From positions 2,232,001 through 2,296,000 of the forward strand of contig NZ_CP114278.1 of NCBI RefSeq assembly GCF_027105095.1: DNA of 64,000 bases, read 5' to 3'. This document shows, one piece after another, positions 1 through 64,000 of the stretch. Source of the stretch: Brevundimonas vesicularis (GTDB taxonomy: Bacteria > Pseudomonadota > Alphaproteobacteria > Caulobacterales > Caulobacteraceae). The notes beneath the pieces were generated by a model, which did not search any database, was not told the origin of the DNA, and saw only the letters and a list, made by a program, of their open reading frames with translations. Position numbers and translations under genes: made by a program. Each line of letters begins with the position of its first letter. Within the stretch, counting starts at the first letter, position 1.

Positions 1-168
1 GCCTATGCCGCGCTTCTGAAAGCCGGGTTTGATCGCGTCGATTACGTCGCCATCCGCCACGCTGAGGACCTGACGCCGTTCCGCAACGACATCATCGACG
101 CCCCCGCGCGCATCCTGGCCGCCGCCTGGCTGGGCAAGACGCGACTGATCGACAATATGGCGGTCTGA
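1..168 (+). CDS. panC: Pantoate--beta-alanine ligase, C-terminal fragment
   Basis: An open frame enters from the left edge and stops at 166-168, giving 55 residues. They read as the C-terminal domain of pantothenate synthetase, which joins pantoate and beta-alanine with ATP in the cytoplasm to make pantothenate for coenzyme A. The pattern with VDYVAIRHAEDLTP, then ARILAAAWLGKTRLIDN just before the stop, is typical of the PanC end. The ATP-binding N-terminal part lies outside the window. The gene is convergent with chorismate mutase, and a hairpin lies between them. Confidence 0.85.
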   Translation, partial: AYAALLKAGFDRVDYVAIRHAEDLTPFRNDIIDAPARILAAAWLGKTRLIDNMAV

Positions 169-176
169 AACGACAA

Positions 177-205
177 GGGCCGCATCCGTTCGCCGGATGC
201 GGCCC
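177..205. terminator. Hairpin between convergent panC and chorismate mutase
   Basis: A perfect 12-bp stem (GGGCCGCATCCG with its complement) closes a 5-nt loop between the two convergent stops. No U-tract follows on either strand. It is probably a shared stem for termination or transcript-end protection, not a classic intrinsic terminator. Confidence 0.45.
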
Positions 206-212
206 TGTCAGA

Positions 213-971
213 TCAGCCGATCGCGCCGACGCAGCCCTCGGCGTCGCCTGGCGCCAGAGCGGCGTCGGTCAGGGCGATGGTCCAGCCGTGATGGGTGTTC
301 AGGCCCCAGCGTCGCGCGCCGCCGCCGTCGCCGGCGTCCCCACCCGCGGTGACCACCACGCGTCGGCCCTTGGGCAGAGCCGGCGGATCGATCTTGCCGA
401 CCGCCAGAGACGTCGGCGTCTCGCCGCCGTAGCCGTCGAACACGCTCAACATCGACCATTCGCGGCGCAGGCCCATCCACCAGGCGTCCTCAGTATTGAT
501 CGCCAGCACGGCGATGCCGTGCCCCTCGGCGGCGAAGGCCAGGGCCTTCTGCGGATCGCGCACCATCTTGATGTCGGCGGCGGCCCCGAAACGCAGGCGC
601 GCGCCGTCATAGGCGCGGGTCGGTTCGATGGGCGCCCAGACCTGGACCTGAAGCCGGCCTTGGCGCGCCAAGCCCCAGCCGACGATCTCGCGCCACAGAT
701 GCTCGACCGCCTCGGCGTTCTCGGGCTTGGCCTGCTTCAGCATGCGCGAGAGGACCGTCTGCTCTCGGTCGGGACGCAGCTTGGTGTGCGGTCCGGTGGG
801 CGCGTCCTTGGCGCGCCCGACGGTGGCGGCGATGGCGAGGCGTTGTTCGAAAAGGGCCAGGATCTGATCGTCGATGCCGTCGATCTCGGCGCGCAGGGCG
901 GCCAGCGCCTGCTGTTCGGGGGTCAGGTCGGCCATGTCAGGCCAGACTTGCTGAAGATTGGAATGGGGCAT
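213..971 (-). CDS. Chorismate mutase (AroQ-type helical domain) with C-terminal extension
   Basis: This 252-aa protein has an AroQ-type chorismate mutase domain at about residues 16-100: a helix with LRAEIDGIDDQILALFEQR, then RxxxA...GxxK, then REQTVLSRM. It converts chorismate to prephenate for Phe and Tyr synthesis. The remaining ~150 residues are of unknown function; long chorismate mutases of this shape occur in Caulobacter relatives. The gene is downstream of pheA on the same strand and is preceded by a Phe/Tyr-rich leader peptide. No good ribosome-binding site precedes either the first Met or the internal Met at 936 (MADLTPEQ), so the start is uncertain. Translation may instead be set by the leader structure. 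Confidence 0.85.
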   Translation of the reverse strand: MPHSNLQQVWPDMADLTPEQQALAALRAEIDGIDDQILALFEQRLAIAATVGRAKDAPTGPHTKLRPDREQTVLSRMLKQAKPENAEAVEHLWREIVGWGLARQGRLQVQVWAPIEPTRAYDGARLRFGAAADIKMVRDPQKALAFAAEGHGIAVLAINTEDAWWMGLRREWSMLSVFDGYGGETPTSLAVGKIDPPALPKGRRVVVTAGGDAGDGGGARRWGLNTHHGWTIALTDAALAPGDAEGCVGAIG

Positions 972-1012
972 GGGAAAGGGCTTTCGGCATTCTGAGATTC
1001 GATATGTGCAGG

Positions 1013-1045
1013 GGCGAACAGCCGCTCTGATCCAGAGCGGTCGCC
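1013..1045 (-). promoter_or_regulatory. Candidate attenuator stem-loop between leader peptide and chorismate mutase
   Basis: On the minus strand CCGCTCT and AGAGCGG form a 7-bp stem around a 5-nt loop. It is extended by GGCGA/TCGCC with a small bulge. It lies 36 nt after the leader stop and 42 nt before the chorismate mutase start. No U-run follows, so classic intrinsic termination is not supported. Control of translation or Rho-dependent termination is possible. Confidence 0.45.
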
Positions 1046-1080
1046 GGTGAGACGGTCAGGGACGGAGTGCGCCCGACGCC

Positions 1081-1182
1081 TCAGCCGGCGTATCGAAAGC
1101 CGTAAAAGCCGTAGCCGAAATAGAGGCCGGAAACCGCGCGCGAACGGTCGAAAGAAACAGAAAGAGCGCGCAGGCGGGACAT
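1081..1182 (-). CDS. Phe/Tyr-rich leader peptide (33 aa), probable attenuation leader
   Basis: An ATG at 1182 opens a 33-codon frame ending in TGA at 1081-1083. The peptide is arginine-rich at first, and then its last 14 residues read LYFGYGFYGFRYAG. In all it has four Phe and four Tyr codons. This is the hallmark of an amino acid leader peptide: a ribosome stalled for charged tRNA-Phe or tRNA-Tyr changes folding of the RNA ahead. It sits between pheA and chorismate mutase on the same strand, 109 nt before the latter, with a stem-loop between. Leader-peptide control of aromatic genes is established in alphaproteobacteria. That this peptide acts so is inferred from composition and position. 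The ribosome-binding site is weak. Confidence 0.7.
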   Translation of the reverse strand: MSRLRALSVSFDRSRAVSGLYFGYGFYGFRYAG

Positions 1183-1253
1183 GGTCCGGTTCCGGTTTGT
1201 GCGGATCGTATTGCGATCCGTGGGTGTCTTAAGGACGCAAAGACCGTGCGCCG

Positions 1254-1829
1254 TCAACCCTCAGGGAAGCTCAACAGGACAAAACGCGTCTGATTATCGC
1301 CGGAATCCTGCAAGTCGTTGCGCAGGATCGACAGACCATACACCTCGGCGGCGCCGACCGGGGCGATGGCCGCCCGTGTCGGGTCGCCCGCTTCAGCGAC
1401 GTCGCGCGCCGCGCCTGCGGTATCGAAATGCTCGATGACCTCGACATTCAAACCGGCCAGCGTGTCCTTGCACTGGGCCAGGGCGATGGGGTGGCTCTCA
1501 ACCGTGCGGATATCGCACAGCCGCGCTCCGTCGACCGCCATCAGCGCATGACGGATCGGCCGCCAGACCTCGGCGACGGGCTCCACGCCAAGCCCACCTA
1601 CCAGCGTCGCCGCCGGCTCGACCACGCCTATGGTCGAGTTCTCGACCGGGATCAGGGCACAGCCGCAGTCGCCGGAGCGCAGCGCATCCAGGGCCTGGGC
1701 GAAGGTTTCGAACGCCACAGCCTCGTCCCAAGGACGCAGGGCCAGACAGGCCTCATGGCTGAACGATCCAGGCGCGCCCTGATAGGCGACCCGGCCGGGC
1801 TTTTCCTCAGTTGGAGCCGCTGATTGCAT
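1254..1829 (-). CDS. pheA: Prephenate dehydratase, catalytic domain only
   Basis: The protein has 191 aa. Prephenate dehydratase motifs run its full length: VAYQGAPGSFSHEA near residue 14, IPVENSTIGVV near 60, ESHPIALAQC in the second half, and DNQTRFVLLS at the end. The enzyme converts prephenate to phenylpyruvate. Usual monofunctional PheA proteins are about 270-290 aa because a Phe-binding ACT domain follows the TRF motif. Here the stop comes seven residues after it, and the following ~280 nt hold no ACT-like frame. The enzyme may therefore lack Phe feedback inhibition. A GAGGGAG site precedes the ATG. The gene lies 90 nt after the DAHP synthase gene on the same strand. Confidence 0.88.
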   Translation of the reverse strand: MQSAAPTEEKPGRVAYQGAPGSFSHEACLALRPWDEAVAFETFAQALDALRSGDCGCALIPVENSTIGVVEPAATLVGGLGVEPVAEVWRPIRHALMAVDGARLCDIRTVESHPIALAQCKDTLAGLNVEVIEHFDTAGAARDVAEAGDPTRAAIAPVGAAEVYGLSILRNDLQDSGDNQTRFVLLSFPEG

Positions 1830-1919
1830 CGATCACTCCCTCGGTCTCGGATCGATCTGGCGCTGCCTCGGTGGCGTCACCATGACCGGATCGGCCCGCA
1901 TTTGCGGCGCTGACGACGG

Positions 1920-3290
1920 CTAGGCCGCCGCCGACTGCGCCACCCGCCCGGCCTTCAGCCGCTCCGCGACCAGGAAGGCCAGCTCTAGCGCCTGGTCCGC
2001 GTTCAGGCGCGGGTCGCAGTGGGTGTGATAGCGATTTGACAGATCGTCCTCCGTCACAGCCTGGGCGCCGCCGATGCACTCGGTGACGTTCTGGCCGGTC
2101 ATTTCCAGATGGACGCCGCCGGGGTGAACCCCTTCCGCCTCGGCCACGTCGATGAAGGTCCTCACCTCGCCCATAATCCGGTCGAACGGCCGGGTCTTGT
2201 AGCCATTGCCAGCCTTCAACGTGTTGCCGTGCATCGGGTCGATGGACCAGATCACCTTGCGGCCCGAGGCCTTCACTTCGCGCATCAGCTTGGGCAGACG
2301 CTCGCCGACCTTGTCGTGACCGAAGCGTCCGATTAGCGTCAGACGACCGGAAATATTGTCAGGGTTCAGGGCGTCGATCAGCGGCAGCAGGTCGTCTGCC
2401 GTCATGGTCGGCCCGCACTTCACGCCGATGGGATTCTTGATCCCCTTCATGAACTCGACGTGAGCGCCGTCCAGCTGACGCGTGCGCTCGCCGATCCACA
2501 GCATGTGGGCCGAGGTGTCGAACCATTCGCCGGAACCGCCGTCCAGACGCGTCAGGGCGCTTTCGACGTTCAGCAGCAGCGCCTCGTGGCTGGTGAAGAC
2601 CTCGACCCGGCTCAGATCGGGATGGGTCTCGGGCGTGACGCCGACCGCCTCCATGAAGGCCAGGGCCTCGGTGATTTTATCGGCCAGCTCGCGGTACTGC
2701 GCGCCGGCGGCGTTGTCTCCGGCGAAACCCAGGGTCCAGCGATGGATGTTGTACAGGTCGGCATAGCCGCCGCCCGCGAAGGCCCGCAGCAGGTTCAGCG
2801 TCGAGGCCGACTGGTTGTAGGCGCGGATCAGACGCTGCGGATCGGGCGCGCGTTCTTCAGGCGTGAAGCCCATGCCGTTGATGATGTCGCCACGATAGCT
2901 AGGCAGTTCGACGCCGTCGATCTCCTCCAGCGGCGACGAGCGGGGCTTGGCGAACTGGCCCGCGATCCGCCCCACCTTCACCACCGGCTTGCGCCCGGCG
3001 AAGGTCAGGACGACCGCCATCTGCAGGATCAGGCGAAAGGTGTCGCGGATATTGTCTGTCGAGAACTCCTTGAAGCTCTCGGCGCAGTCGCCGCCCTGAA
3101 GCAGGAAGGCGTCACCCCGCTCGACCTGCGCCAGCTTCGACGTCAGGCGCCGCGCTTCGCCGGCGAAGACCAGCGGCGGCAAGGCGCGCAGCTCGTCTTC
3201 CACCCGAGCGAGGGCGGCGGGATCCGGATAGTCCGCCGGCATATGCAGGGCGGTCTTGGTTCTCCAGCTTTCGGGGGTCCAGCGTGTCAT
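1920..3290 (-). CDS. 3-deoxy-7-phosphoheptulonate synthase, class II
   Basis: This 456-aa protein is a plant/actinobacterial-type (class II) DAHP synthase. It condenses phosphoenolpyruvate with erythrose 4-phosphate, the first step of the shikimate pathway. Visible motifs are the N-terminal [18 protein letters not shown] near residue 63, [13 protein letters not shown] near 106, [14 protein letters not shown], and the C-terminal [10 protein letters not shown] and [18 protein letters not shown]. Length matches the family (about 450-460 aa). It is the first gene of a same-strand run with pheA and chorismate mutase, so entry and Phe-branch steps are placed together. Confidence 0.95.
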
Positions 3291-3356
3291 CGCGCAAGAA
3301 TAGGACTTCGCGCCTATTCAAACAACGAAAAGCCGGGAGGATTTTGCCGCGAAATG

Positions 3357-3497
3357 TCAGTCTTCCGAAGAAGGCGACTTTTCCGCCGCAGCTTCAGCCT
3401 TGCGTTCGGCCTTCGCCGCCGCCTTCTCAGCCGCCTTCAGCGCTGCGGCGCGCTCGCGTTCCTGACGCTCAAAGCTGTAGTTGGGTTTGCGAGCCAT
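3357..3497 (-). CDS. Small charged conserved protein (46 aa)
   Basis: An ATG at 3497 opens a 46-codon frame ending in TGA at 3357. The protein starts MARKPNYSFERQERERAA and continues as an alternating Ala/Lys/Glu helix, ending SPSSED. This composition (basic N-terminal motif, long charged helix, no Cys or Trp) matches small uncharacterised proteins I associate with Caulobacterales. Function is unknown. It lies upstream of the DAHP synthase gene on the same strand. Confidence 0.6.
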   Translation of the reverse strand: MARKPNYSFERQERERAAALKAAEKAAAKAERKAEAAAEKSPSSED

Positions 3498-3740
3498 CGG
3501 CGTCCTCGTCTCTTATCGTGATCTTGCGGTGAAGGTGGCGTTGCATTCGGTCAGACGCAATCGCCAAATCGCGCACCATGCAAAAGCGGCTCACAGCAGT
3601 CTCTCCTTGCGCGTCAAAATCTTGGCGGCGGCGTCGAAGGCGATGAACAGGCGGGCTAGAAGAGTCATGGGCTTCGAACGCTTGGCCCTATTTGATGTTC
3701 AGTCCCGCGAACCTTCGTCGCACCCGAAAGACAGGCGCCC

Positions 3741-4736
3741 ATGTCGACCCAACCCATCCTCCTCGGCGGTGTCGAAGCCGGCGGCACCAAGTTCATCTGC
3801 GGCATCGCCGCCGCCGACGGCGTGATCATCGACCAGATCCGTATCCCGACGACATCGCCCGACGAGACGCTCGATGCGGTCGCGGCCTTCTTCGTCGACG
3901 CCCAGTCGAGGCACGGCCGGCTTTCTGCGCTGGCGATCGTCAGTTTCGGCCCTTTGTCCTTGAAACCGGACGCGCCGGATTTCGGCGCTATCACCAGCAC
4001 GCCCAAGCCCGGCTGGAGCGACGTCAACCTGTTGGCCCGTCTGCGCCGCCTCATCGATGTTCCAATGACGCTGGACACCGATGTGAACGGCGCGGCCGTG
4101 GGCGAACGCCTCTTCGGCAGCGGGCAAGGACTGGAGAGCTTCTGCTATGTCACGGTCGGCACGGGCGTGGGGGTTGGGGTGATGATCGGGGGCGCGCCGC
4201 ATGGCGGTGCGAACCATCCCGAAGCCGGTCATATCCGGCTGCCCCGCACCAAGGGCGACGAGACCTTCTCGGGCGTCTGTCCCTTCCACGGCGACTGCCT
4301 GGAAGGCCTGGCGAGCGGGCCGGCGCTGCAAGCGCGCTGGGGCGCGGCGGCCGAGACGTTTTCTCACGACCATCCGGCCTGGCCGATGGCGGCGGAGTAT
4401 ATCGCCGGTCTGTGCACCAACCTGACCTACACGCTGCGGCCAGAGCGAATCATCATCGGCGGCGGCGTGATGCAGCCGCACATGTACGATCTGGTCAGAC
4501 AGGCGCTGGTGAGACAGCTCGGCGGCTATGACGCCAGCCTGAAAGGTCTGGATATGAAAACCTATATCGCGGCGCCGACCGCGGGCGTGTCCGCCGGCCT
4601 GATCGGCGCATTGGCCCTCGCCTACCGTTCTGTCACGGGCGCGTGGCCCAAGAACTGGGCGACGCAAGGCCAGGGTCAAATCGAAGTGGAGATGGTGGAC
4701 GCGACAGGGATTGAACCTGTGACCCCCTCGGTGTGA
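3741..4736 (+). CDS. ROK-family sugar kinase (fructokinase-like), 3' end inside tRNA-Val
   Basis: This 331-aa protein has the ROK kinase pattern: phosphate loop GGVEAGGTKF (9-18), catalytic Asp in DTDVNGA (D114), GTGVGVGVMIGG (140-151), and the zinc site H164, C180, C186 around CPFHGDC. It probably phosphorylates fructose or a related hexose with ATP. The normal ROK end is near GLIGALALA (about residue 295). About 35 extra residues then run through the antisense of tRNA-Val, ending GIEPVTPSV, a tell-tale translation of a tRNA. The tail has no conserved function I can see, and the annotated stop is therefore inside the tRNA gene. Confidence 0.85.
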   Translation: MSTQPILLGGVEAGGTKFICGIAAADGVIIDQIRIPTTSPDETLDAVAAFFVDAQSRHGRLSALAIVSFGPLSLKPDAPDFGAITSTPKPGWSDVNLLARLRRLIDVPMTLDTDVNGAAVGERLFGSGQGLESFCYVTVGTGVGVGVMIGGAPHGGANHPEAGHIRLPRTKGDETFSGVCPFHGDCLEGLASGPALQARWGAAAETFSHDHPAWPMAAEYIAGLCTNLTYTLRPERIIIGGGVMQPHMYDLVRQALVRQLGGYDASLKGLDMKTYIAAPTAGVSAGLIGALALAYRSVTGAWPKNWATQGQGQIEVEMVDATGIEPVTPSV

Positions 4737-4767
4737 ACGAGGTGCTCTCCCGCTGAGCTACGCGTCC
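4693..4767 (-). tRNA. tRNA-Val (CAC)
   Basis: A full cloverleaf is seen on the minus strand: acceptor GGACGCG/CGCGTCC, D-loop AGCTCAGCGGGAGAGC, anticodon stem CCTCG/CGAGG with loop TTCACAC (anticodon CAC), T-loop GGTTCAATCC, and encoded CCA. It reads GTG codons. Its 3' 44 nt overlap, antisense, the end of the ROK kinase gene. Confidence 0.95.
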
Positions 4768-4823
4768 TTGCCTTGCGGAGGCGGCGACATAGCCCGGTCG
4801 CCGGCCCTGCGCAAGCGCCTGTT

Positions 4824-6113
4824 TCAGATTCCGGCGGCGCGAACGCCTTCGGGCGTATCGGCTTCCGGGTCGCCCGGCAGCCAGGCGACATGACCGTTGT
4901 AGATGTCCTGGTTCAGGATGCCCTCTTCCTTGGCCACCAGCACCGGCACCAGCATCTGTCCGGTGACGTTGGTCGCGGTGCGCATCATGTCGATGATCCG
5001 GTCGATGGCGACGATATAGCCGATGCCTTCCAGCGGCAGGCCGGCGGTCGACAGGGTCAGGGTCAGCATGACGATGCTGGTCCCCGGCACGCCTGCGGTC
5101 CCAAGCGACCCCAGCACCGCCGTCAGGCCGATCAGGACGTACTGGGTCAGCGTCAGATCGATCTTGAAATACTGGGCGATGAAGATCGAGGCTATGGCCG
5201 GATAGATGGCCCCGCACCCGTCCATCTTCACATTGGCCCCCAGGGGCACGGCGAAGGCGGCATAGGCCTGGGGCACGCCCAGCCGCTCCACCGTCTGGCG
5301 CAGGGTGATCGGCAACGTCCCCAGCGAGGACGAGGTCGCAAAGGCCGTCTGCTGGGCTGCAAAAGCGCCGCGGAAGAAGCTGGTCACCTTCAGCCCATGC
5401 ACCTTCAGCAGGCCCGAATAGACGATCAGGATGTGGAACAGGCAGGCGGCGTAGATGGCCAGGATGAACTTCACCAGGGGCAGCAGCGCCTCCCAGCCAT
5501 AGCCGCCGACGACTGATCCGATCAGGCCGAAGACGCCGATGGGCGTCAGCTGGATCACCCAGCGGGTGATGCGGAAGACGACCGCCGCGCCCTCATCCAC
5601 CAGACGCCGAACGCCCTGCGCCCGGTCGCCCAGCGCCACCAGGGCCATGCCGACCAGGGCCGAGAAGAAGATGATCTGCAGCACCTTGCCTTCGGCCAGG
5701 GCGGCGAACGGATTGGTCGGCACGACGCCGATCAAGACTTCCAGCGGCGTCGGGATCACCCGTTCCTTGACCTCGCCCAGCGGCAGGTTGGACAGGCCGA
5801 CGCCCGGATTGATGATGTGACCGAAGGCGAACCCGACCAGCACCGCCAGCAGCGACGTGACGGCGAACCAGAGGATGGTCCGCACCCCCAGCCGCACGGC
5901 CCCCGCCCCTTCCCCCAGCTTGGCGATGGAACTGGCGATGGTGAACAGCACCAGCGGCGCCACCACCATGCGGATCAGATTCAGATAAACGTCGCCGATC
6001 GGCTGCAGCCAGGTCTCGGCCCGCTCGCGCAGGATCAGCCCGGCGATGATGCCGAGGATGAAGCCGGCGGCGGTCCGCTGCCACAGCGGGATCTTGAAAA
6101 AGCGAGCGAGCAT
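4824..6113 (-). CDS. Dicarboxylate/amino acid:cation symporter (DAACS family)
   Basis: This 429-aa integral membrane protein belongs to the GltP/DctA family, which brings in C4-dicarboxylates or acidic amino acids with H+ or Na+. Family marks are the serine-rich re-entrant loop TSSSLGTLP, the unwound TM7 motif as NVKMDG (usually NMDGT), and GTAGVPGTS followed by IDRIIDMMRTATNVTGQ, the substrate-binding TM8. Multiple hydrophobic segments begin about residue 13 (FILGIIAGLIL). The variant NVKMDG could alter substrate preference. It appears monocistronic, upstream of tRNA-Val on the same strand. Confidence 0.9.
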   Translation of the reverse strand: MLARFFKIPLWQRTAAGFILGIIAGLILRERAETWLQPIGDVYLNLIRMVVAPLVLFTIASSIAKLGEGAGAVRLGVRTILWFAVTSLLAVLVGFAFGHIINPGVGLSNLPLGEVKERVIPTPLEVLIGVVPTNPFAALAEGKVLQIIFFSALVGMALVALGDRAQGVRRLVDEGAAVVFRITRWVIQLTPIGVFGLIGSVVGGYGWEALLPLVKFILAIYAACLFHILIVYSGLLKVHGLKVTSFFRGAFAAQQTAFATSSSLGTLPITLRQTVERLGVPQAYAAFAVPLGANVKMDGCGAIYPAIASIFIAQYFKIDLTLTQYVLIGLTAVLGSLGTAGVPGTSIVMLTLTLSTAGLPLEGIGYIVAIDRIIDMMRTATNVTGQMLVPVLVAKEEGILNQDIYNGHVAWLPGDPEADTPEGVRAAGI

Positions 6114-6213
6114 GACGGCACTTTCAACAGGGGTGCGCCAATCTGTCCATCGCCATGGCGATCCGCAACCGCAGCAGCGATCATTCAGCCGACAGATTTC
6201 CTGTCGGCTGGCT

Positions 6214-6927
6214 TCAGAATTTCAGCGCCCGCCTTACGTAGAAGTCGGCAAGGATGCCGTCGATCGCCTCTTCCACGTCCTCGAAAGCATCGATCAATAC
6301 GTCCCCGCCCAGGTCTTCGACGGGTGTCGGCGTAAAGCCGAAGGTCGTCAGAATGCAGGGCATGCCGGCGTCTTTGGCGGCATCCGCGTCCGGCGAAGCG
6401 TCACCCACCATGATCGCCCGTTCGGGATCACCGCCCGCGATCACCACGGCCTCCTTCAGATGGGTGCCAGAGGGCTTGCGCGCGCTGACCCGATCCGGCC
6501 CGACGATGGCGGCGAAATGTCGGGTCAGGTCCAGCTTGCCCAACAACAGCTCCGACAGGTCCGAACGCTTGTTGGTGGCCACAACCAGGATTGCGCCCCG
6601 CTCGGTTAGACGCTCCAGCGTCTCGACCACGCCCTCGAACGGCTGCGAGCCGTCAGCGATATGGGCGGCGTAATCGGCCAGGAACCGCTCGAACAGATCG
6701 TCGGACTTTGCCCGCTCGACCGGCGCGCCGGCGGCTTCGAAGCCGTGCACCAGCAGCGCCCGTGCGCCCGATCCGATCAGGGTCGAGGCGGACTCCATCG
6801 GCACGGGCGGCAGCCCCTCCTCGACCAGCATCCGGTTCAGCGTGCCGATCAGGTCCGGGGCGGAATCGACCAGCGTCCCATCCAGATCGAAGGCGATGGT
6901 CCAGCCTTCCAGGTCGCGATCGCTCAT
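6214..6927 (-). CDS. gph: Phosphoglycolate phosphatase (HAD superfamily)
   Basis: The protein is about 237 aa. The HAD nucleophile motif FDLDGTLVDSAPDL is near the N-terminus, the second motif VVATNKRS is mid-protein, and GDASPDADAAKDAG is the metal-binding third motif. It hydrolyses 2-phosphoglycolate, a by-product of DNA repair and oxygenase reactions. Two ATGs are close together. GGGAG lies six nt before the second (MSDRDLEG, 6927) but abuts the first (6933), so the second is chosen. It is divergent from glmU, with about 60 nt between. Confidence 0.88.
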   Translation of the reverse strand: MSDRDLEGWTIAFDLDGTLVDSAPDLIGTLNRMLVEEGLPPVPMESASTLIGSGARALLVHGFEAAGAPVERAKSDDLFERFLADYAAHIADGSQPFEGVVETLERLTERGAILVVATNKRSDLSELLLGKLDLTRHFAAIVGPDRVSARKPSGTHLKEAVVIAGGDPERAIMVGDASPDADAAKDAGMPCILTTFGFTPTPVEDLGGDVLIDAFEDVEEAIDGILADFYVRRALKF

Positions 6928-6991
6928 CCCCATCTCCCGCTGGCCCGCATGATGGGCTAGATCGCAGGACGACTAGACTGCGAGACGATTC

Positions 6992-8344
6992 ATGACCAGC
7001 CAGACGCGCGCCCGCGCCGCCATCATTCTCGCCGCCGGCCAGGGCACGCGGATGAAATCGCCGCTGCCCAAGGTGCTGCACCCCGTCGCCCACCGCGCCA
7101 TGTTGGACCACGCCATCGATGCGGCGGAAGGCCTGGGCTGCGAGCGCATCGTCGTCGTGGTCGGCAATCACTCGCCCGAGGTCCGGGCCCATGTGGTGAA
7201 ACGGCTGGGCGAGGCCGCCATTGCGGTCCAGGACCCGCCGCTCGGCACCGGCCACGCGGTGCGCGCCGCCGAACAGGCCCTTGCCGGCTTCGACGGCGAG
7301 GTGGTCGTCACCTATGGCGACGTCCCCCTGCTGAAAGCCGCCGACATCGAGCCCGTGTTCAATGCCGACGGGGTCACCGTCATCGGGTTCGAGGCTCGCG
7401 ATCCCGGCGCCTATGGCCGTCTGATCGTCGACGGCGACACCTTGACCGCCATCACGGAGGCCAAGGAGGCGTCGGCCGAAATCCTCGCCATCACCGCCTG
7501 CAACTCGGGCGTCATGGCCGCCCCGTCGGCCTTGCTGTTCTCGCTGCTGGCCGACGTGAAAAACGAAAACGCCAAGGGCGAATACTATCTGACGGATGTC
7601 GTCGCTCTGGCGCGCCAGGGCGGCCACCCGACCCGCGCCGTCTTCGCCGCGGAGGACGCGGTAATGGGCGTCAACTCCCAGACCGAGCTGGCTCAGGCCG
7701 AAGCCTTGTTCCAGAGCGTGCAACGCGACACCTTCCTGGCGGCCGGCGTGACGATGGCGGCGCCCGACACCGTTCATTTCTCTTGGGACACTCAGATCGG
7801 CGGCGGAACCGTGATCGAGCCGTTCGTGGTTTTCGGCCCCGGCGCGGTCATAGAGGGCGGCGCGCGCATTCGCAGCTTCAGCCATATCGAGGGCGCGCGT
7901 GTCGCGGCCGGCGCCGAAGTCGGTCCCTATGCGCGCTTGCGTCCCGGTGCGGACCTGGCGACGGGGGTCAAGGTCGGCAACTTCGTCGAGGTCAAGAACG
8001 TCAAGATGGCAGAGGGCTCAAAGGCCAATCACTTGGCCTATCTGGGCGACGGGTCGGTCGGTGCGGGCGCCAACGTCGGCGCAGGGACGATATTCTGCAA
8101 CTACGACGGCTTCAACAAGGCGCAGACCCAGGTCGGCGCCGGCGCCTTCGTCGGATCGAACTCCAGCCTGGTGGCCCCGGTGGTCATCGGCGACGGCGCC
8201 CTGATCGCTTCCGGCTCTGTCATCACCGAGGACGTGCCCGCCGACGCCATGGCTTTCGGCCGCGCGCGCCAGACCGTCAAACCCGAAGCGGCCGCGGCCT
8301 TCCGGGTCGAAGCCAAGGCCAAGAAGGCTGCGAAATCCAAATGA
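6992..8344 (+). CDS. glmU: Bifunctional GlmU (N-acetylglucosamine-1-P uridyltransferase / glucosamine-1-P acetyltransferase)
   Basis: This 450-aa two-domain enzyme makes UDP-GlcNAc for peptidoglycan and lipopolysaccharide. The N-terminal nucleotidyltransferase has [11 protein letters not shown] (13-23) with Lys at 27 and GDVPLL near 109. The C-terminal half is a left-handed beta-helix of hexapeptide repeats with [15 protein letters not shown] and NYDG, the acetyl-CoA/GlcN-1-P site. Length is normal. The stop overlaps the rpiA start (ATGA), so the two are translationally coupled. Confidence 0.96.
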
Positions 8345-9024
8345 GCGACCTCCAGAAGAAGAACGCCGGCGTGGCCGCCGCCGCCCACGTCGAGGCGGGC
8401 ATGATCGTCGGCCTGGGCACCGGCTCGACGGCCGCCTGGTTCGTCAAGGCGTTGGCGGCGCGGAACCTGTCGGGTCTGCGTTGCGTCCCGACATCAGAGA
8501 AGACCGCAGACCTGGCGCGCGAACTGGGTCTGACGTTGTCGACGCTGGAAGACACGCCCCGCATCGACCTGACCGTGGACGGCGCCGACGAAATCGGGCC
8601 GGGTCTGGCGTTGATCAAGGGCGGCGGCGCGGCCCTGCTGCGCGAAAAGCTGGTGTGGGAGGCCTCGGCCCGCTGCATCGTCATCGCCGACGCGGCCAAG
8701 GTGGTGCCTGTGCTGGGGACCTTCCCCCTGCCGATCGAGGTCGTGGCCTTCGGTCACAAGACGACGGCCAACCGCATCGCTGATGTGCTGATCGACCACG
8801 ACATCAACCAGCCGGCCCGCGTGCGTAAGGCGGATCGCGGCCTGGTTCGCACCGACGGCGGCAATCTGATCTATGATGCGGGCTGCAAGGCGATCCACGA
8901 TCCGGTCCGTCTGGCCGACGATCTGAAACTGATTACCGGCGTGGTGGAACACGGGCTGTTCCTGGACCTCGCTGACCTGGCCATCATCGGCACGGACGAT
9001 GGCATTGAGGAACGTCTTCCCTAG
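8341..9024 (+). CDS. rpiA: Ribose-5-phosphate isomerase A
   Basis: This 227-aa enzyme interconverts ribose 5-phosphate and ribulose 5-phosphate in the pentose phosphate pathway. Family motifs are GLGTGST (24-30), DGADE (80-84), [11 protein letters not shown] (93-103, containing the catalytic Glu) and TDGGNLIYD near the C-terminus. The ATG overlaps the glmU stop. The stop overlaps the stop of the convergent sugar transferase gene by a few bases, leaving no room for a terminator between them. Confidence 0.95.
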
Positions 9025-9683
9025 GACACGCCCCGGCGGCTCAGCACCGCCGGAACCGTGCGCGCCAGGATCGCGAGATAAACCCCGATGCTCCGGTTTC
9101 TGACCAACCAGACATCCATCGCAACCCGGCGTGGATAAGGCACGGCGTTGCGCCCCGAGACCTGCCACAGCCCCGTCAGGCCCGGGCGGACCGCGCAGTA
9201 GTCGGCCAGTCGCCGTCCGTATCGCGCCGCCTCATCGATCACGATCGGTCGGGGGCCGACCAGCGACATCTCGCCCCTCAACACATTGATCAGCTGCGGC
9301 AGTTCATCCAGGCTGGACAGGCGCAACAGCCGGCCCAGCGGCGTCACGCGCGGATCGCGTGTCAGCTTTCGCATCGCCTGCCATTCCGGGTCAGAGGCTG
9401 ACGGCAGGGCTTGTTCCGCGCCCATTCTCATCGAGCGGAACTTGAGGCAGTCAAACATTCGCCCGTCGCGTCCGATGCGCTGCTGGCGAAAGATCGCGGC
9501 CCCCCCGTCCTGCGCCCTGACGCCCAGGGCGATGAAAACGAAGAGCGGCCAGGTCAGAAGCAGGCCTATTAAGGCGAACACGACATCCATGGCGCGGGTC
9601 GGGTCGGGACGAACGCGGCGCCGATGCGCACCGACACCGCGTGTCGGCGTGACATCGCACTCGGCCAAATCCGATATCGACAT
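9021..9683 (-). CDS. Undecaprenyl-phosphate sugar-1-phosphate transferase (ExoY/WcaJ type)
   Basis: This 220-aa monotopic membrane transferase starts a polysaccharide repeat by moving hexose-1-phosphate onto undecaprenyl phosphate. It has one N-terminal hydrophobic segment (about 32-55), then FRQQRIGRDGRMFDCLKFRSM, the catalytic SSLDELPQLINVL block, LVGPRP, and RPGLTGLWQVSGRN. This is the short catalytic-only form, like ExoY or the Caulobacter PssY/PssZ initiators. No other polysaccharide genes are adjacent, so its pathway is unknown. Confidence 0.88.
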   Translation of the reverse strand: MSISDLAECDVTPTRGVGAHRRRVRPDPTRAMDVVFALIGLLLTWPLFVFIALGVRAQDGGAAIFRQQRIGRDGRMFDCLKFRSMRMGAEQALPSASDPEWQAMRKLTRDPRVTPLGRLLRLSSLDELPQLINVLRGEMSLVGPRPIVIDEAARYGRRLADYCAVRPGLTGLWQVSGRNAVPYPRRVAMDVWLVRNRSIGVYLAILARTVPAVLSRRGVS

Positions 9684-9762
9684 TCAACGCCCCCAAGTGT
9701 GATCATGACCTGGGATTGCGTGATTGGCAATCTTGACGAGCTGTCAGCGCAGGTCGGTTAGA

Positions 9763-10254
9763 TCAGTCGCCGCCCCACCAACTCAGCGTGAACGACGTGC
9801 GACGGCCGCTCACCGAAACCGTCCCGGCGACAACAGGCGTATGATCTCCGAGATTGCGCCGCGCCGTCGCCAACGCGCCCTGATCAATCTGCGCCGACAA
9901 CTCCACCAAGCCCATGCCAGGCGCCGAGCCGCGCATCTGGACCCGATCGTCGGTGACGACATAGGCGTCCGGCAGAACTCTTACCTCGCCTTGCGGCCCG
10001 TTCAGCGACAGGATCAGCGGTGGCGAAGCGCGGGACCCACCTTCCCATGCGGCGAAGGCCTCATCCTGGCCGATGAACAGCGATGCCACGGGCTGCATCG
10101 CTCCCTCACCTGTTGGGCGATAGTCGCCCGACATATCGCCGCTCAGACGATGCTGGAACGCCGCTTCAGGCGTCGGCTTCGCGGCGTCTCGCCGCTCGCA
10201 CGCCGCCAGGCCCAGCAAGCCCACTACCGCCACAACCGCCCATGGGGACTTCAT
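9763..10254 (-). CDS. Putative lipoprotein
   Basis: The protein has 163 aa. A signal sequence ends in a lipobox LGLAAC with Cys19, so it should be lipid-anchored. The mature part contains beta-like segments but no motif I recognise, and ends with a polar WWGGD. It overlaps the upstream M28 peptidase gene by 4 bp (ATGA), so the two are likely co-translated. Function unknown. Confidence 0.7.
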   Translation of the reverse strand: MKSPWAVVAVVGLLGLAACERRDAAKPTPEAAFQHRLSGDMSGDYRPTGEGAMQPVASLFIGQDEAFAAWEGGSRASPPLILSLNGPQGEVRVLPDAYVVTDDRVQMRGSAPGMGLVELSAQIDQGALATARRNLGDHTPVVAGTVSVSGRRTSFTLSWWGGD

Positions 10255-11207
10255 CGATCAAGCGCCCGGTCCAAGGCGCGGAACCCGGCGATGGCGATCT
10301 CGGTCGCGTTGGTGAAGACCGACGGCGTGATCTTGTCGATGGTGTCGCTCGGTCGATGATAGTCGGGGTGATAATCGACGCCCATGTACAGGAAGGGCAC
10401 GCCAGCCTCGTGGAAGGCGCCATGATCGGAGGCGTCGACCCAGTTGTTCTCGCCCGTGTCCTGCGGGGTGTCCTTGCCGAAGGCGAAGGAGACGGCCCCG
10501 TTCGGCGCCACGGCCTCCAGCACGGGGCGCAGATTGGGATGCTGATAGGTCCCGGTGACCCACAAATGGCCGTCGGTCTCCGCCCGCGCCGTCATGTCGA
10601 AGTTCAAGTTCAGGCTGAGTGACGACAGGGGCACCGGCGGCGCCTTGACGAACTCTCGAGCGCCCAACAGCCCCCGCTCCTCGCCGTCCAGCGCCACGAT
10701 CAGCACGCTGTGTTCCGGCGGTTGGGCCTTCAGTCGGGCCGCCAGTTCCAGCATCGTCGCCACGCCGGAGGCGTTGTCGTCGGCGCCGTGGAAGATCTGG
10801 CCGTCATTGACGCCGACATGGTCGTAGTGGGCCGTCACCACGATATAGCGGTCTGCGACGCGGGTTCCGGGAATCAGGCCGACGATGTTGACGCCGCTGA
10901 ACGTCCTCACGCCCTCGCGCGTGCGGCCCGGCGTCTCGAACCGCTGCAAACGCCCGAACGGCGGCGCCTGGACGCCCATGGCCTCCAGCCGCGAGACGAT
11001 ATAGGCGCGCGCGCGCTCGCCGCCTTCTGAGCCCGTGTCGCGGCCCTGCATGTCGTCGGCGGACAGGATGCGAACGTCCTCCAGCAGTTGGCTGGAAACC
11101 GTCGCGACGGCGCTCGGAGCACTCGGCGCTGTTGCGGGAACGGCGGTGCAACCGCTGACGATCAGGGCGGCGCCGGCGACGAAAAGGCAGAGGGTCGAAC
11201 GAGTCAT
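10251..11207 (-). CDS. M28-family zinc metallopeptidase, lipoprotein
   Basis: This 318-aa protein has a type II signal peptide with lipobox LIVSGC (Cys20). It shows the M28 dinuclear zinc pattern: VTAHYDHVG (first His), GADDNASGVA (bridging Asp), DGEERGLLGA (catalytic Glu plus ligand), a later Asp, and the final His region near VDYHPDYHRPSDT. It probably trims N-terminal residues from peptides in the periplasm or outer membrane. It overlaps the small downstream lipoprotein gene by 4 bp. Confidence 0.88.
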   Translation of the reverse strand: MTRSTLCLFVAGAALIVSGCTAVPATAPSAPSAVATVSSQLLEDVRILSADDMQGRDTGSEGGERARAYIVSRLEAMGVQAPPFGRLQRFETPGRTREGVRTFSGVNIVGLIPGTRVADRYIVVTAHYDHVGVNDGQIFHGADDNASGVATMLELAARLKAQPPEHSVLIVALDGEERGLLGAREFVKAPPVPLSSLSLNLNFDMTARAETDGHLWVTGTYQHPNLRPVLEAVAPNGAVSFAFGKDTPQDTGENNWVDASDHGAFHEAGVPFLYMGVDYHPDYHRPSDTIDKITPSVFTNATEIAIAGFRALDRALDR

Positions 11208-11237
11208 ACAGGCTCCGAAAGGGACGCGCGAACCTAG

Positions 11238-13661
<2,424 letters not shown>

Positions 13662-13731
13662 GCGCGCCGGCGAGGCCGAGCGCGCCTAAACTGCCCGCAC
13701 ACACGGGTGGCAGCTAAGCCGTGGCCGCGCT

Positions 13732-14760
13732 TCAGATCGTCATCACGACGCGGCCCTCGATCTGACCATCGCGCATCCGTTGGAAGATGCTGTTCACATT
13801 CTCCAGCGGCTCGACCGAGACCGTGGCCTTGACCTTCTCGTCCGCGGCGAACTGAAGCGCCTCCTGAAGGTCAAGCCGGGTGCCGACGATCGAGCCGCGC
13901 ACTGTGGTTCCGTTCAGCACCATATCGAAGATCGATAGGGGGAAGTCGCCGGGCGGCAGGCCGTTCAGCGCAACGGTCGCGCCGCGCGAGGTCATGTTAA
14001 CCGCCTGCTCGAACGCCTTGGGCGAAACGGCCGTGACCAGCACGCCCTGGGCGCCGCCGTCGGTCTGGGCCTTGATGTCGGCGGCGGGATCGTTGGACGT
14101 CTTGGCGTTGACCGTGACGGTCGCGCCCAGCCGTCGCGCCAGATCCAGCTTGGCGTCGTCCACGTCCACGGCGGCGACATTCAGCCCCATGGCCTTGGCG
14201 TACTGGACCGCCACATGGCCCAGGCCGCCGATGCCGGAAATCACCACCCAGTCGCCCGGCTTGGTGTCCGTCATCTTCAGCCCCTTATAGACCGTCACCC
14301 CGGCGCACAGGATCGGGGCGATGTCGGTGAAGCTGACGTTGGCCGGCAGGTGGCCGACGTAGTTGGGGTCTGCGATGGCGTATTCCGCGAACCCGCCATT
14401 GACCGAATATCCGGTATTCTGCTGGTCGTGACACAGGGTCTCCCAGCCGCCCAGGCAGTGTTTGCAATGGCCGCAGGCTGAATACAGCCACGGCACACCG
14501 ACCCGGTCGCCTTCCTTGACCAAGGTGACCCCCGCCCCGACCGCCGAGACATAGCCGACGCCCTCGTGGCCCGGAATGAAGGGCGGGTTCGGCTTGACCG
14601 GCCAATCGCCCTCGGCCGCGTGCAGATCGGTGTGGCAGACGCCCGAGGCCTCGATCTTGACCTGGATCTGACCTGGACCCGGCTCGGGCACCGCAACCTC
14701 TTCGATGGTCAGCGGCTGACCGAACGCGCGCACGACGGCGGCCTTCATGGTTCTGGGCAT
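13732..14760 (-). CDS. Zinc-dependent alcohol dehydrogenase (AdhP type)
   Basis: This 342-aa medium-chain dehydrogenase oxidises primary alcohols with NAD. Catalytic zinc ligands are C42 and H64 (GHEGVG), and the structural zinc site is C96, C99, C102, C110 (CGHCKHC...C). The Rossmann motif is [15 protein letters not shown] upstream of the first ATG supports 14760. It follows the aldehyde dehydrogenase gene on the same strand, so together they could carry alcohol through aldehyde to acid. A stem-loop (14789-14818, GGGCCGG/CCGGCCC) stands between them. Confidence 0.92.
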
Positions 14761-14902
14761 GGAACATCCTCGTCATTTTAGGGGACAGACGGGCCGGAAG
14801 CAGGACACCGGCCCGCCCTCTTGGGACGTATGCTCTCCGAACCGATGGATCAGAGAGCGATCACAGGATGGCCGATCCGCGACCAGCCATCCTTGATGCA
14901 GA

Positions 14903-16420
14903 TCAGAAGAAGCCCAATTTGTCGGGGCTGTAGCTGACCAACAGGTTCTTGGTCTGCTGATAGTGGTCCAGCATCATGCGGTGGTTCTCCCGCCCAATGC
15001 CCGACTTCTTGTAGCCGCCGAACGCCGCATGGGCCGGATACTGGTGATAGCAGTTGGTCCAGACCCGTCCCGCCTGAATGGCGCGACCGGCGCGATAGGC
15101 GGTGTTCATGTCGCGCGACCACACCCCGGCGCCCAGGCCGTATTCGGTGTCGTTGGCGATTTCCATGGCCTCTTCAAAAGTCTTGAAGGTCGTGACCGCC
15201 AGGACCGGACCGAAGATCTCCTCCTGGAAGATCCGCATGTCGTTGGTGCCTTTGAACACGGTGGGCTTCACGTAATAGCCGCCGGCCAGATCGTCCTTGA
15301 GCGCGGCCTGATCGCCGCCGGTCAGGACCTCGGCGCCCTCCTCCCTGCCCAGCTTCAGATAGCCGAGAATTTTCTTCAGCTGCTGGTCCGAGGCCTGGGC
15401 GCCGACCATGGTGGCCGGGTCCAGAGGGTCGCCTTGGACGATGGATTCCACCCGGGCGATCGCCTTCTCGATGAAGGCCTCATAGATGTCCTCATGGATC
15501 AAAGCGCGGCTGGGGCAGGTGCAGACCTCGCCCTGATTGAGGGCGAACATGGCGAAGCCTTCCAACGCCTTGTCCAGATAGGCGTCGTCGTGATCCATCA
15601 CGTCCTTGAAGAAGATGTTCGGCGACTTGCCGCCGAGCTCCAGCGTCACCGGGATCAGATTCTGGGTCGCATACTGCATGATCTTTTGGCCAACGGCGGT
15701 CGAGCCGGTGAAGGCGATCTTGGCGATGCGCGGATTGGTGGCCAGCGGCTCGCCCACCTCGGCCCCCGTGCCCGAAACGATGTTAAGCACGCCGGCCGGC
15801 AGCAAATCCTGGATCAGTTCGACCACAACGAGGATGGATGCCGGGGTCTGCTCGGCAGGCTTCAGCACGATGCAGTTGCCCGCCGCCAGGGCCGGAGCGA
15901 TCTTCCAGGCCGCCATCAGGATAGGGAAGTTCCAGGGGATGATCTGCCCCACCACGCCCAGCGGCTCATGGAAATGATAGGCGACCGTGTCGTGGTCCAG
16001 TTCCGAAATCCCGCCTTCCTGCGCCCGGATGCAGCCGGCGAAGTAGCGGAAATGGTCAATCGCCAGGGGGATGTCGGCGGCCGTGGTCTCGCGCACCGGT
16101 TTGCCGTTGTCCCAGGTCTCCGCCTCTGCGACGGCTTGCAGATTGGCTTCGATCCGGTCGGCGATCTTGTTCAGGATGACGGCGCGTTCAGCGACGCTGG
16201 TTCGCCCCCAGGCGTCCTTGGCCGCGTGTGCGGCGTCCAGGGCCAGTTCGACGTCGGCCGCGTCCGATCGCGCGACCTCGCACAGGACGCGGCCGTTCAC
16301 CGGGGAGGTGTTCTCGAAATAGCGGCCGTTGACGGGCTGGACCCACTGTCCGCCAATGAAGTTGTCGTAACGCGCCTTGAACTTGGGGGTCGCGGCGCGG
16401 CTGAACTCGGGCTTGGTCAT
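14903..16420 (-). CDS. NAD-dependent aldehyde dehydrogenase (AldB/ExaC-like)
   Basis: This 505-aa aldehyde dehydrogenase, probably for acetaldehyde, has the oxyanion Asn in IPWNFP (N165), Lys in KPAEQTP, the general base E261 in LELGGKS, and the catalytic Cys in GEVCTCPSR (C300). The C-terminus SPDKLGFF is typical of the AldB/ExaC group used in ethanol and acetaldehyde metabolism. GGAGG precedes the ATG. The GAF-Fis regulator gene lies just upstream, and a perfect palindrome sits in the gap between them. Confidence 0.93.
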
Positions 16421-16530
16421 GATGGCCTCCTACGGTTTCCTCTGGCGTCGATTGTCGACGTCGTTGGAGCCAGAAGTGCCATCGGCCTGCGCCCATCCGC
16501 CAGACGACAACGCGATGGTGCAGTGCAAAC

Positions 16531-16550
16531 CTGTCGCATCCCTGCGACAG
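16531..16550. promoter_or_regulatory. Palindromic operator upstream of aldehyde dehydrogenase
   Basis: CTGTCGCA and TGCGACAG are perfect inverted arms around a 4-nt centre. The site lies about 110 nt upstream of the aldehyde dehydrogenase ATG and directly after the stop of the GAF-Fis regulator. No U-run follows, so an operator is more likely than a terminator. Binding by the adjacent Fis-type HTH protein is inferred. Confidence 0.55.
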
Positions 16551-16555
16551 TCGGT

Positions 16556-17530
16556 TCAGTGGGTTTCCCGAAACAGCCCCAGCCGATGCAGTTTGCGATG
16601 CAGAGTCGCGCGGCTGACGCCCAGCGCTTTCGCCGCTGCGGACACATTGCCCCCAGTGCGCGCCAGGGCCCGACGTACTGCCCCTCGCTCGGCTTCCAGA
16701 AGCTCGGCCTCGACCGAACCCGTGTCGAGCACCTCGGATGCCGCCAGCTGCGCCGCGATCCGTTCATCGGTGATCGACAGGGCCAGACGTGCGGCGCGAG
16801 TCGCGCCGACCACCATATCGTCCCGGTCGACAGCCAACAGCGCCGCCGTGTTGCGCTCGCCGGTATCGCCCGCCAGCACGATCCGGGCCTGGTGGAAGGC
16901 CTGGCGGAAGGTCTGCGCCTCGATGGCCCGTGCGGCGTCGGCGACCGCCGCCGCGATCAGTCCCAGCACGCCCTCCGTCGCATCGGCGCGGCACGACGAA
17001 ACATCCAGCAGTCCCGCCAGCCGCCCCAGGTGATCGTGAATCGGATGGCTCGTGCAGCTCAGGGCCGTGTTGCGCGTATGGAAATGCTGGTCACGGTGGA
17101 TCGTCACGGGCCTGTGCTCCGCCAGCGCGGTCCCGATGCCGTTGGTGCCCTCGACCGCCTCCGACCATATGGCCCCCGGCCACAGCCCCCATCGACGAAA
17201 GGCGACGTCGTCCGCCGCCGCCCCCCGGCGCTCCAGCGGCACCCCGTCGGCATTGGTCAGCAGGATACAGCAGCCGGTATCGCCCACGGCCAGAAACAGC
17301 CGATCCAGAACCCCTTGCGCGGCCCTCGTCATCGGCTCCATCGCCTGGCGCGCCTCGCGCAACTGCCCCTCGGTCAGGGTTTGCGGCATGCCCCGGTCCT
17401 CGGGATCCAGGCCATACAGCGACAGGGATCGGCGCCACGACGCCGCCAGGGCCGAGCGCGCGGGCTCGGCGCCGTTTTCAAGCGCCTGCTTGATTAGGCT
17501 TCCATGGTTGTGTCCCGGCCGGTCGGCCAT
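16556..17530 (-). CDS. GAF-domain transcriptional regulator with Fis-type HTH (AcoR-like, no AAA+ domain)
   Basis: The protein has 324 aa from the ATG at 17530, chosen because GGGAGA lies just upstream; a 26-codon extension to 17608 has no such site. The N-terminal part (ARSALAASWRRSLSLYGLDP) and GAF-like region (WSEAVEGTNGIGTAL, LSCTSHPIHDHLGRLAGLLDVS) match AcoR/acetoin-type activators. The C-terminus is a Fis HTH (GGNVSAAAKALGVSRATLHR). The central sigma-54-activating AAA+ domain of AcoR is absent, with no GAFTGA motif, so it cannot work as an ordinary sigma-54 activator. It probably controls the adjacent aldehyde and alcohol dehydrogenase genes. Confidence 0.85.
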   Translation of the reverse strand: MADRPGHNHGSLIKQALENGAEPARSALAASWRRSLSLYGLDPEDRGMPQTLTEGQLREARQAMEPMTRAAQGVLDRLFLAVGDTGCCILLTNADGVPLERRGAAADDVAFRRWGLWPGAIWSEAVEGTNGIGTALAEHRPVTIHRDQHFHTRNTALSCTSHPIHDHLGRLAGLLDVSSCRADATEGVLGLIAAAVADAARAIEAQTFRQAFHQARIVLAGDTGERNTAALLAVDRDDMVVGATRAARLALSITDERIAAQLAASEVLDTGSVEAELLEAERGAVRRALARTGGNVSAAAKALGVSRATLHRKLHRLGLFRETH

Positions 17531-17731
17531 GGTGTCTCCCAGGACTTTCTCGCTCCAATCAGACGCCCGCACCGAGCCAAGGTCAAGGGATGCCCGGCAG
17601 AGCTTCAAAAGCTTCCGTAAGGTCCAGTTTTCGTTAGTCTTCGTGGATCAGTTCGGCCTTGTTTTCGGCCGAAAGCCGGATCACCTTGTGCATCAAAGGG
17701 TCGCACAGGCGACCTGAACAAGGGAACGACC

Positions 17732-18154
17732 ATGAAGACCAAGATCATGCTGGCCGCCGCTGCTCTGGCGGGCGCCCTGGCCTCTCCGGCGCTGGCCGGC
17801 GACCCAACCGGACTTTGGCAGACGCCGACCAACGGCGGCCAAGTGCGCATCGCGCGCTGCGGCCAGGCGCTGTGCGGCACGCTGGTGACCTCGGACCACA
17901 TTCGCCGCGACGCCAATGCGCGCGACGCCAACAATCGCGACGCCTCGCTGCGGAACCGCACCCTGCGCAATCTGCCCATGCTGACCGGCTTCACCGGCGG
18001 TCCGACGGAATGGCGCAACGGCTCGGTCTATAATCCGGCCGACGGCGGCACCTATCGCGGCACCATCACCATGACCAATGACAACAGCCTGCGTCTGCGC
18101 GGGTGTATAGTCGCGCCGCTCTGCAAGACCCAGACCTGGACCCGCATCCAGTAG
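17732..18154 (+). CDS. DUF2147-family secreted protein
   Basis: The protein has 140 aa. A signal peptide ends at SPALAG (about residue 23). The mature part begins PTGLWQTPTNGG and has the DUF2147 pattern: GxW, a Cys pair (RCGQALCG), NG.VYNPADGGTYRG and LxLxGC. Family function is poorly known. It has its own terminator and is divergent from the GAF-Fis regulator. Confidence 0.8.
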   Translation: MKTKIMLAAAALAGALASPALAGDPTGLWQTPTNGGQVRIARCGQALCGTLVTSDHIRRDANARDANNRDASLRNRTLRNLPMLTGFTGGPTEWRNGSVYNPADGGTYRGTITMTNDNSLRLRGCIVAPLCKTQTWTRIQ

Positions 18155-18176
18155 GATCAGGACGCCCACATACGAA

Positions 18177-18210
18177 AGGCCCGGTCGGAGCGATCCGACC
18201 GGGCCTTTTT
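18177..18210 (+). terminator. Intrinsic terminator after the DUF2147 gene
   Basis: A 12-bp G+C-rich stem (GGCCCGGTCGGA and complement) with a GCGA loop is followed by TTTTT. It lies 23 nt after the DUF2147 stop. It may also catch the convergent aldo/keto reductase transcript, since a short A-run precedes it. Confidence 0.9.
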
Positions 18211-18225
18211 CATTTGGCTTGTAGC

Positions 18226-19212
18226 TCAGCGATTCAGCGCCGCCCGCGCCGCCTCGGCGTAGCGATGCCCCGTCGCCGCGCCCTTGGGGAAGACGGCCTC
18301 GATCCGGGCGAGATCCTCAGGCGTCAGAACGACGTCCACGGCCGCCGCATTCTGCTCCAGGGTCGCGATACGACGGGTGCCGGGGATCGGGATCAGATCC
18401 TCGCCTTGCGCCAGCACCCAGGCCAGCGCCAGTTGAGCGGCGGTTATGCCCTTGTCCCACGCAATGGCCTTCACCGCCTCGACTAGATCCAGATTCTTTT
18501 GGAAGTTCTCGCCCATGAAGCGCGGGTTGGTGCGGCGGAAGTCGTCGGCGTCCAGATCGTCGATGGAGGTGATGTCGCCCGACAGGAAGCCGCGGCCCAG
18601 CGGGCTGTAGGGCACGAATCCGATGCCCAGTTCACGCACGAGCGCAAACAGCTCGTCCTCCGGCTCGCGGCTCCATAGCGAATATTCGGTTTGCAGCGCC
18701 GTGATCGGATGGGTTGCATGGGCCTTGCGCAGGGTGTCAGGCGCGGCCTCCGACAGGCCCAGAAAGCGCACCTTGCCCTCCTTTACCAGTTCCGCCATCG
18801 CCCCGACCGTGTCCTCGATCGGCGTGTCCGGATCGACGCGGTGCAGATAGTAGAGATCGACGTGATCGATGCCGAGGCGCTGCAGGCTGCCCTCGATGGC
18901 GCCACGGACATTGGCCGGGCTGCCGTCGGTCATCAGCTTGGTGCGGTCGGCGTTATAGTTGATGCCGAACTTGGTTGCGATGAACGCCTGGTCGCGCCGG
19001 TCCTTCAGCGCTTTGCCTACCAGCACCTCGTTGGTGTGAGGGCCATACATCTCGGCAGTGTCGAACAGGGTGATGCCCAGATCGAGCGCGCGATGAATCA
19101 CGGAAATGGACTGGGCCTCGTCGGCGCCGCCGTAGAAGGCGCTCATGCCCATGCAGCCCAAGCCGATGGCCGAGACCTCGGGGCCGTTCGCACCCAACTT
19201 GCGCGTCTTCAT
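18226..19212 (-). CDS. Aldo/keto reductase
   Basis: This 328-aa NADPH-dependent reductase is of the AKR11/13-like group. The catalytic tetrad is visible: D51 and Y56 in FDTAEMYG, K81 in IATKFG, H124 in YYLHRVDP. The C-terminal cofactor loop is [17 protein letters not shown] precedes the ATG. Substrate unknown; this subgroup usually reduces varied aldehydes and ketones in stress defence. Confidence 0.9.
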
Positions 19213-19325
19213 GGGGGCCTTCTCCTGTCGATATGGGGGATCGGCCTAAAAAAACGGATATGGCGGCCGATGATCAGGAGATGGTCGCGGCGACGGCGGG
19301 CTGCAAGCCCGGCCGCGCTTTGCGA

Positions 19326-19402
19326 TGGTACCGCCTCTCAGGCTTGAACTGAGGACCTCCGGTTCCACAAACCGGCGCTCTAACCAACTGAGCTAAGGCG
19401 GC
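19326..19402 (-). tRNA. tRNA-His (GTG)
   Basis: On the minus strand: acceptor GCCGCCT/AGGCGGT, D-loop AGCTCAGTTGGTTAGAGC, anticodon loop TTGTGGA in stem CCGGT/ACCGG (anticodon GTG), T-loop GTTCAAGCC, and encoded CCA. Position 1 is G pairing with U72, and position 73 is A. This is the alphaproteobacterial tRNA-His identity set, unlike the G-1:C73 pair of most bacteria. Confidence 0.95.
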
Positions 19403-19471
19403 CCGCGCATCGCGAGGCGCGTTCTCTACCGAGGCCTCACCAACCAATCAAGCATAGAGTGCGGCATAGAC

Positions 19472-19504
19472 AAACAAAAACGCCCCGGCGGATGCCGGGG
19501 CGTT
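19472..19504 (-). terminator. Intrinsic terminator of the exbB-exbD-tonB operon
   Basis: On the minus strand AACGCCCCGGC and GCCGGGGCGTT form a strong stem with a 4-nt loop, followed by TTTTTGTTT. It lies just after the tonB stop. Confidence 0.9.
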
Positions 19505-19525
19505 CTGTCGAATAGAAGCTAAGGT

Positions 19526-20239
19526 CTACTGGAGGCGGAAGCGAACCGTAAAGCGCGCTTGTCCACCTTGAGCGACCCCGTCCACCGTGCCCGGCGCAAA
19601 GCGCGCGGAACGCATGGACGAAAGCGCTTCGCGACCGAACCCGGCGCCAGAGGGCGTCTCGGAAACGACGCTGCAGTTCGTCGCCGACCCATTGGCCTGA
19701 ACCGAGCAGAGCAACACGACCGTTCCCTCCTCGATTCCACGCTCTTGGGCGCGAGCCGGGAACTCGGGACGAGGTTGCCGTGACCACGAGACGTTTGTGA
19801 TGGTCGACGGGCGAGCCGGAGCCGGGGGTGCGGGTGGAGGCGGAGGTCCAGGAATATTGACGGGCGGACCCGTGTATTCAACCCGATCTTCCTTCTTCGT
19901 CGGCGTGATGTTGACCGGCGGAGGGGGGACGATGTTCGGGACCGGAGCCGGCACGCGCACCTGAAGCTTCGGCGGCGGAGGCGTATCCGTCGGCGGAGGC
20001 GGCGGGGGCGGAGGCGGCGGAGGCGGCGGAACCGGCTCGACCAACTCGACCTCGACGGACTCGTCGACGTAGTTAAACTCCTTCAGCTTGAACTTGGACT
20101 GCTGAACAAAGAAGATCAGCAACGCGAACAAGATGCTGACCACCATCAAGCAGACGATCAGCACGGGGTAGGACACCCCCATGAAGCCCTTCTTCTTGGG
20201 TACGTCGTAGCGACTGCGATGATATTCGACGTCTGTCAT
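19526..20239 (-). CDS. tonB: TonB energy transducer
   Basis: The protein has 237 aa: a short cytosolic N-terminus, one membrane span at about 22-45, a long proline-rich linker with an unbroken Pro run near 70-83, and a C-terminal TonB domain (about 155-237) with PRPEFPARAQERGIEEG and FTVRFRLQ at the end. It transmits proton-motive force from ExbB/ExbD to outer-membrane receptors for iron chelates or other ligands. GGAGA precedes the ATG. It is third in an operon, 14 nt after exbD. Confidence 0.93.
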   Translation of the reverse strand: MTDVEYHRSRYDVPKKKGFMGVSYPVLIVCLMVVSILFALLIFFVQQSKFKLKEFNYVDESVEVELVEPVPPPPPPPPPPPPPTDTPPPPKLQVRVPAPVPNIVPPPPVNITPTKKEDRVEYTGPPVNIPGPPPPPAPPAPARPSTITNVSWSRQPRPEFPARAQERGIEEGTVVLLCSVQANGSATNCSVVSETPSGAGFGREALSSMRSARFAPGTVDGVAQGGQARFTVRFRLQ

Positions 20240-20253
20240 ACTATCTCCGCATC

Positions 20254-20688
20254 CTAACTCGTCGCCTGGTCTTCGCCGACCAGCGCAACGCTATAGAAGC
20301 CGTTATCCTGCAGCGCATTCATGACCTGCATGAAGTCGCCGTAACGGGTGTTCTGGTCGCCCCGAATGAAGATCCGCTCATCGGCCGGGTTCCGGGATCC
20401 GATCTGTTTCTTCAGATCTTCACCCAGGGCTCCGACGTCGGTCCGGAAGTCGCCCACATAGACGTCGCCGTCATTCTGGATCGAAATATAGACCGGCTTG
20501 GGCGGGTTCGGGGCCGCCTTGGCGACGGCGATTGGCAACTCAACAGGCACCGACACGGAGGCTAGCGGAGCCGCCACCATGAAGATGATGAGCAAGACCA
20601 GCATGATATCAACGAAAGGCGTAACGTTGATATCACTATTGGCCTGAGGCAGGTTGCCAGCGCCGCCCGATTTAATCTTGGCGGCCAT
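20254..20688 (-). CDS. exbD: Biopolymer transport protein ExbD
   Basis: This 144-aa protein has a short cytosolic start, one membrane span with the proton-path Asp in NVTPFVDIMLVLLIIFMV, and a periplasmic domain with FIRGDQNTRYGDFMQVM. It works with ExbB to power TonB. It sits 5 nt after exbB. Confidence 0.93.
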   Translation of the reverse strand: MAAKIKSGGAGNLPQANSDINVTPFVDIMLVLLIIFMVAAPLASVSVPVELPIAVAKAAPNPPKPVYISIQNDGDVYVGDFRTDVGALGEDLKKQIGSRNPADERIFIRGDQNTRYGDFMQVMNALQDNGFYSVALVGEDQATS

Positions 20689-20693
20689 CCGTC

Positions 20694-21575
20694 TTACGCC
20701 CCCTTGTCGAGCTGACGCGAGATGCCGTTCAGCAGCTCAGCGGCGAAGCCGTCGGCGCGCGTGCCGTAAGCAGCGATGCGGGTGTTGAAGTAGTTGTAGA
20801 ACACAACGGCCGGAATAGCGGCGAACAGACCGATACCGGTGGCCAGCAGAGCTTCAGCGATACCCGGAGCCACGACGGCCAGGTTGGTCGTGTTCGACTG
20901 GGCGATACCGATGAAGGAGTTCATGATGCCGTAAACGGTGCCGAACAGACCGACGAACGGACCGATCGAGCCGACCGAAGCCAGGAACTGCTGACCGCCC
21001 GAAAGGCGAAGGGCCAGACCGGATTGCACGGCGGCGACAGCCGACTGAGCGCGGGCCATGGCCGAGTCGAGGTGATCGCCGGTGACCGACAGACCCGATT
21101 GACGCGACAGTTCGATTTCCTCGGTGGCGGCGGCGGCCATGTCGGCCAGCGGGTTGCCGTCGAACTCTTCCTGAGTCGAGACCGCGCGCATGTCAGCGAT
21201 GGTGCGAGCGCCGCGGAAGTTTTCGAGGAAGTTGTCGGTCTTGCGGTTCAGAGCGCCGAACTCGAACAGCTTGATGAGCAGCAGGGTCCACGACAGGATC
21301 GAGGCCAGCAGCAGGCCGGCCATGACGACCTTAACGACGACCGTCGCTTCCATGAACATGGAGATCGGGGTGATGTCGCCGTGACCGCCGCCGACGGCGT
21401 CGTTCACCGTTGCCGGATCAGCTTCGCCAGCAGCCGGAGCGGCGGCTGCGGGAGCCGCAGTCGAGGCGGCCGGGGTGGGCTCGGCCGGGGCCTGGGCCAG
21501 GACCGGCGAGCTCGCCATCAGCGCGGCGGCGCCGGCCATGGCGAGAAGGATATTCGTCTTTTTGCTGTTCAGCAT
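20694..21575 (-). CDS. exbB: Biopolymer transport protein ExbB (MotA/TolQ/ExbB family)
   Basis: The protein has 293 aa from the ATG at 21575, chosen because it opens a clear signal peptide (MLNSKKTNILL...VLAQ) with AGGAA upstream; longer upstream reading has no such support. An Ala/Pro-rich periplasmic stretch (about 28-70) follows, then the ExbB core: one span, a large cytosolic loop, then GSIGPFVGLFGTVYGIM and IAEALLATGIGLFAAIPAVVFYNY. It forms the proton channel with ExbD. The cleavable signal and long N-terminal extension are typical of one ExbB subtype. Confidence 0.92.
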   Translation of the reverse strand: MLNSKKTNILLAMAGAAALMASSPVLAQAPAEPTPAASTAAPAAAAPAAGEADPATVNDAVGGGHGDITPISMFMEATVVVKVVMAGLLLASILSWTLLLIKLFEFGALNRKTDNFLENFRGARTIADMRAVSTQEEFDGNPLADMAAAATEEIELSRQSGLSVTGDHLDSAMARAQSAVAAVQSGLALRLSGGQQFLASVGSIGPFVGLFGTVYGIMNSFIGIAQSNTTNLAVVAPGIAEALLATGIGLFAAIPAVVFYNYFNTRIAAYGTRADGFAAELLNGISRQLDKGA

Positions 21576-22108
21576 AATTCGCCAGTTCCTGCTTGGTCTG
21601 ACTCGTGGAACCAAAGGTGCGGCCATAGTCAGCGACCGCCCCCCAACCTGAAATGTTTCCTTCAACGCGCCCGTCCTTTCGAGGATCAGAGCCCGCTGAA
21701 ATCTTCGGTGGAGATCGAACCGGTCACCCGCCTCGTCTCCGCTGGTCGAACCTTCGGGGACACGTCCCCGGCGATCCGCATTAACGTCTTCTTGCGAAGG
21801 CGCCTCAACCCTTTGACGAACCCTTACCGGAGCGTCAAGGGACAAGAGGGGCTTTTAACCCGCCGAGAGACATGGAGAAAAGTTCCACCAACCGGCGCAT
21901 TAAAGTGCAGCTGCGCGACATTTTGATGATGATCTGGCGTCAGATGGAGCAAGTTTGTTCAAAACGGCCATCCTGAGCGCGATCATTTCCCGATACTGCA
22001 AATTGTAGGGCTGATCGCTACAAGCCGACTGAAACCCAAGGACGGCGCAAAGGCCGCAGCGCAGGATCATGCGTCCGAAACAATCGATTTTCAGGGTGTA
22101 GGAAAAGA
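21576..22108. other. Intergenic region upstream of exbB
   Basis: This is 533 nt between exbB and tRNA-Phe. It should hold the exbB-exbD-tonB promoter. I found no convincing gene, repeat or palindromic iron box in it. Frames that extend exbB upstream across this stretch lack a ribosome-binding site and domain content. Confidence 0.5.
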
Positions 22109-22184
22109 TGGTGCCTGGAGGCGGGTTCGAACCACCGACACGCGGATTTTCAATCCGCTGCTCTACCAGCTGAGCTATCCAGGC
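22109..22184 (-). tRNA. tRNA-Phe (GAA)
   Basis: Full cloverleaf on the minus strand: acceptor GCCTGGA/TCCAGGC, D-loop AGCTCAGCTGGTAGAGC, anticodon loop TTGAAAA in stem GCGGA/TCCGC (anticodon GAA), T-loop GGTTCGAACC, encoded CCA. It follows yacG, a common alphaproteobacterial arrangement. Confidence 0.96.
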
Positions 22185-22211
22185 GCCGACGCGGCGTCGC
22201 GAGAGGCGGGT

Positions 22212-22412
22212 CTATAGGGGAGGCTTTTCCGCCTGTCCAGCGCCCAATCCGTCCTTTTCGTCATCATCTTGCGCACCCTCGTCCAAGGCGACCGGAATGG
22301 CGTAGGCGCCTGTGAACCAGCGTTGAAGATCCACGTCCGAACAGCGGCGTGAGCAGAAGGGCTTGTACTTGGGATCGGCGTCGGCGTTGCGGCAGATGGG
22401 ACAGGAAGCCAC
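22212..22412 (-). CDS. yacG: DNA gyrase inhibitor YacG
   Basis: This 66-aa zinc protein has CPIC near the N-terminus and PFCSRRCSDVDLQRW, the four-Cys YacG finger. Family members bind GyrB and block its activity. The start is GTG at 22412, three nt after the RNase gene. The C-terminal third is acidic and low-complexity. It is last in the infA-maf-RNase-yacG operon. Confidence 0.92.
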   Translation of the reverse strand: MASCPICRNADADPKYKPFCSRRCSDVDLQRWFTGAYAIPVALDEGAQDDDEKDGLGAGQAEKPPL

Positions 22413-22415
22413 GGC

Positions 22416-23450
22416 TCAACCCTCTTCTATTCGTCCGCGCCCAGCCGGGATCGCGGGATCGGCCTGGATCACCGCTCGCGGTCCCAGACGGTCCGCCAGC
22501 GGATGAGCAATCAAGGCTTCTTCCGGCGCGCAGCGCGCAATGATGCGCGGCGACAAGGTATCGGCCAGAAGCTGTCGCCGCAAAGCGCGCACGACAGACA
22601 AGGCCCGCGCTTGAACGGGCGGGCGTCCGCCGGCGTCGAGCAGAACCTCCTCGATCGGCGTGCGGCGCCAGGGAAGCGACATCTGCAACAGGCCGAATCG
22701 ACTGACGGGTCCGAAGACGGTCTGAGGTTCGTAGCCGAACGCGGCCCGCGCGACCTTTGACTGCGCCTCGGCGTCCGTGCCATCCCCGATCATGTCGATG
22801 ACGACCAAGCCGCCCCAGTTCCGCAGGCCGATCAGGCGCGCCGCCTGTTTCAACCCCTTGCGATTCGCAGCAGCCCTCGCCTGTTTCGGATCACGACCGG
22901 GGGTGGAGGTGAAGTCGATGTCCACAGCCACCAAGGCGCGCGTGCGTTCGATGGCGAGATCGATTCCATGTGAGGCGAAAACGATCGACTGAGCCAGAGC
23001 CTCCTCCTCCGCCTCGACCACGGCGTCGATAGCGGCGATGCCGGTGACTGATTCCTCGCCGGGCGCGAGATCGCGCAACTGATCGGCTATGCTGGGCGCG
23101 GCTTGAATCAGACGAGGCGTCCCCTCCCCCGGCCCCAGACGACGAACCACCGCCCCTTTTCCCGCTCGAGGTTCGGCGGTGACGACGACTTCCAGCCGTT
23201 GGCCTTGCGTAAGTCGGTCATTTCTCGGGAACGGCAGAAAGGCGGCGGCCGGCGCGGCGATATCGACGAAGGCGCCGCGCAAGCCGGGGTTCACCTCGAT
23301 GACACGCCCCACCGAGTGGGCGCCGAGCCGGGTCTGCGCCGCATCATCCTCACGATGGATCAAAAGATGAGTGCAGCGACCGTCCCGCATGATCACGCCA
23401 CGCGTCTCGCCAGGCGTCTCGTCGAGGAAGACCTCGACTGCGCCGCTCAT
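22416..23450 (-). CDS. Ribonuclease E/G family protein (short form)
   Basis: This 344-aa protein has the S1-like N-terminal region (HSVGRVIEVNPGLRGAFVDI) and RNase H-like catalytic core with ALVAVDIDFTS and GGLVVIDMIGDG, whose Asp residues bind metal. It is much shorter than E. coli RNase G (~489 aa) and ends without the zinc-link CPxCxG motif. Short forms like this are usual between maf and yacG in alphaproteobacteria. It probably processes RNA. The start overlaps the maf stop by 4 bp. Confidence 0.85.
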   Translation of the reverse strand: MSGAVEVFLDETPGETRGVIMRDGRCTHLLIHREDDAAQTRLGAHSVGRVIEVNPGLRGAFVDIAAPAAAFLPFPRNDRLTQGQRLEVVVTAEPRAGKGAVVRRLGPGEGTPRLIQAAPSIADQLRDLAPGEESVTGIAAIDAVVEAEEEALAQSIVFASHGIDLAIERTRALVAVDIDFTSTPGRDPKQARAAANRKGLKQAARLIGLRNWGGLVVIDMIGDGTDAEAQSKVARAAFGYEPQTVFGPVSRFGLLQMSLPWRRTPIEEVLLDAGGRPPVQARALSVVRALRRQLLADTLSPRIIARCAPEEALIAHPLADRLGPRAVIQADPAIPAGRGRIEEG

Positions 23451-24028
23451 GAACGCCAGCCGACGCCGTGCAAAAGCTGGACGGCCTCATAGACGGGCAG
23501 GCCCATCACAGACGGATGGCTGCCGACGATTCGCTGAATAAAGGCGGCCGCTGGGCCCTGGATGCCATAGCCGCCGGCCTTGCCGCGCCAGTCGCCCGTG
23601 GCGACGTAGGCGGCGATCTCGTGATCGGACAAGGGCTTGAAAGTCACGCGAGTTTCGTTGACGCGCGACGACATTTTCCCGTCGCGCCAGACGGCGACGC
23701 CGGTGAAGACGCGGTGATTGCGGCCGGACAGCAGTTTCAGAAAACGCGTCGCCTCGGCCTCATCCGCCGCTTTCTCCAGAAAGCGACGCCCGACAGCGAC
23801 CACCGTATCAGCGGCAATGACGACCGCGCCAGCACGGCGTTCTGCGACAACCCGCGCTTTCGAGGTGGCGAGCCGCTCTGCCAGACGCGGCGGCGTCTCG
23901 CCCTTCAGAGGCGTTTCGTCGATATCGGCGGGATCGATGTGGTCGGGCGTGATCCCGACCTGCGCCAGCAGTTCGATGCGGCGCGGGCTGGCCGAAGCCA
24001 GCACCAGTTCGGGGCGACCCGCAGCCAC
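23447..24028 (-). CDS. maf: Maf-family nucleoside triphosphate pyrophosphatase
   Basis: This 193-aa protein has the Maf signature LASASPRRIELL (10-21), VIAADTVVAV and the late GDWRGKAGGYGIQGPA. Family enzymes hydrolyse dTTP/UTP or modified nucleotides. It starts with GTG at 24028, immediately after the infA stop with no spacer, and is therefore translationally coupled. Confidence 0.93.
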   Translation of the reverse strand: MAAGRPELVLASASPRRIELLAQVGITPDHIDPADIDETPLKGETPPRLAERLATSKARVVAERRAGAVVIAADTVVAVGRRFLEKAADEAEATRFLKLLSGRNHRVFTGVAVWRDGKMSSRVNETRVTFKPLSDHEIAAYVATGDWRGKAGGYGIQGPAAAFIQRIVGSHPSVMGLPVYEAVQLLHGVGWRS

Positions 24029-24247
24029 CTACTTGAAGCGATAGGTGATGCGACCCTTGGTCAGGTCGTAAGGGGTCATTTCCACCAGCACCTTGTCGCC
24101 GGCCAGGACGCGGATGCGGTTCTTGCGCATCTTGCCGGCGGTGTGGGCGATGATCTCGTGGTCGTTCTCGAGCGTCACGCGGAAGGTGGCGTTCGGCAGC
24201 AGTTCGCTGACGGTGCCGGGAAACTCGAGCAGTTCTTCCTTAGCCAT
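24029..24247 (-). CDS. infA: Translation initiation factor IF-1
   Basis: This 72-aa S1-fold protein begins [13 protein letters not shown] and ends KGRITYRFK, the canonical IF-1. The start at 24247 gives the normal family length; a 13-codon upstream extension is unlikely. It occupies the ribosomal A-site during initiation. It is the first gene of infA-maf-RNase-yacG. Confidence 0.97.
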
Positions 24248-24350
24248 GCGGCCTCTCACGCCCGTTGAATATGCGTTCGACCCCACGCCGGGCGGGGGCG
24301 AGGGGCGGAATGGACGGGCCTAATGCCCGAAAACACAGAGATAGTCGAGG

Positions 24351-24818
24351 TCAGCCGCGACGGTAGAGGGCGCAGAGCAATGTAAACAGGCGCCGTGACG
24401 TCTCGTGATCGACCACAATCTTGCCGTCCAGTCGCGTCTTCAGCTGCTCGGCTCCTTCGTTGTGAAGGCCGCGGCGGCCCATGTCGACCGATTCGATCTG
24501 GCTGGCCGAGGATCCGCGCAGAGCCTCATAGTAGCTGTCGCAGATCATCAGATAGTCTTTGATCACGCCCTTCAGCGGCGTCAGGCTGATGGCGTAGGTG
24601 CGCGTGAAGTTCTCGCCGTCGATGTCGAACACCAGACGATTGTCCTGAAGCGACAACTTCAGCCTGTAGGGTCCGCCCTCGGCGCCGACGGGCTCGAAGC
24701 TGTTCTTCTCGACCAGATCAAAGATGGCGACCCGACGCTCGTGCTCGATCTCGGCCGTCGCCGCCGGCAGGGTCGCGGCGTCCAGTTCGACCGAGGCCAG
24801 CTTGTGATCGGCGCTCAT
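24351..24818 (-). CDS. UPF0262 family protein
   Basis: This 155-aa protein matches the UPF0262 pattern: ERRVAIFDLVEKNSFEP, PYRLKLSLQDNRLVFDI, SLTPLKGVIKDYLMICDSYYEA and IDMGRRGLHNEGAE. Function unknown; the family is restricted largely to alphaproteobacteria and keeps this genome position near murA and infA. It overlaps the DUF2948 gene by 4 bp (ATGA). Confidence 0.92.
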   Translation of the reverse strand: MSADHKLASVELDAATLPAATAEIEHERRVAIFDLVEKNSFEPVGAEGGPYRLKLSLQDNRLVFDIDGENFTRTYAISLTPLKGVIKDYLMICDSYYEALRGSSASQIESVDMGRRGLHNEGAEQLKTRLDGKIVVDHETSRRLFTLLCALYRRG

Positions 24819-25300
24819 GCCGCAGTCCCTTCGTCCAGTTCGGGCGTGTCCAGGTGGGTCGGCGCGATCCGTGCGGGCCAGCGGTCGGAAATATCCGTGA
24901 CCACGGCGTCCAGGCATTCGACGTCGATTCGCAGGTCGCCGCCGCCAGCGAACATCAGTATGACGCGTCCGCTCAGGTCCTCGGTCGGAATGAAGTCGAG
25001 CGCGAGCAGCTCGAGCGAGGCGTCGGGACTGCGCGACAAGCGACGGCTCTTGACCGCTAATACGTCGCCGAACTGCATGGCGCACATCACCCGCGTCCCG
25101 CCGCATTCCCAGCAGAAACGGCTGAACGCGATGGTCAGGGTCCTGGCGGCCTTTTCCCAGACGATGTCGACGGGCCGCAGAATCGCGTCCTGAAGGGCGG
25201 CGGAGATGATCTGAAGATCGTCGGCGTCCTCGGCCAGCAGGCGCAGCGGTTCGACCGGCGCCTTGGCTTCGGGGATGACGCCGTCGATCTCAGTGCTCAT
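24815..25300 (-). CDS. DUF2948 family protein
   Basis: This 161-aa protein has [22 protein letters not shown] at the start, the hallmark of DUF2948, and FSRFCWE in the middle. Function unknown; the conserved position is directly after murA. The ATG at 25300 has a GGGAACAGG stretch before it and overlaps the end of murA. Confidence 0.9.
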
Positions 25301-26579
25301 CACCTGTTCCCTTTATGCGGCGGATGTCGGCTCCGCATGCGCCGAGCTTTTCTTCCAAACGCTCGAAACCGCGATCCAGATGATAGACGCGTCCGACCGT
25401 CGTTTCGCCCTCGGCGACGAGGCCCGCGATGACCAGGCACATCGAAGCCCGAAGATCCGTGGCCATAACCTGTGCGCCGTGCAGAACTTCGACGCCGTTG
25501 ACGTGCGCCTCTCCTGCATGAACCGAAATGTCGGCGCCCAGTCGCGCCAACTCCGGCACATGCATGAAGCGGTTTTCGAAGATCGTCTCGCGAACCGTGC
25601 TGACGCCCGCCGCCGTCGTCATCAGCGCCATGAACTGGGCCTGGAGATCGGTAGCGAAGCCCGGATAGATGGCCGTCTCGACGTCCACGGCCTTCAGGCG
25701 CTGCTTCGGATCGCGCTTGATCAGCACGCCGTCGGCGGTCGGCGACACCTCGACGCCCGCCTCGACCATCTTGTCGGTCAGCGAACCGATCAGTTCGGCC
25801 CGCGCCTTGGTCAGACGCACCTCGCCGCCCGCCATGGCGGCGGCGACGGCGTAGGAGCCCATTTCGATCCGGTCGGGAATCACAGACCAGGTCGTCCCGT
25901 TCAGCGACGTGACGCCGGTGATGGTCAGGACGTCGGTGTCGATGCCCTCGATCCTGGCGCCCATGGCCGTCAGACAGTGGGCCAGATCGCCGATCTCGGG
26001 TTCGCGCGCCGCACGACGCAGGACGGTCGTGCCCTCAGCCAGCACAGCGGCCAGAAGCGCATGTTCGGTGGCGCCGACCGAAACGAAGGGGAACTCGATC
26101 TCGGCGCCCTTCAGGCCCTTGGGCGCGCGGGCGGTGACATAGCCTTCGTCCAGCTCGATCTCGGCGCCCAGCGCCGTCAGCGCCTGCAGGTGCAGATCGA
26201 CCGGACGCGCCCCGATGGTGCAGCCGCCTGGCAGCGAGACCTTGGCCTCGCCGGTACGCGCCAGCAGAGGCCCCAGCACATTGAACGAAGCCCGCATCTG
26301 GCGCACCAGATCATAGGGGGCGAAGGTCGAGGTCAGGTCCTTGGCGTGGAATAGACTCTCCTGCCCATCGGCGCCGTCACGCTCGGTCACTTCGATGCCG
26401 AACTGGCGCAGCAACTGACCCAGGAACCGCGTGTCGGCCAGGCGCGGCATATTGGTCAGCAGCAAAGGCTGATCCGTCAGGATCGAGGCGGCCATCAGCT
26501 TGATGGCGGAGTTCTTGGCGCCGCTGACGGGAATGTCCCCGAAAAGCTGGGCGCCGCCCTGAATGGCGATGCTGTCCAT
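25290..26579 (-). CDS. murA: UDP-N-acetylglucosamine 1-carboxyvinyltransferase MurA
   Basis: This 429-aa enzyme transfers enolpyruvate from PEP to UDP-GlcNAc, the first committed step of peptidoglycan synthesis. It has K22/N23 in SGAKNSA and the catalytic, fosfomycin-reactive Cys119 in [11 protein letters not shown]. The ATG at 26579 is preceded by AAGGA at ideal spacing and gives the family length; an 18-codon upstream extension is not needed. It is first in a murA-DUF2948-UPF0262 run. Confidence 0.96.
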
Positions 26580-26681
26580 GACGTCCTTAAGCGCGCCCGA
26601 TGCCAACGCCTCGGGGGGAAGGTTCTCTAGCAAGCCGGCGGGCGCTTGCCAAAGGGCTGCGTGATCGCGAGCCGATGACTT

Positions 26682-26879
26682 TCAGTTGCTGTCGCGCGGC
26701 GCGGCCGGCGTCCGCGCGGGCGCCTTGCGGCGTCGCAGGTTGGCGCGAAGGGCGGAGGCAAGCCGCATGGCCTTTTCCGCCTTTGCGCGCGCTTTCTCGA
26801 ATTCAGCCCCCGATTCGACGATCGGCGTCGCCTGCGCGGCGGCGGAGGGCGTATCGGCGTCATGCGGCGTGCGAGTCAT
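26682..26879 (-). CDS. Small conserved basic protein (65 aa)
   Basis: The ATG at 26879 begins MTRTPHDADTP. The second half is an amphipathic basic helix (KAEKAMRLASALRANLRRRKA) that resembles small uncharacterised proteins near murA in Caulobacterales. Competing frames on both strands here have lower-complexity products. Function unknown. Confidence 0.55.
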   Translation of the reverse strand: MTRTPHDADTPSAAAQATPIVESGAEFEKARAKAEKAMRLASALRANLRRRKAPARTPAAPRDSN

Positions 26880-26989
26880 GGTGCGATGATGCCGTGATCA
26901 CAGGCCATGTCCAAACTTTCTTTCAGATCGTCAAAAAGCCGCTTCCCTCCCCGGAAGGGTTTGGCTATACGGCCGCTTCCTCAGTCGGG

Positions 26990-27064
<75 letters not shown>

Positions 27065-27078
27065 TCTGAGACTTGAAA

Positions 27079-27104
27079 AGGCCCGGCTTTCGCCGGGCCT
27101 TTTT
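27079..27104 (+). terminator. Intrinsic terminator after tRNA-Thr
   Basis: AGGCCCGGC and GCCGGGCCT with a TTT-rich loop are followed by TTTTT. It is also well placed to stop the convergent secreted-protein transcript. Confidence 0.9.
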
Positions 27105-27130
27105 GATTTCCAGGTCGGACGAAAATGTCT

Positions 27131-27718
27131 TCAGTCGTAGCCGTACAGGCCGCGGCGATAGGGATCGCGGTCATCCGCATCCCCGTCCTTGCTCCAGCTG
27201 AAACCCATCGACATCGACTTGGTCGTGGTGTCGGCCCCATAGCCTCGACCGCGCCAGCCGCCGCCATAGGGCGAGTAGAAGCTGGGTCCGCGCAGGCCAT
27301 AGCCACCGTAGCCGTAGCCCCACGGCTCGTTGCGGCCTTCGCGGTAGGCAAGGTCGAGGCGACCGTTCTCGCCGACGGGCAGGGAAACGGCCGCGCCATA
27401 GCTGCGATAGCCCCCGGTGCCGATCCCGGCCTCGACCATGCCATGCATCTTGCGCTCGGCCGGCGCGCCGGGCTCTGCGCTTTCGTCGAAGCTGGCGCCC
27501 GGCGTACGCGCGCTGATCCAGTTCTGGATCTGCTGTTCGGTGGTCATGCCGTGCGGAGCGGCATCCTGAGCTGTCGGCGCGGTCAACGACGCCTCAGGCG
27601 CCGCCGCCAGGGCCTGGGCCAGGGTGGGCGCGTTTGTCGGCGCCGTCGTCACCACGCCGTCCGGATCACCGTCCGACGCCGCCAGCGCCACACCCGCCAA
27701 GAGACTTGCGATCAGCAT
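27131..27718 (-). CDS. Hypothetical secreted Gly/Tyr-rich protein
   Basis: The protein has 195 aa. A short signal peptide (LLAGVALAAS) precedes a mature chain with a Gly/Tyr-rich segment (GYGYGGYGLRG) near residues 130-165 and a final YRRGLYGYD. GGAGG precedes the ATG. I recognise no domain. The latter half (GAAVSLPVGENGRLDLAYREG) looks like beta-strand and could pack in the outer membrane or periplasm. Confidence 0.65.
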   Translation of the reverse strand: MLIASLLAGVALAASDGDPDGVVTTAPTNAPTLAQALAAAPEASLTAPTAQDAAPHGMTTEQQIQNWISARTPGASFDESAEPGAPAERKMHGMVEAGIGTGGYRSYGAAVSLPVGENGRLDLAYREGRNEPWGYGYGGYGLRGPSFYSPYGGGWRGRGYGADTTTKSMSMGFSWSKDGDADDRDPYRRGLYGYD

Positions 27719-27766
27719 AGGCCACCTCCGTTCGACGTCATCCTAGCACAGCGATTGAGGCCAAGG

Positions 27767-28261
27767 TCAGGCGACGCCGTCGCCGCGGTTGAGGGGGTCC
27801 GGCAGAGCGTCGCCCTCGGCTACGAAACTGAGCGCGACCGAGTTGATGCAATAGCGGTTTCCGGTGGGCGGCGGCCCGTCGGGGAAGACGTGACCCTGGT
27901 GGCTGCCGCACCTGGCGCATTGGGTCTCGATCCGGATCATGCCGTAGCTGGTGTCGCGGATCGCGTGGACGTGCGTTTCATCGACCGGCTGGGTGAAGCT
28001 GGGCCAGCCGGTGCCGCTTTCGAACTTGGTTCCGCTCTTGAACAGCGGCAAGCCGCATTCGCGGCAGCAGAAGACGCCGGCCCGCTTCTCGCCCAGCAGA
28101 GTGCCGCAGAAGGGCGCCTCCGTGCCATGGGACAGCAGGACGCGCTTTTCCTCAGGGTTCAGATCGGCTTCGAGCCGGGCGCGTTCTTCAGCGTTCGGCG
28201 GGGTCAGGTCATAGCCCGACGGCGAACGGAGGGATTCGGAAGTTTGGGCGAGATCGGTCAT
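27767..28261 (-). CDS. msrB: Peptide-methionine (R)-S-oxide reductase MsrB
   Basis: The protein has 164 aa from ATG 28261. Zinc-binding pairs CRECG and CARCG flank FESGTGWPSF, and the catalytic Cys lies in NRYCINSVAL. It repairs oxidised methionine. The start is preceded directly by the terminator of the upstream S41 peptidase gene, so it has its own promoter or is leaderless-like; the ribosome-binding site is weak. Confidence 0.94.
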   Translation of the reverse strand: MTDLAQTSESLRSPSGYDLTPPNAEERARLEADLNPEEKRVLLSHGTEAPFCGTLLGEKRAGVFCCRECGLPLFKSGTKFESGTGWPSFTQPVDETHVHAIRDTSYGMIRIETQCARCGSHQGHVFPDGPPPTGNRYCINSVALSFVAEGDALPDPLNRGDGVA

Positions 28262-28270
28262 GGACTGCAA

Positions 28271-28309
28271 ATAAGAAGGGCGGGCCAAGGGTTCCACCCC
28301 TGCCCGCCC
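28271..28309 (-). terminator. Intrinsic terminator after the S41 peptidase gene
   Basis: On the minus strand GGGCGGGC and GCCCGCCC enclose a 16-nt loop and are followed by TTCTTATTT. It separates the S41 peptidase gene from msrB. Confidence 0.75.
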
Positions 28310-28333
28310 CTCGTTCATTCGACCGACCGTTCC

Positions 28334-29818
28334 TTATTGGAACAGCGTGCCCACCCAGGCGCGCACGGCCGCTTCGTCCGTCGCCGAGCCGGTGTAGGCA
28401 AGGCCTTGCGCCGGGGTGAAGGGCGCATCGTTGCCGCGCTGACGCGTGGTCCAGGCCTTATGCCCATAGGTCAGCTCGGCATAGTTCGACGGCAGGCGCA
28501 GAACGGTCGGCTCGATGAAGATCGAGTCCTCGGCCGTGACCGATCCGGCCAGGCGCACGTTCGGCAGGCGCGTCAGCAGGTCCAGCGTATCCAGGCACCC
28601 GCTAGTGCAGCCGCTATCGACCAAGACCACAACCGAACCCGCCACGGGGTTTGCTGCGCCCGTGTCCGCCACGGAAGGACGGCCCGGCATGGTGAAGGTC
28701 GGCTGGTTGGCGGCCAGGGCCGAATCGAAGGCGGCGACGATGGCCTGGGTCTGTTCGATCACCGGGCCGGATTCGGCGACGAAGCGCGGGTCGGCCTGCA
28801 TGCGGGCCAGGGTGTCGGCGAACCACTGACGGTTGGCGGGCGTGGCGCGGTAGGTGATCGAGCCGGCTTCAGGCTGACGGCTGACGGTGAACTCCGGCGT
28901 CCAGATGCGGTTGGCCAGGCCATAGCCTTTGCCCGTCGCATTCAGCGACGCGCCGTTTGCGCCGCGCAGATCGATGACCAGACCCTGCGCGCCGCGAATG
29001 GCGGGCAGTTGGGCTTCGACAGCGGCGTAGAAGGCGTCCCATCCGGCGTCGTCAGCCAGGGTGTGAACGTTGATCCACGGACGGCCGTTGACCGTCTCGA
29101 CCGACAGCGGATTGGCGCCCGGCGTATAGACGGTGGCGCGATAGGCGGCTTCCAGGCTGGCGGCGTCGGCCGGCTGGGGCTGCATCTGGAAGTCGCGATC
29201 GCGACGCCCGACCTTGAAGGTGCACAGCGACGGCACGCCGCCGGTGAAGGGATTGTTGCGGTTCCACAGCAGATAGGGCGCGGTGCGGACACGCCCGGCT
29301 TCCGTCGTCAGATCGCCTTCCCAGCGGTCCAGCCGCTCTTCGGCCAGCTGAGCGGCGGTCTTGTCGCCGCACTTGACCAGGGTGGCGCCGAGCGGCGGCA
29401 CGTTGCGAACGCCGGGCTTCACATAGGAGACGACATATTCGCCGTTGCGCCACGCCGTGGTGACGCCCGGCCAGCTGGTCGCGAAGAAGGGGCCAAGGCC
29501 TTCATAGGTCGGGCGAATCGCGATGTTCGAATCGCGGAAGCCGTTGGCGTAGTAGCGCATCAGATAGGCGTGGCTGTCGCCGCTGTTCACGCGTCCGACC
29601 TTGCCTTGAGCGTCCGTCAGACCCGCATCGATCCAGCTGCGGAAAGCCTGACTGGGCGCGCCGGGAATCACGGCGGCGGGGTGGTTGGCGGCCAGGGCGT
29701 CATGCGCGGCCTGGAGGTCTTGCTGCGCCAGGGCGCGATAATCCTGTGCGACAGCGGCGCCGGCGGCGACGGTCAGCGACAGAACGGCGGCCGATGCGGC
29801 TGCGATCATTCGATTCAT
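28334..29818 (-). CDS. S41-family peptidase, secreted
   Basis: The protein has 494 aa from ATG 29818, which opens a signal peptide ending GAAVAQ. The C-terminal half holds an S41/Tsp-like core: GLVIDLRGANGAS and VVLVDSGCTSGCLDTLDLL, with the nucleophile Ser expected in the DSGCTSG stretch. It is probably periplasmic. Substrate unknown. A terminator follows. Confidence 0.82.
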   Translation of the reverse strand: MNRMIAAASAAVLSLTVAAGAAVAQDYRALAQQDLQAAHDALAANHPAAVIPGAPSQAFRSWIDAGLTDAQGKVGRVNSGDSHAYLMRYYANGFRDSNIAIRPTYEGLGPFFATSWPGVTTAWRNGEYVVSYVKPGVRNVPPLGATLVKCGDKTAAQLAEERLDRWEGDLTTEAGRVRTAPYLLWNRNNPFTGGVPSLCTFKVGRRDRDFQMQPQPADAASLEAAYRATVYTPGANPLSVETVNGRPWINVHTLADDAGWDAFYAAVEAQLPAIRGAQGLVIDLRGANGASLNATGKGYGLANRIWTPEFTVSRQPEAGSITYRATPANRQWFADTLARMQADPRFVAESGPVIEQTQAIVAAFDSALAANQPTFTMPGRPSVADTGAANPVAGSVVVLVDSGCTSGCLDTLDLLTRLPNVRLAGSVTAEDSIFIEPTVLRLPSNYAELTYGHKAWTTRQRGNDAPFTPAQGLAYTGSATDEAAVRAWVGTLFQ

Positions 29819-29944
29819 GGGTTTCCTGCGCCCTTTGATTTCAAGCTCGTGGGAAAGGTTAAACCCCATGCGTCCGGCGCTTGCCAACCCCGCCGCGCGG
29901 GATTTCGCCCGATTGTCACATGGGCTGCGGCGATGCGGCGCGCG

Positions 29945-30661
29945 TCAAAGCGGCGCCGACGCCTCGACCGCTGCGCCGAATATTCGATCGAAGCTGCGCC
30001 TCAAGGCCTCGTCCGCCTCGTCCATCGTCGCCAGAACGCCGAGATCGACCAGGCTGGTGACGCCGTGTTCCTGAATGCCGCAGGGGACGATGCCGCCGAA
30101 ATGATCCAGATCCGGCTCCACGTTCAGGCTGATGCCGTGGAAGCTGACCCATTTGCGGACCTTGACGCCGATGGCGGCGATCTTGTCCTCACGCGACCAG
30201 CCCGCCCCCTTGCGCTCGACCCACACGCCCACGCGACCCGGCCGGATGTCGGCCGTCACGCCGAACGTCTCCAGGGCGCCGATCAGCCACAGCTCAAGCC
30301 CGCGCACGAAACACCGCACGTCCTTGCCGCGTCGGTTCAGGTCCAGCATCACATAGGCCACGCGCTGTCCCGGCCCGTGATAGGTGAACTGTCCGCCCCG
30401 CCCTGTGCGATGCACCGGAAACCGGCCGGCATCCAGAAGGTCGTCGTCCTTGGCCGAGACGCCGGCGGTGTAGAGCGGCGGATGCTCCAGCAACCAGACC
30501 ATCTCATTCGCCTCGCCCGCCGCAATGGCCGCGACGCGCGCCTCCATGAAGGCCTCTGCGGCCGCATAATCGACGTAGCCTTTCGACACGGCCCATTCGA
30601 CCGGTCGGTCATCGTCGAGACGCAGTTTCTGAAGGGATGGGCTTAACGGCTCAGCAAGCAT
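29945..30661 (-). CDS. lipB: Octanoyltransferase LipB
   Basis: This 238-aa enzyme moves octanoyl from acyl carrier protein to lipoyl domains of dehydrogenase complexes. Motifs are [32 protein letters not shown] (catalytic Lys), and [15 protein letters not shown] (catalytic Cys). Length is normal. Confidence 0.95.
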
Positions 30662-30726
30662 GAGGCTTCAATGTGATCGCCAGGGCGTTTCTGCAAGAGA
30701 CGGCCCTCCAGTGAAGAGAGCTTTAC

Positions 30727-30978
30727 GTGACCCAGATCAACGCCGTCGATGTCGAAATCTCAGTGGTTCTGGGTCGCTCGGTGCTGCCGATGTCGCAACT
30801 GCTGCGCATGGGTCGCGGCGCGGTGATTCCCCTGGACGCTGCCGAGGGCGACGAGGTCTGGATTCTGGCCAACAACTATCCGGTCGCGCGCGGCGAAATC
30901 GAGATCCGGGACGACCGTATCGCCATCACCGTCACCCGCCAGGCGGACGTGTATGATTTCATGGCCGGATCCGCCTGA
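30727..30978 (+). CDS. FliN-like SpoA-domain protein
   Basis: The protein has 83 aa from GTG 30727. It is a single SpoA (FliM/FliN C-terminal) domain: VDVEISVVLGRSVLPMSQLLRMGRG, then LDAAEGDEVWILANNYPVARGEI, ending in a hydrophobic strand. FliN forms the flagellar C-ring and binds export cargo. No flagellar structural genes flank it here. It could be an extra C-ring subunit or a regulator of motor switching. Confidence 0.85.
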   Translation: MTQINAVDVEISVVLGRSVLPMSQLLRMGRGAVIPLDAAEGDEVWILANNYPVARGEIEIRDDRIAITVTRQADVYDFMAGSA

Positions 30979-30983
30979 TCAGT

Positions 30984-31104
30984 CAGTGGCGAGTGGTTAG
31001 TGACGAGTGAGCTCACTCTGCTTTCCGTCGTCAAACCCTGGTCGCGGCGTTGCCTGAAACCGCTTTGATGTCCTCGGCACTGACCACTCGTCACTCGCCA
31101 CTGA
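30984..31104. repeat. Inverted GTGGCGAGTG-type intergenic repeat pair
   Basis: A sequence with CAGTGGCGAGTG and GTGACGAGTG at 30984-31010 recurs in reverse complement at 31081-31104. The arms are about 25 nt and imperfect, with 70 nt between. It lies between the FliN-like gene and tRNA-Leu. Similar short degenerate repeats occur between genes in many alphaproteobacteria; function unknown. Confidence 0.6.
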
Positions 31105-31158
31105 ATTCGCCCTTTCCTTTTCCAACGGCTTCGTCTATTCGCCGCCGCTCCGATGCGA

Positions 31159-31243
31159 GCGGTCGTGGCGGAATTGGTAGACGCGCAGCGTTGAGGTCGC
31201 TGTGGGGCAACCCGTGGAAGTTCGAGTCTTCTCGACCGCACCA
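31159..31243 (+). tRNA. tRNA-Leu (GAG)
   Basis: A class II tRNA of 85 nt: acceptor GCGGTCG/CGACCGC, anticodon stem CAGCG/CGCTG with loop TTGAGGT (anticodon GAG), a long variable arm, T-loop TTCGAGTCT, encoded CCA. It reads CUC and CUU codons. Confidence 0.94.
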
Positions 31244-31308
31244 TCTGGCTAAACAGGGCGATTCATCGGCTAAGTACGGCTGGACATTCTACCAAGGGAG
31301 GCGACCAC

Positions 31309-32727
31309 GTGAGCACCACGGACACCGCCTTTGCTCCAGACGAGACGCTCGATAACGAAGACCACGCCGCCCTGGACGAGGACTATGTCCTCACCCCTCA
31401 ATTCGTCGAGAAAGTCGTGGACGCCGCCGACGACGGCGACGGGATGCGGCTGCGCTCACTACTGGAAGACCTGCACCCGGCCGACGTCGCCGACCTGATG
31501 GGCTTTCTGACGGCGGAACACCGCGCCGTCGTCGTGCTGTGGTTGCCGCCGGAGCTTCTGGCCGAGACCCTGCCCGAGCTGGACGACAATATCCGCGAGG
31601 AAGTGCTGGAGCGTGTCCCGCACGGCACCCTGGCCGAGGCGCTGCAGGAACTGGATTCCGACGACGCCGCCGCCGTCGTCGAAGACCTGGAAGACGACCA
31701 GCGCGAGCGCGTTCTGGCCGCCATGCCCGAGGTCGATCGCGCCGCCATCGAAAGCAGCCTGGGCTATGCGGAAGAATCCGCCGGCCGTTTGATGCAGCGT
31801 GAGGTGATGGCCGCGCCCCAGTTCTGGAGCGTGGGCGACACCATCGACCACATCCGCAAACAGGGCGACGACCTGCCCGAGCTGTTCTTCGACATCTATG
31901 TGGTCGATCCGCTGAACCGCCCGGTCGGCGGCGTGCCGATCAGCGGCCTGCTGCGAGCCGCCCGCACCGTCGCCCTGACCGATCTTATGGAGCCCATCAA
32001 CGAGATCGCCGTCGATCAGGATCAGGAAGAGGTCGCCTACATCTTCGAGAAATACCACCTGATCTCGGCGCCCGTCGTGGACGCGGCCGGTCGGCTGGTC
32101 GGTCAGATCACCGTCGATGACATCGTCAACATCATTCAGGAAGAGAACCGCGAGGACATCCTGCGTCTGGCCGGTGTCGCCGACGAGGACCGGGGTTCGT
32201 CCGTGCCCGAGATCGTGCGCGGTCGCGTGCCCTGGCTGGCGATCAATCTGGCGACGGCGGCCCTGGGCGCCAGCGTCATCGGCCTGTTCGAGGCCACCAT
32301 CCAGCAGATCGTTGCCCTCGCCGTGCTGATGCCGATCGTCTCGGCCATCGGCGGCAACGCCGGCACCCAGGCCCTGACGGTGACCGTACGCGCCCTAGCG
32401 ACGCGCGAGCTGAACAGTTCGAATGCCCCGCGCACCTTCTGGCGCGAGATGATGGTCGGCCTGGCCAACGGCCTGATCCTGGCCCCCCTGATCGGCATCG
32501 CGGCCGGCTTCTGGTTCCGGGACGAAGACTGGAAAATCGGCCTGGTGATCGGCGCGGCCATGATCCTGAACCTGCTGGTCGCCGCTTCGATCGGGGTCCT
32601 GACGCCCCTGACCCTGTCCAAGCTGAAGTTCGACCCGGCCGTGTCATCGGCCGTGTTCGTCACGGCGACCACCGACTTCTTCGGCTTCTTGATCTTCCTT
32701 GGTCTGGCCACACTGGTGCTGCTCTAG
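31309..32727 (+). CDS. mgtE: Magnesium transporter MgtE
   Basis: This 472-aa protein begins with GTG 31309 behind GGGAGG. It has an acidic N-terminal domain of MgtE superhelical repeats (about 45-165, HPADVADLM and LDSDDAAAVVEDL), paired CBS domains (about 165-290), a connecting helix, and five membrane spans with GGNAGTQALTV, the pore signature. It imports Mg2+ and senses cytosolic Mg2+ with the N and CBS domains. Confidence 0.96.
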   Translation: MSTTDTAFAPDETLDNEDHAALDEDYVLTPQFVEKVVDAADDGDGMRLRSLLEDLHPADVADLMGFLTAEHRAVVVLWLPPELLAETLPELDDNIREEVLERVPHGTLAEALQELDSDDAAAVVEDLEDDQRERVLAAMPEVDRAAIESSLGYAEESAGRLMQREVMAAPQFWSVGDTIDHIRKQGDDLPELFFDIYVVDPLNRPVGGVPISGLLRAARTVALTDLMEPINEIAVDQDQEEVAYIFEKYHLISAPVVDAAGRLVGQITVDDIVNIIQEENREDILRLAGVADEDRGSSVPEIVRGRVPWLAINLATAALGASVIGLFEATIQQIVALAVLMPIVSAIGGNAGTQALTVTVRALATRELNSSNAPRTFWREMMVGLANGLILAPLIGIAAGFWFRDEDWKIGLVIGAAMILNLLVAASIGVLTPLTLSKLKFDPAVSSAVFVTATTDFFGFLIFLGLATLVLL

Positions 32728-32805
32728 ACACGACGCGGACGATCCGGCGCGGCCCTTGCTGGGAGCGGTGCGAGCGCCGCGCGCCTGTTTCCAATTGGGT
32801 CAACT

Positions 32806-33951
32806 GTGTCTGACGTCCTCCCCAAACCCAGCAAGGTGTCCCGCGAGGGCGTCCTGCTGATCAAGAGTTTCGAAGGCTTCCGGCCTCGGGCCATGCAGCG
32901 CAGCGACGGTCGCTGGGTCATCGGCTATGGCCACACCCAGTCGGCTCGCGAGGGCGCGAGGGTTTCCGAGGCCGAGGCCGAACTGCTGATGCAGTACGAC
33001 CTGATCCCGGTCGTGAAGGCCGTGACCGATCATGTCCGCATTCCCCTCAACCAGCATCAGTTCGACGCCCTGGCCAGTTTCGCCTTTTCCATCGGCGCGG
33101 ACAGGTTCGCCGCCTCCGACGTGGTCGAGCAGTTGAATGCAGGATCTGCTCGTCAGGCGTCCGCCTCCATGAGCGCCTGGGCCGATGAAGCCGCAGCCGA
33201 GACCCCGACCCGCCGTCGCTCGGCCGAACACGCGCTGTTCAACGCCGCACCCGGCGCGCCGGTCACCCTGGCGGATCTTCTCGCAGCGCCCCTGCCGTCT
33301 CCTTTCGAGACGGACGAGCCGACCCTGCCCGCCGTCGACGGCGCCCTGGATGAAGCCGTCGCCCCCTTCCCGGCCCAGGACGACGTAGCGCTGCCTCAAG
33401 CGACCACTGCGCCTCAGCCGCACGCCGTCTATGCTGCAACGGCTGTCGGCCTGGTCCCGGACGTCGTGCCGCTGACCGGGCAATCGGAGACCGTCTCCGT
33501 CGCTGCGCCGATCATCGCCGCCAACGACATCCACGCCCTGGTTGAAACCCAACAGCCGGAGACGCCGTCGGGCTTCGCCGATGCGCAGAAGACCAGCGTG
33601 GCGCTGACCGCGCCTGGATTGGCCGAAGCCGCGCCTGCCGACAGCGCCGCCGCACCGGCCATCGAGGGGGATGCGGCAGCCAGCGAAGACGTGCTGAGCA
33701 CGCGCGACGTCGTGGCCCGCGCTCGGGCCAAGCGGCGCTCGGGCCTGGGTGAAACCCTGACCTTCGTCATCATGGGCGGCCTGGGCGCTCTGTGCCTTGG
33801 CGTCGCTATGGCCGCCTTTCGCCGCGCGTCGATATCGAACAGCAGCGACACCGCCACGGTCGCATGGGTCCTGATCCTGGTCGCCGCCGCTTGCCTGGGG
33901 GTGTCGGGCTACAACTGCTATCGGCGCTGGGGACGGGCTGACCGCGTCTGA
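32806..33951 (+). CDS. Phage-type lysozyme (GH24-like) with C-terminal membrane segments
   Basis: This 381-aa protein begins with GTG 32806. Residues 1-150 are a T4/lambdoid endolysin-like muramidase with catalytic Glu23 in IKSFEGFRP and YGHT at 41-44. A long Ala/Pro-rich low-complexity linker (about 155-300) follows, then two hydrophobic segments at the C-terminus (LTFVIMGGLGALCLGVAMA and VAWVLILVAAACLGVSG). There is no N-terminal signal. The fusion of an endolysin domain with a membrane anchor looks like a domesticated enzyme, not an intact phage gene. No other phage genes are nearby. Confidence 0.85.
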   Translation: MSDVLPKPSKVSREGVLLIKSFEGFRPRAMQRSDGRWVIGYGHTQSAREGARVSEAEAELLMQYDLIPVVKAVTDHVRIPLNQHQFDALASFAFSIGADRFAASDVVEQLNAGSARQASASMSAWADEAAAETPTRRRSAEHALFNAAPGAPVTLADLLAAPLPSPFETDEPTLPAVDGALDEAVAPFPAQDDVALPQATTAPQPHAVYAATAVGLVPDVVPLTGQSETVSVAAPIIAANDIHALVETQQPETPSGFADAQKTSVALTAPGLAEAAPADSAAAPAIEGDAAASEDVLSTRDVVARARAKRRSGLGETLTFVIMGGLGALCLGVAMAAFRRASISNSSDTATVAWVLILVAAACLGVSGYNCYRRWGRADRV

Positions 33952-33994
33952 CAGCGCTTGGCGAAAGCCCGTGCTCGATGCTACGCCCTAGCGC

Positions 33995-35164
33995 ATGAGC
34001 ATTCCCTTCGCGCCCCAATCCATGGAATTCGGCCTTGGCGATAACGCCGACGCCATCCGCGACACCACCGCCCGCTGGGCCGCCGATCGCCTGGCCCCGC
34101 TGGCCGCCGAGATCGACGAAAAGAACGAGTTCAAACGCGAGCTCTGGCCCGAGATGGGCGAACTGGGCCTGCACGGAATCACCGTCGAGGAAGAGTTCGG
34201 CGGCCTTGGCCTGGGCTATCTCGAACATGTCGTGGCGATGGAGGAAGTGTCGCGCGCCTCGGCCTCGATCGGCCTGAGCTACGGCGCCCACTCCAACCTG
34301 TGCGTCAATCAGATCCGGCGCTGGGGCACGGCCGAGCAGAAGCAGAAATATCTGCCCAAGCTGATCAGCGGCGGACATGTCGGTTCGCTGGCCATGTCTG
34401 AGGCCGGATCAGGCTCGGACGTTATGTCGATGCGCACCCGCGCTGAAAAGAGGGGCGATCGCTACGTCCTGAACGGCACGAAATTTTGGATCACCAACGC
34501 CCCCCACGCCGACACCCTCGTCGTCTATGCCAAGACCGATCCGGAAGCCGGATCAAAGGGTTGCACCGCCTTCCTGATCGAAAAGGGCATGAAGGGTTTC
34601 AGCGTCTCCAAGAAGCTGGACAAGATGGGTATGCGTGGGTCCGACACCGCCGAACTGGTCTTCGAAGATTGCGAAGTGCCGGAAGAGAACATCATGGGTC
34701 CGCTGGGCGGCGGCGCCGGCGTGCTGATGAGCGGCCTGGATTATGAGCGCGCCGTTCTGGCCGCCGGTCCGCTTGGCATCATGCAAGCCGCGCTGGACAC
34801 GGTCCTGCCCTACGTCCGCGACCGCAAGCAGTTCGGAAAGCCGATCGGCTCGTTCCAGCTGATGCAGGGCAAGATCGCCGACATGTACGTCGCCCTGAAC
34901 AGCGCCCGCGCCTATGTCTATTCGGTCGCCAGAGCCTGCGACGCCGGCCTGACAACGCGCTACGACGCGGCGGGTGCGATCCTGCTGGCGTCCGAAAATG
35001 CGGTGAAGGTGACGATGGAGGCCGTTCAGGCCCTGGGCGGCGCCGGGTACACCAAGGAATGGCCGGTCGAACGACTGGTCCGCGACGCCAAACTCTATGA
35101 CATCGGCGCCGGCACCAACGAGATCCGCCGCTTCCTGATCGGACGGGAACTGCTGGGCGGGTGA
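33995..35164 (+). CDS. ivd: Isovaleryl-CoA dehydrogenase
   Basis: This 389-aa acyl-CoA dehydrogenase of leucine breakdown converts isovaleryl-CoA to 3-methylcrotonyl-CoA with FAD. The catalytic base is Glu251 in the loop [13 protein letters not shown], the placement typical of isovaleryl-CoA dehydrogenases. FAD and substrate motifs are [17 protein letters not shown], and the C-terminal [17 protein letters not shown]. The stop is overlapped by the GTG of an A+T-rich unrelated gene where the methylcrotonyl-CoA carboxylase genes would be expected. Confidence 0.93.
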
Positions 35165-35856
35165 ACAAAGGTCCGACCTTCGATCGCTTTCAGCAAGCGC
35201 TGCTCGATTCAGTGAGCGGTTTAGTGCCGACACCTGAAATGAAGGCCGCATTCAACGAGGACCTTCTGTCTGAAAGCGGCGCCAAAGAGCGCAATCCGTT
35301 TTCTGATTCTCAGGGAGAATACCGCTTTAAAAGACTTGCTTTCTCTTTCATCATGGCAAGGCAAGCGCTTATCACCTCAGCATCAACACGAAAAGTCATA
35401 CTTCGACTAGCGTCGCTCCCCTTATCAGAACGAGCCCATATCGTTTTCATTCAAAGCTGGGATAGCCAATATACCGCTAGAGAACGTCTTCGAAATCTCG
35501 TCGATTTGCTTAAGTTAAGCCCCTGTGCTGCTGGATTAGAGGCAGATATTAAAAAAGAGATGGCCGCTTATAAAAAGCAATCTGATAGTATCCTATATGC
35601 CCGCCACCGTCATACACATGAATACGATGCCCATCATCCACTTGTTGAGCAACTAAAGACTCTGGAACTTCTATCATCCGATGCGGTTTCGGATAAGAAT
35701 TTTGTCGCACTTATGACATCAAGACGAAAGGATGCTGAGCGGCGAACTAAGAGCGTATTGATTCAAGAGCTTAAAGACCAAGAAGAGAGATTTTTGACTC
35801 TTACCGATCAAGCTTTCGAAAATGTCTTCTCCCTCCCCAGTAAATGGCCGTTCTAG
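35161..35856 (+). CDS. Unknown A+T-rich protein (231 aa), probably acquired
   Basis: The frame begins with GTG 35161 overlapping the ivd stop (GTGA). Codon use and base composition change sharply: many A/T-ending codons (AAA, TTA, ATA) unlike the neighbours. The protein is helical, mixed charge, and has no signal or membrane span. Residues 148-153 (RHRHTH) in [13 protein letters not shown] fit the R-x4-H pattern of HEPN nucleases, but the rest was not matched, so this is a hint only. It looks like a horizontally acquired gene inserted at the end of ivd. Confidence 0.7.
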
Positions 35857-35913
35857 GCGATAGTGGGAACTGCTCGGCGGCTGACGCCTTGTCTCCGCAC
35901 AAGGAGACAGACT

Positions 35914-36099
35914 ATGCCCGCAAAATCCGCCGCTCAGCAAAAGGCCGCCGGGGCCGCCCTGTCGGCCAAGCGTGGGGACACGCCGAAGTCGAAGCTGAAG
36001 GGCGCGTCCAAGTCCATGGTCGAGTCCATGACGGAAAAGCAGCTGGAAGACCTTGCCGAAACCAAGCGCAAGGGCAAACCCGAGCACGTGCAGGACTGA
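35914..36099 (+). CDS. DUF3008 family small basic protein
   Basis: This 61-aa Lys-rich protein starts MPAKSAAQQKAAGAALSAKR, and ends LAETKRKGKPEHVQD, as DUF3008 proteins do. AAGGAGA precedes the ATG. Function unknown, possibly stress-linked like other small basic proteins. Confidence 0.85.
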   Translation: MPAKSAAQQKAAGAALSAKRGDTPKSKLKGASKSMVESMTEKQLEDLAETKRKGKPEHVQD

Positions 36100-36198
36100 G
36101 ACACAGTCGATTTATCTGATCGCCTGTCCGTTCTGTAAGTGGCGATCCGAGCGCCGACCGCCTAGATGGGCGCAATCTGCAGCCGAGCGCCCCGCCTG

Positions 36199-36963
36199 AT
36201 GCCCGCCCAACCGCTTCCGAACGACGACCTGCGGCGGTTCTCCGACGTTCTTGAAGACCTCGGCCACGCCCCCGAACCCAAGCTGACCATGGCCGAACTG
36301 GTCGCATCGTTCGGCGAGCGCGGCTTCGGGGCCATGATTCTGATCCTGTCGCTGCTGGCGCTTCTGCCCTGGCCGCCGGGCGGCAAGGCGGTCTTCGCCG
36401 TACCGATCATCCTGATGTCTCTGGAACTGGCCTTCCAGAGACAGAGCGTGTGGCTGCCGCGCTGGATGTTGAAGGCCTCGGTGTCCCGCTCTGCCTACAA
36501 TTCCTTGATCGCCACGCCTTTCGCAGCCCCCGCCTGGCTACGCCGATGGGTGCTGTCGACAAAGGTGAAGATCGCCGGGCGCCGCTACATTTTCTCCGAC
36601 GGCGTGAGGCGCGCCGTTCGCAGACGGCCGAACGGCCTGAGCGTCCTGAAGATGGTCCGCGCGATCGAGCGATTGACGCGGCCGCGCCTGCCACTGTTGA
36701 CCGGCGATGTCGCCGACACCTTCACCGGCCTGGTCTGCGTGGTGCTGGCCCTGATCATGGCCTTGCCCATCCCGTTTGGAGACGCTCTGCCCGGCATCGC
36801 CCTGGTTCTGTTCGCCCTGGGCATGATGCAGCGCGACGGGGTCGCCATCCTGCTCGGCGTCGTCGCCACCGCAGCCAGCGCCCTCTATCTGTTCCTGATC
36901 TGGGCGACGGTGGTCGAGGTCGCTCAGCACCTCACCGGCTGGTTCGCCAAGCTGCTGCACTGA
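36199..36963 (+). CDS. ExoD-family membrane protein
   Basis: The protein is about 254 aa. The ExoD pattern includes FSDVLEDLGHAPEPKLTMAELVASFGERGFGAMIL near the start, LALLPWPPGGKAVFAVPIILM, then four further hydrophobic segments to the C-terminus. ExoD proteins are linked to exopolysaccharide production and alkali tolerance in rhizobia. The start is uncertain: the ATG at 36199 fits the family, one at 36166 is also open, and neither has a strong ribosome-binding site. Confidence 0.85.
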   Translation: MPAQPLPNDDLRRFSDVLEDLGHAPEPKLTMAELVASFGERGFGAMILILSLLALLPWPPGGKAVFAVPIILMSLELAFQRQSVWLPRWMLKASVSRSAYNSLIATPFAAPAWLRRWVLSTKVKIAGRRYIFSDGVRRAVRRRPNGLSVLKMVRAIERLTRPRLPLLTGDVADTFTGLVCVVLALIMALPIPFGDALPGIALVLFALGMMQRDGVAILLGVVATAASALYLFLIWATVVEVAQHLTGWFAKLLH

Positions 36964-36969
36964 CGGCGA

Positions 36970-37002
36970 CAAAAAGGGCCGCCGGGTTTCCCCGACGACC
37001 CT
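36970..37002 (-). terminator. Intrinsic terminator of the small minus-strand leader ORF / FlaF transcript
   Basis: On the minus strand an 11-bp stem with three G-U pairs (GGGTCGTCGGG / CCCGGCGGCCC) and a GAAA loop is followed by TTTTT. It lies 48 nt after the 21-codon ORF and convergent to the ExoD gene. Confidence 0.85.
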
Positions 37003-37049
37003 TCATTGCCTGACCGCGAACGGTCCGGCCGCAACTCAGTCTGAAAGGC

Positions 37050-37115
37050 TCAGACCAGACCCTCTCCGAGGGCCAGGGTCGCGGTCGCCGCTCGCGATTG
37101 ATGACAATGAGACAC
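37050..37115 (-). CDS. 21-aa leader-like ORF with perfect Shine-Dalgarno
   Basis: A GTG at 37115 follows GAAAGGAGGTGATCC, an exact complement of the 16S rRNA 3' end at correct spacing. The frame runs 21 codons (MSHCHQSRAATATLALGEGLV) to TGA at 37050. It is followed by a stem-loop (TCTGA...TCAGA) and a U-tract terminator, with no gene beyond on this strand. The strong initiation signal in a tiny frame suggests a translated regulatory RNA or small peptide. No amino acid is clearly over-represented, so classic amino acid attenuation is not evident. Function unknown. Confidence 0.5.
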   Translation of the reverse strand: MSHCHQSRAATATLALGEGLV

Positions 37116-37119
37116 TGGA

Positions 37120-37152
37120 TCACCTCCTTTCGACTGTTGAACAGGGAGGTGA
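37120..37152 (-). promoter_or_regulatory. SD-sequestering inverted repeat
   Basis: TCACCTCC at 37152-37145 (minus-strand reading) is the exact 8-nt complement of GGAGGTGA at 37127-37120, the Shine-Dalgarno of the 21-codon ORF, with a 17-nt loop. Folding would hide the SD. Release by a ligand, temperature, protein or RNA would switch translation on. Confidence 0.55.
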
Positions 37153-37214
37153 AACATAAGACGGCTCAACGGCTTGCGCCAATGGGCTTCGCGCTTTCGT
37201 GAACGCGTGCCGAT

Positions 37215-37580
37215 CTACTGCGTCGGCGACGCCCCGCCGGACAGGCCCTGCATGATCATGCGGTTGATGTCGATCAGGTCCTGGAAGCTCTCCTCGCCTC
37301 GCATGATCGCCGAGGAATGGCGATTGACGAACAGGCTCAGCGAGATGATCTGCGCCCGCATCGGAGCGCCCAGGGCGTTGCCCGGATCGCTGCACTCGCC
37401 GGCCAGCGTCGACCAGAGACGCCGGTTCCAGTCCAGCGCATCGATGCGGGTGGCGATGTCGGATTCATCGACGGTCGAGGCATGAACCAGAGCGCGCGTG
37501 ACCTGACCGAACAGACGGTACTCCAGGTCGCGCGGACTCTCAGCTCTCGCCGTCGCCGCTGTGTAGGCCTGAAGCGACAT
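37215..37580 (-). CDS. flaF: Flagellar biosynthesis regulator FlaF
   Basis: This 121-aa protein starts [29 protein letters not shown] (first 20 typical) and has [20 protein letters not shown], the FlaF signature. In Caulobacter FlaF is needed for flagellin synthesis and acts with FlbT. It overlaps the end of flbT by 41 bp. Confidence 0.93.
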
Positions 37581-37962
37581 TCAGCACTCTCTCTTCATAC
37601 TCGACAATCTTACGCGCCGACATCAGGGCCTTGTAGTATTCGCGCGCCAGCACATGACGCGAGGCCGCGACACATTCCGCCAGTATCTCGGGATTCTGTG
37701 TAGCGCCCATGAATTCCGTGATCCGCAGGGCCAGTTCGTCGAAGAACTTCGACGCCGAACTCTCGTCCAGATACATCATCATGATCGGGAAATAGATGCG
37801 GCGTGCGGGCGTAGTGACGTCCTCGGCCTGCATGATGTCCTTCTCGCGCAGGACGCTGGCGCGGTTCTGAAGGATCAGCACGCCGCGACGATCGCCGTTC
37901 TGGACCACGGCGCCATTCAGAACGAACTTTTCGCCGGGTTTCAGCGACAGCTTCAAGGCCAT
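37540..37962 (-). CDS. flbT: Flagellin mRNA repressor FlbT
   Basis: This 140-aa protein begins [19 protein letters not shown] and continues with [16 protein letters not shown] and [10 protein letters not shown], the FlbT pattern. FlbT binds flagellin mRNA 5' regions and promotes their decay when the hook is incomplete. Upstream, 79 nt away, TTAACCAT at 38041-38048 matches a CtrA half-site. It overlaps flaF, so the two are expressed together. Confidence 0.93.
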
Positions 37963-38118
37963 TGAGGACCGTACTCCAGTCGTGGTCGAGCCGGTCGCGC
38001 ACGACAGCTCCGAGTGAATCAGACTCTACCCCGGCATCAGTTAACCATCCCTTGTGAGAGCGATCCGCTGGAACGCGTATCGTCGCCGTTGCGTTGGCTT
38101 GTCGAAGAGGAGACGACC

Positions 38119-38562
38119 ATGCCGGACAACGACTATCAGGACGATCAGGAACAGTCTGAGACGTTCGACGAAACCCATCTGGACGACGAGGGCGACGGCG
38201 AATTTTTGCTGGATGAAGCCGATCAGGTGCTGGACGTGACCCAGGCCGATGGCGACGCCGACGAAGAGGATTTCGACGAAGACGCCGAGATTGATCTCGA
38301 TGACCAGTTGGCCCTCGACGGCATCGAACGCGAAGCCGACGCCCTGCTGGGCGTGGATGGCGAAAACCGCGATCAGATCGACGCCGAAGGCGGGCCTGCG
38401 TCGGCGCCGGACGAAGTCGAGCTGGTCTATTCGGGCCTGATGGAAAACGAACGCGGCGCACAGGCCAGCGCCGCACACTGGGAGGCCAAGCGGCTTTCCG
38501 ATGACGACATCACCGACCTGGGATACGGCCCGGACGGCGATCAAGACGCTCCGGCGCAATAA
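38119..38562 (+). CDS. Highly acidic hypothetical protein (147 aa)
   Basis: The ATG at 38119 follows GAGGAGA. The first ~75 residues are about half Asp/Glu, the middle is a helix, and the end (SGLMENERGAQASAAHWEAK) is less charged. No domain is recognised. Its acidity suggests a nucleic-acid mimic or chaperone-like binding role, but that is speculation. It is followed by another small protein after 12 nt. Confidence 0.75.
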   Translation: MPDNDYQDDQEQSETFDETHLDDEGDGEFLLDEADQVLDVTQADGDADEEDFDEDAEIDLDDQLALDGIEREADALLGVDGENRDQIDAEGGPASAPDEVELVYSGLMENERGAQASAAHWEAKRLSDDDITDLGYGPDGDQDAPAQ

Positions 38563-38574
38563 GGAGAGAATGAC

Positions 38575-38769
38575 ATGACCGACGACAAAGCCCGTCACGA
38601 CGCGTCGCCCGACGCTCCGCACGCCAAGCGCACGACTTCGCAGGACGGCGTGCCGGACCAGCTCGACAAGATCGACAAGTCCGACAGCCGCCAGGAGGCC
38701 CTGGTTGATGAAGGCCTGGAAGAAACGTTCCCCGCCAGCGATCCAGTCTCGGCGAAGCGCATCACCTGA
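38575..38769 (+). CDS. Small conserved protein with ETFPASDP motif
   Basis: This 64-aa hydrophilic protein ends DEGLEETFPASDPVSAKRIT. The ETFPASDP motif is a mark of small stress-linked proteins widespread in proteobacteria. An AAGGAGAG site lies upstream. It is likely co-transcribed with the acidic protein before it. Confidence 0.8.
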   Translation: MTDDKARHDASPDAPHAKRTTSQDGVPDQLDKIDKSDSRQEALVDEGLEETFPASDPVSAKRIT

Positions 38770-38797
38770 TCGCTGTTCACAACGCAAGTGATCCGCT

Positions 38798-38830
38798 AAC
38801 CCACTTCGTAGAAACACGGAGTGGGTTTTT
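38798..38830 (+). terminator. Intrinsic terminator abutting the moxR start
   Basis: AACCCACT and AGTGGGTT pair around a 14-nt loop and run into TTTTTCT. The U-run ends five nt or less before the moxR ATG (38833), so the moxR transcript must start inside or after this element if it is separate. Confidence 0.7.
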
Positions 38831-38832
38831 CT

Positions 38833-39693
38833 ATGAGCCGTTTCGAAGGCACGGACCGCTATATCGCCACCAGCGACCTCAAGGTCGCGGTGAACGCCGC
38901 GGTCGCACTTGAGCGTCCGCTGCTGATCAAGGGCGAGCCTGGCACAGGCAAGACGGTCTTGGCCTATGAGATCGCCAAGGCCTTTGACGCCCCGCTGATC
39001 ACCTGGCACGTCAAATCCACGACCAAGGCCCACAACGGCTTGTATGAATACGACGCCGTCAGCCGGCTGCGCGACAGCCAGTTGGGCGAGGAACGCGTCC
39101 ATGACGTCCGTAACTATCTGAAGAAGGGCAAGTTGTGGGAGGCCTTTACCGCCCCTGCCCGCCCCGTCCTGCTGATCGACGAGATCGACAAGGCCGACAT
39201 AGAGTTTCCCAACGACCTGCTGCAGGAACTGGATCGCATGGAGTTCTACGTCCAGGAAACGGACGAGACGATCCGCGCCGAAGTTCGCCCCATCGTCATC
39301 ATCACCTCCAACAATGAAAAGGAGCTGCCCGACGCCTTCCTGCGCCGCTGCTTCTTCCACTTCATTCGTTTCCCCGATGCCGAAACCCTGTCGGCTATCG
39401 TCGAAGTGCATTTCCCCGGCATCAAACCGCGCCTGGTTTCCGAGGCGTTGAAGACCTTCTACGAAATCCGCGACACGCCGGGCCTGAAGAAAAAGCCGTC
39501 AACCTCGGAGCTTCTGGATTGGCTGAAGCTGCTGCTGGTCGAGGATATCGACGCCGAGACCCTGCGCGAGAAGACGCCGAACAAGCTGATCCCGCCGCTG
39601 CACGGTGCGCTGCTGAAGAACGAACAGGACGTGCATCTGTTCGAACGTCTGGCGTTCCTGAACCGCCGCGAAGGCTCGCGCCCCGGCGGCTGA
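38833..39693 (+). CDS. MoxR-family AAA+ ATPase
   Basis: The protein has 286 aa from ATG 38833. It has Walker A GEPGTGKT, Walker B VLLIDEIDKAD, sensor ITSNNEKELPDAFLRRC, and a C-terminal lid. MoxR ATPases act as chaperones for metal-enzyme or stress complexes, usually with a von Willebrand factor A partner. No VWA gene follows here; a lipoprotein comes next. No ribosome-binding site precedes the ATG because a terminator U-run is there, so leaderless translation is plausible. Confidence 0.93.
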   Translation: MSRFEGTDRYIATSDLKVAVNAAVALERPLLIKGEPGTGKTVLAYEIAKAFDAPLITWHVKSTTKAHNGLYEYDAVSRLRDSQLGEERVHDVRNYLKKGKLWEAFTAPARPVLLIDEIDKADIEFPNDLLQELDRMEFYVQETDETIRAEVRPIVIITSNNEKELPDAFLRRCFFHFIRFPDAETLSAIVEVHFPGIKPRLVSEALKTFYEIRDTPGLKKKPSTSELLDWLKLLLVEDIDAETLREKTPNKLIPPLHGALLKNEQDVHLFERLAFLNRREGSRPGG

Positions 39694-39766
39694 CCCGGTG
39701 ATTACCGCGATTTCACTGGATCATGCGACCGCAGCGCGCAGAATGGGGGCCAAGAGAGGTTCGACC

Positions 39767-40567
39767 ATGCGTCATGTCCTGCTTTATCTAGCTCTCAGCG
39801 CCAGCCTGGCTGCCTGCGACGGCGACAACTCGGTCCGCATCACCACCACCTCGTCCAGCGACGATCAGGATGCGGGGGTACTGAAGGTGATCGACGCCCT
39901 GCAATGCCCCGACAATCTTGGCGTCCTGACGCGGAAGGGCCTGGCGGCGGCGGGCGGCGCGAACTGCGTCTATGGCGGCCCCAAGGGCGCCGACGTCGTG
40001 CTGCATCTGGTCAAGCTGGATGATCGCTCCGTCGATGACGTGCTGCGGGATTTCGAAGCGCGCGCCAGCGCCGATCTGCCCCATACTGTCGCGCGCCTTG
40101 CTCCCGGGGCCGGAGATGCGCCGCCGCCGCCAGCGATCGAGGCAGGCGATACGACTTCTGTCGAGGCGCTCGGGGTCGACATCAAGACGCGTGGCGAGGA
40201 CGCCTCGGTCCGCTTGCCCGGCCTGAAGATCGAGACCCAGGGCGATAACGCCAGAGTCCGCATCGGCGGCATCAATATCCAGTCCAAGGACGGACAAAAC
40301 GTCCGCACCGAAACCTCGACGGTCAGCGTGGACGCCAACGACAACTCCACGCGCGTGCGCACCCGTGCGCCGGGCGCAGCGACGCGCATGACCTATATCC
40401 TGGCTGACGATCAGCCCGGCGATGCGGGTTGGCGCCAAGTCGGCTTCGAGGCGCGCGGCCCCAGTGGCGGCCCGATCGTGATCGCCGTGGTCAGGTCCAA
40501 GGATCGCCGCAACGACGGCATTTTCGACGACGCCAAGGAGCTGGTCACGCTGAACGTCGGACGCTGA
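39767..40567 (+). CDS. Hypothetical lipoprotein (266 aa)
   Basis: The ATG at 39767 opens a signal with lipobox SLAAC (about Cys18), preceded by GAGAGG. The mature part has a Ser/Thr/Asp segment, then a proline tract, then strands rich in Asp/Thr with repeated K-E-T-Q motifs (IETQGDNARVRIGG, TRVRTRAP). No domain recognised. It is probably anchored in the outer or inner membrane. Confidence 0.7.
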   Translation: MRHVLLYLALSASLAACDGDNSVRITTTSSSDDQDAGVLKVIDALQCPDNLGVLTRKGLAAAGGANCVYGGPKGADVVLHLVKLDDRSVDDVLRDFEARASADLPHTVARLAPGAGDAPPPPAIEAGDTTSVEALGVDIKTRGEDASVRLPGLKIETQGDNARVRIGGINIQSKDGQNVRTETSTVSVDANDNSTRVRTRAPGAATRMTYILADDQPGDAGWRQVGFEARGPSGGPIVIAVVRSKDRRNDGIFDDAKELVTLNVGR

Positions 40568-40661
40568 CGCGGCGATTTCCTGCGCCGTCTGGTCCCTCCC
40601 GCTTGATCCCGGCGTATCTTTGCGTCACCTGACCAGCCGACAAGCGATCAGGACACGCGAT

Positions 40662-41303
40662 TTGGCCGAGCGCCCCACCAAGAAGAACGCCCCCCGCGCC
40701 TGGCAGCGCATGCTGTCCGGTCGTCGCCTGGATCTGTTGGACCCGTCGCCGTTCGACATCGAGATCGAGGACATCGCCCACGGCCTGGCGCGCGTCGCCC
40801 GTTGGAACGGTCAGACCATCGGCGAACACGCCTTTTCGGTCGCCCAGCACTCGTGCGTGGTTGAAGAGATCGCCGCCCACATCAAGCCCGGCCTGGATCC
40901 GAAATGGCGTCTGGCCGCCTTGCTGCATGACGCCTCGGAATACGTCATCGGCGACATGATCTCGCCGTTCAAGGCCGCGCTCGGAGCCGGTTACAAGGAC
41001 TTCGAGGCCAAGCTGGAAGCCGCGATCCACCTCCGCTACGGCCTGCCGCCCAAGACGCCGCAAACGGTCAAGACCCTGATCAAAAAGGCCGACAAGGCCT
41101 GCGCCTTCTTTGAGGCGACGCAATTGGCGGGTTTCACCGAAAAGGAATCGCTGGGCTTCTTCGGCAGCCCGCCCGAAGGCTACAGCCTGACGATCGAGCC
41201 TCAACCCGCGCCGGTCGCCCAGGCCCGCTATCTTGAACGCTACCGTGTCCTGGCTGGAGCCGTCGGCCTGATCCCCGCCGACGACGCCTGGCATACGGAA
41301 TAG
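40662..41303 (+). CDS. HD-domain hydrolase (YfbR-like)
   Basis: The protein has 213 aa from TTG 40662, preceded by AGGA; a TTG 14 codons upstream is also possible. HD phosphohydrolase motifs are HAFSVAQHS near the start and LLHDASEYVIGDMISPFK. YfbR-like enzymes dephosphorylate deoxynucleoside monophosphates. The Nudix-type regulator follows after 4 nt. Confidence 0.85.
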   Translation: MAERPTKKNAPRAWQRMLSGRRLDLLDPSPFDIEIEDIAHGLARVARWNGQTIGEHAFSVAQHSCVVEEIAAHIKPGLDPKWRLAALLHDASEYVIGDMISPFKAALGAGYKDFEAKLEAAIHLRYGLPPKTPQTVKTLIKKADKACAFFEATQLAGFTEKESLGFFGSPPEGYSLTIEPQPAPVAQARYLERYRVLAGAVGLIPADDAWHTE

Positions 41304-41307
41304 CGCG

Positions 41308-42240
41308 ATGACCCAGGGGGCGGAGGACGGCGTTCGCATCGGTCTGTCGGCGGTCGTGATTACCTTGAGAGACCGGCAGGCCGTCGTCCTGACGACCCCG
41401 ACCGAGGACGGTTCGCGGGCCCTGCCCTTCGGGCCGTTTGATCCCGTGCGCGACCGCACCTTCGAACGCGCCCTACGAGACTTCGTGACGGCTCAGACCG
41501 GGTTTCGGCTCGGCTTCGTCGAACAGCTCTACACCTTCGGCGACGCGGGCCGCGCCTCGCCCCGCGCGACGCCCGGCCCTGGGCGTCACAGAGAGGTCTC
41601 GGTCGGCTATCTGGCCCTGACGCCCGACGCGGCGGAAGGCCAGACCCACGACGCCCGCTGGGACGCCGTGTTCGAGTTCTTTCCCTGGGAAGACCGGCGC
41701 GGCGGCCAAGACACTCAGATCGCGGAAGGCCTTCACGCGTGGGCAGATGGCGACGAGCACCGGCTGGCCCGCGCCCGCGCCCTGTTCGCCCTGACGCCCG
41801 ATCACCGCTGGAACGAAGAGCGGGTGCTGGAGCGCTATGAACTGCTCTACGAAGCGCGTCTGGTTGCCGAGGCCTGGCGCGACGCCGATCTGTCGCCCAC
41901 GCAGCCCATGCCGGGCCGCATCATGACCTCCGATCACCGGCGCATCCTGGCGACTGCGCTCGGCCGCCTGCGCAGCAAGCTGAAATACCGCCCGGTCCTG
42001 TTCGATCTGACGCCTGGCGTCTTCACCCTTTCCCAACTTCAGGCCGGCGCCGAGGCCGTGTCGGGCCTCAGCCTGCACAAGCAGAATTTCCGGCGCGGCG
42101 TGGAGCGGACAGGGCTTGTCGAGGCCACCGGACAGCTCTCTTCCACAACGGGCGGGCGACCCGCCGAACTGTTTCGATTCAAGGGCGTTGACGCCCAGAC
42201 CGGCGCCGCGCCGGGCCTGTCTTTGCCCGCGCAAAGATAG
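41308..42240 (+). CDS. NrtR-like Nudix-related transcriptional regulator (NAD regulator)
   Basis: This 310-aa protein has an N-terminal Nudix-like fold (about 10-160) with a degenerate Nudix box (RALRDFVTAQTGF), and a C-terminal winged helix (about 215-300: ALGRLRSKLKYRPVLFDLTPGVFTLSQLQ). NrtR proteins sense ADP-ribose and repress NAD biosynthesis genes. The adjacent HD hydrolase may be part of nucleotide metabolism it controls. Direct targets are not visible here. Confidence 0.82.
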   Translation: MTQGAEDGVRIGLSAVVITLRDRQAVVLTTPTEDGSRALPFGPFDPVRDRTFERALRDFVTAQTGFRLGFVEQLYTFGDAGRASPRATPGPGRHREVSVGYLALTPDAAEGQTHDARWDAVFEFFPWEDRRGGQDTQIAEGLHAWADGDEHRLARARALFALTPDHRWNEERVLERYELLYEARLVAEAWRDADLSPTQPMPGRIMTSDHRRILATALGRLRSKLKYRPVLFDLTPGVFTLSQLQAGAEAVSGLSLHKQNFRRGVERTGLVEATGQLSSTTGGRPAELFRFKGVDAQTGAAPGLSLPAQR

Positions 42241-42327
42241 CGTCGGATTTCTTTCACAGACGGGTTGCGAAGCGCTGCGGCTCCGACTAGAGAAGCCCCT
42301 CGCTCGACCAAGCGATATCGGCGCCGC

Positions 42328-42417
<90 letters not shown>

Positions 42418-42498
42418 TTTCCGATTGAATTATTTATATAATTTACCCCGATAGGGCTTCCGGCCCACATCCCTCCCCTCAAAAGATGAGGCGGGTCT

Positions 42499-42573
42499 GT
42501 GCTGTCAGTCTGACCCCCGGTTGGTGCTGGCGCGGAGGTGCTGGCAGTCTAACGGGGGTGCTGTCAGTCTAAC
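42499..42573 (+). repeat. Three direct copies of GTGCTGKCAGTCTRAC
   Basis: 16-nt copies lie at 42499-42514, 42538-42553 and 42558-42573 with one or two changes each. They start 82 nt after tRNA-Ser in a 291-nt gene-free stretch. Multiple terminal repeats of this kind are a feature of IS21-type elements, so this may be a leftover end, but no transposase is seen. Confidence 0.6.
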
Positions 42574-42708
42574 GCTAACTTGTCTCCACTTATGCAGCCT
42601 TAAGGCCTGATCGGAGATCGCATTTCGTGAAGCCACTATCCTTCAAACGCCACCGCTAGGCGCAAAGACCCCTGCCCTCCTTTGCTCACCGAAGTCTGCA
42701 ATGCGCCA

Positions 42709-43296
42709 TTAGCGGACCTCACCATCTGTCCCAAAAAACGACATTGGGTGGTTCATGTCGGTACATGTCGGCGCGGGCGGTGCGCTGAACTCCATGAACC
42801 ATCCGGCGAGTTCGTCTGACGAACACGACACTTCTCCAATCAGCCACATCCGGAGCATGGCCATCTGTCCGGCGGCGTTACCCGCAGAAAGAAGCGCCGC
42901 CGCTCTCTCCGCGCCCATCGGCCAACGGGCCTCGATCATGGTCGCCAGTTTTCGTTGCAGCTTGGACAACAGCGGCGGCTCGAACAGCATCCGGGCCAAG
43001 GCGCGTTGGGGCCAAACGTGCTCGAGCATGGCCTTCAGCGCGGCTCGACTGGTCCGACCGGAAGCAGCCGCCGCCAAAGGGATGAAGACCGGCTCGATCA
43101 CCGCGAGCAGAACCTCGTCCTTGTTCCGGAAATGCTCATAGAAGGTGGAGCGGCCCACGCCGGCGGCCTCGATGACATCGGCCGTGCGGATGGCGTCGTA
43201 CCGGCGCTCGAAGATCAGGCGGATAAGGGCGTCGAAGATCGCCGCGCGGGTGCGCTTCATTCGGCGGTCCAGATCGTGATCGGCACCTTGGGTCAT
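42709..43296 (-). CDS. TetR/AcrR-family transcriptional regulator
   Basis: The protein is 195 aa from ATG 43296. The N-terminal HTH is clear (IRTADVIEAAGVGRSTFYEHFRNKDEVL, about 38-66). The ligand-binding part is divergent, with GWFMEF near the end. It is divergent from a membrane protein gene and probably represses it. Confidence 0.88.
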   Translation of the reverse strand: MTQGADHDLDRRMKRTRAAIFDALIRLIFERRYDAIRTADVIEAAGVGRSTFYEHFRNKDEVLLAVIEPVFIPLAAAASGRTSRAALKAMLEHVWPQRALARMLFEPPLLSKLQRKLATMIEARWPMGAERAAALLSAGNAAGQMAMLRMWLIGEVSCSSDELAGWFMEFSAPPAPTCTDMNHPMSFFGTDGEVR

Positions 43297-43460
43297 GTCG
43301 TGACGATAGCCCAAGCCCGCACGACGTTCAGCCCGTCAGGCGACCATGCCGGCGGACGATTGCGCCCCGTTGTCCGGAATCGGACTTTTGGCGGTTTCGT
43401 CTCTGGCGGACAGTCTGCCTCTGCGCCCACCTTCGCTCTCCATATTTCGAGGGGATGAAC

Positions 43461-44102
43461 ATGACCGGGCGCGATCAGGATCGTATTTCGGGGGGATTGA
43501 TTGTCGGCGCTGTCGGGGCTGCGGCCACGCTGATGCTTCACCACCCCACATCCTTCAAAGGACCGGACGACGGCCTGTTGTTGAACGACTGGAGCAACAC
43601 GGCCGTGCACGGCGCCATGATCGTCTGCCTGCTGGCCTTACGTTTCGGTCACGCCGAATGGGCGCAGCGACTGGGCAAGGCACACCTCAGTGTTCGTCTC
43701 GGCGCCATGCTACTCGACAGCGGCATGACCGCCTTCATCGCCGCCGCCCTGATCAGCGGCTTCGCCGCCAGCGGCGTCGCGGCGCGCCTGGAACCGGACG
43801 ATGCACGTCTGATGCTCAAGGGTTTCGTGGCGCTGAACCAGGCCCTGGCCAATCTGGGCATGGCCTTGACCGCAGCGGCCATGGCGACCTGGGCCGTGCG
43901 GATGCTGCGGCTCGACATGGTGGCACGGATCGCGGGCGGCCTCGGCCTCATCGCGGCCGTCGCAGCGGCGTGCTGGATGATCGTCGGCCAGGGCGCCTTC
44001 GGCCTCTATCCAGCGGTGACCGCCACGGCCCTGTTCGGCCTCTGGTCGATCCTGATCGCATCGCAGATGATGGTCGCCCCCGCTAAGGAGCCCGCACGAT
44101 GA
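43461..44102 (+). CDS. Membrane protein of unknown function
   Basis: The protein has 213 aa from the second ATG (43461), which has GAGGGG at six nt, unlike the first ATG at 43455. It has about six hydrophobic segments, including GGLIVGAVGAAATLMLHH, a central AMIVCLLALRFGHAEW, and a C-terminal ATALFGLWSILIASQMM. No family recognised. Its stop overlaps the VOC gene (ATGA), so the two are an operon likely controlled by the divergent TetR. Confidence 0.7.
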   Translation: MTGRDQDRISGGLIVGAVGAAATLMLHHPTSFKGPDDGLLLNDWSNTAVHGAMIVCLLALRFGHAEWAQRLGKAHLSVRLGAMLLDSGMTAFIAAALISGFAASGVAARLEPDDARLMLKGFVALNQALANLGMALTAAAMATWAVRMLRLDMVARIAGGLGLIAAVAAACWMIVGQGAFGLYPAVTATALFGLWSILIASQMMVAPAKEPAR

Positions 44103-44452
44103 GCGAGACGCATCGAGCCGTCGCCATTCTGGCCAGTCGTGACCTGAAGGTCAGCGAAGCTTTCTACGCCCGCCTCGGCTTTCGGGTCGTCAGCGACCAT
44201 GGGCACTATCTGATCCTGTCCGATGGTCGGGGGTGGCATCTGCATCTGAGCGCCGCCCAATGGCCGGGACGGATCGAGGACAATCCTTTCGGCCTGTACC
44301 TCTATGTGGACGACGTCGACGCGGTCGCCGACCGCGTCCGAGATCTTATCCTCGCCCCGGGGTCGCCCGAGTTGAAGCCGTGGGGAACCTACGAGTTCGC
44401 GGTGAGCGATCCGGATGGGACGCTCGTCAGGATCGGACGGATCTCGGACTAG
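44099..44452 (+). CDS. VOC-family protein (glyoxalase/bleomycin-resistance fold)
   Basis: This 117-aa protein has the paired beta-alpha-beta-beta-beta modules: ILASRDLKVSEAFYARLGFRVV then PFGLYLYVDDVDAVADRV and FAVSDPDGTLVRIGR. The size and pattern match antibiotic-binding VOC proteins such as bleomycin-resistance protein. AAGGAG precedes the ATG. It overlaps the membrane protein gene. Confidence 0.85.
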   Translation: MSETHRAVAILASRDLKVSEAFYARLGFRVVSDHGHYLILSDGRGWHLHLSAAQWPGRIEDNPFGLYLYVDDVDAVADRVRDLILAPGSPELKPWGTYEFAVSDPDGTLVRIGRISD

Positions 44453-44646
44453 GCCTTGCGAAGACCCGAGCGATAGATCGCCATGCCGAGCGCGGCGGGA
44501 ACCACGGCGAGAGCCGACATTTCGACGGCCTCCATCGCGTGCCCGATGCTTGCGCCCCAGAGAATGAAGGTCGCCGCCGAGAGCACGGAGCCCGCGACAA
44601 GAACACCGCCCGCCACTTGGGGTGAAATACCGGACATCGCTTTCAT
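44449..44646 (-). CDS. Small two-span membrane protein
   Basis: The protein is 65 aa from ATG 44646, with GGGAGAG upstream. Two hydrophobic helices (GGVLVAGSVLSAATFILWGA and ALAVVPAALGMAIY) suggest a small inner-membrane protein. Function unknown. It is convergent with the VOC gene, with stops overlapping. Confidence 0.6.
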   Translation of the reverse strand: MKAMSGISPQVAGGVLVAGSVLSAATFILWGASIGHAMEAVEMSALAVVPAALGMAIYRSGLRKA

Positions 44647-44769
44647 CGCGTCTCTCCCTGTTCGAGAGGCACAACTACACACGCGACGTAAATACAATCC
44701 AAAGATGAGCCCAACGCACCGTCATCACTCTAGGGGTCGTCAAGGACAATCTGCCCCAGGAGCGTCCCA

Positions 44770-45231
44770 TTGCCGAAACTCCGCGTTCGGCGTAAGCGGA
44801 GGCTCCGGGGTATTCCATTGTCGCACCTTGCTCGCCAGTTCTGCGTCGGCCTAGCCGTGACCCTGATGGTCGCGCTGCAGGGCTTTGGCGCGATCAGCGC
44901 CGAGCACAAGATCGAACATGCGGTGCAGTTCCCCGGCGTCGCCTACGTCGAAATCGCCGCCGACGATCATGACCACGACCATGATCGCCAGGCTGTCGAT
45001 GCCGTACCGGGCGATACCGCCTTCGACGTCGCCGATAGCGATATCGACGAGCAGCCGGTCAAACCGCACCACCACCACGGCGGCGGCGACCAGCATCTGG
45101 TCATCGGCGACGAGTTGCCGTCGATCGACGGCTCCATGATCCATGTCGCGCGTCTCGGGCCTGCGCCCGATTCCGTGCCGCCCGGCGCCCTGGTCGACGC
45201 CCCGCACCAACCTCCCAGACAGAACGCCTGA
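44770..45231 (+). CDS. His/Asp-rich secreted protein of the metal-efflux cluster
   Basis: The protein has 153 aa from TTG 44770, with AGGAG at good spacing. An N-terminal hydrophobic signal (LAVTLMVALQGFGAISA) is followed by a metal-binding composition: DDHDHDHDR and KPHHHHGGGD. Such proteins, often first in czc-type operons, are thought to bind divalent metal in the periplasm. It precedes the RND pump genes on the same strand. Confidence 0.75.
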   Translation: MPKLRVRRKRRLRGIPLSHLARQFCVGLAVTLMVALQGFGAISAEHKIEHAVQFPGVAYVEIAADDHDHDHDRQAVDAVPGDTAFDVADSDIDEQPVKPHHHHGGGDQHLVIGDELPSIDGSMIHVARLGPAPDSVPPGALVDAPHQPPRQNA

Positions 45232-45292
45232 TCGCCTGAAAAGCTGATCCTGCGCGGCCGTTCGGCCGTGTGCGTCCTGTTGGAGAAATTCC

Positions 45293-46612
45293 TTGATACG
45301 TCCTCAGTCCGGCTCTGCCGGATGGCGAGGCCGAGGCGCGGCTGTGTCCGCCCTGGTGCTCGTCGCGGCCGCGACCCTGTCGCCGCCTTCCTCTGCGCTC
45401 GCGCAGTCGCCCGCCGCGCCTGCCTCATCGGCGGCGCCCCTCATGGACCTCGATGCGGCCCTGCGCCGCGCGATCGCCGCCGACCCGGCCCGCGCCGGTC
45501 TCGAGGCGCGCCTGCGCGCCGTCGAGGCCGGGGTGCGCCAAGCCGGCGTGCGGCCCAACCCCACCCTTGGCCTGATGGTCGAGAACCTGCCGACCTTCGG
45601 CGCCGGTTCCTTCATCGACCAGACCCAGACCACCCTGACCTATGATCAGAGGCTGGAACGCGGCGGCGATCGACCGGCGCGGTCCAGCCTGGCCCGTAGC
45701 GAAGGCCTGCTGGTCGTCGCCGAGGCGCGGGTGGCCCAACTCGACCGGCTGGAACTGGTCCAGCGCGCCTGGACCGACGCCCTCGCCGCCGACGCCCAGG
45801 TGGAGATCGCCCGCGAACGACTGAATCTGGCCGAACGCTTCCAGGCCGAGGTGCAGCGGCGCGTCAACGCCGCCCGCGATCCCCTGTTCGCCGGGGCGCG
45901 CGCCGAGGCGGAACTGGCCCAGGCCCAGATCGAATTCGATCAGGCCGAGGTCGCGGCCCGCCTCGCCCGCATCGTGCTGGCGAAGTTCTGGGACGGCGTC
46001 GTCGACTTCTCGGTCGGCCGCGACGCCTTCGAGGACACCAGCGCGTCCCGGATCGCGGCGGGCGAGGTCTCGCCGGCCGACCTGGAGGTCTTCCAGGCGC
46101 GTCGGGCAATCTCCGAGGCCCAGGTTCGTGTCGAAGAGGCGCGCGCCGTGGCCGATCCGACGGTCAGCGTCGGGGTACGGCATATGTGGGCCAACGACGT
46201 CTCGCTGGTGTTCGGGGGCAGTATTCCCCTGCAGCGTTACGACACGAACCAGGGTGCCATCGACCGCGCACGGGCCGAAGGCGTCGCCGCCCAGGCGGAC
46301 ATGAACGCGCGCCGGATCGAACTGGATCGCGAGATCGCCCGTCTGCAGGTCCTGCTTCTGACCCAGGCCAACGAAGCGCGGCGGATTTCCGAGGAGACCC
46401 TGCCTCAGGCGGAACGGGCCGTGACCCTGGTCCGCGACGGCTTCGCCCGAGGGGGCTTCACCTACAACGACGTCATGTCCGCCCATACGGCCCTTCTGCA
46501 GGCCCGCGCCCGACGCGTGGCCGTGCTGCAGGCCTTCCACAACGACCGCGCCCGCCTCGACCGGCTGACCGGAGCGCACGCCGACTTGCTCGGCCTGGAG
46601 ACCCAACCATGA
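45293..46612 (+). CDS. czcC: CzcC-like outer-membrane efflux protein
   Basis: This 439-aa TolC-like protein starts at TTG 45293 behind GGAG. It has a signal (residues 1-40), and two OEP repeats of heptad helices (QARIEFDQAEVAARLARI, AERFQAEVQRRVNAARD). It forms the outer-membrane duct for the RND pump. Stop overlaps czcB start (ATGA). Confidence 0.88.
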   Translation: MIRPQSGSAGWRGRGAAVSALVLVAAATLSPPSSALAQSPAAPASSAAPLMDLDAALRRAIAADPARAGLEARLRAVEAGVRQAGVRPNPTLGLMVENLPTFGAGSFIDQTQTTLTYDQRLERGGDRPARSSLARSEGLLVVAEARVAQLDRLELVQRAWTDALAADAQVEIARERLNLAERFQAEVQRRVNAARDPLFAGARAEAELAQAQIEFDQAEVAARLARIVLAKFWDGVVDFSVGRDAFEDTSASRIAAGEVSPADLEVFQARRAISEAQVRVEEARAVADPTVSVGVRHMWANDVSLVFGGSIPLQRYDTNQGAIDRARAEGVAAQADMNARRIELDREIARLQVLLLTQANEARRISEETLPQAERAVTLVRDGFARGGFTYNDVMSAHTALLQARARRVAVLQAFHNDRARLDRLTGAHADLLGLETQP

Positions 46613-47874
46613 ACAGCATCCGAACCCCCAGGCTCGCCTATGGCGCGGCCGTAACCGTTCTGGCTCTTGCCCTGGCATCCTGCGGCGGCGGCACGGAGAA
46701 GGCGGAACCGACCGCCGAGGAGGCGGCGGCCGCCGCCGCCGACTACGAGCGCGGCCCGCACAACGGTCGTCTGCTCCGCGACGGCGACTTCGCCCTGGAA
46801 GTGACCATCTATGAAGAAGGTCCGGAACCGCTCTTCCGCCTCTATCCGTACCAAAACGACAAGCCGCTGGATCCGCGTCAGGTCCAGGTCACAATGGCCC
46901 TGAGCCGTCTGGGGCCGAAGGTGGATCGGTTCGTCTTCACCCCGGAGAACGACTATCTGGCCAGCCCCGGCGTCGTGTTCGAGCCTCACTCGTTCGACGT
47001 CTCGGTCAATGCGGTCCGGGCCGGCAATCGGTCCAACTGGACCTATCAGTCCTATGAGGGACGGACCACGATCACCGCGCAGGCGGCTCAGGCCGGCGGT
47101 GTGACGACGGAACGGGTCGGGCCGGCGGTGCTGGGAGAGACCCTGCCGCTGAACGGTCGGGTCGAGATCAAGCCCGAGGGCAAGGCCGAGGTCCATGCCC
47201 GCTATCCGGGTCGGATCGTCTCGATGAACGTGGAACTGGGTCAGTCGGTCCGGCGCGGCCAGGTCCTGGCACGCGTCGAGTCCAGCGAAAGCCTGCAGAC
47301 CTATACGGTCACAGCCCCGATCTCGGGCGTGATCACGGTCAAGAACGCCAACCCCGGCCAGATCACCGGCGGCGGCCAGCCCATGCTGGAGATCGGCGAC
47401 CCGTCCCAACTGCACGCGGAGTTCTTCCTCTATCCGCGTGACGCCGAACGCGTCCGTGTCGGCCAGCGTGTCGAGGTCAAGAGCTTGGCCGGCGACAGCC
47501 GGACCACGGCGACGATCGAGGCAATCCTGCCGTCGGCGGACGTGATGAGCCAGACGATGGTGGCCCATGTCCACCTGGGGGCCCAGTCGGGCGCCTGGCG
47601 ACCGGGTCTGGGCGTGTCGGGCGTCGTCCAGGTCGGGGCAGGCGAAGTTCCCTTGGCGGTCAAGACCAAGGCCCTGCAGCCGTTCCGCGACTTCACCGTC
47701 GTCTACGCCAAAGTCGGCGACACATACGAGGTGCGGATGCTCGATCTGGGCCGTCGGACCGACGAGTGGACCGAGGTTCTTGGCGGCATCGAGCCCGGCA
47801 CGACCTATGTCGTCGACGGCGCCTTCCTCATTCGCGCGGACATCGACAAGTCCGGCGCGAGCCACGACCACTAA
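46609..47874 (+). CDS. czcB: CzcB-like periplasmic adaptor (membrane-fusion protein), lipoprotein
   Basis: The protein has 421 aa from ATG 46609. A lipobox LALASC places Cys25 as the lipid anchor. A family-specific N-terminal domain (HNGRLLRDGDFALEVTIYE...) precedes the lipoyl-like and barrel domains (GRVEIKPEGKAEVHARYPG, SGVITVKNANPGQITGGG). A C-terminal HDH could touch metal. It links CzcA to CzcC and may bring metal to the pump. Confidence 0.9.
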   Translation: MNSIRTPRLAYGAAVTVLALALASCGGGTEKAEPTAEEAAAAAADYERGPHNGRLLRDGDFALEVTIYEEGPEPLFRLYPYQNDKPLDPRQVQVTMALSRLGPKVDRFVFTPENDYLASPGVVFEPHSFDVSVNAVRAGNRSNWTYQSYEGRTTITAQAAQAGGVTTERVGPAVLGETLPLNGRVEIKPEGKAEVHARYPGRIVSMNVELGQSVRRGQVLARVESSESLQTYTVTAPISGVITVKNANPGQITGGGQPMLEIGDPSQLHAEFFLYPRDAERVRVGQRVEVKSLAGDSRTTATIEAILPSADVMSQTMVAHVHLGAQSGAWRPGLGVSGVVQVGAGEVPLAVKTKALQPFRDFTVVYAKVGDTYEVRMLDLGRRTDEWTEVLGGIEPGTTYVVDGAFLIRADIDKSGASHDH

Positions 47875-51794
<3,920 letters not shown>

Positions 51795-51808
51795 TCGGAG
51801 ACACCTCC

Positions 51809-52480
51809 ATGTACAACGCAAACCGTCCCGCCCGCTCCGACCTGCCGACCACAGGTCAGCTTCTCAAATCCACCGGCATCGCCGCCGCCGTCGCCTCGGT
51901 CCTTCTCGTGACCGTGGTGTTGCCCAGCGAATACGGCGTCGATCCGACCCGTATCGGCTCGGCGCTCGGCCTGACTGAAATGGGCCGCATCAAGGTCCAA
52001 CTCGCCGCTGAAGCGGAGGCCGACGCCGCTGCCGATGCGGCCGCCGCGTCCGGCCTTTCGGAGGCTCCGCCGCTCGAAGTGGCGACGCCCGCCGCAGGGG
52101 GAACCGCTCCCGCCGCCCCCGCCGAAGCCGCGCCTGCTCCCGCCGCCGCGACGCCCGCTGTCGAGATGCGCGACGACGAGACCGTGATCACCCTCGCGCC
52201 TGACGAGGCCGCCGAGATCAAGCTGGTGATGGCCGAAGGCGCCAAGGCGCGGTTCACCTGGCTCAGCAGCGGGGGCAAGATCAACTTCGACACCCACGCC
52301 GACCGACCGGGTCTGTCCTACCACGGCTACGGCAAGGGCTCGGCCCAGCAGCAGTCCGGCGAACTGACGGCGGCCTTCACCGGCAGCCACGGCTGGTTCT
52401 GGCGCAACCGCACGGGCGAGCCGGTGACCATCACCCTGCGCACCCAGGGCGCCTATACCGAGATCAAGCGGGTGGTCTGA
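51809..52480 (+). CDS. Membrane-anchored protein of heavy-metal RND clusters
   Basis: The protein is 223 aa from ATG 51809, with GGAGA upstream (an ATG at 51791 overlapping the previous stop is less likely). One N-terminal span (STGIAAAVASVLLVTVVLP) is followed by an Ala/Pro-rich spacer (about 70-115) and a C-terminal beta domain (KLVMAEGAKARFTWLSSGGKINFDTHADR, ending RVV). Proteins of this layout regularly follow czcA and HupE-like genes. Exact role unknown. Confidence 0.78.
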   Translation: MYNANRPARSDLPTTGQLLKSTGIAAAVASVLLVTVVLPSEYGVDPTRIGSALGLTEMGRIKVQLAAEAEADAAADAAAASGLSEAPPLEVATPAAGGTAPAAPAEAAPAPAAATPAVEMRDDETVITLAPDEAAEIKLVMAEGAKARFTWLSSGGKINFDTHADRPGLSYHGYGKGSAQQQSGELTAAFTGSHGWFWRNRTGEPVTITLRTQGAYTEIKRVV

Positions 52481-52528
52481 CACCGGCTTGTGCGGATGGG
52501 TATCGTTCGTCTGACCCGACGCAGACTG

Positions 52529-52557
52529 AGGGCCGCTCGAAAGGGCGGCCCTCTTTT
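52529..52557 (+). terminator. Intrinsic terminator after the heavy-metal efflux operon
   Basis: AGGGCCGC and GCGGCCCT pair around an 8-nt loop and are followed by CTTTTC. It stands between the convergent anchor-protein and chrA genes. Confidence 0.75.
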
Positions 52558-52560
52558 CTT

Positions 52561-53745
52561 TCAACCCAGAGCAAGATGCCCGGCCACGGCTCCACCGATG
52601 ATAACCACGGGGGCCGCCCAGCGGCTTTTCAGGCGCCAGATCGCGGTCAGGGCGACGATGAAGATAAGCATGCCGACCACCAACGAGGGTACGGCGGCTC
52701 CCGTCGTCCAGGCCATCCGTAACCAGACGCCGGCGATGACGCCGACCACGGCGGCAGCGACGCCCGTCAGAGTGTCGTGCAGGGTCGGCGCCTCGACCAA
52801 GGCCTCCAGTCTTTCATAGAGAACCAGCGAAAAGGCGAAGGCCGGCAGGAACATCCCGGCCGTGATCACAAGGGCGCCGGGAACCCCGCCCGCCAGATAG
52901 CCGGCGAAGGTGCTGAAGATGACCAGGGGCGCCGGCAGGACGCCCGCGAAGGCCACCCCGTCCAGAAACGCCGGTCCCGAAATCCAGCCCCGTCCCACCG
53001 TGTCGGCCTGAACATAGGGAATGGCGGTATAGGCGCCGCCGAAGGTCAGCAGACCGCCCTTCAGACCGGCGAGGAACAGCAGCCAAAGCGTCGGCTCCGA
53101 CGCCTGGATCGCGACGGACGGACCAGCGGTGCGGTCGCCCATGAGATAGGCCAGGCCCAGCGCGACGATCAGAAGCCCTGCCAGAACCAATCTTGGCGCG
53201 CGCAATACGCCGACCACACCTCCAACCACGAGCGGCAGCCAGAAGGGTGCGTGCAAGAGCGTGGCCGCCAGGGCGAAGACGGCGACGCCCCAAAGTCGAG
53301 CCCCCGCTATCGCATGGCGGCCGATCTTCTCGACGGCGCGGGCGATCAACGCCAGGACCATGATCTGGACGCCGGTCAGGGCGCCGACCCAAATCATCCG
53401 GCCCGCTAGGAAGGTGTCGTAAAGCCAGGCCGCGCCCAGCATCAGGACAAACCCCGGCGCCATGAAACCCAGTCCGGCCAGAACGCCGCCCCAACGCCCC
53501 CTCGCCATCACTCCAAGGTGGACGCATAGTTCATGCGCTTCCGGACCGGGCAACGCCTGCATCACAGCGATCAGCTTGTTGAACCGTGCGCTGGAGATCC
53601 ATCGCTCTTCTTCGACCAACGCCCGCCGGATCATGGCGATCTGGGCGACGGGACCGCCGAAGGCCATCGCGCCGAAACCGAGAAACTTCAGGAACAGGCT
53701 CAGCAGGGAAAGTGAAGGGGGACGGGGTTCGAACGATGTCGTCAT
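52561..53745 (-). CDS. chrA: Chromate transporter ChrA (CHR family, long form)
   Basis: This 394-aa protein is the duplicated two-domain CHR form. Both domains show the motif: FGGPVAQIAMIRRALVEEERWI near the N-terminus and FGGAYTAIPYVQADTVGRGWI in the second half, with PGPEAHELCVHLG following the first. It exports chromate. It is convergent with the heavy-metal operon. No chrB regulator is present. Confidence 0.92.
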   Translation of the reverse strand: MTTSFEPRPPSLSLLSLFLKFLGFGAMAFGGPVAQIAMIRRALVEEERWISSARFNKLIAVMQALPGPEAHELCVHLGVMARGRWGGVLAGLGFMAPGFVLMLGAAWLYDTFLAGRMIWVGALTGVQIMVLALIARAVEKIGRHAIAGARLWGVAVFALAATLLHAPFWLPLVVGGVVGVLRAPRLVLAGLLIVALGLAYLMGDRTAGPSVAIQASEPTLWLLFLAGLKGGLLTFGGAYTAIPYVQADTVGRGWISGPAFLDGVAFAGVLPAPLVIFSTFAGYLAGGVPGALVITAGMFLPAFAFSLVLYERLEALVEAPTLHDTLTGVAAAVVGVIAGVWLRMAWTTGAAVPSLVVGMLIFIVALTAIWRLKSRWAAPVVIIGGAVAGHLALG

Positions 53746-53870
53746 GTCGGCTCCAGACCGCAGGCGCGGCCGATGGAGCGGATCTTGGACGAAGCGTCTG
53801 AACGGGCGTCCGCAGCAGGCCCGTACTTGCAGCTTATGCCAAAGGCCGCGTTTGTGAAGCGTTCATCGCA

Positions 53871-55199
53871 TCACCTCCCGCGCGGCCAGCGCCTGTGACG
53901 GTCGTCGATCACCACGGGGTGGGCGTGCGTCGCGCACGCTTCATCCGACGTCATCCCTTCCTTGAGATGCGGATCCTCGGCCGCCAGGTCGTCGTGGCTG
54001 TGCAGCAGGTTTAGCGGATCATGCGCAGGCCAGATGCACAAGGCCAGCACGACGCCCAGACCGCACAACCCGGCCAGGACCATGAAGGCCGCCCTCGGAT
54101 CGGCTTCGGCCGAAACCAGACCCGCGACGGGATAGGCGATCAGCCAGCAGGCATGGGACAGGGCGAACTGGGCCGCGAACAGGGCCGGTCGATCCTCGGG
54201 CGCCGCCGACCGGCGCAAAGCCCGACCCGCCGGCGTGATGGTCAGAGAGTAGCCGAACCCCATCGCGATCCACAGGCCGATCAGGATCGGATAGGTGTCG
54301 GCGACGATCGCGCCCGCTGTCAGAACCGCCGTCATCAGTCCCGCGCCCAGGACCATGGCCGTCCGGTCGGTCAGGCTGTGCAGCAGACGGGGCAGCAGGA
54401 CGGCGGCCGTCATCGAGCCTCCGCCGAAGGCCGCCAGCGCCCAGGCCGTCGCCTGTTGCGACAGACCGAAGTTGGACTGCACCAGCACGACCGTATTGAC
54501 GAACACCATGGCGCCGCCCGCCGCCGTCGCCAGGCTGATCGCCAACAGGCCGCGCAGTCGAGGCGTGAAGGCGAACAGGTGCAGGCCGCCGGTCAGGCGA
54601 CGCAGGAAAGGCAGGGGCCGAACGTCCGACGGACGCGGCAGGATCGCCGTGACGACAAAACCTGCGGACAGGACGAAGCCTATAGCCGTGCCGACGAACA
54701 GATTGTTGTAGCTGATGACCGCCAGCAGCAGGGCGGCGACGATGGGGCTGGCGACGCTTTCCAGATCGGCGGCGAGCCGCGAGAGCGACAGCGCCTTAGT
54801 GTATTCGGCCTCGTCCGACAGGATGTCCGGGATCATCGCCTGGAAGGCCGGGGTGAAGGCGGCCGAGGCCGCGTACAGCACCGTCATCAGGGCATAGACC
54901 TGCCAGGCCTCGCCCACGAACGGCAGGGCGACGGCCACGCCCGCGCGGACGAGGTCGAGGCCGACCAGCAGGGTCTTGCGCGGCAACTTCGCCGCCAGGG
55001 CGCTCGCGAAGGGTGCGACGCCGATATAGGCGATCATCTTGATGGCCAGGGCCGCCCCAAGGATCTCGCCCGCATTGGCGCCGGCGAGGTCATGAGCGAG
55101 CAGACCCAGCGCCACCGTCGCCATCCCCGTTCCGAGCAGGGCCGAAACCTGGGCGATGAAGAGGTGGCGATATGCGGCGTTACGAAGCGGGGAGAACAT
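53871..55199 (-). CDS. MFS exporter with His-rich tail (NreB-like)
   Basis: This 442-aa major facilitator has 12 predicted spans and a soluble tail from about residue 395 containing LLHSHDDLAAEDPHLK and ATHAHPVVIDDRHRRW. His-rich C-termini mark the nickel exporter NreB. It is divergent from the merC-like gene and the CsoR/RcnR-type repressor, supporting a nickel/cobalt role, although this is inferred. Confidence 0.82.
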   Translation of the reverse strand: MFSPLRNAAYRHLFIAQVSALLGTGMATVALGLLAHDLAGANAGEILGAALAIKMIAYIGVAPFASALAAKLPRKTLLVGLDLVRAGVAVALPFVGEAWQVYALMTVLYAASAAFTPAFQAMIPDILSDEAEYTKALSLSRLAADLESVASPIVAALLLAVISYNNLFVGTAIGFVLSAGFVVTAILPRPSDVRPLPFLRRLTGGLHLFAFTPRLRGLLAISLATAAGGAMVFVNTVVLVQSNFGLSQQATAWALAAFGGGSMTAAVLLPRLLHSLTDRTAMVLGAGLMTAVLTAGAIVADTYPILIGLWIAMGFGYSLTITPAGRALRRSAAPEDRPALFAAQFALSHACWLIAYPVAGLVSAEADPRAAFMVLAGLCGLGVVLALCIWPAHDPLNLLHSHDDLAAEDPHLKEGMTSDEACATHAHPVVIDDRHRRWPRGR

Positions 55200-55228
55200 C
55201 TTTCAATGCCTGACTGAGGGAACTAAAC

Positions 55229-55241
55229 GTTACGGCGTAAC
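55229..55241. promoter_or_regulatory. GTTAC-N3-GTAAC inverted repeat between MFS and merC-like genes
   Basis: Five-base perfect arms around GGC lie in the 50-nt gap between the divergent starts (55199 and 55250). The position suits a shared operator. It does not match the G-tract site upstream of the repressor, so a different factor would bind it. Confidence 0.4.
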
Positions 55242-55249
55242 ATCGGAGT

Positions 55250-55615
55250 ATGTCTTTGTCGGAAGCCCTTACGCCTCGCAGGTCTGGAGACGTTCTGGGC
55301 GCCGGTCTGTCCGTGGTGTGCCTGTTGCACTGTCTGACGGCCCCCGTGCTGGTCAGCGCTTTGCCGCTGATCGGTCTGGCGACGACCGAGTGGCTGCACG
55401 GCGTGTTCGCCCTTATCGCGGCGCCCTTCGCCTACGGGTCGATCCTGCGCCGACCGGACATTGCGACCGCGATCAAGACGGTCGCCGTCTTAGGCGTTTC
55501 GCTACTGGCGTTCGGCGCGACCGAACTCATGGGGCACGGCTGGGCTGTGGGGAGCACGATTCTCGGTTCGCTTCTCCTGATCTCGGCGCACGTCGCTTCC
55601 CTTCGTCGGGTCTGA
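55250..55615 (+). CDS. MerC-domain membrane protein
   Basis: This 121-aa protein has four hydrophobic segments and a Cys-containing first span (SVVCLLHCLTAPVL), as in MerC-type proteins. MerC carries Hg(II) into the cell in mer operons, but MerC-domain proteins without other mer genes are common and of unknown cargo. The ATG has GGAG only one nt away; TTG at 55256 has better spacing. Confidence 0.8.
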   Translation: MSLSEALTPRRSGDVLGAGLSVVCLLHCLTAPVLVSALPLIGLATTEWLHGVFALIAAPFAYGSILRRPDIATAIKTVAVLGVSLLAFGATELMGHGWAVGSTILGSLLLISAHVASLRRV

Positions 55616-55651
55616 TCCGCGCGCCTTAGGGACTGGAATTTCATCTTGCCG

Positions 55652-55670
55652 TATCCCCTCCAGGGGGATA
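55652..55670. promoter_or_regulatory. Operator of the RcnR/FrmR-type repressor
   Basis: TATCCCC and GGGGATA flank a 5-nt centre, ending 11 nt before the repressor ATG (55682). A G/C tract with flanking AT inverted repeats is the recognised operator form for RcnR, DmeR and related repressors. Autoregulation is therefore likely. Confidence 0.7.
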
Positions 55671-55681
55671 GGTCAAATTCC

Positions 55682-55957
55682 ATGGCACACGTATCTCACG
55701 CCTCGCACCCCGACATCATCAAGCGGCTCAAGCGGGCCGAAGGGCACCTGCGTACAGTCATCGGCATGATCGAGGCCGAGCGGTCGTGTCTGGACCTCGC
55801 CCAGCAATTGCATGCGATCGAAAAGGCTGTCGCCGCCGCGAAGAAGACGCTGATCCACGACCATATCGACCATTGCCTAGCGCACGCGGCCGAAGGCGAC
55901 CCGGCGGAGGCACGTCAGGCGATGGGGCAGTTTCGCGAGATCACGAAGTATCTGTGA
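55682..55957 (+). CDS. Metal/formaldehyde-responsive repressor (CsoR/RcnR/FrmR family)
   Basis: This 91-aa protein has the family helices: DIIKRLKRAEGHLRTVIGMIEAERSCLDLAQQL and KKTLIHDHIDHCLAHA. The first Cys is in ERSC (about residue 36), and His residues in HDHIDHC can bind metal; the N-terminal MAHVSHASH adds further His. The pattern suits a nickel/cobalt sensor such as DmeR, but FrmR-like formaldehyde sensing is possible. It has its own operator upstream. Probable targets are the neighbouring MFS exporter and merC-like genes. Confidence 0.88.
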   Translation: MAHVSHASHPDIIKRLKRAEGHLRTVIGMIEAERSCLDLAQQLHAIEKAVAAAKKTLIHDHIDHCLAHAAEGDPAEARQAMGQFREITKYL

Positions 55958-56021
55958 GATCGACCGGAGGCGGACAGTACCAAGTTTACCCCCAGCAATC
56001 TCGGTTTCGGTGAATGCCGCT

Positions 56022-56046
56022 TAGGCGCAAAGCGCCCTGCCCTTCC
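56022..56046 (+). repeat. Degenerate GGCGCAAAG repeat, right copy
   Basis: TAGGCGCAAAG followed by CGCCCTGCCCTTCC is closely related to TAGGCGCAAAG followed by ACCCCTGCCCTCC at 42657-42680, both in the same orientation. The two flank the metal-resistance region. Such degenerate elements are common between genes in related genomes, so an attachment-site role is not proven. Confidence 0.45.
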
Positions 56047-56177
56047 CGCTGCCTCGGGTCGCCTATGCGCCAGAAGGGGTCATTCACTAGCCGCCCGCAA
56101 CACGACATTCCTCAACAGCTATCCCAAGCGATCCGATCTCGCTCAGATTTCGGCTACCATCACGCGACAGAGTATCA

Positions 56178-56879
56178 TTAGGTATAGAAGTACCACCCGG
56201 ACGACCGCACCACCCGCATATGCGGTAGCGCATTTGAAACTGCGCCTTCCCAAATCAACGAACCTGTGTCGATCGCGTACTTAAGATCGTCTGTGATGTG
56301 ATCGTAGACCTCTCCGGTGATCCAAGTCGGCCAGTTGTCATCCTCAGAACAAAGCTTCGCGGCATAGTTCGCAGCGCGACCAATCCAGATCAGGTCATTG
56401 TTGCCCCGAATACCGCCGATCGTAGCCAGCACTTGAGACCGATCTACCCCCACGACGTGACGGAGTTGATATGTGCTCGTCGGGTAGCGCCGCTGGATAG
56501 CGGGGCGGACGATTTCCCTGACAGCCCAGTTTATCGTCAAGGCGGACCTGACAGCGCGGCTGTCCCGATCATCACCCATGTAGACAGCCATGATGCGGTC
56601 GCCGTCATACGACACGATCTCACCAGCGTCAGAGCGGATGACCTGCCCGGCACAGAGCAGAAACGCCTTGTAGACGTCTGCCGCGAACCAGTCAGCCGAC
56701 CCATCAACGAGCTGCGTTGAATCCGCTAGATCAGCATAGAGGATTGTGGCTTGGACCCGGCTGCCGTGTTTCGCGACTTTCAGGATTCCTTCGTGTGGGA
56801 CGACCGTTCCGGCCGTGATCTCCCACTCCCCTGCCAGCCCGTTCACGACGTAGTTGGTCAGATTCTCTTTGAATGCCAC
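56178..56879 (-). CDS. Class III nucleotide cyclase, Pycsar PycC-like
   Basis: This 233-aa protein starts with GTG 56879 one nt after the upstream stop. Metal-binding Asp residues are D50 in ILYADLADST and D94 in SYDGDRIMAVYMGD; N171 in GRAANYAAKL matches the transition-state Asn. The long GIRGNNDLIWIGRAANYAAKL block and short N-terminal EWEITAGTVVPHE segment are typical of Pycsar pyrimidine cyclases, which make cCMP or cUMP on phage infection. It follows a PycTM-like effector gene, which makes this assignment strong. Which nucleotide is made cannot be read from the sequence alone. Confidence 0.88.
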   Translation of the reverse strand: MAFKENLTNYVVNGLAGEWEITAGTVVPHEGILKVAKHGSRVQATILYADLADSTQLVDGSADWFAADVYKAFLLCAGQVIRSDAGEIVSYDGDRIMAVYMGDDRDSRAVRSALTINWAVREIVRPAIQRRYPTSTYQLRHVVGVDRSQVLATIGGIRGNNDLIWIGRAANYAAKLCSEDDNWPTWITGEVYDHITDDLKYAIDTGSLIWEGAVSNALPHMRVVRSSGWYFYT

Positions 56880-56880
56880 G

Positions 56881-57384
56881 TCAGTTCCCCAGCTTGACGA
56901 AGCCGGTGTCGAACGACGTAGCCACCAGGAAGATTAGCCAAAACGGAACGCTCACCATCGTCGCAGTGAACGCATCCTGTACCCGGTCAAACTTGCGCTG
57001 GAGTATTTCGGAGTTGCGCCAAACCTGAGCCAGCGCGTCGTCGATCAAGTCCGCATCGGTGGCCGCTTTCACGGCGGCGCAATAGGCGCTCTCGGTGTGC
57101 TGGGCCACGTCGCGGAAATACACTAGGGACTTTCTGCTCGCGCCTTCGAGGTTGGGGGCGTAAGCGGCAAATAACTTCCACAGGCTAACGCCGAGGATGA
57201 CAATGGTGGCCAAGGCGATGCCGCCCTCCCAGCCCATCGATGCCGTCAGCTTCAAGTTGACTGCGACGACCGCGAGCATGGCGACATCGAGTGCGAAGAG
57301 AAACGAAGCCTTGCCCTCCACTCGTGGGAACATCGCCTGCACCCGATCCAGCTGACCTAGGGCGAAGCCGCGTTCGTTGTCCAT
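56881..57384 (-). CDS. Pycsar effector, PycTM-like membrane protein
   Basis: This 167-aa protein has two adjacent spans (about 28-45 and 55-73) and a third near the C-terminus (141-157). Family marks are RVEGKASFLFALDV before TM1, and SLVYFRDVAQHTESAYCAAV then QVWRNSEILQRKFDRVQDA between TM2 and TM3. In Pycsar, cyclic pyrimidine binding triggers membrane damage and cell death or arrest. It lies between the GvpU-like gene (3 nt) and the cyclase gene (1 nt). Confidence 0.87.
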   Translation of the reverse strand: MDNERGFALGQLDRVQAMFPRVEGKASFLFALDVAMLAVVAVNLKLTASMGWEGGIALATIVILGVSLWKLFAAYAPNLEGASRKSLVYFRDVAQHTESAYCAAVKAATDADLIDDALAQVWRNSEILQRKFDRVQDAFTATMVSVPFWLIFLVATSFDTGFVKLGN

Positions 57385-57387
57385 GTG

Positions 57388-57894
57388 TTAGCTCCGCGAA
57401 ACCGACAGTTCACCGATGGTGAAGCCGTCAACTGAGCTAAGTTTTCCGCGCCAGAGGGCACCGCCGCTCGGGATCATCGTGCCATTATCATGGATGATCC
57501 TCGATCGTCTCAAATGCATGTATCCCGGTTGAGCCAGTTCAAATGGTCCTTCACTCGCGGGGTCGCGGTAGATGGATTTGTATTGATCCAGAGAGTCCGC
57601 AACGAGCGCATGGATTGATAGTTGCCCCTCGGGAGGATCCCCATGGATCAGCCCACGAAACTGCTTAGCCATCTCAGTCAGGTACGCATGACCGCTGATC
57701 AGCACGCCCGTGATAATCAGCCCGCGAACGTGCAGCGTGACTTGAAACTCCACTCCGTAGTTCTCTGCATACGTAAGCAACCACGCTAGGAGCCAGTCCG
57801 TGCCTTCCGGCTGGTCGAATATGCTCGGTTGGGACTCGTCAGCATCCGGCCCTGCCGACACTCCGTCAGTGACTTCGCTAGTTTGATCGGTCAT
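57388..57894 (-). CDS. GvpU-like protein, first gene of the Pycsar operon
   Basis: The protein is 168 aa from ATG 57894, chosen over GTG 57897 by the spacing of GAGGA. After a polar N-terminus it shows WLLTYAENYGVEFQVTLHVRGLIITGVLISGHAYL and a C-terminal block PGYMHLRRSRII...ALWRGKLSSVDGFTIGEL. This matches my memory of the gas vesicle accessory protein GvpU, with its Gly-Val-Leu-Ile-Ser-Gly and WRGKLSxVDGF motifs. No gas vesicle genes are nearby. Being first in a tight operon with PycTM and PycC suggests an accessory or regulatory role in the defence system. That role is inferred. Confidence 0.75.
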   Translation of the reverse strand: MTDQTSEVTDGVSAGPDADESQPSIFDQPEGTDWLLAWLLTYAENYGVEFQVTLHVRGLIITGVLISGHAYLTEMAKQFRGLIHGDPPEGQLSIHALVADSLDQYKSIYRDPASEGPFELAQPGYMHLRRSRIIHDNGTMIPSGGALWRGKLSSVDGFTIGELSVSRS

Positions 57895-58458
57895 CACTTC
57901 CTCGCTCGAATCAGAGTTGCCATTCTGTTCTCCGATGTCAGGGGATGCAATGACCGTCGTTATCCCAACACTCGATAGTTGTGGATCGTCGGTTTTTCAC
58001 TAGCGCAGAGGTCTACAAAATTGCGATCTTCTGACCTCGTCCAAACGGCCGACCGCCTGCGCTTGGAAAGGTCAGGTAAGCCCTATGAGCGGACAGGTTC
58101 AACGGCCGCTATGAGTCAGGTGCTGCCTTCGGACGCAAATGTCTGAGATACGCCAGTAGCGGTAGTTGGGCTGGCATCCGAATGCAGACATTCAGCGGTA
58201 CCGGGCAGATGGCCGTGAACGAGGCGATCAAGGCACTTCTGGTCGATGGTGAGAGGCGGCGTGCTACTCAGCTTCTAACGCCGCTGGGACGAGCGCGATT
58301 CAACGATTGTCTACGCTCAGCACAAAGGTGGCCAACATCACCGGCGCGCCTTGCGGAGGGACGTCGAGGACCGCTGAGCGTATGGAGCTTGACGCCGCTT
58401 TGCAGTACGCAAGTCGAACACAGCAGAGCCCGAGCGCGACTCGTGCCAGAGACGCCAT
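57895..58458. other. Intergenic region between two divergent defence operons
   Basis: This 564-nt stretch should hold both promoters. It includes a repeat-like segment near 58095-58195 (GACGCAAATGTCTGAG, GCAGACATTCAGCGG) of the degenerate type found between genes. Short frames across 58182-58595 overlap the ATPase start on other frames and have no domain. No RNA gene or retron structure was recognised by eye. Confidence 0.5.
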
Positions 58459-59823
58459 ATGCCGAACGCCAAGACTGGTACGTACCTGACCGAGCTCAAG
58501 CTCTCGAACATCAAGTCGTTCAAGGACGATCATGTTCTGAGCCTGCGCGACAGCGAAGATCGCTTGGCCAGGTGGACACTGATCCTGGGCGATAACGGCG
58601 TGGGTAAGACTACCTTGCTCCAGTGTATCGCCCACATGGCACCCTTCCGGAACACTAATGACCCGGACGGCGCGAAGGACCCCACCTTCTTTATTGAGCC
58701 TACGGGAGCGTCGGAAGTTTCCAATATTGAGGCGCTTGCACGTCATGGCGCGCAAAATGTGCGGCTCGAGGCGACGTTCGTCGCCGCTGGCGTGCTCGAC
58801 GAGTCGCAGCGAAACCGCCGGTCCCGGCAATTCACCAACTTCGTCGAGTTCGAGCGGAAGAGCGGCAAAATCGAGCGGTTCGAGGCAAGCCAGACTGAAG
58901 ACGTCATAAAAAAGGAACCCCTGATCATCGCCTACGGTGCCGGTCGAAAGCTCGGGCGGGGCAACATCGATCCGGTGTCCGCCACAGCCGGGATGGCCTC
59001 GCTCTTTGACGACCAGGTCGAGCTCGTGGACGCCGAGGAGTTGATTCAGCAGCTTGACTACGCGGCGCTGCGGCGAGGCAGCAAGATCTCCTCGCGCCAG
59101 AACAGGGTTATGAAGGAGATGATCGCGGCCCTGCTGCCCGACGTGGAGACGGCCGAGAACATTATCCTTTACGGCCCCTCCCCCCTCACGCCGCGGCAGA
59201 AGGTAGGGGTCGTAGTCCGCACCCCATACGGCGAAGTTCCACTAAGTGAGCTCAGCTTCGGTTATCAGACGATGACGGCGTGGCTGGCGGACATTGGCTA
59301 CCGGCTATTCCGGCACTATCCCGAGAGCGCCAACCCCTTGCTACAACCAGCTATCGTGCTGGTGGACGAGATCGACCTTCACCTCCACCCACGTTGGCAG
59401 CGGCAACTTCGCGAACGGCTGGCGGCCCACTTCCCGGCAGTGCAGTTCATCGCTACCGCCCACAGCCCGCTCATGGCCCAGGCCTACATGTCGGAGAACC
59501 TGGCCGTGGTGCGCCGCGAGGGCGACCATGCCGTGATCGTCAACGAGCCGGATGCGGTCAAGGGCTGGCGACTCGACCAGGTCATCACCTCGGAACTCTT
59601 CGGCCTGACATCGGCCTATTCGCCAGAGGTCGAGGCCCTTTTCGAGACACAGCGCCTACTCCGCACCAAGCGCCAGCGGACCCCGGCCGAGACCCTGCGG
59701 CTCGCCGAGGTCGAGCAGCAACTGATGGACCTGCCGCAGGAGAGTGATCCAGCCGACGACCGGGCACTGGCGATCATCCGCCGCGCCGCGGCGCGCTTGG
59801 AGCGGGACGGCGCCGACACGTGA
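58459..59823 (+). CDS. AAA-family ATPase, Septu PtuA-like
   Basis: This 454-aa ABC/SMC-type ATPase has Walker A GDNGVGKT (44-51), a signature-like LSELSFGYQ (262-270), Walker B LVDEIDLHLHP (301-311), and switch His in TAHSP (333-337). It ends in a charged helix. Such ATPases pair with HNH nucleases in Septu and in some retrons. The next gene, an HNH nuclease, overlaps it by 4 bp. It likely senses phage infection and controls the nuclease. Confidence 0.88.
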   Translation: MPNAKTGTYLTELKLSNIKSFKDDHVLSLRDSEDRLARWTLILGDNGVGKTTLLQCIAHMAPFRNTNDPDGAKDPTFFIEPTGASEVSNIEALARHGAQNVRLEATFVAAGVLDESQRNRRSRQFTNFVEFERKSGKIERFEASQTEDVIKKEPLIIAYGAGRKLGRGNIDPVSATAGMASLFDDQVELVDAEELIQQLDYAALRRGSKISSRQNRVMKEMIAALLPDVETAENIILYGPSPLTPRQKVGVVVRTPYGEVPLSELSFGYQTMTAWLADIGYRLFRHYPESANPLLQPAIVLVDEIDLHLHPRWQRQLRERLAAHFPAVQFIATAHSPLMAQAYMSENLAVVRREGDHAVIVNEPDAVKGWRLDQVITSELFGLTSAYSPEVEALFETQRLLRTKRQRTPAETLRLAEVEQQLMDLPQESDPADDRALAIIRRAAARLERDGADT

Positions 59824-60581
59824 TCAGAATAGAGCGCACAGCTCCGGCGCCGACCGATCTGAGGGCCGGTGATGCCCTTGTGCAGGCAATGCACCAAGCG
59901 GTAAGTGACCGACCGGGAGTGGCCGGTGGCAAAGACGAGCCCTTCACGTTCGACAACAAGATCTACGGCGCGACTCCGGTGAAGGACGCCCTGATCGCGA
60001 TGCAGCACGGCAAGTGCGCCTACTGCGAAGGCGACTTCCGCGCCTTCAGCTATGGCGACACTGAGCATCAGCGACCGAAGGCCTACAGCCAGCAGAACGT
60101 CGGCGCACCAACGATCCGTCCAGGCTACTACTGGCTCGCCTACGACTGGACGAACCTGGTCCTCTCCTGCGAGCGCTGCAATCGCTCACGAAAGAAGAAC
60201 CTCTTCCCGTTGCGCAACCCGGACGCCCGGGCGACGACCCCAGAGGCGGTGGCCAATGAAGAGCCGCTCCTGCTCGATCCGACCGGCGACGAGGATCCTA
60301 GGGCCCACATCCGTTTCGAGAACAGTGTGCCGACTGGTCTGAGCGAAATCGGTTGGACCACCATTGAATGCCTGAACCTCGACCGCATCGAGCTGAACGG
60401 GGTCCGTTGGCGCTACTTCCGCCATGTAACGGCGCTGCAAAAGCTCGTTCGAGCCGGGCTGCTGCCGGGCGCGAGCGCCGAGGCGCAGGCAGACGGCCAC
60501 GACGCCGCCGCCGAACTGGAGGTGATGGCGCAGGCGCAGGAGCCGTTCAGTGCCATGGTCCTCGACACCCTCGGCCGCTAG
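59820..60581 (+). CDS. HNH endonuclease, Septu PtuB-like
   Basis: The protein has 253 aa from GTG 59820 overlapping the ATPase stop. It has KCAYCEGDF (C66, C69), the catalytic TEHQRPK (H83), and LSCERCNRSRKKNLFP (C117, C120), a zinc-bound HNH/TIGR02646-like nuclease. A helical C-terminal domain (about 185-253) probably binds the ATPase. Its stop overlaps the convergent HExxH gene by a few bases. Confidence 0.9.
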   Translation: MIRIERTAPAPTDLRAGDALVQAMHQAVSDRPGVAGGKDEPFTFDNKIYGATPVKDALIAMQHGKCAYCEGDFRAFSYGDTEHQRPKAYSQQNVGAPTIRPGYYWLAYDWTNLVLSCERCNRSRKKNLFPLRNPDARATTPEAVANEEPLLLDPTGDEDPRAHIRFENSVPTGLSEIGWTTIECLNLDRIELNGVRWRYFRHVTALQKLVRAGLLPGASAEAQADGHDAAAELEVMAQAQEPFSAMVLDTLGR

Positions 60582-61384
60582 GCGCGCGCGTTCATCTCCG
60601 CCAGCAAGCCATCGACGAAGGCCAGGCCGAAGCGCGTCAGGTCGTTGTGGCCCACGACCTCCCTCGCCTCGCTAATCTCCTCGCCGATCTCGCGCCGTCG
60701 CTTCCGCGCGAATGCGGCCGTTTCGTCGAGGACTCCGTCCTGGGTCAGCAGCTCGGCCAAGTAGGCGTCGATCGCGGCGAAGACATAGAGGCCGTGCACG
60801 AGACCAGACACCGGGCGGTGGCATTGCTGCCACGGCGAATAGAGGGTCGCGCCGCTGGCCCGCACGACCGGCACCTGCGCCTCGATCAGCGTGAGCTGCA
60901 GGTGCATGGCCTCGTGGAGGATTGACTCGGCAGCCCGAAGCGCCGCGTGCGGCTCGCCGATGGGCAGTGACAGGAAGATTGAGCACGGCAGGTCAGGATC
61001 GCTATGGCTGGTGTCGTAGCCCGGACCGGGTGGCTCGAGGACATGAATCGAGCAAACGAGGGTCGAGATCGCCTGCTCCGCATCGGGCACACGGTCCAGG
61101 AACCCCCAGGCGTCGCCGAGCAAGGCATGAGCCTTCGAGCTAGGCGGGGCGGCGAAGGCCAGCCCCATCTCGGCATAGGGTTTGATCAGCGACGACGGCG
61201 GATCTTCGAAGCGCGATGGTGGTCCGGCGTCTACTGCTTCCCCGTCAATCCAGCGCTTGGTTCGATACGTGGCGGGGGTCAGGCCGCGCGCGGCCAGAAC
61301 CGGCCCCACCAGATGCTCCGCAAGGCCCGGAAACCACGGCCGGGTGAAGTCGAGGTCCAGGTCAGAAATCGACGGGCTCGGCAT
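60578..61384 (-). CDS. HExxH-motif peptide beta-hydroxylase-like protein
   Basis: The protein has 268 aa from ATG 61384; upstream frame in the overlapping oxygenase gene is not needed. The key motif is HEAMH (157-161) inside ESILHEAMHLQLTLIE. The protein also has YDTSHSDPDLPCSIFLSLP (about 123-141). It matches the HExxH peptide beta-hydroxylase-like group recently linked to RiPP tailoring (2-oxoglutarate-dependent with an unusual HExxH iron site). It overlaps the 2OG-Fe(II) oxygenase gene by 23 bp and is the last gene of the RiPP operon. Confidence 0.8.
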   Translation of the reverse strand: MPSPSISDLDLDFTRPWFPGLAEHLVGPVLAARGLTPATYRTKRWIDGEAVDAGPPSRFEDPPSSLIKPYAEMGLAFAAPPSSKAHALLGDAWGFLDRVPDAEQAISTLVCSIHVLEPPGPGYDTSHSDPDLPCSIFLSLPIGEPHAALRAAESILHEAMHLQLTLIEAQVPVVRASGATLYSPWQQCHRPVSGLVHGLYVFAAIDAYLAELLTQDGVLDETAAFARKRRREIGEEISEAREVVGHNDLTRFGLAFVDGLLAEMNARA

Positions 61385-61964
61385 AGAAGGAAAAGACGAT
61401 CGTGAACCGCTCCCCGGCGTGCATGCGCGAAACGGCGTGATGCGAGTCCGGCCCGATCGCAAAGCCGATCCCGCTGCGCGAGAGGGGCCGATGGATGGAA
61501 TGAATGTCGGTGGGATCGAAGCTGTTGAACAACATGAAGAGGCCGCCAGCCTCCACATCGAGCCCGCGGTTGAGCTGCACGGTCAGCCGGTGGGTCTCTT
61601 CGCCGACAAGGTAGTCATTGTGGATCGCGATGCGCTGACCGGGCGTCAACTTGTGTGCGATGGCGTTTAGGCGTGGCGTGAACGAAACGCCGAACGTCTC
61701 GGACAGCTGCCGGCGGAGCGCCGCCATAGCGCACTCGTCGAACAGGCGGGCGACCGCTGGCGGCAAAGTCTCATGGAACAGGCTGAATTCGTACTGCTCG
61801 TAGAAGTCGGTTTCGACCAGCCGCCAAGGCGCGTCCCGCTCGAACCAGTCCAGCAGCGCCGTCTCAGCGTGCGGATCCAGGCAGCGGTCCACCAGGATGT
61901 GCTTGAAAGGCGCCACCTGCAGATCCGGCCGGCCGATGTCGAACCCCGTGGCGGCGACGCTCAT
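61362..61964 (-). CDS. 2OG-Fe(II) oxygenase of the RiPP cluster
   Basis: This 200-aa jelly-roll dioxygenase has H115 and D117 in IAIHNDYL, the distal His (H176) in SHHAV, and 2-oxoglutarate-binding R186 in GERFTIVFSFY. It lies one nt after precursor peptide B. 2OG-Fe(II) oxygenases are known tailoring enzymes in cyclophane RiPP clusters (hydroxylating or further crosslinking the core). Confidence 0.87.
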   Translation of the reverse strand: MSVAATGFDIGRPDLQVAPFKHILVDRCLDPHAETALLDWFERDAPWRLVETDFYEQYEFSLFHETLPPAVARLFDECAMAALRRQLSETFGVSFTPRLNAIAHKLTPGQRIAIHNDYLVGEETHRLTVQLNRGLDVEAGGLFMLFNSFDPTDIHSIHRPLSRSGIGFAIGPDSHHAVSRMHAGERFTIVFSFYAEPVDF

Positions 61965-61965
61965 C

Positions 61966-62139
61966 TCAGCGATTGTGCCGGTGATAGGTGCGATTGTAGG
62001 CCGTCACATCGGCTTTGGCGTCGCCCGTGTTGCGCACCTCCTCGATAAGCCGGCGCAAGGCGGTGCTGCTAATCGCCTTCAGGCCGATCAGCTTCGATTC
62101 GGGTCCGGCGGCAAAGGCTTTGGGGTCCAACTCAGTCAT
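61966..62139 (-). CDS. RiPP precursor peptide B (57 aa)
   Basis: ATG 62139 overlaps the radical SAM stop (ATGA), and the TGA at 61966 is one nt before the oxygenase ATG. The leader part includes LIGLKAISSTALRRLIEEV. The C-terminus ends AYNRTYHRHNR, three aromatic-X-Arg triplets: YNR, YHR and HNR. This fits three-residue cyclophane formation by the adjacent radical SAM enzyme. It is too short for ordinary gene finding, but placement and shared motif with precursor A make it convincing. Confidence 0.85.
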   Translation of the reverse strand: MTELDPKAFAAGPESKLIGLKAISSTALRRLIEEVRNTGDAKADVTAYNRTYHRHNR

Positions 62140-63293
62140 GCGGCGGTGCTTCTCGGTTCCAAGGCGGGCAATTGCGCGATCGTCGCACGCATGGCCGCGA
62201 TGAGGTGCTTCTGGTCGGCGCAGAAAATGGTGGGATTCTCATATCCCGAGCCGTCGCGCCAGCGGTGGGCGACCATGCCGCCGCCGCATACGCTCAGTTC
62301 GGGGCAGGCTTGGCATAGACTGGACGTGGGTTGCTGCTGAGCGTGGTAGGCCGCGTAGGCTTGGCTCCCGAGGATGTCCGTCAGCCGATCACGGTGGACA
62401 TTCCAGGTGGTCTCGAAGCGGTCGGCTCCGGCGTGCGCCACCTTCAGGGTGTCGTTCTTCTGCACTTCGCCGTCGGGCTCAATCACTAGGATGCCGTAGT
62501 CGGAAAGGCCGACCCCTTCCTTTTGGGACCGCCCCCCCAAGATCAGCCGCAATAAGTCGTCGAGCAGGCGCACCCGCGGAGGATCGGCATCGGCAAGATA
62601 GGCCATCAGCAGACCTTCAAGCCATTTGCCGTACTCGAGCGTCTCAGGAGCCGCCTTGCCGAACGGAAGCCGATCCCAGTTCCCGTCGCGCACCAGGACG
62701 TCCACGCCCGGCGCCCCGGCAGCCTTCAGCGAGGCATAGACCGCCGCGGGGTCGGTGCGTGGGTCGATGACAGCCAACACCCCGGCGAACAAGGGCATCG
62801 CGTCCGGGCGCGCTCGCAGCCGGGCGATCGCCTTCGAAACCCGCGTGTAGCTCCCACGTCCGAGGTGATCGACCCGAAACTGGTCGTGGGTTTCTGCCGG
62901 GCCATCGATGCTGATCGACACGCCCACATCGTAGGCGATCAGGACATCGATGATGTCGTCGCTCAGCAGCAGGCCGTTGGTCTGGATGTGAAGCCCGCAA
63001 GGCTGCGGGAGCTCGGCGCGCAGCGCAGCGAGCAGCTCGGCCAGCCGCTTGCGTCCCAAGAGCAGCGGCTCGCCCCCGTGAAGTACGACGCTGAAGGGAA
63101 CCTGCTGCGCACGGAAGACGCCGCCCAGTTGCTCGGCGATGCGAGCGCCGGTCTCGGCGCTCATACGTTTGGGCTGATCGCGCCAGCCCTCGTCGCCCAT
63201 GTGATAGACGTAGCAGTAACTGCAATCGAGGTTGCAGCGGCTCGCAACCTTCAACAGCACCGTGTCGAGAACGAACGGTGTCTCCGCCGGCAC
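62136..63293 (-). CDS. Cyclophane-forming radical SAM/SPASM peptide maturase
   Basis: The protein has 385 aa from GTG 63293 overlapping the precursor A stop (TAGTG). It has the radical SAM cluster C20xxxC24xxC27 in SRCNLDCSYCYVYHMGD, then VVLHGGEPLLLG, IQTNGLLL, and VSISIDGPAETHDQFR. The C-terminal SPASM-like region has LCQACPELSVCGGGMVAHRW and NPTIFCADQ. The YCYVYxxGD segment matches maturases that form three-residue cyclophanes (triceptides) at aromatic residues. It lies between two precursor peptides, which it probably both modifies. Confidence 0.9.
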   Translation of the reverse strand: MPAETPFVLDTVLLKVASRCNLDCSYCYVYHMGDEGWRDQPKRMSAETGARIAEQLGGVFRAQQVPFSVVLHGGEPLLLGRKRLAELLAALRAELPQPCGLHIQTNGLLLSDDIIDVLIAYDVGVSISIDGPAETHDQFRVDHLGRGSYTRVSKAIARLRARPDAMPLFAGVLAVIDPRTDPAAVYASLKAAGAPGVDVLVRDGNWDRLPFGKAAPETLEYGKWLEGLLMAYLADADPPRVRLLDDLLRLILGGRSQKEGVGLSDYGILVIEPDGEVQKNDTLKVAHAGADRFETTWNVHRDRLTDILGSQAYAAYHAQQQPTSSLCQACPELSVCGGGMVAHRWRDGSGYENPTIFCADQKHLIAAMRATIAQLPALEPRSTAA

Positions 63294-63442
63294 TATCGAT
63301 TGTGCCGGTTGTGCGTCCGGTTGTAGCGACCGGCAGCTGCCTTCACTTCGGGCCCGGTGACTTCGCCGATGAGCCGCGCCAGGGCCGCAGAGGGCACCTC
63401 CTTGGCGCGGAGAATGGTGTCGGTTTGCTGCGGTCGATCCAT
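63293..63442 (-). CDS. RiPP precursor peptide A (49 aa)
   Basis: The ATG at 63442 has GAGGAA at ideal distance. The leader includes EVPSAALARLIGEV, a helix like that in precursor B. The C-terminus RYNRTHNRHNR carries three triplets YNR, HNR and HNR. Precursor B has the same order. The stop overlaps the radical SAM GTG start by one base. It is the first gene of the operon. Confidence 0.87.
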   Translation of the reverse strand: MDRPQQTDTILRAKEVPSAALARLIGEVTGPEVKAAAGRYNRTHNRHNR

Positions 63443-63911
63443 GGCACTTCCTCGTTCAGCGTGGAAAATAGCCTGAGCGGTCGAAGTTTTCCACCCCTTT
63501 TGTCGTAGCGTATATGCTGCGGGTTCTAAACATTGATCCTAGTTAATGGGCGTTTATTGACAGAGTCTAACCTCCACCTCAATGTGCAACCAACACGTCC
63601 TATCCGTTAGGATGGATTAATACTTTGCTAGTCCTATTGATAAAGCTATAATTAGGCGCCTGCTATTGCGCGGAACTCGATCCTGATACTCGCTCCGCAG
63701 AGCGCTGAGTCTTGGTATGCCGCGCTGCGCACATTGCTCCAGCTCCGCTCGTCTTTCAGCTTCCGCCGCTGCCGTCGAAAAACGGACGCTTTGGACTTCT
63801 CCCTTGAGTCAGAAACGGACGTGGGCAATCGACCACGTCAGATGAAGCTATTTGCCCGCGACCGTGTCGTCCAAGTACGGATGTCCGATCGACCATCTTC
63901 CGCACCCGACA
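63443..63911. other. A+T-rich intergenic region upstream of the RiPP operon
   Basis: The 469 nt here are richer in A and T (for example around 63590-63650) than the rest. The RiPP promoter should be within the first 100 nt, next to the inverted repeat at 63461-63494. Frames inside are low-complexity on both strands. Repeats of ATCGACCA-like sequence at 63828-63836 and 63889-63895 may be binding sites for the regulator to the right. Confidence 0.5.
63461..63494. promoter_or_regulatory. GTGGAAAA inverted repeat upstream of the RiPP operon
   Basis: GTGGAAAA (63461-63468) and TTTTCCAC (63487-63494) are exact inverted repeats separated by 18 nt, beginning 18 nt before the precursor A ATG. It may be an operator or a 5'-leader hairpin. 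Confidence 0.5.
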
Positions 63912-64000
63912 ATGGGACACCAAAAGGATTCCTCGGATAACGGGCCGCGGCGAGATCACGAGGAGTATACCGTCGGCGTCGTCAAAGCTTGCGCGGAGAA
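63912..64000 (+). CDS. Probable IclR-family regulator, N-terminal fragment
   Basis: An ATG at 63912 opens a frame running off the right edge (29 codons seen). After a polar start (MGHQKDSSDNGPRRD) it reads EEYTVGVVKACAE, resembling the beginning of IclR-type winged helices (YxVxxVxxACxxL). No good ribosome-binding site is visible. Too little is present to be sure. Confidence 0.45.
   Translation, partial: MGHQKDSSDNGPRRDHEEYTVGVVKACAE

Follow-up and report, generated by a model that had tools for sequence, protein, structure and literature searches.

Our analysis has shown that a two-precursor triceptide module, YhhABCD, adjoins a PtuA-PtuB pair in the window, the 64,000-nucleotide stretch of Brevundimonas vesicularis DNA analysed here, and the two may constitute one anti-phage defence unit, a claim which we hold with a confidence just short of even. 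The module was found in tight and repeated linkage with PtuAB, its peptide cores are near-invariant, and differing neighbours lie behind near-identical cassettes. The repeated presence of this operon beside a defence ATPase and nuclease in unrelated bacteria suggests that the modified peptide may control or join in immunity. The best reading is that the triceptide module would regulate or arm interchangeable anti-phage effectors, by analogy with the RT and msDNA of type I-A retrons.

The original prediction described five genes on the minus strand, in the order precursor A, maturase, precursor B, 2OG-Fe(II) oxygenase and HExxH protein, and these were recovered as listed below. The adjoining convergent PtuA/PtuB pair at 58459-60581 had been overlooked.

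63293-63442, minus strand: YhhA precursor 1, 49 aa, with C-terminal core YNRTHNRHNR; NF041705 52.6 bits (cut-off 36)
63296-63325, minus strand: core of precursor 1, motifs YNR, HNR and HNR
62136-63293, minus strand: YhhB radical SAM/SPASM three-residue cyclophane maturase, 385 aa, GTG start; NF041707 486.9 bits (cut-off 445)
61966-62139, minus strand: YhhA precursor 2, 57 aa, with core YNRTYHRHNR; NF041705 56.4 bits (cut-off 36)
61969-61998, minus strand: core of precursor 2, motifs YNR, YHR and HNR
61362-61964, minus strand: YhhC 2OG-Fe(II) oxygenase, 200 aa; NF041706 232.6 bits (cut-off 150)
60578-61384, minus strand: YhhD, predicted aKG-HExxH peptide hydroxylase, 268 aa; TIGR04267 100.8 bits (cut-off 40)
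59820-60581, plus strand: PtuB-like HNH nuclease, 253 aa; PADLOC PDLC00339 E 3.8e-72
58459-59823, plus strand: PtuA-like AAA ATPase, 454 aa; PADLOC PDLC00304 E 2.1e-137

The gene junctions agree with those described earlier, with overlaps of 1 bp (precursor A/maturase), 4 bp (maturase/precursor B) and 23 bp (oxygenase/HExxH gene) and a one-base gap between precursor B and the oxygenase. Both peptides and each enzyme were found to be real, as the precursors, maturase, oxygenase and HExxH protein exceed the NCBIfam cut-offs. The three-residue cyclophane class had also been assigned correctly and is already named YhhABC, whereas the picture of a free-standing peptide operon was incomplete, the commonest conserved neighbour being a phage-defence ATPase-nuclease pair. 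The name YhhD was coined in this analysis for the fifth gene product; a longer YhhD ORF reaching 61558 reflects a mechanical first start only. The source study for the YhhABC triceptides is reportedly that of Sugiyama et al. 2022, and no biological role for YhhA-type triceptides was stated in the literature found. The present locus resembles these systems in its precursors, maturase and oxygenase, which pass the curated cut-offs, and in its Tyr/His-X-Arg motifs; it differs in having two precursors that flank the maturase and an added HExxH hydroxylase.

Each precursor has three Omega-X-Arg motifs, and therefore three cyclophanes per peptide are predicted. The core residues R3, R7, H8 and R10 were found to be identical in 83 of 83 precursors, a type of conservation count which is biased towards the family, since the HMMs for Yhh and Ptu derive from the window and the 77 loci compared below. 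YhhB carries CxxxCxxC at residue 20 and matches the radical SAM domain of ChlB (PDB 9gm3) with E 3.4e-61; the cross-links reported for YhhB are C3(Tyr)-Cbeta(Arg) and C2(His)-Cbeta(Arg), in the available part of the review PMC11002830. In YhhC, H115, D117, H176 and R186 are present and conserved in at least 95% of aligned residues (71 homologous ORFs), and YhhD has H157, E158 and H161 of the HExxH motif as well as the distal H197. YhhD matched ChlH (PDB 8s5f) with E 1.7e-10 in the sequence search and with E 1e-10 and a TM of 0.70 of the query by fold (predicted model, pLDDT 93.2). Judged from sequence and modelled fold, the fifth gene encodes an aKG-HExxH hydroxylase resembling ChlH, for which peptide beta-hydroxylation is predicted, and family membership and the intact conserved residues suggest that both YhhC and YhhD may hydroxylate, the doubly hydroxylated product of the original prediction being a putative one. 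Loci that lack YhhC or YhhD are too few to relate such a loss to a core residue (L099 and L103 without D; L009, L010 and L012 without C). The likeness to ChlB/ChlH, a radical SAM maturase fused to an aKG-HExxH hydroxylase, thus covers the ChlB domain for YhhB and the ChlH fold for YhhD; in the window, unlike in ChlB/ChlH, these are separate genes (one ORF in the congeners L009, L010 and L012), and the peptide substrate is another one.

PtuB runs convergently with the operon, sharing its last 4 bp with the end of YhhD, and overlaps PtuA by 4 bp. As PtuAB and the operon are convergent in the window, they are not co-transcribed, which counts against a single unit. PtuA contains Walker A and Walker B and matches PtuA chains in the PDB, including those of retron I-A, whereas for PtuB the Pfam HNH match stays below the cut-off and a sequence search of the PDB gave nothing at E 0.01. 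An adjacent AAA ATPase and HNH-type protein matching PADLOC PtuA1/PtuB1 make the pair Septu-type by gene content; what sets this subfamily apart is its position next to a RiPP module, seen at 42 of the 77 loci that have the module. The toxic PtuAB of retron Eco7 is neutralised by RT and msDNA, according to the available text of PMC11555353, and retron I-A was recognised as a Septu variant from adjacency by the PADLOC authors (PMC8565338, consulted in part). The present locus is similar to these type I-A retrons in that a PtuAB-type effector adjoins an unrelated module, but the proposed control element would be a modified peptide: none of the nine assigned genes (56178-63442) is an RT, and no Rfam retron family was found in 58000-64000, on which grounds a retron was rejected. 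An ORF at 57388-57897 gave no match.

The comparison covered 77 loci, chosen non-randomly: a pattern scan designed from close relatives of YhhB supplied 73, and the other four, which include the window, came from a set whose lower-scoring members were excluded. Two alignments were also made, A1 with 25 of 120 listed homologues (2058 found) and A2 with 34 of 120 listed homologues (144 found), each with the window added. For several loci that lie on MAG contigs (e.g. L064, L076, L088) the taxon given may be incorrect, and L145 and L091 lie on the same contig. Precursor homologues were found in 76 of the 77 loci, contrary to the absence which the original prediction had named as its refutation. 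The commonest form of the module is A-B-C-D (51/77), and two precursors around one maturase (A-B-A-C-D) are a minority of seven loci in a single clade.

PtuA and/or PtuB adjoins the module in 42 of the 77 loci (41 and the window; partial in L047, L076 and L104), belonging to eight phyla by record title with many MAGs among them. Of 41 loci measured, 40 have no more than 470 bp between a Yhh ORF and the nearest Ptu ORF. The pair is downstream on the opposite strand in 30 loci (between C and D in L101), upstream on the same strand in six, upstream on the opposite strand in five and downstream on the same strand in one. Mapped on the YhhB tree, the presence of Ptu genes switches at least 13 times and their arrangement at least seven times; with the partial loci removed, these minima are 12 and five. 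Agreement between the distances for YhhB and those for PtuA is only moderate (Spearman 0.41, a value reached by 0 of 999 permutations). This comparison excluded the partial PtuA of L047 and L076, L104 having PtuB only, and included 11 of 29 unlinked PtuA loci, picked by hand; its 40 linked rows represent 39 distinct ones, since L135 and L051 come from one genome. In a tree for which six further unlinked rows were dropped, the linked PtuA proteins all fall on one side of a branch with support 93/79, a split recovered in 92% of 200 bootstrap trees. PtuA of the window's type (>440 bits) is rare, being found in 4 of 385 and 3 of 398 genomes with the window's own in both counts. As a control, SIR2_2 loci showed PtuA, PtuB or any Yhh gene in 0 of 40 cases (within ~6 kb or to the contig end), these being 40 of 59 places, hand-picked, all of the window's class, with the SIR2_2 domain only a proxy for a defence locus.

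Against coupling, no PtuAB was detected in 35 of the 77 loci, and 14 of these are either cut or without a gene recognised as an effector (L009, L010, L012, L061, L071, L075, L077, L083, L087, L089, L091, L103, L106 and L111). In other loci the position beside the module is occupied by SIR2, RADAR-like, McrBC, Fic or AAA genes, and several of the non-Ptu neighbours are known or candidate defence genes. Near-identical cassettes can have differing neighbours: in Nitrosomonas, a 3269-bp stretch that starts ~540 bp ahead of the yhhA ORF and stops ~30 bp short of the yhhD end is 96.7% identical in DNA between two loci, yet PtuBA follows in one and a HEAT-repeat protein gene in the other. The HEAT-repeat family neighbours the module in seven PtuAB-less loci beyond the 14 listed, and two members scanned against the PADLOC models gave no match.

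We infer functional coupling, its direction of control and its trigger along the following lines. YhhB would cross-link the precursors at Omega-X-Arg, three times per peptide, as reported for the family, and YhhC and YhhD may add beta-hydroxyls, probably on Asn, Asp or His at the X positions. The nearly invariant modified peptide would remain inside the cell (the five genes include no exporter, protease or immunity gene) and may act there as the control element of the neighbouring effector. It may hold the PtuA ATPase and PtuB nuclease inactive, or license them, until infection disturbs the peptide or its enzymes; the freed PtuAB would then attack nucleic acid and the phage would be stopped. 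Elsewhere, the same module would pair with SIR2, RADAR-like, McrBC, Fic or other genes. A bolder proposal, possible though well short of an even chance, is that the cross-linked, hydroxylated peptide is an immune sensor or lock, a peptide counterpart of retron msDNA with interchangeable effectors (PtuAB, SIR2, RADAR-like, pAgo-SMEK, Fic and McrBC), so that Septu in these loci would amount to just one half, the effector, of a bigger system that has gone unrecognised.

It is also conceivable, though we consider it doubtful, that YhhABCD works on its own, against phage or otherwise, as a module travelling in defence islands, with PtuAB, SIR2, RADAR-like genes and the rest being separate defence systems, favoured as neighbours without being partners. 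A Pycsar pair lies ~1 kb beyond PtuA, recombinase-like genes were read by eye beyond yhhA1, the module has many different neighbours, and PtuAB of the same subfamily occurs without it in three of five informative strong matches (L136 and L183 in particular, and L184). Co-localisation of RiPP clusters with defence genes in general is already in print: RiPP families, including a radical SAM-modified PqqA-like one, lie near or are co-expressed with defence systems (Gao et al. 2024, PMC11118758; PMC12715929, both consulted in part), and lanthipeptides are enriched near them with an odds ratio of 4.9 within ~40 kb (available part of PMC12715929). Because of this enrichment and the adjoining Pycsar pair, island clustering contributes to the linkage. 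Those associations, as far as the available portions describe them, span 20-50 kb and varied systems, whereas here one RiPP family abuts one effector pair. The absence of PtuAB from the SIR2_2 loci (window's class only), its distance of at most 470 bp from the module in 40 of 41 loci and the single clade of module-linked PtuA despite rearrangements argue against mere co-travel. Searches on mobility gave no significant BLAST match for a recombinase common to the window's island and plasmid pLA4, nothing at 1e-50 for the window's PtuA among plasmids, and no YhhB relative in phage records at E 1e-20; 44 pattern-matched stretches in IMG/VR yielded 0 confirmed, and on these two phage searches a phage-borne cassette was rejected.

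It is unlikely that the operon is an ordinary natural-product cluster whose triceptide serves as antibiotic, signal or metallophore, with the defence genes beside it by coincidence. The biosynthetic proteins do belong to characterised RiPP enzyme families, and the review PMC11002830, in its available part, treats YhhB purely as natural-product enzymology. Against this, none of the five operon genes is an exporter, leader protease or immunity gene, and the linkage to PtuAB speaks against coincidence. The invariance of R3, R7, H8 and R10 is also unlike competitive peptides, in which such core invariance is not expected. It is very improbable that the HExxH enzyme is a processing step which cuts the peptide oxidatively or hydrolytically to release the active core, perhaps on infection: PflC and PosC, aKG-HExxH enzymes, do hydroxylate and cleave the backbone, PflC hydrolysing without a leader (PMC12636437, available part), and the operon has no other protease, but YhhD aligns best with the hydroxylase ChlH and its gene is missing from some A-B-C loci (L099, L103 and the Vibrio plasmid L131).

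No earlier report of the YhhABCD-PtuAB pairing was found among openly licensed papers; the main text of PMC11118758 contains neither 'cyclophane' nor 'Septu', and PMC13249269, the only paper found with Septu and RiPP both as whole words, names them, in its available part, in unrelated lists. The gene neighbourhood suggests a direct and testable role for YhhA-type triceptides, namely phage defence. Control by the peptide, if true, would explain both the barely varying core and an operon without an export gene. Radical SAM cyclophane chemistry would then gain a defined intracellular function and, should PtuAB or other effectors be under the peptide's control, the known control elements of bacterial immunity, namely nucleotides, msDNA and proteins, would be extended by a RiPP.

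The five genes of the original prediction, which had proposed a RiPP operon with two precursors around one radical SAM cyclophane maturase, were confirmed on the window sequence with the positions and overlaps as claimed (60578-63442, minus strand). Family models identified them as two YhhA precursors, the maturase YhhB, the oxygenase YhhC and an aKG-HExxH hydroxylase, for which the convenience name YhhD is used in this analysis. The predicted fold of YhhD is confident (mean pLDDT 93.2) and the model gave five PDB matches at E <= 0.001, namely SjiH (22ob) and four ChlH chains (8s5f), the latter with TM 0.70-0.72 of the query and rmsd of 7.6-7.9. The residues H157, E158, H161 and H197 of YhhD are invariant across 35 aligned sequences. 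In YhhC, conservation is 95% or higher among the aligned residues of 71 ORFs at H115, D117, H176 and R186, positions given in protein numbering after conversion from the ORF. From family knowledge, these residues are presumably involved in metal or 2-oxoglutarate binding.

For comparison, 73 loci from a one-genome-per-species scan with a 26-sequence YhhB alignment were combined with the window's own locus (L011) and three congeners (L009, L010 and L012). The 83 precursors found, from 76 of these 77 loci, all carry the C-terminal pattern [YF][DN]Rx[HYF][NH]RH[NS]R, followed by no more than two residues, and the middle residues of the motifs are Asn, Asp or His, with Ser once. Excerpts of a review describe triceptide links as connecting residues i and i+2, those of YhhB joining Tyr C3 or His C2 to Arg Cbeta (PMC11002830). 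As the window precursors end in YNRTHNRHNR (precursor 1) and YNRTYHRHNR (precursor 2), three cyclophanes are predicted for each. For an aKG-HExxH enzyme in fusion with a radical SAM protein, part of one paper describes hydroxylation of Asp and His (PMC12636437).

With each gene denoted by its Yhh letter, the order is A-B-C-D in 51 of the 77 loci, A-B-A-C-D in seven, B-A-C-D in five, A-B-C in four (two of them cut) and A followed by a D-B ORF in three; seven show other orders. On the YhhB tree, the seven loci with two precursors group in one clade (SH-aLRT 96), sister to the B-A-C-D group, and all have the precursor 2 core YNRTYHRHNR, while their precursor 1 core is YNRTHNRHNR in three and YNRTYNRHNR in four. 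The single clade and the constant precursor 2 core make the two-precursor form look like a maintained variant of single origin. At L091 (the same contig as L145), a further ORF with matches to both YhhB and YhhD lies past the YhhABCD cluster, and at L061 (2888-4649) an MvdD-type ATP-grasp gene, perhaps of a second RiPP system, lies immediately upstream of YhhABCD.

The following defence genes lie beside the operon in the window.

Defence genes beside the Yhh operon
56178-57384, minus strand: PycC and PycTM, a Pycsar-like pair adjoining the Septu pair (PADLOC/Pfam)
58459-59823, plus strand: PtuA (PADLOC)
59820-60581, plus strand: PtuB (PADLOC), convergent on YhhD, the two ends overlapping by 4 bases

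The ORF at 57388-57897 (169 aa) had no Pfam or PADLOC match, and ORFs at 45293-53745 resemble, by eye, a heavy-metal RND efflux set and a chromate-type transporter. Past the right end of the window, upstream of yhhA1 (L273, 1863-7302), two overlapping tyrosine-recombinase-like genes and one integrase-like gene were seen by eye, so the defence cluster may be located in a mobile island; no tRNA was found on L273.

Clustering of the flanking ORFs, with no family chosen beforehand, recovered an AAA ATPase in 40 of the 77 loci and an HNH-type protein likewise in 40; in the window these two are PtuA and PtuB. HMMs seeded from the window found PtuA and/or PtuB in 41 loci (L047, L076 and L104 being partial) and, with the window counted in place of L011, whose sequence is too short to show the pair, the total is 42/77. 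In 40 of the 41, no more than 470 bp separate the nearest Ptu ORF from a Yhh ORF (1141 bp in L041); the ORFs were taken from stop to stop, which makes distances at 5' ends lower bounds. In L046 (4857-5627) the PtuB matches are spread over two ORFs, through decay or sequencing error. Place and strand of the pair differ among loci, and in L101 it sits between C and D. On the YhhB tree its presence requires at least 13 changes, a figure that holds when four cut loci and L111 are left out (at least 12 when the partial loci are removed too), and its arrangement at least seven (five without the partial loci). These changes point to an association that was repeatedly lost, gained or formed anew, and not to a single frozen order.

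Nearest neighbours of the module in the 77 loci
PtuAB: 42
HEAT-repeat family: 7 (L058 and L072 scanned, others via clustering)
SIR2: 4 (L050 and L068 scanned, others via clustering)
RADAR-like: 4 (RdrB-like in L094, L095, L098; KAP NTPase in L086 and L095, and below its cut-off in L098)
OLD-like AAA ATPase: 2
DUF2971: 2
McrBC: 1
Fic: 1
None recognised, or contig cut: 14 (including L087, whose PDC-M36A match about 1.4 kb upstream was left out of the count)

Closely similar cassettes can have different neighbours. Two loci titled Nitrosomonas, L072 and L073, are 96.7% identical over 3269 bp, a stretch that starts about 540 bp ahead of the yhhA ORF and runs through all but the last ~30 bp of yhhD. 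Past it, L072 continues with a gene for a HEAT-repeat protein, which matches SieB below threshold (E 0.006), and L073 with PtuB-PtuA, convergent at the corresponding site. L076, with a same-strand downstream PtuA cut by the contig end, is 85.6% and 91.0% identical to the HEAT-type loci L062 and L110 over ~3 kb ending at yhhD. The HEAT-repeat family, a candidate new effector, is found downstream of yhhD in L053, L057, L058, L060, L062, L072 and L110, the place elsewhere held by PtuAB; the L058 protein appears hydrophobic near its N-terminus by eye. On plasmids, a short Argonaute and SMEK pair (Novosphingobium pLA4, L132 3214-6997) and a Fic gene (Rhizobium tumorigenes) are divergent from yhhAB, and a Vibrio yhhABC has a kinase, a phosphatase, an AAA ATPase and two DUF2971 genes within 7 kb.

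A serious rival explanation is that YhhABCD is an autonomous module favouring defence islands. Parts of two papers report that RiPP clusters generally lie near defence systems, with an odds ratio of 4.9 for lanthipeptides (PMC12715929), as do marine RiPP families (PMC11118758). As a defence-island control, 40 of 59 SIR2_2 places were fetched; over ~6 kb of flank, or as far as the contig reached, none (0/40) showed a PtuA, PtuB or Yhh gene. Likewise, none of these genes was found beside five distant maturase relatives (L146, L147, L148, L152, L153), and a Yhh gene was found at none of 26 more distant PtuA loci (L137-L144, L185-L202; some short). YhhB (E <= 1e-60) occurs in 6/385 class-level genomes, and PtuA of the PADLOC model PDLC00304 (E <= 1e-40) in 9/385 class-level and 24/398 phylum-level genomes. 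Only six genomes across the two surveys have PtuA matches above 440 bits: two linked to YhhABCD (G000 and G359, also L051), three without this linkage (G204, G520, G528) and G294, whose contig stops just past PtuB. Two smaller searches, of 48 genomes around G528 and 43 around G204, gave no additional strong PtuA.

Module-linked PtuA fall on one side of a branch from the unlinked ones (SH-aLRT 78 in the first tree; 93/79 in a later tree, and present in 92% of 200 bootstrap trees). The same-subfamily unlinked members being only three and a cut one, a separate linked clade is suggestive, not strong. Distances of YhhB and PtuA are correlated (Spearman 0.41; 0/999 permutations as high), and the two histories disagree within the linked clade: the window PtuA is closest to that of L063, where the pair is upstream, and the window YhhB to those of L042 and L041. 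From this disagreement, PtuAB pairs seem to have been swapped among YhhABCD loci yet kept in YhhABCD company.

Retrons, CBASS and Pycsar follow the pattern of a constant module with a swappable effector next to it. In retron Eco7, part of one report describes PtuAB as toxic and neutralised only by RT and msrmsd together (PMC11555353). On this pattern and precedent, a modified YhhA peptide would take the place of RT-msDNA in the control of PtuAB. Excerpts of another report state that Septu EcB88 cleaves tRNA-Tyr during infection (PMC13096335). Which way the control would run, what would trigger it and what it would target are inferences.

YhhABC, aKG-HExxH enzymes and Septu are already known singly, and the general idea of a possible RiPP action against phages is in print; no paper joining YhhABC or triceptides to PtuAB was found among the open-licence papers searched. 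The PADLOC paper, which searched for genes associated with Septu, reports RT and Hma, and its main text lacks the term 'radical SAM' (PMC8565338). The window locus is filed as a YhhABCD cluster with two precursors and a coupled Septu pair, in parallel to retron I-A, which was filed as Septu type II.
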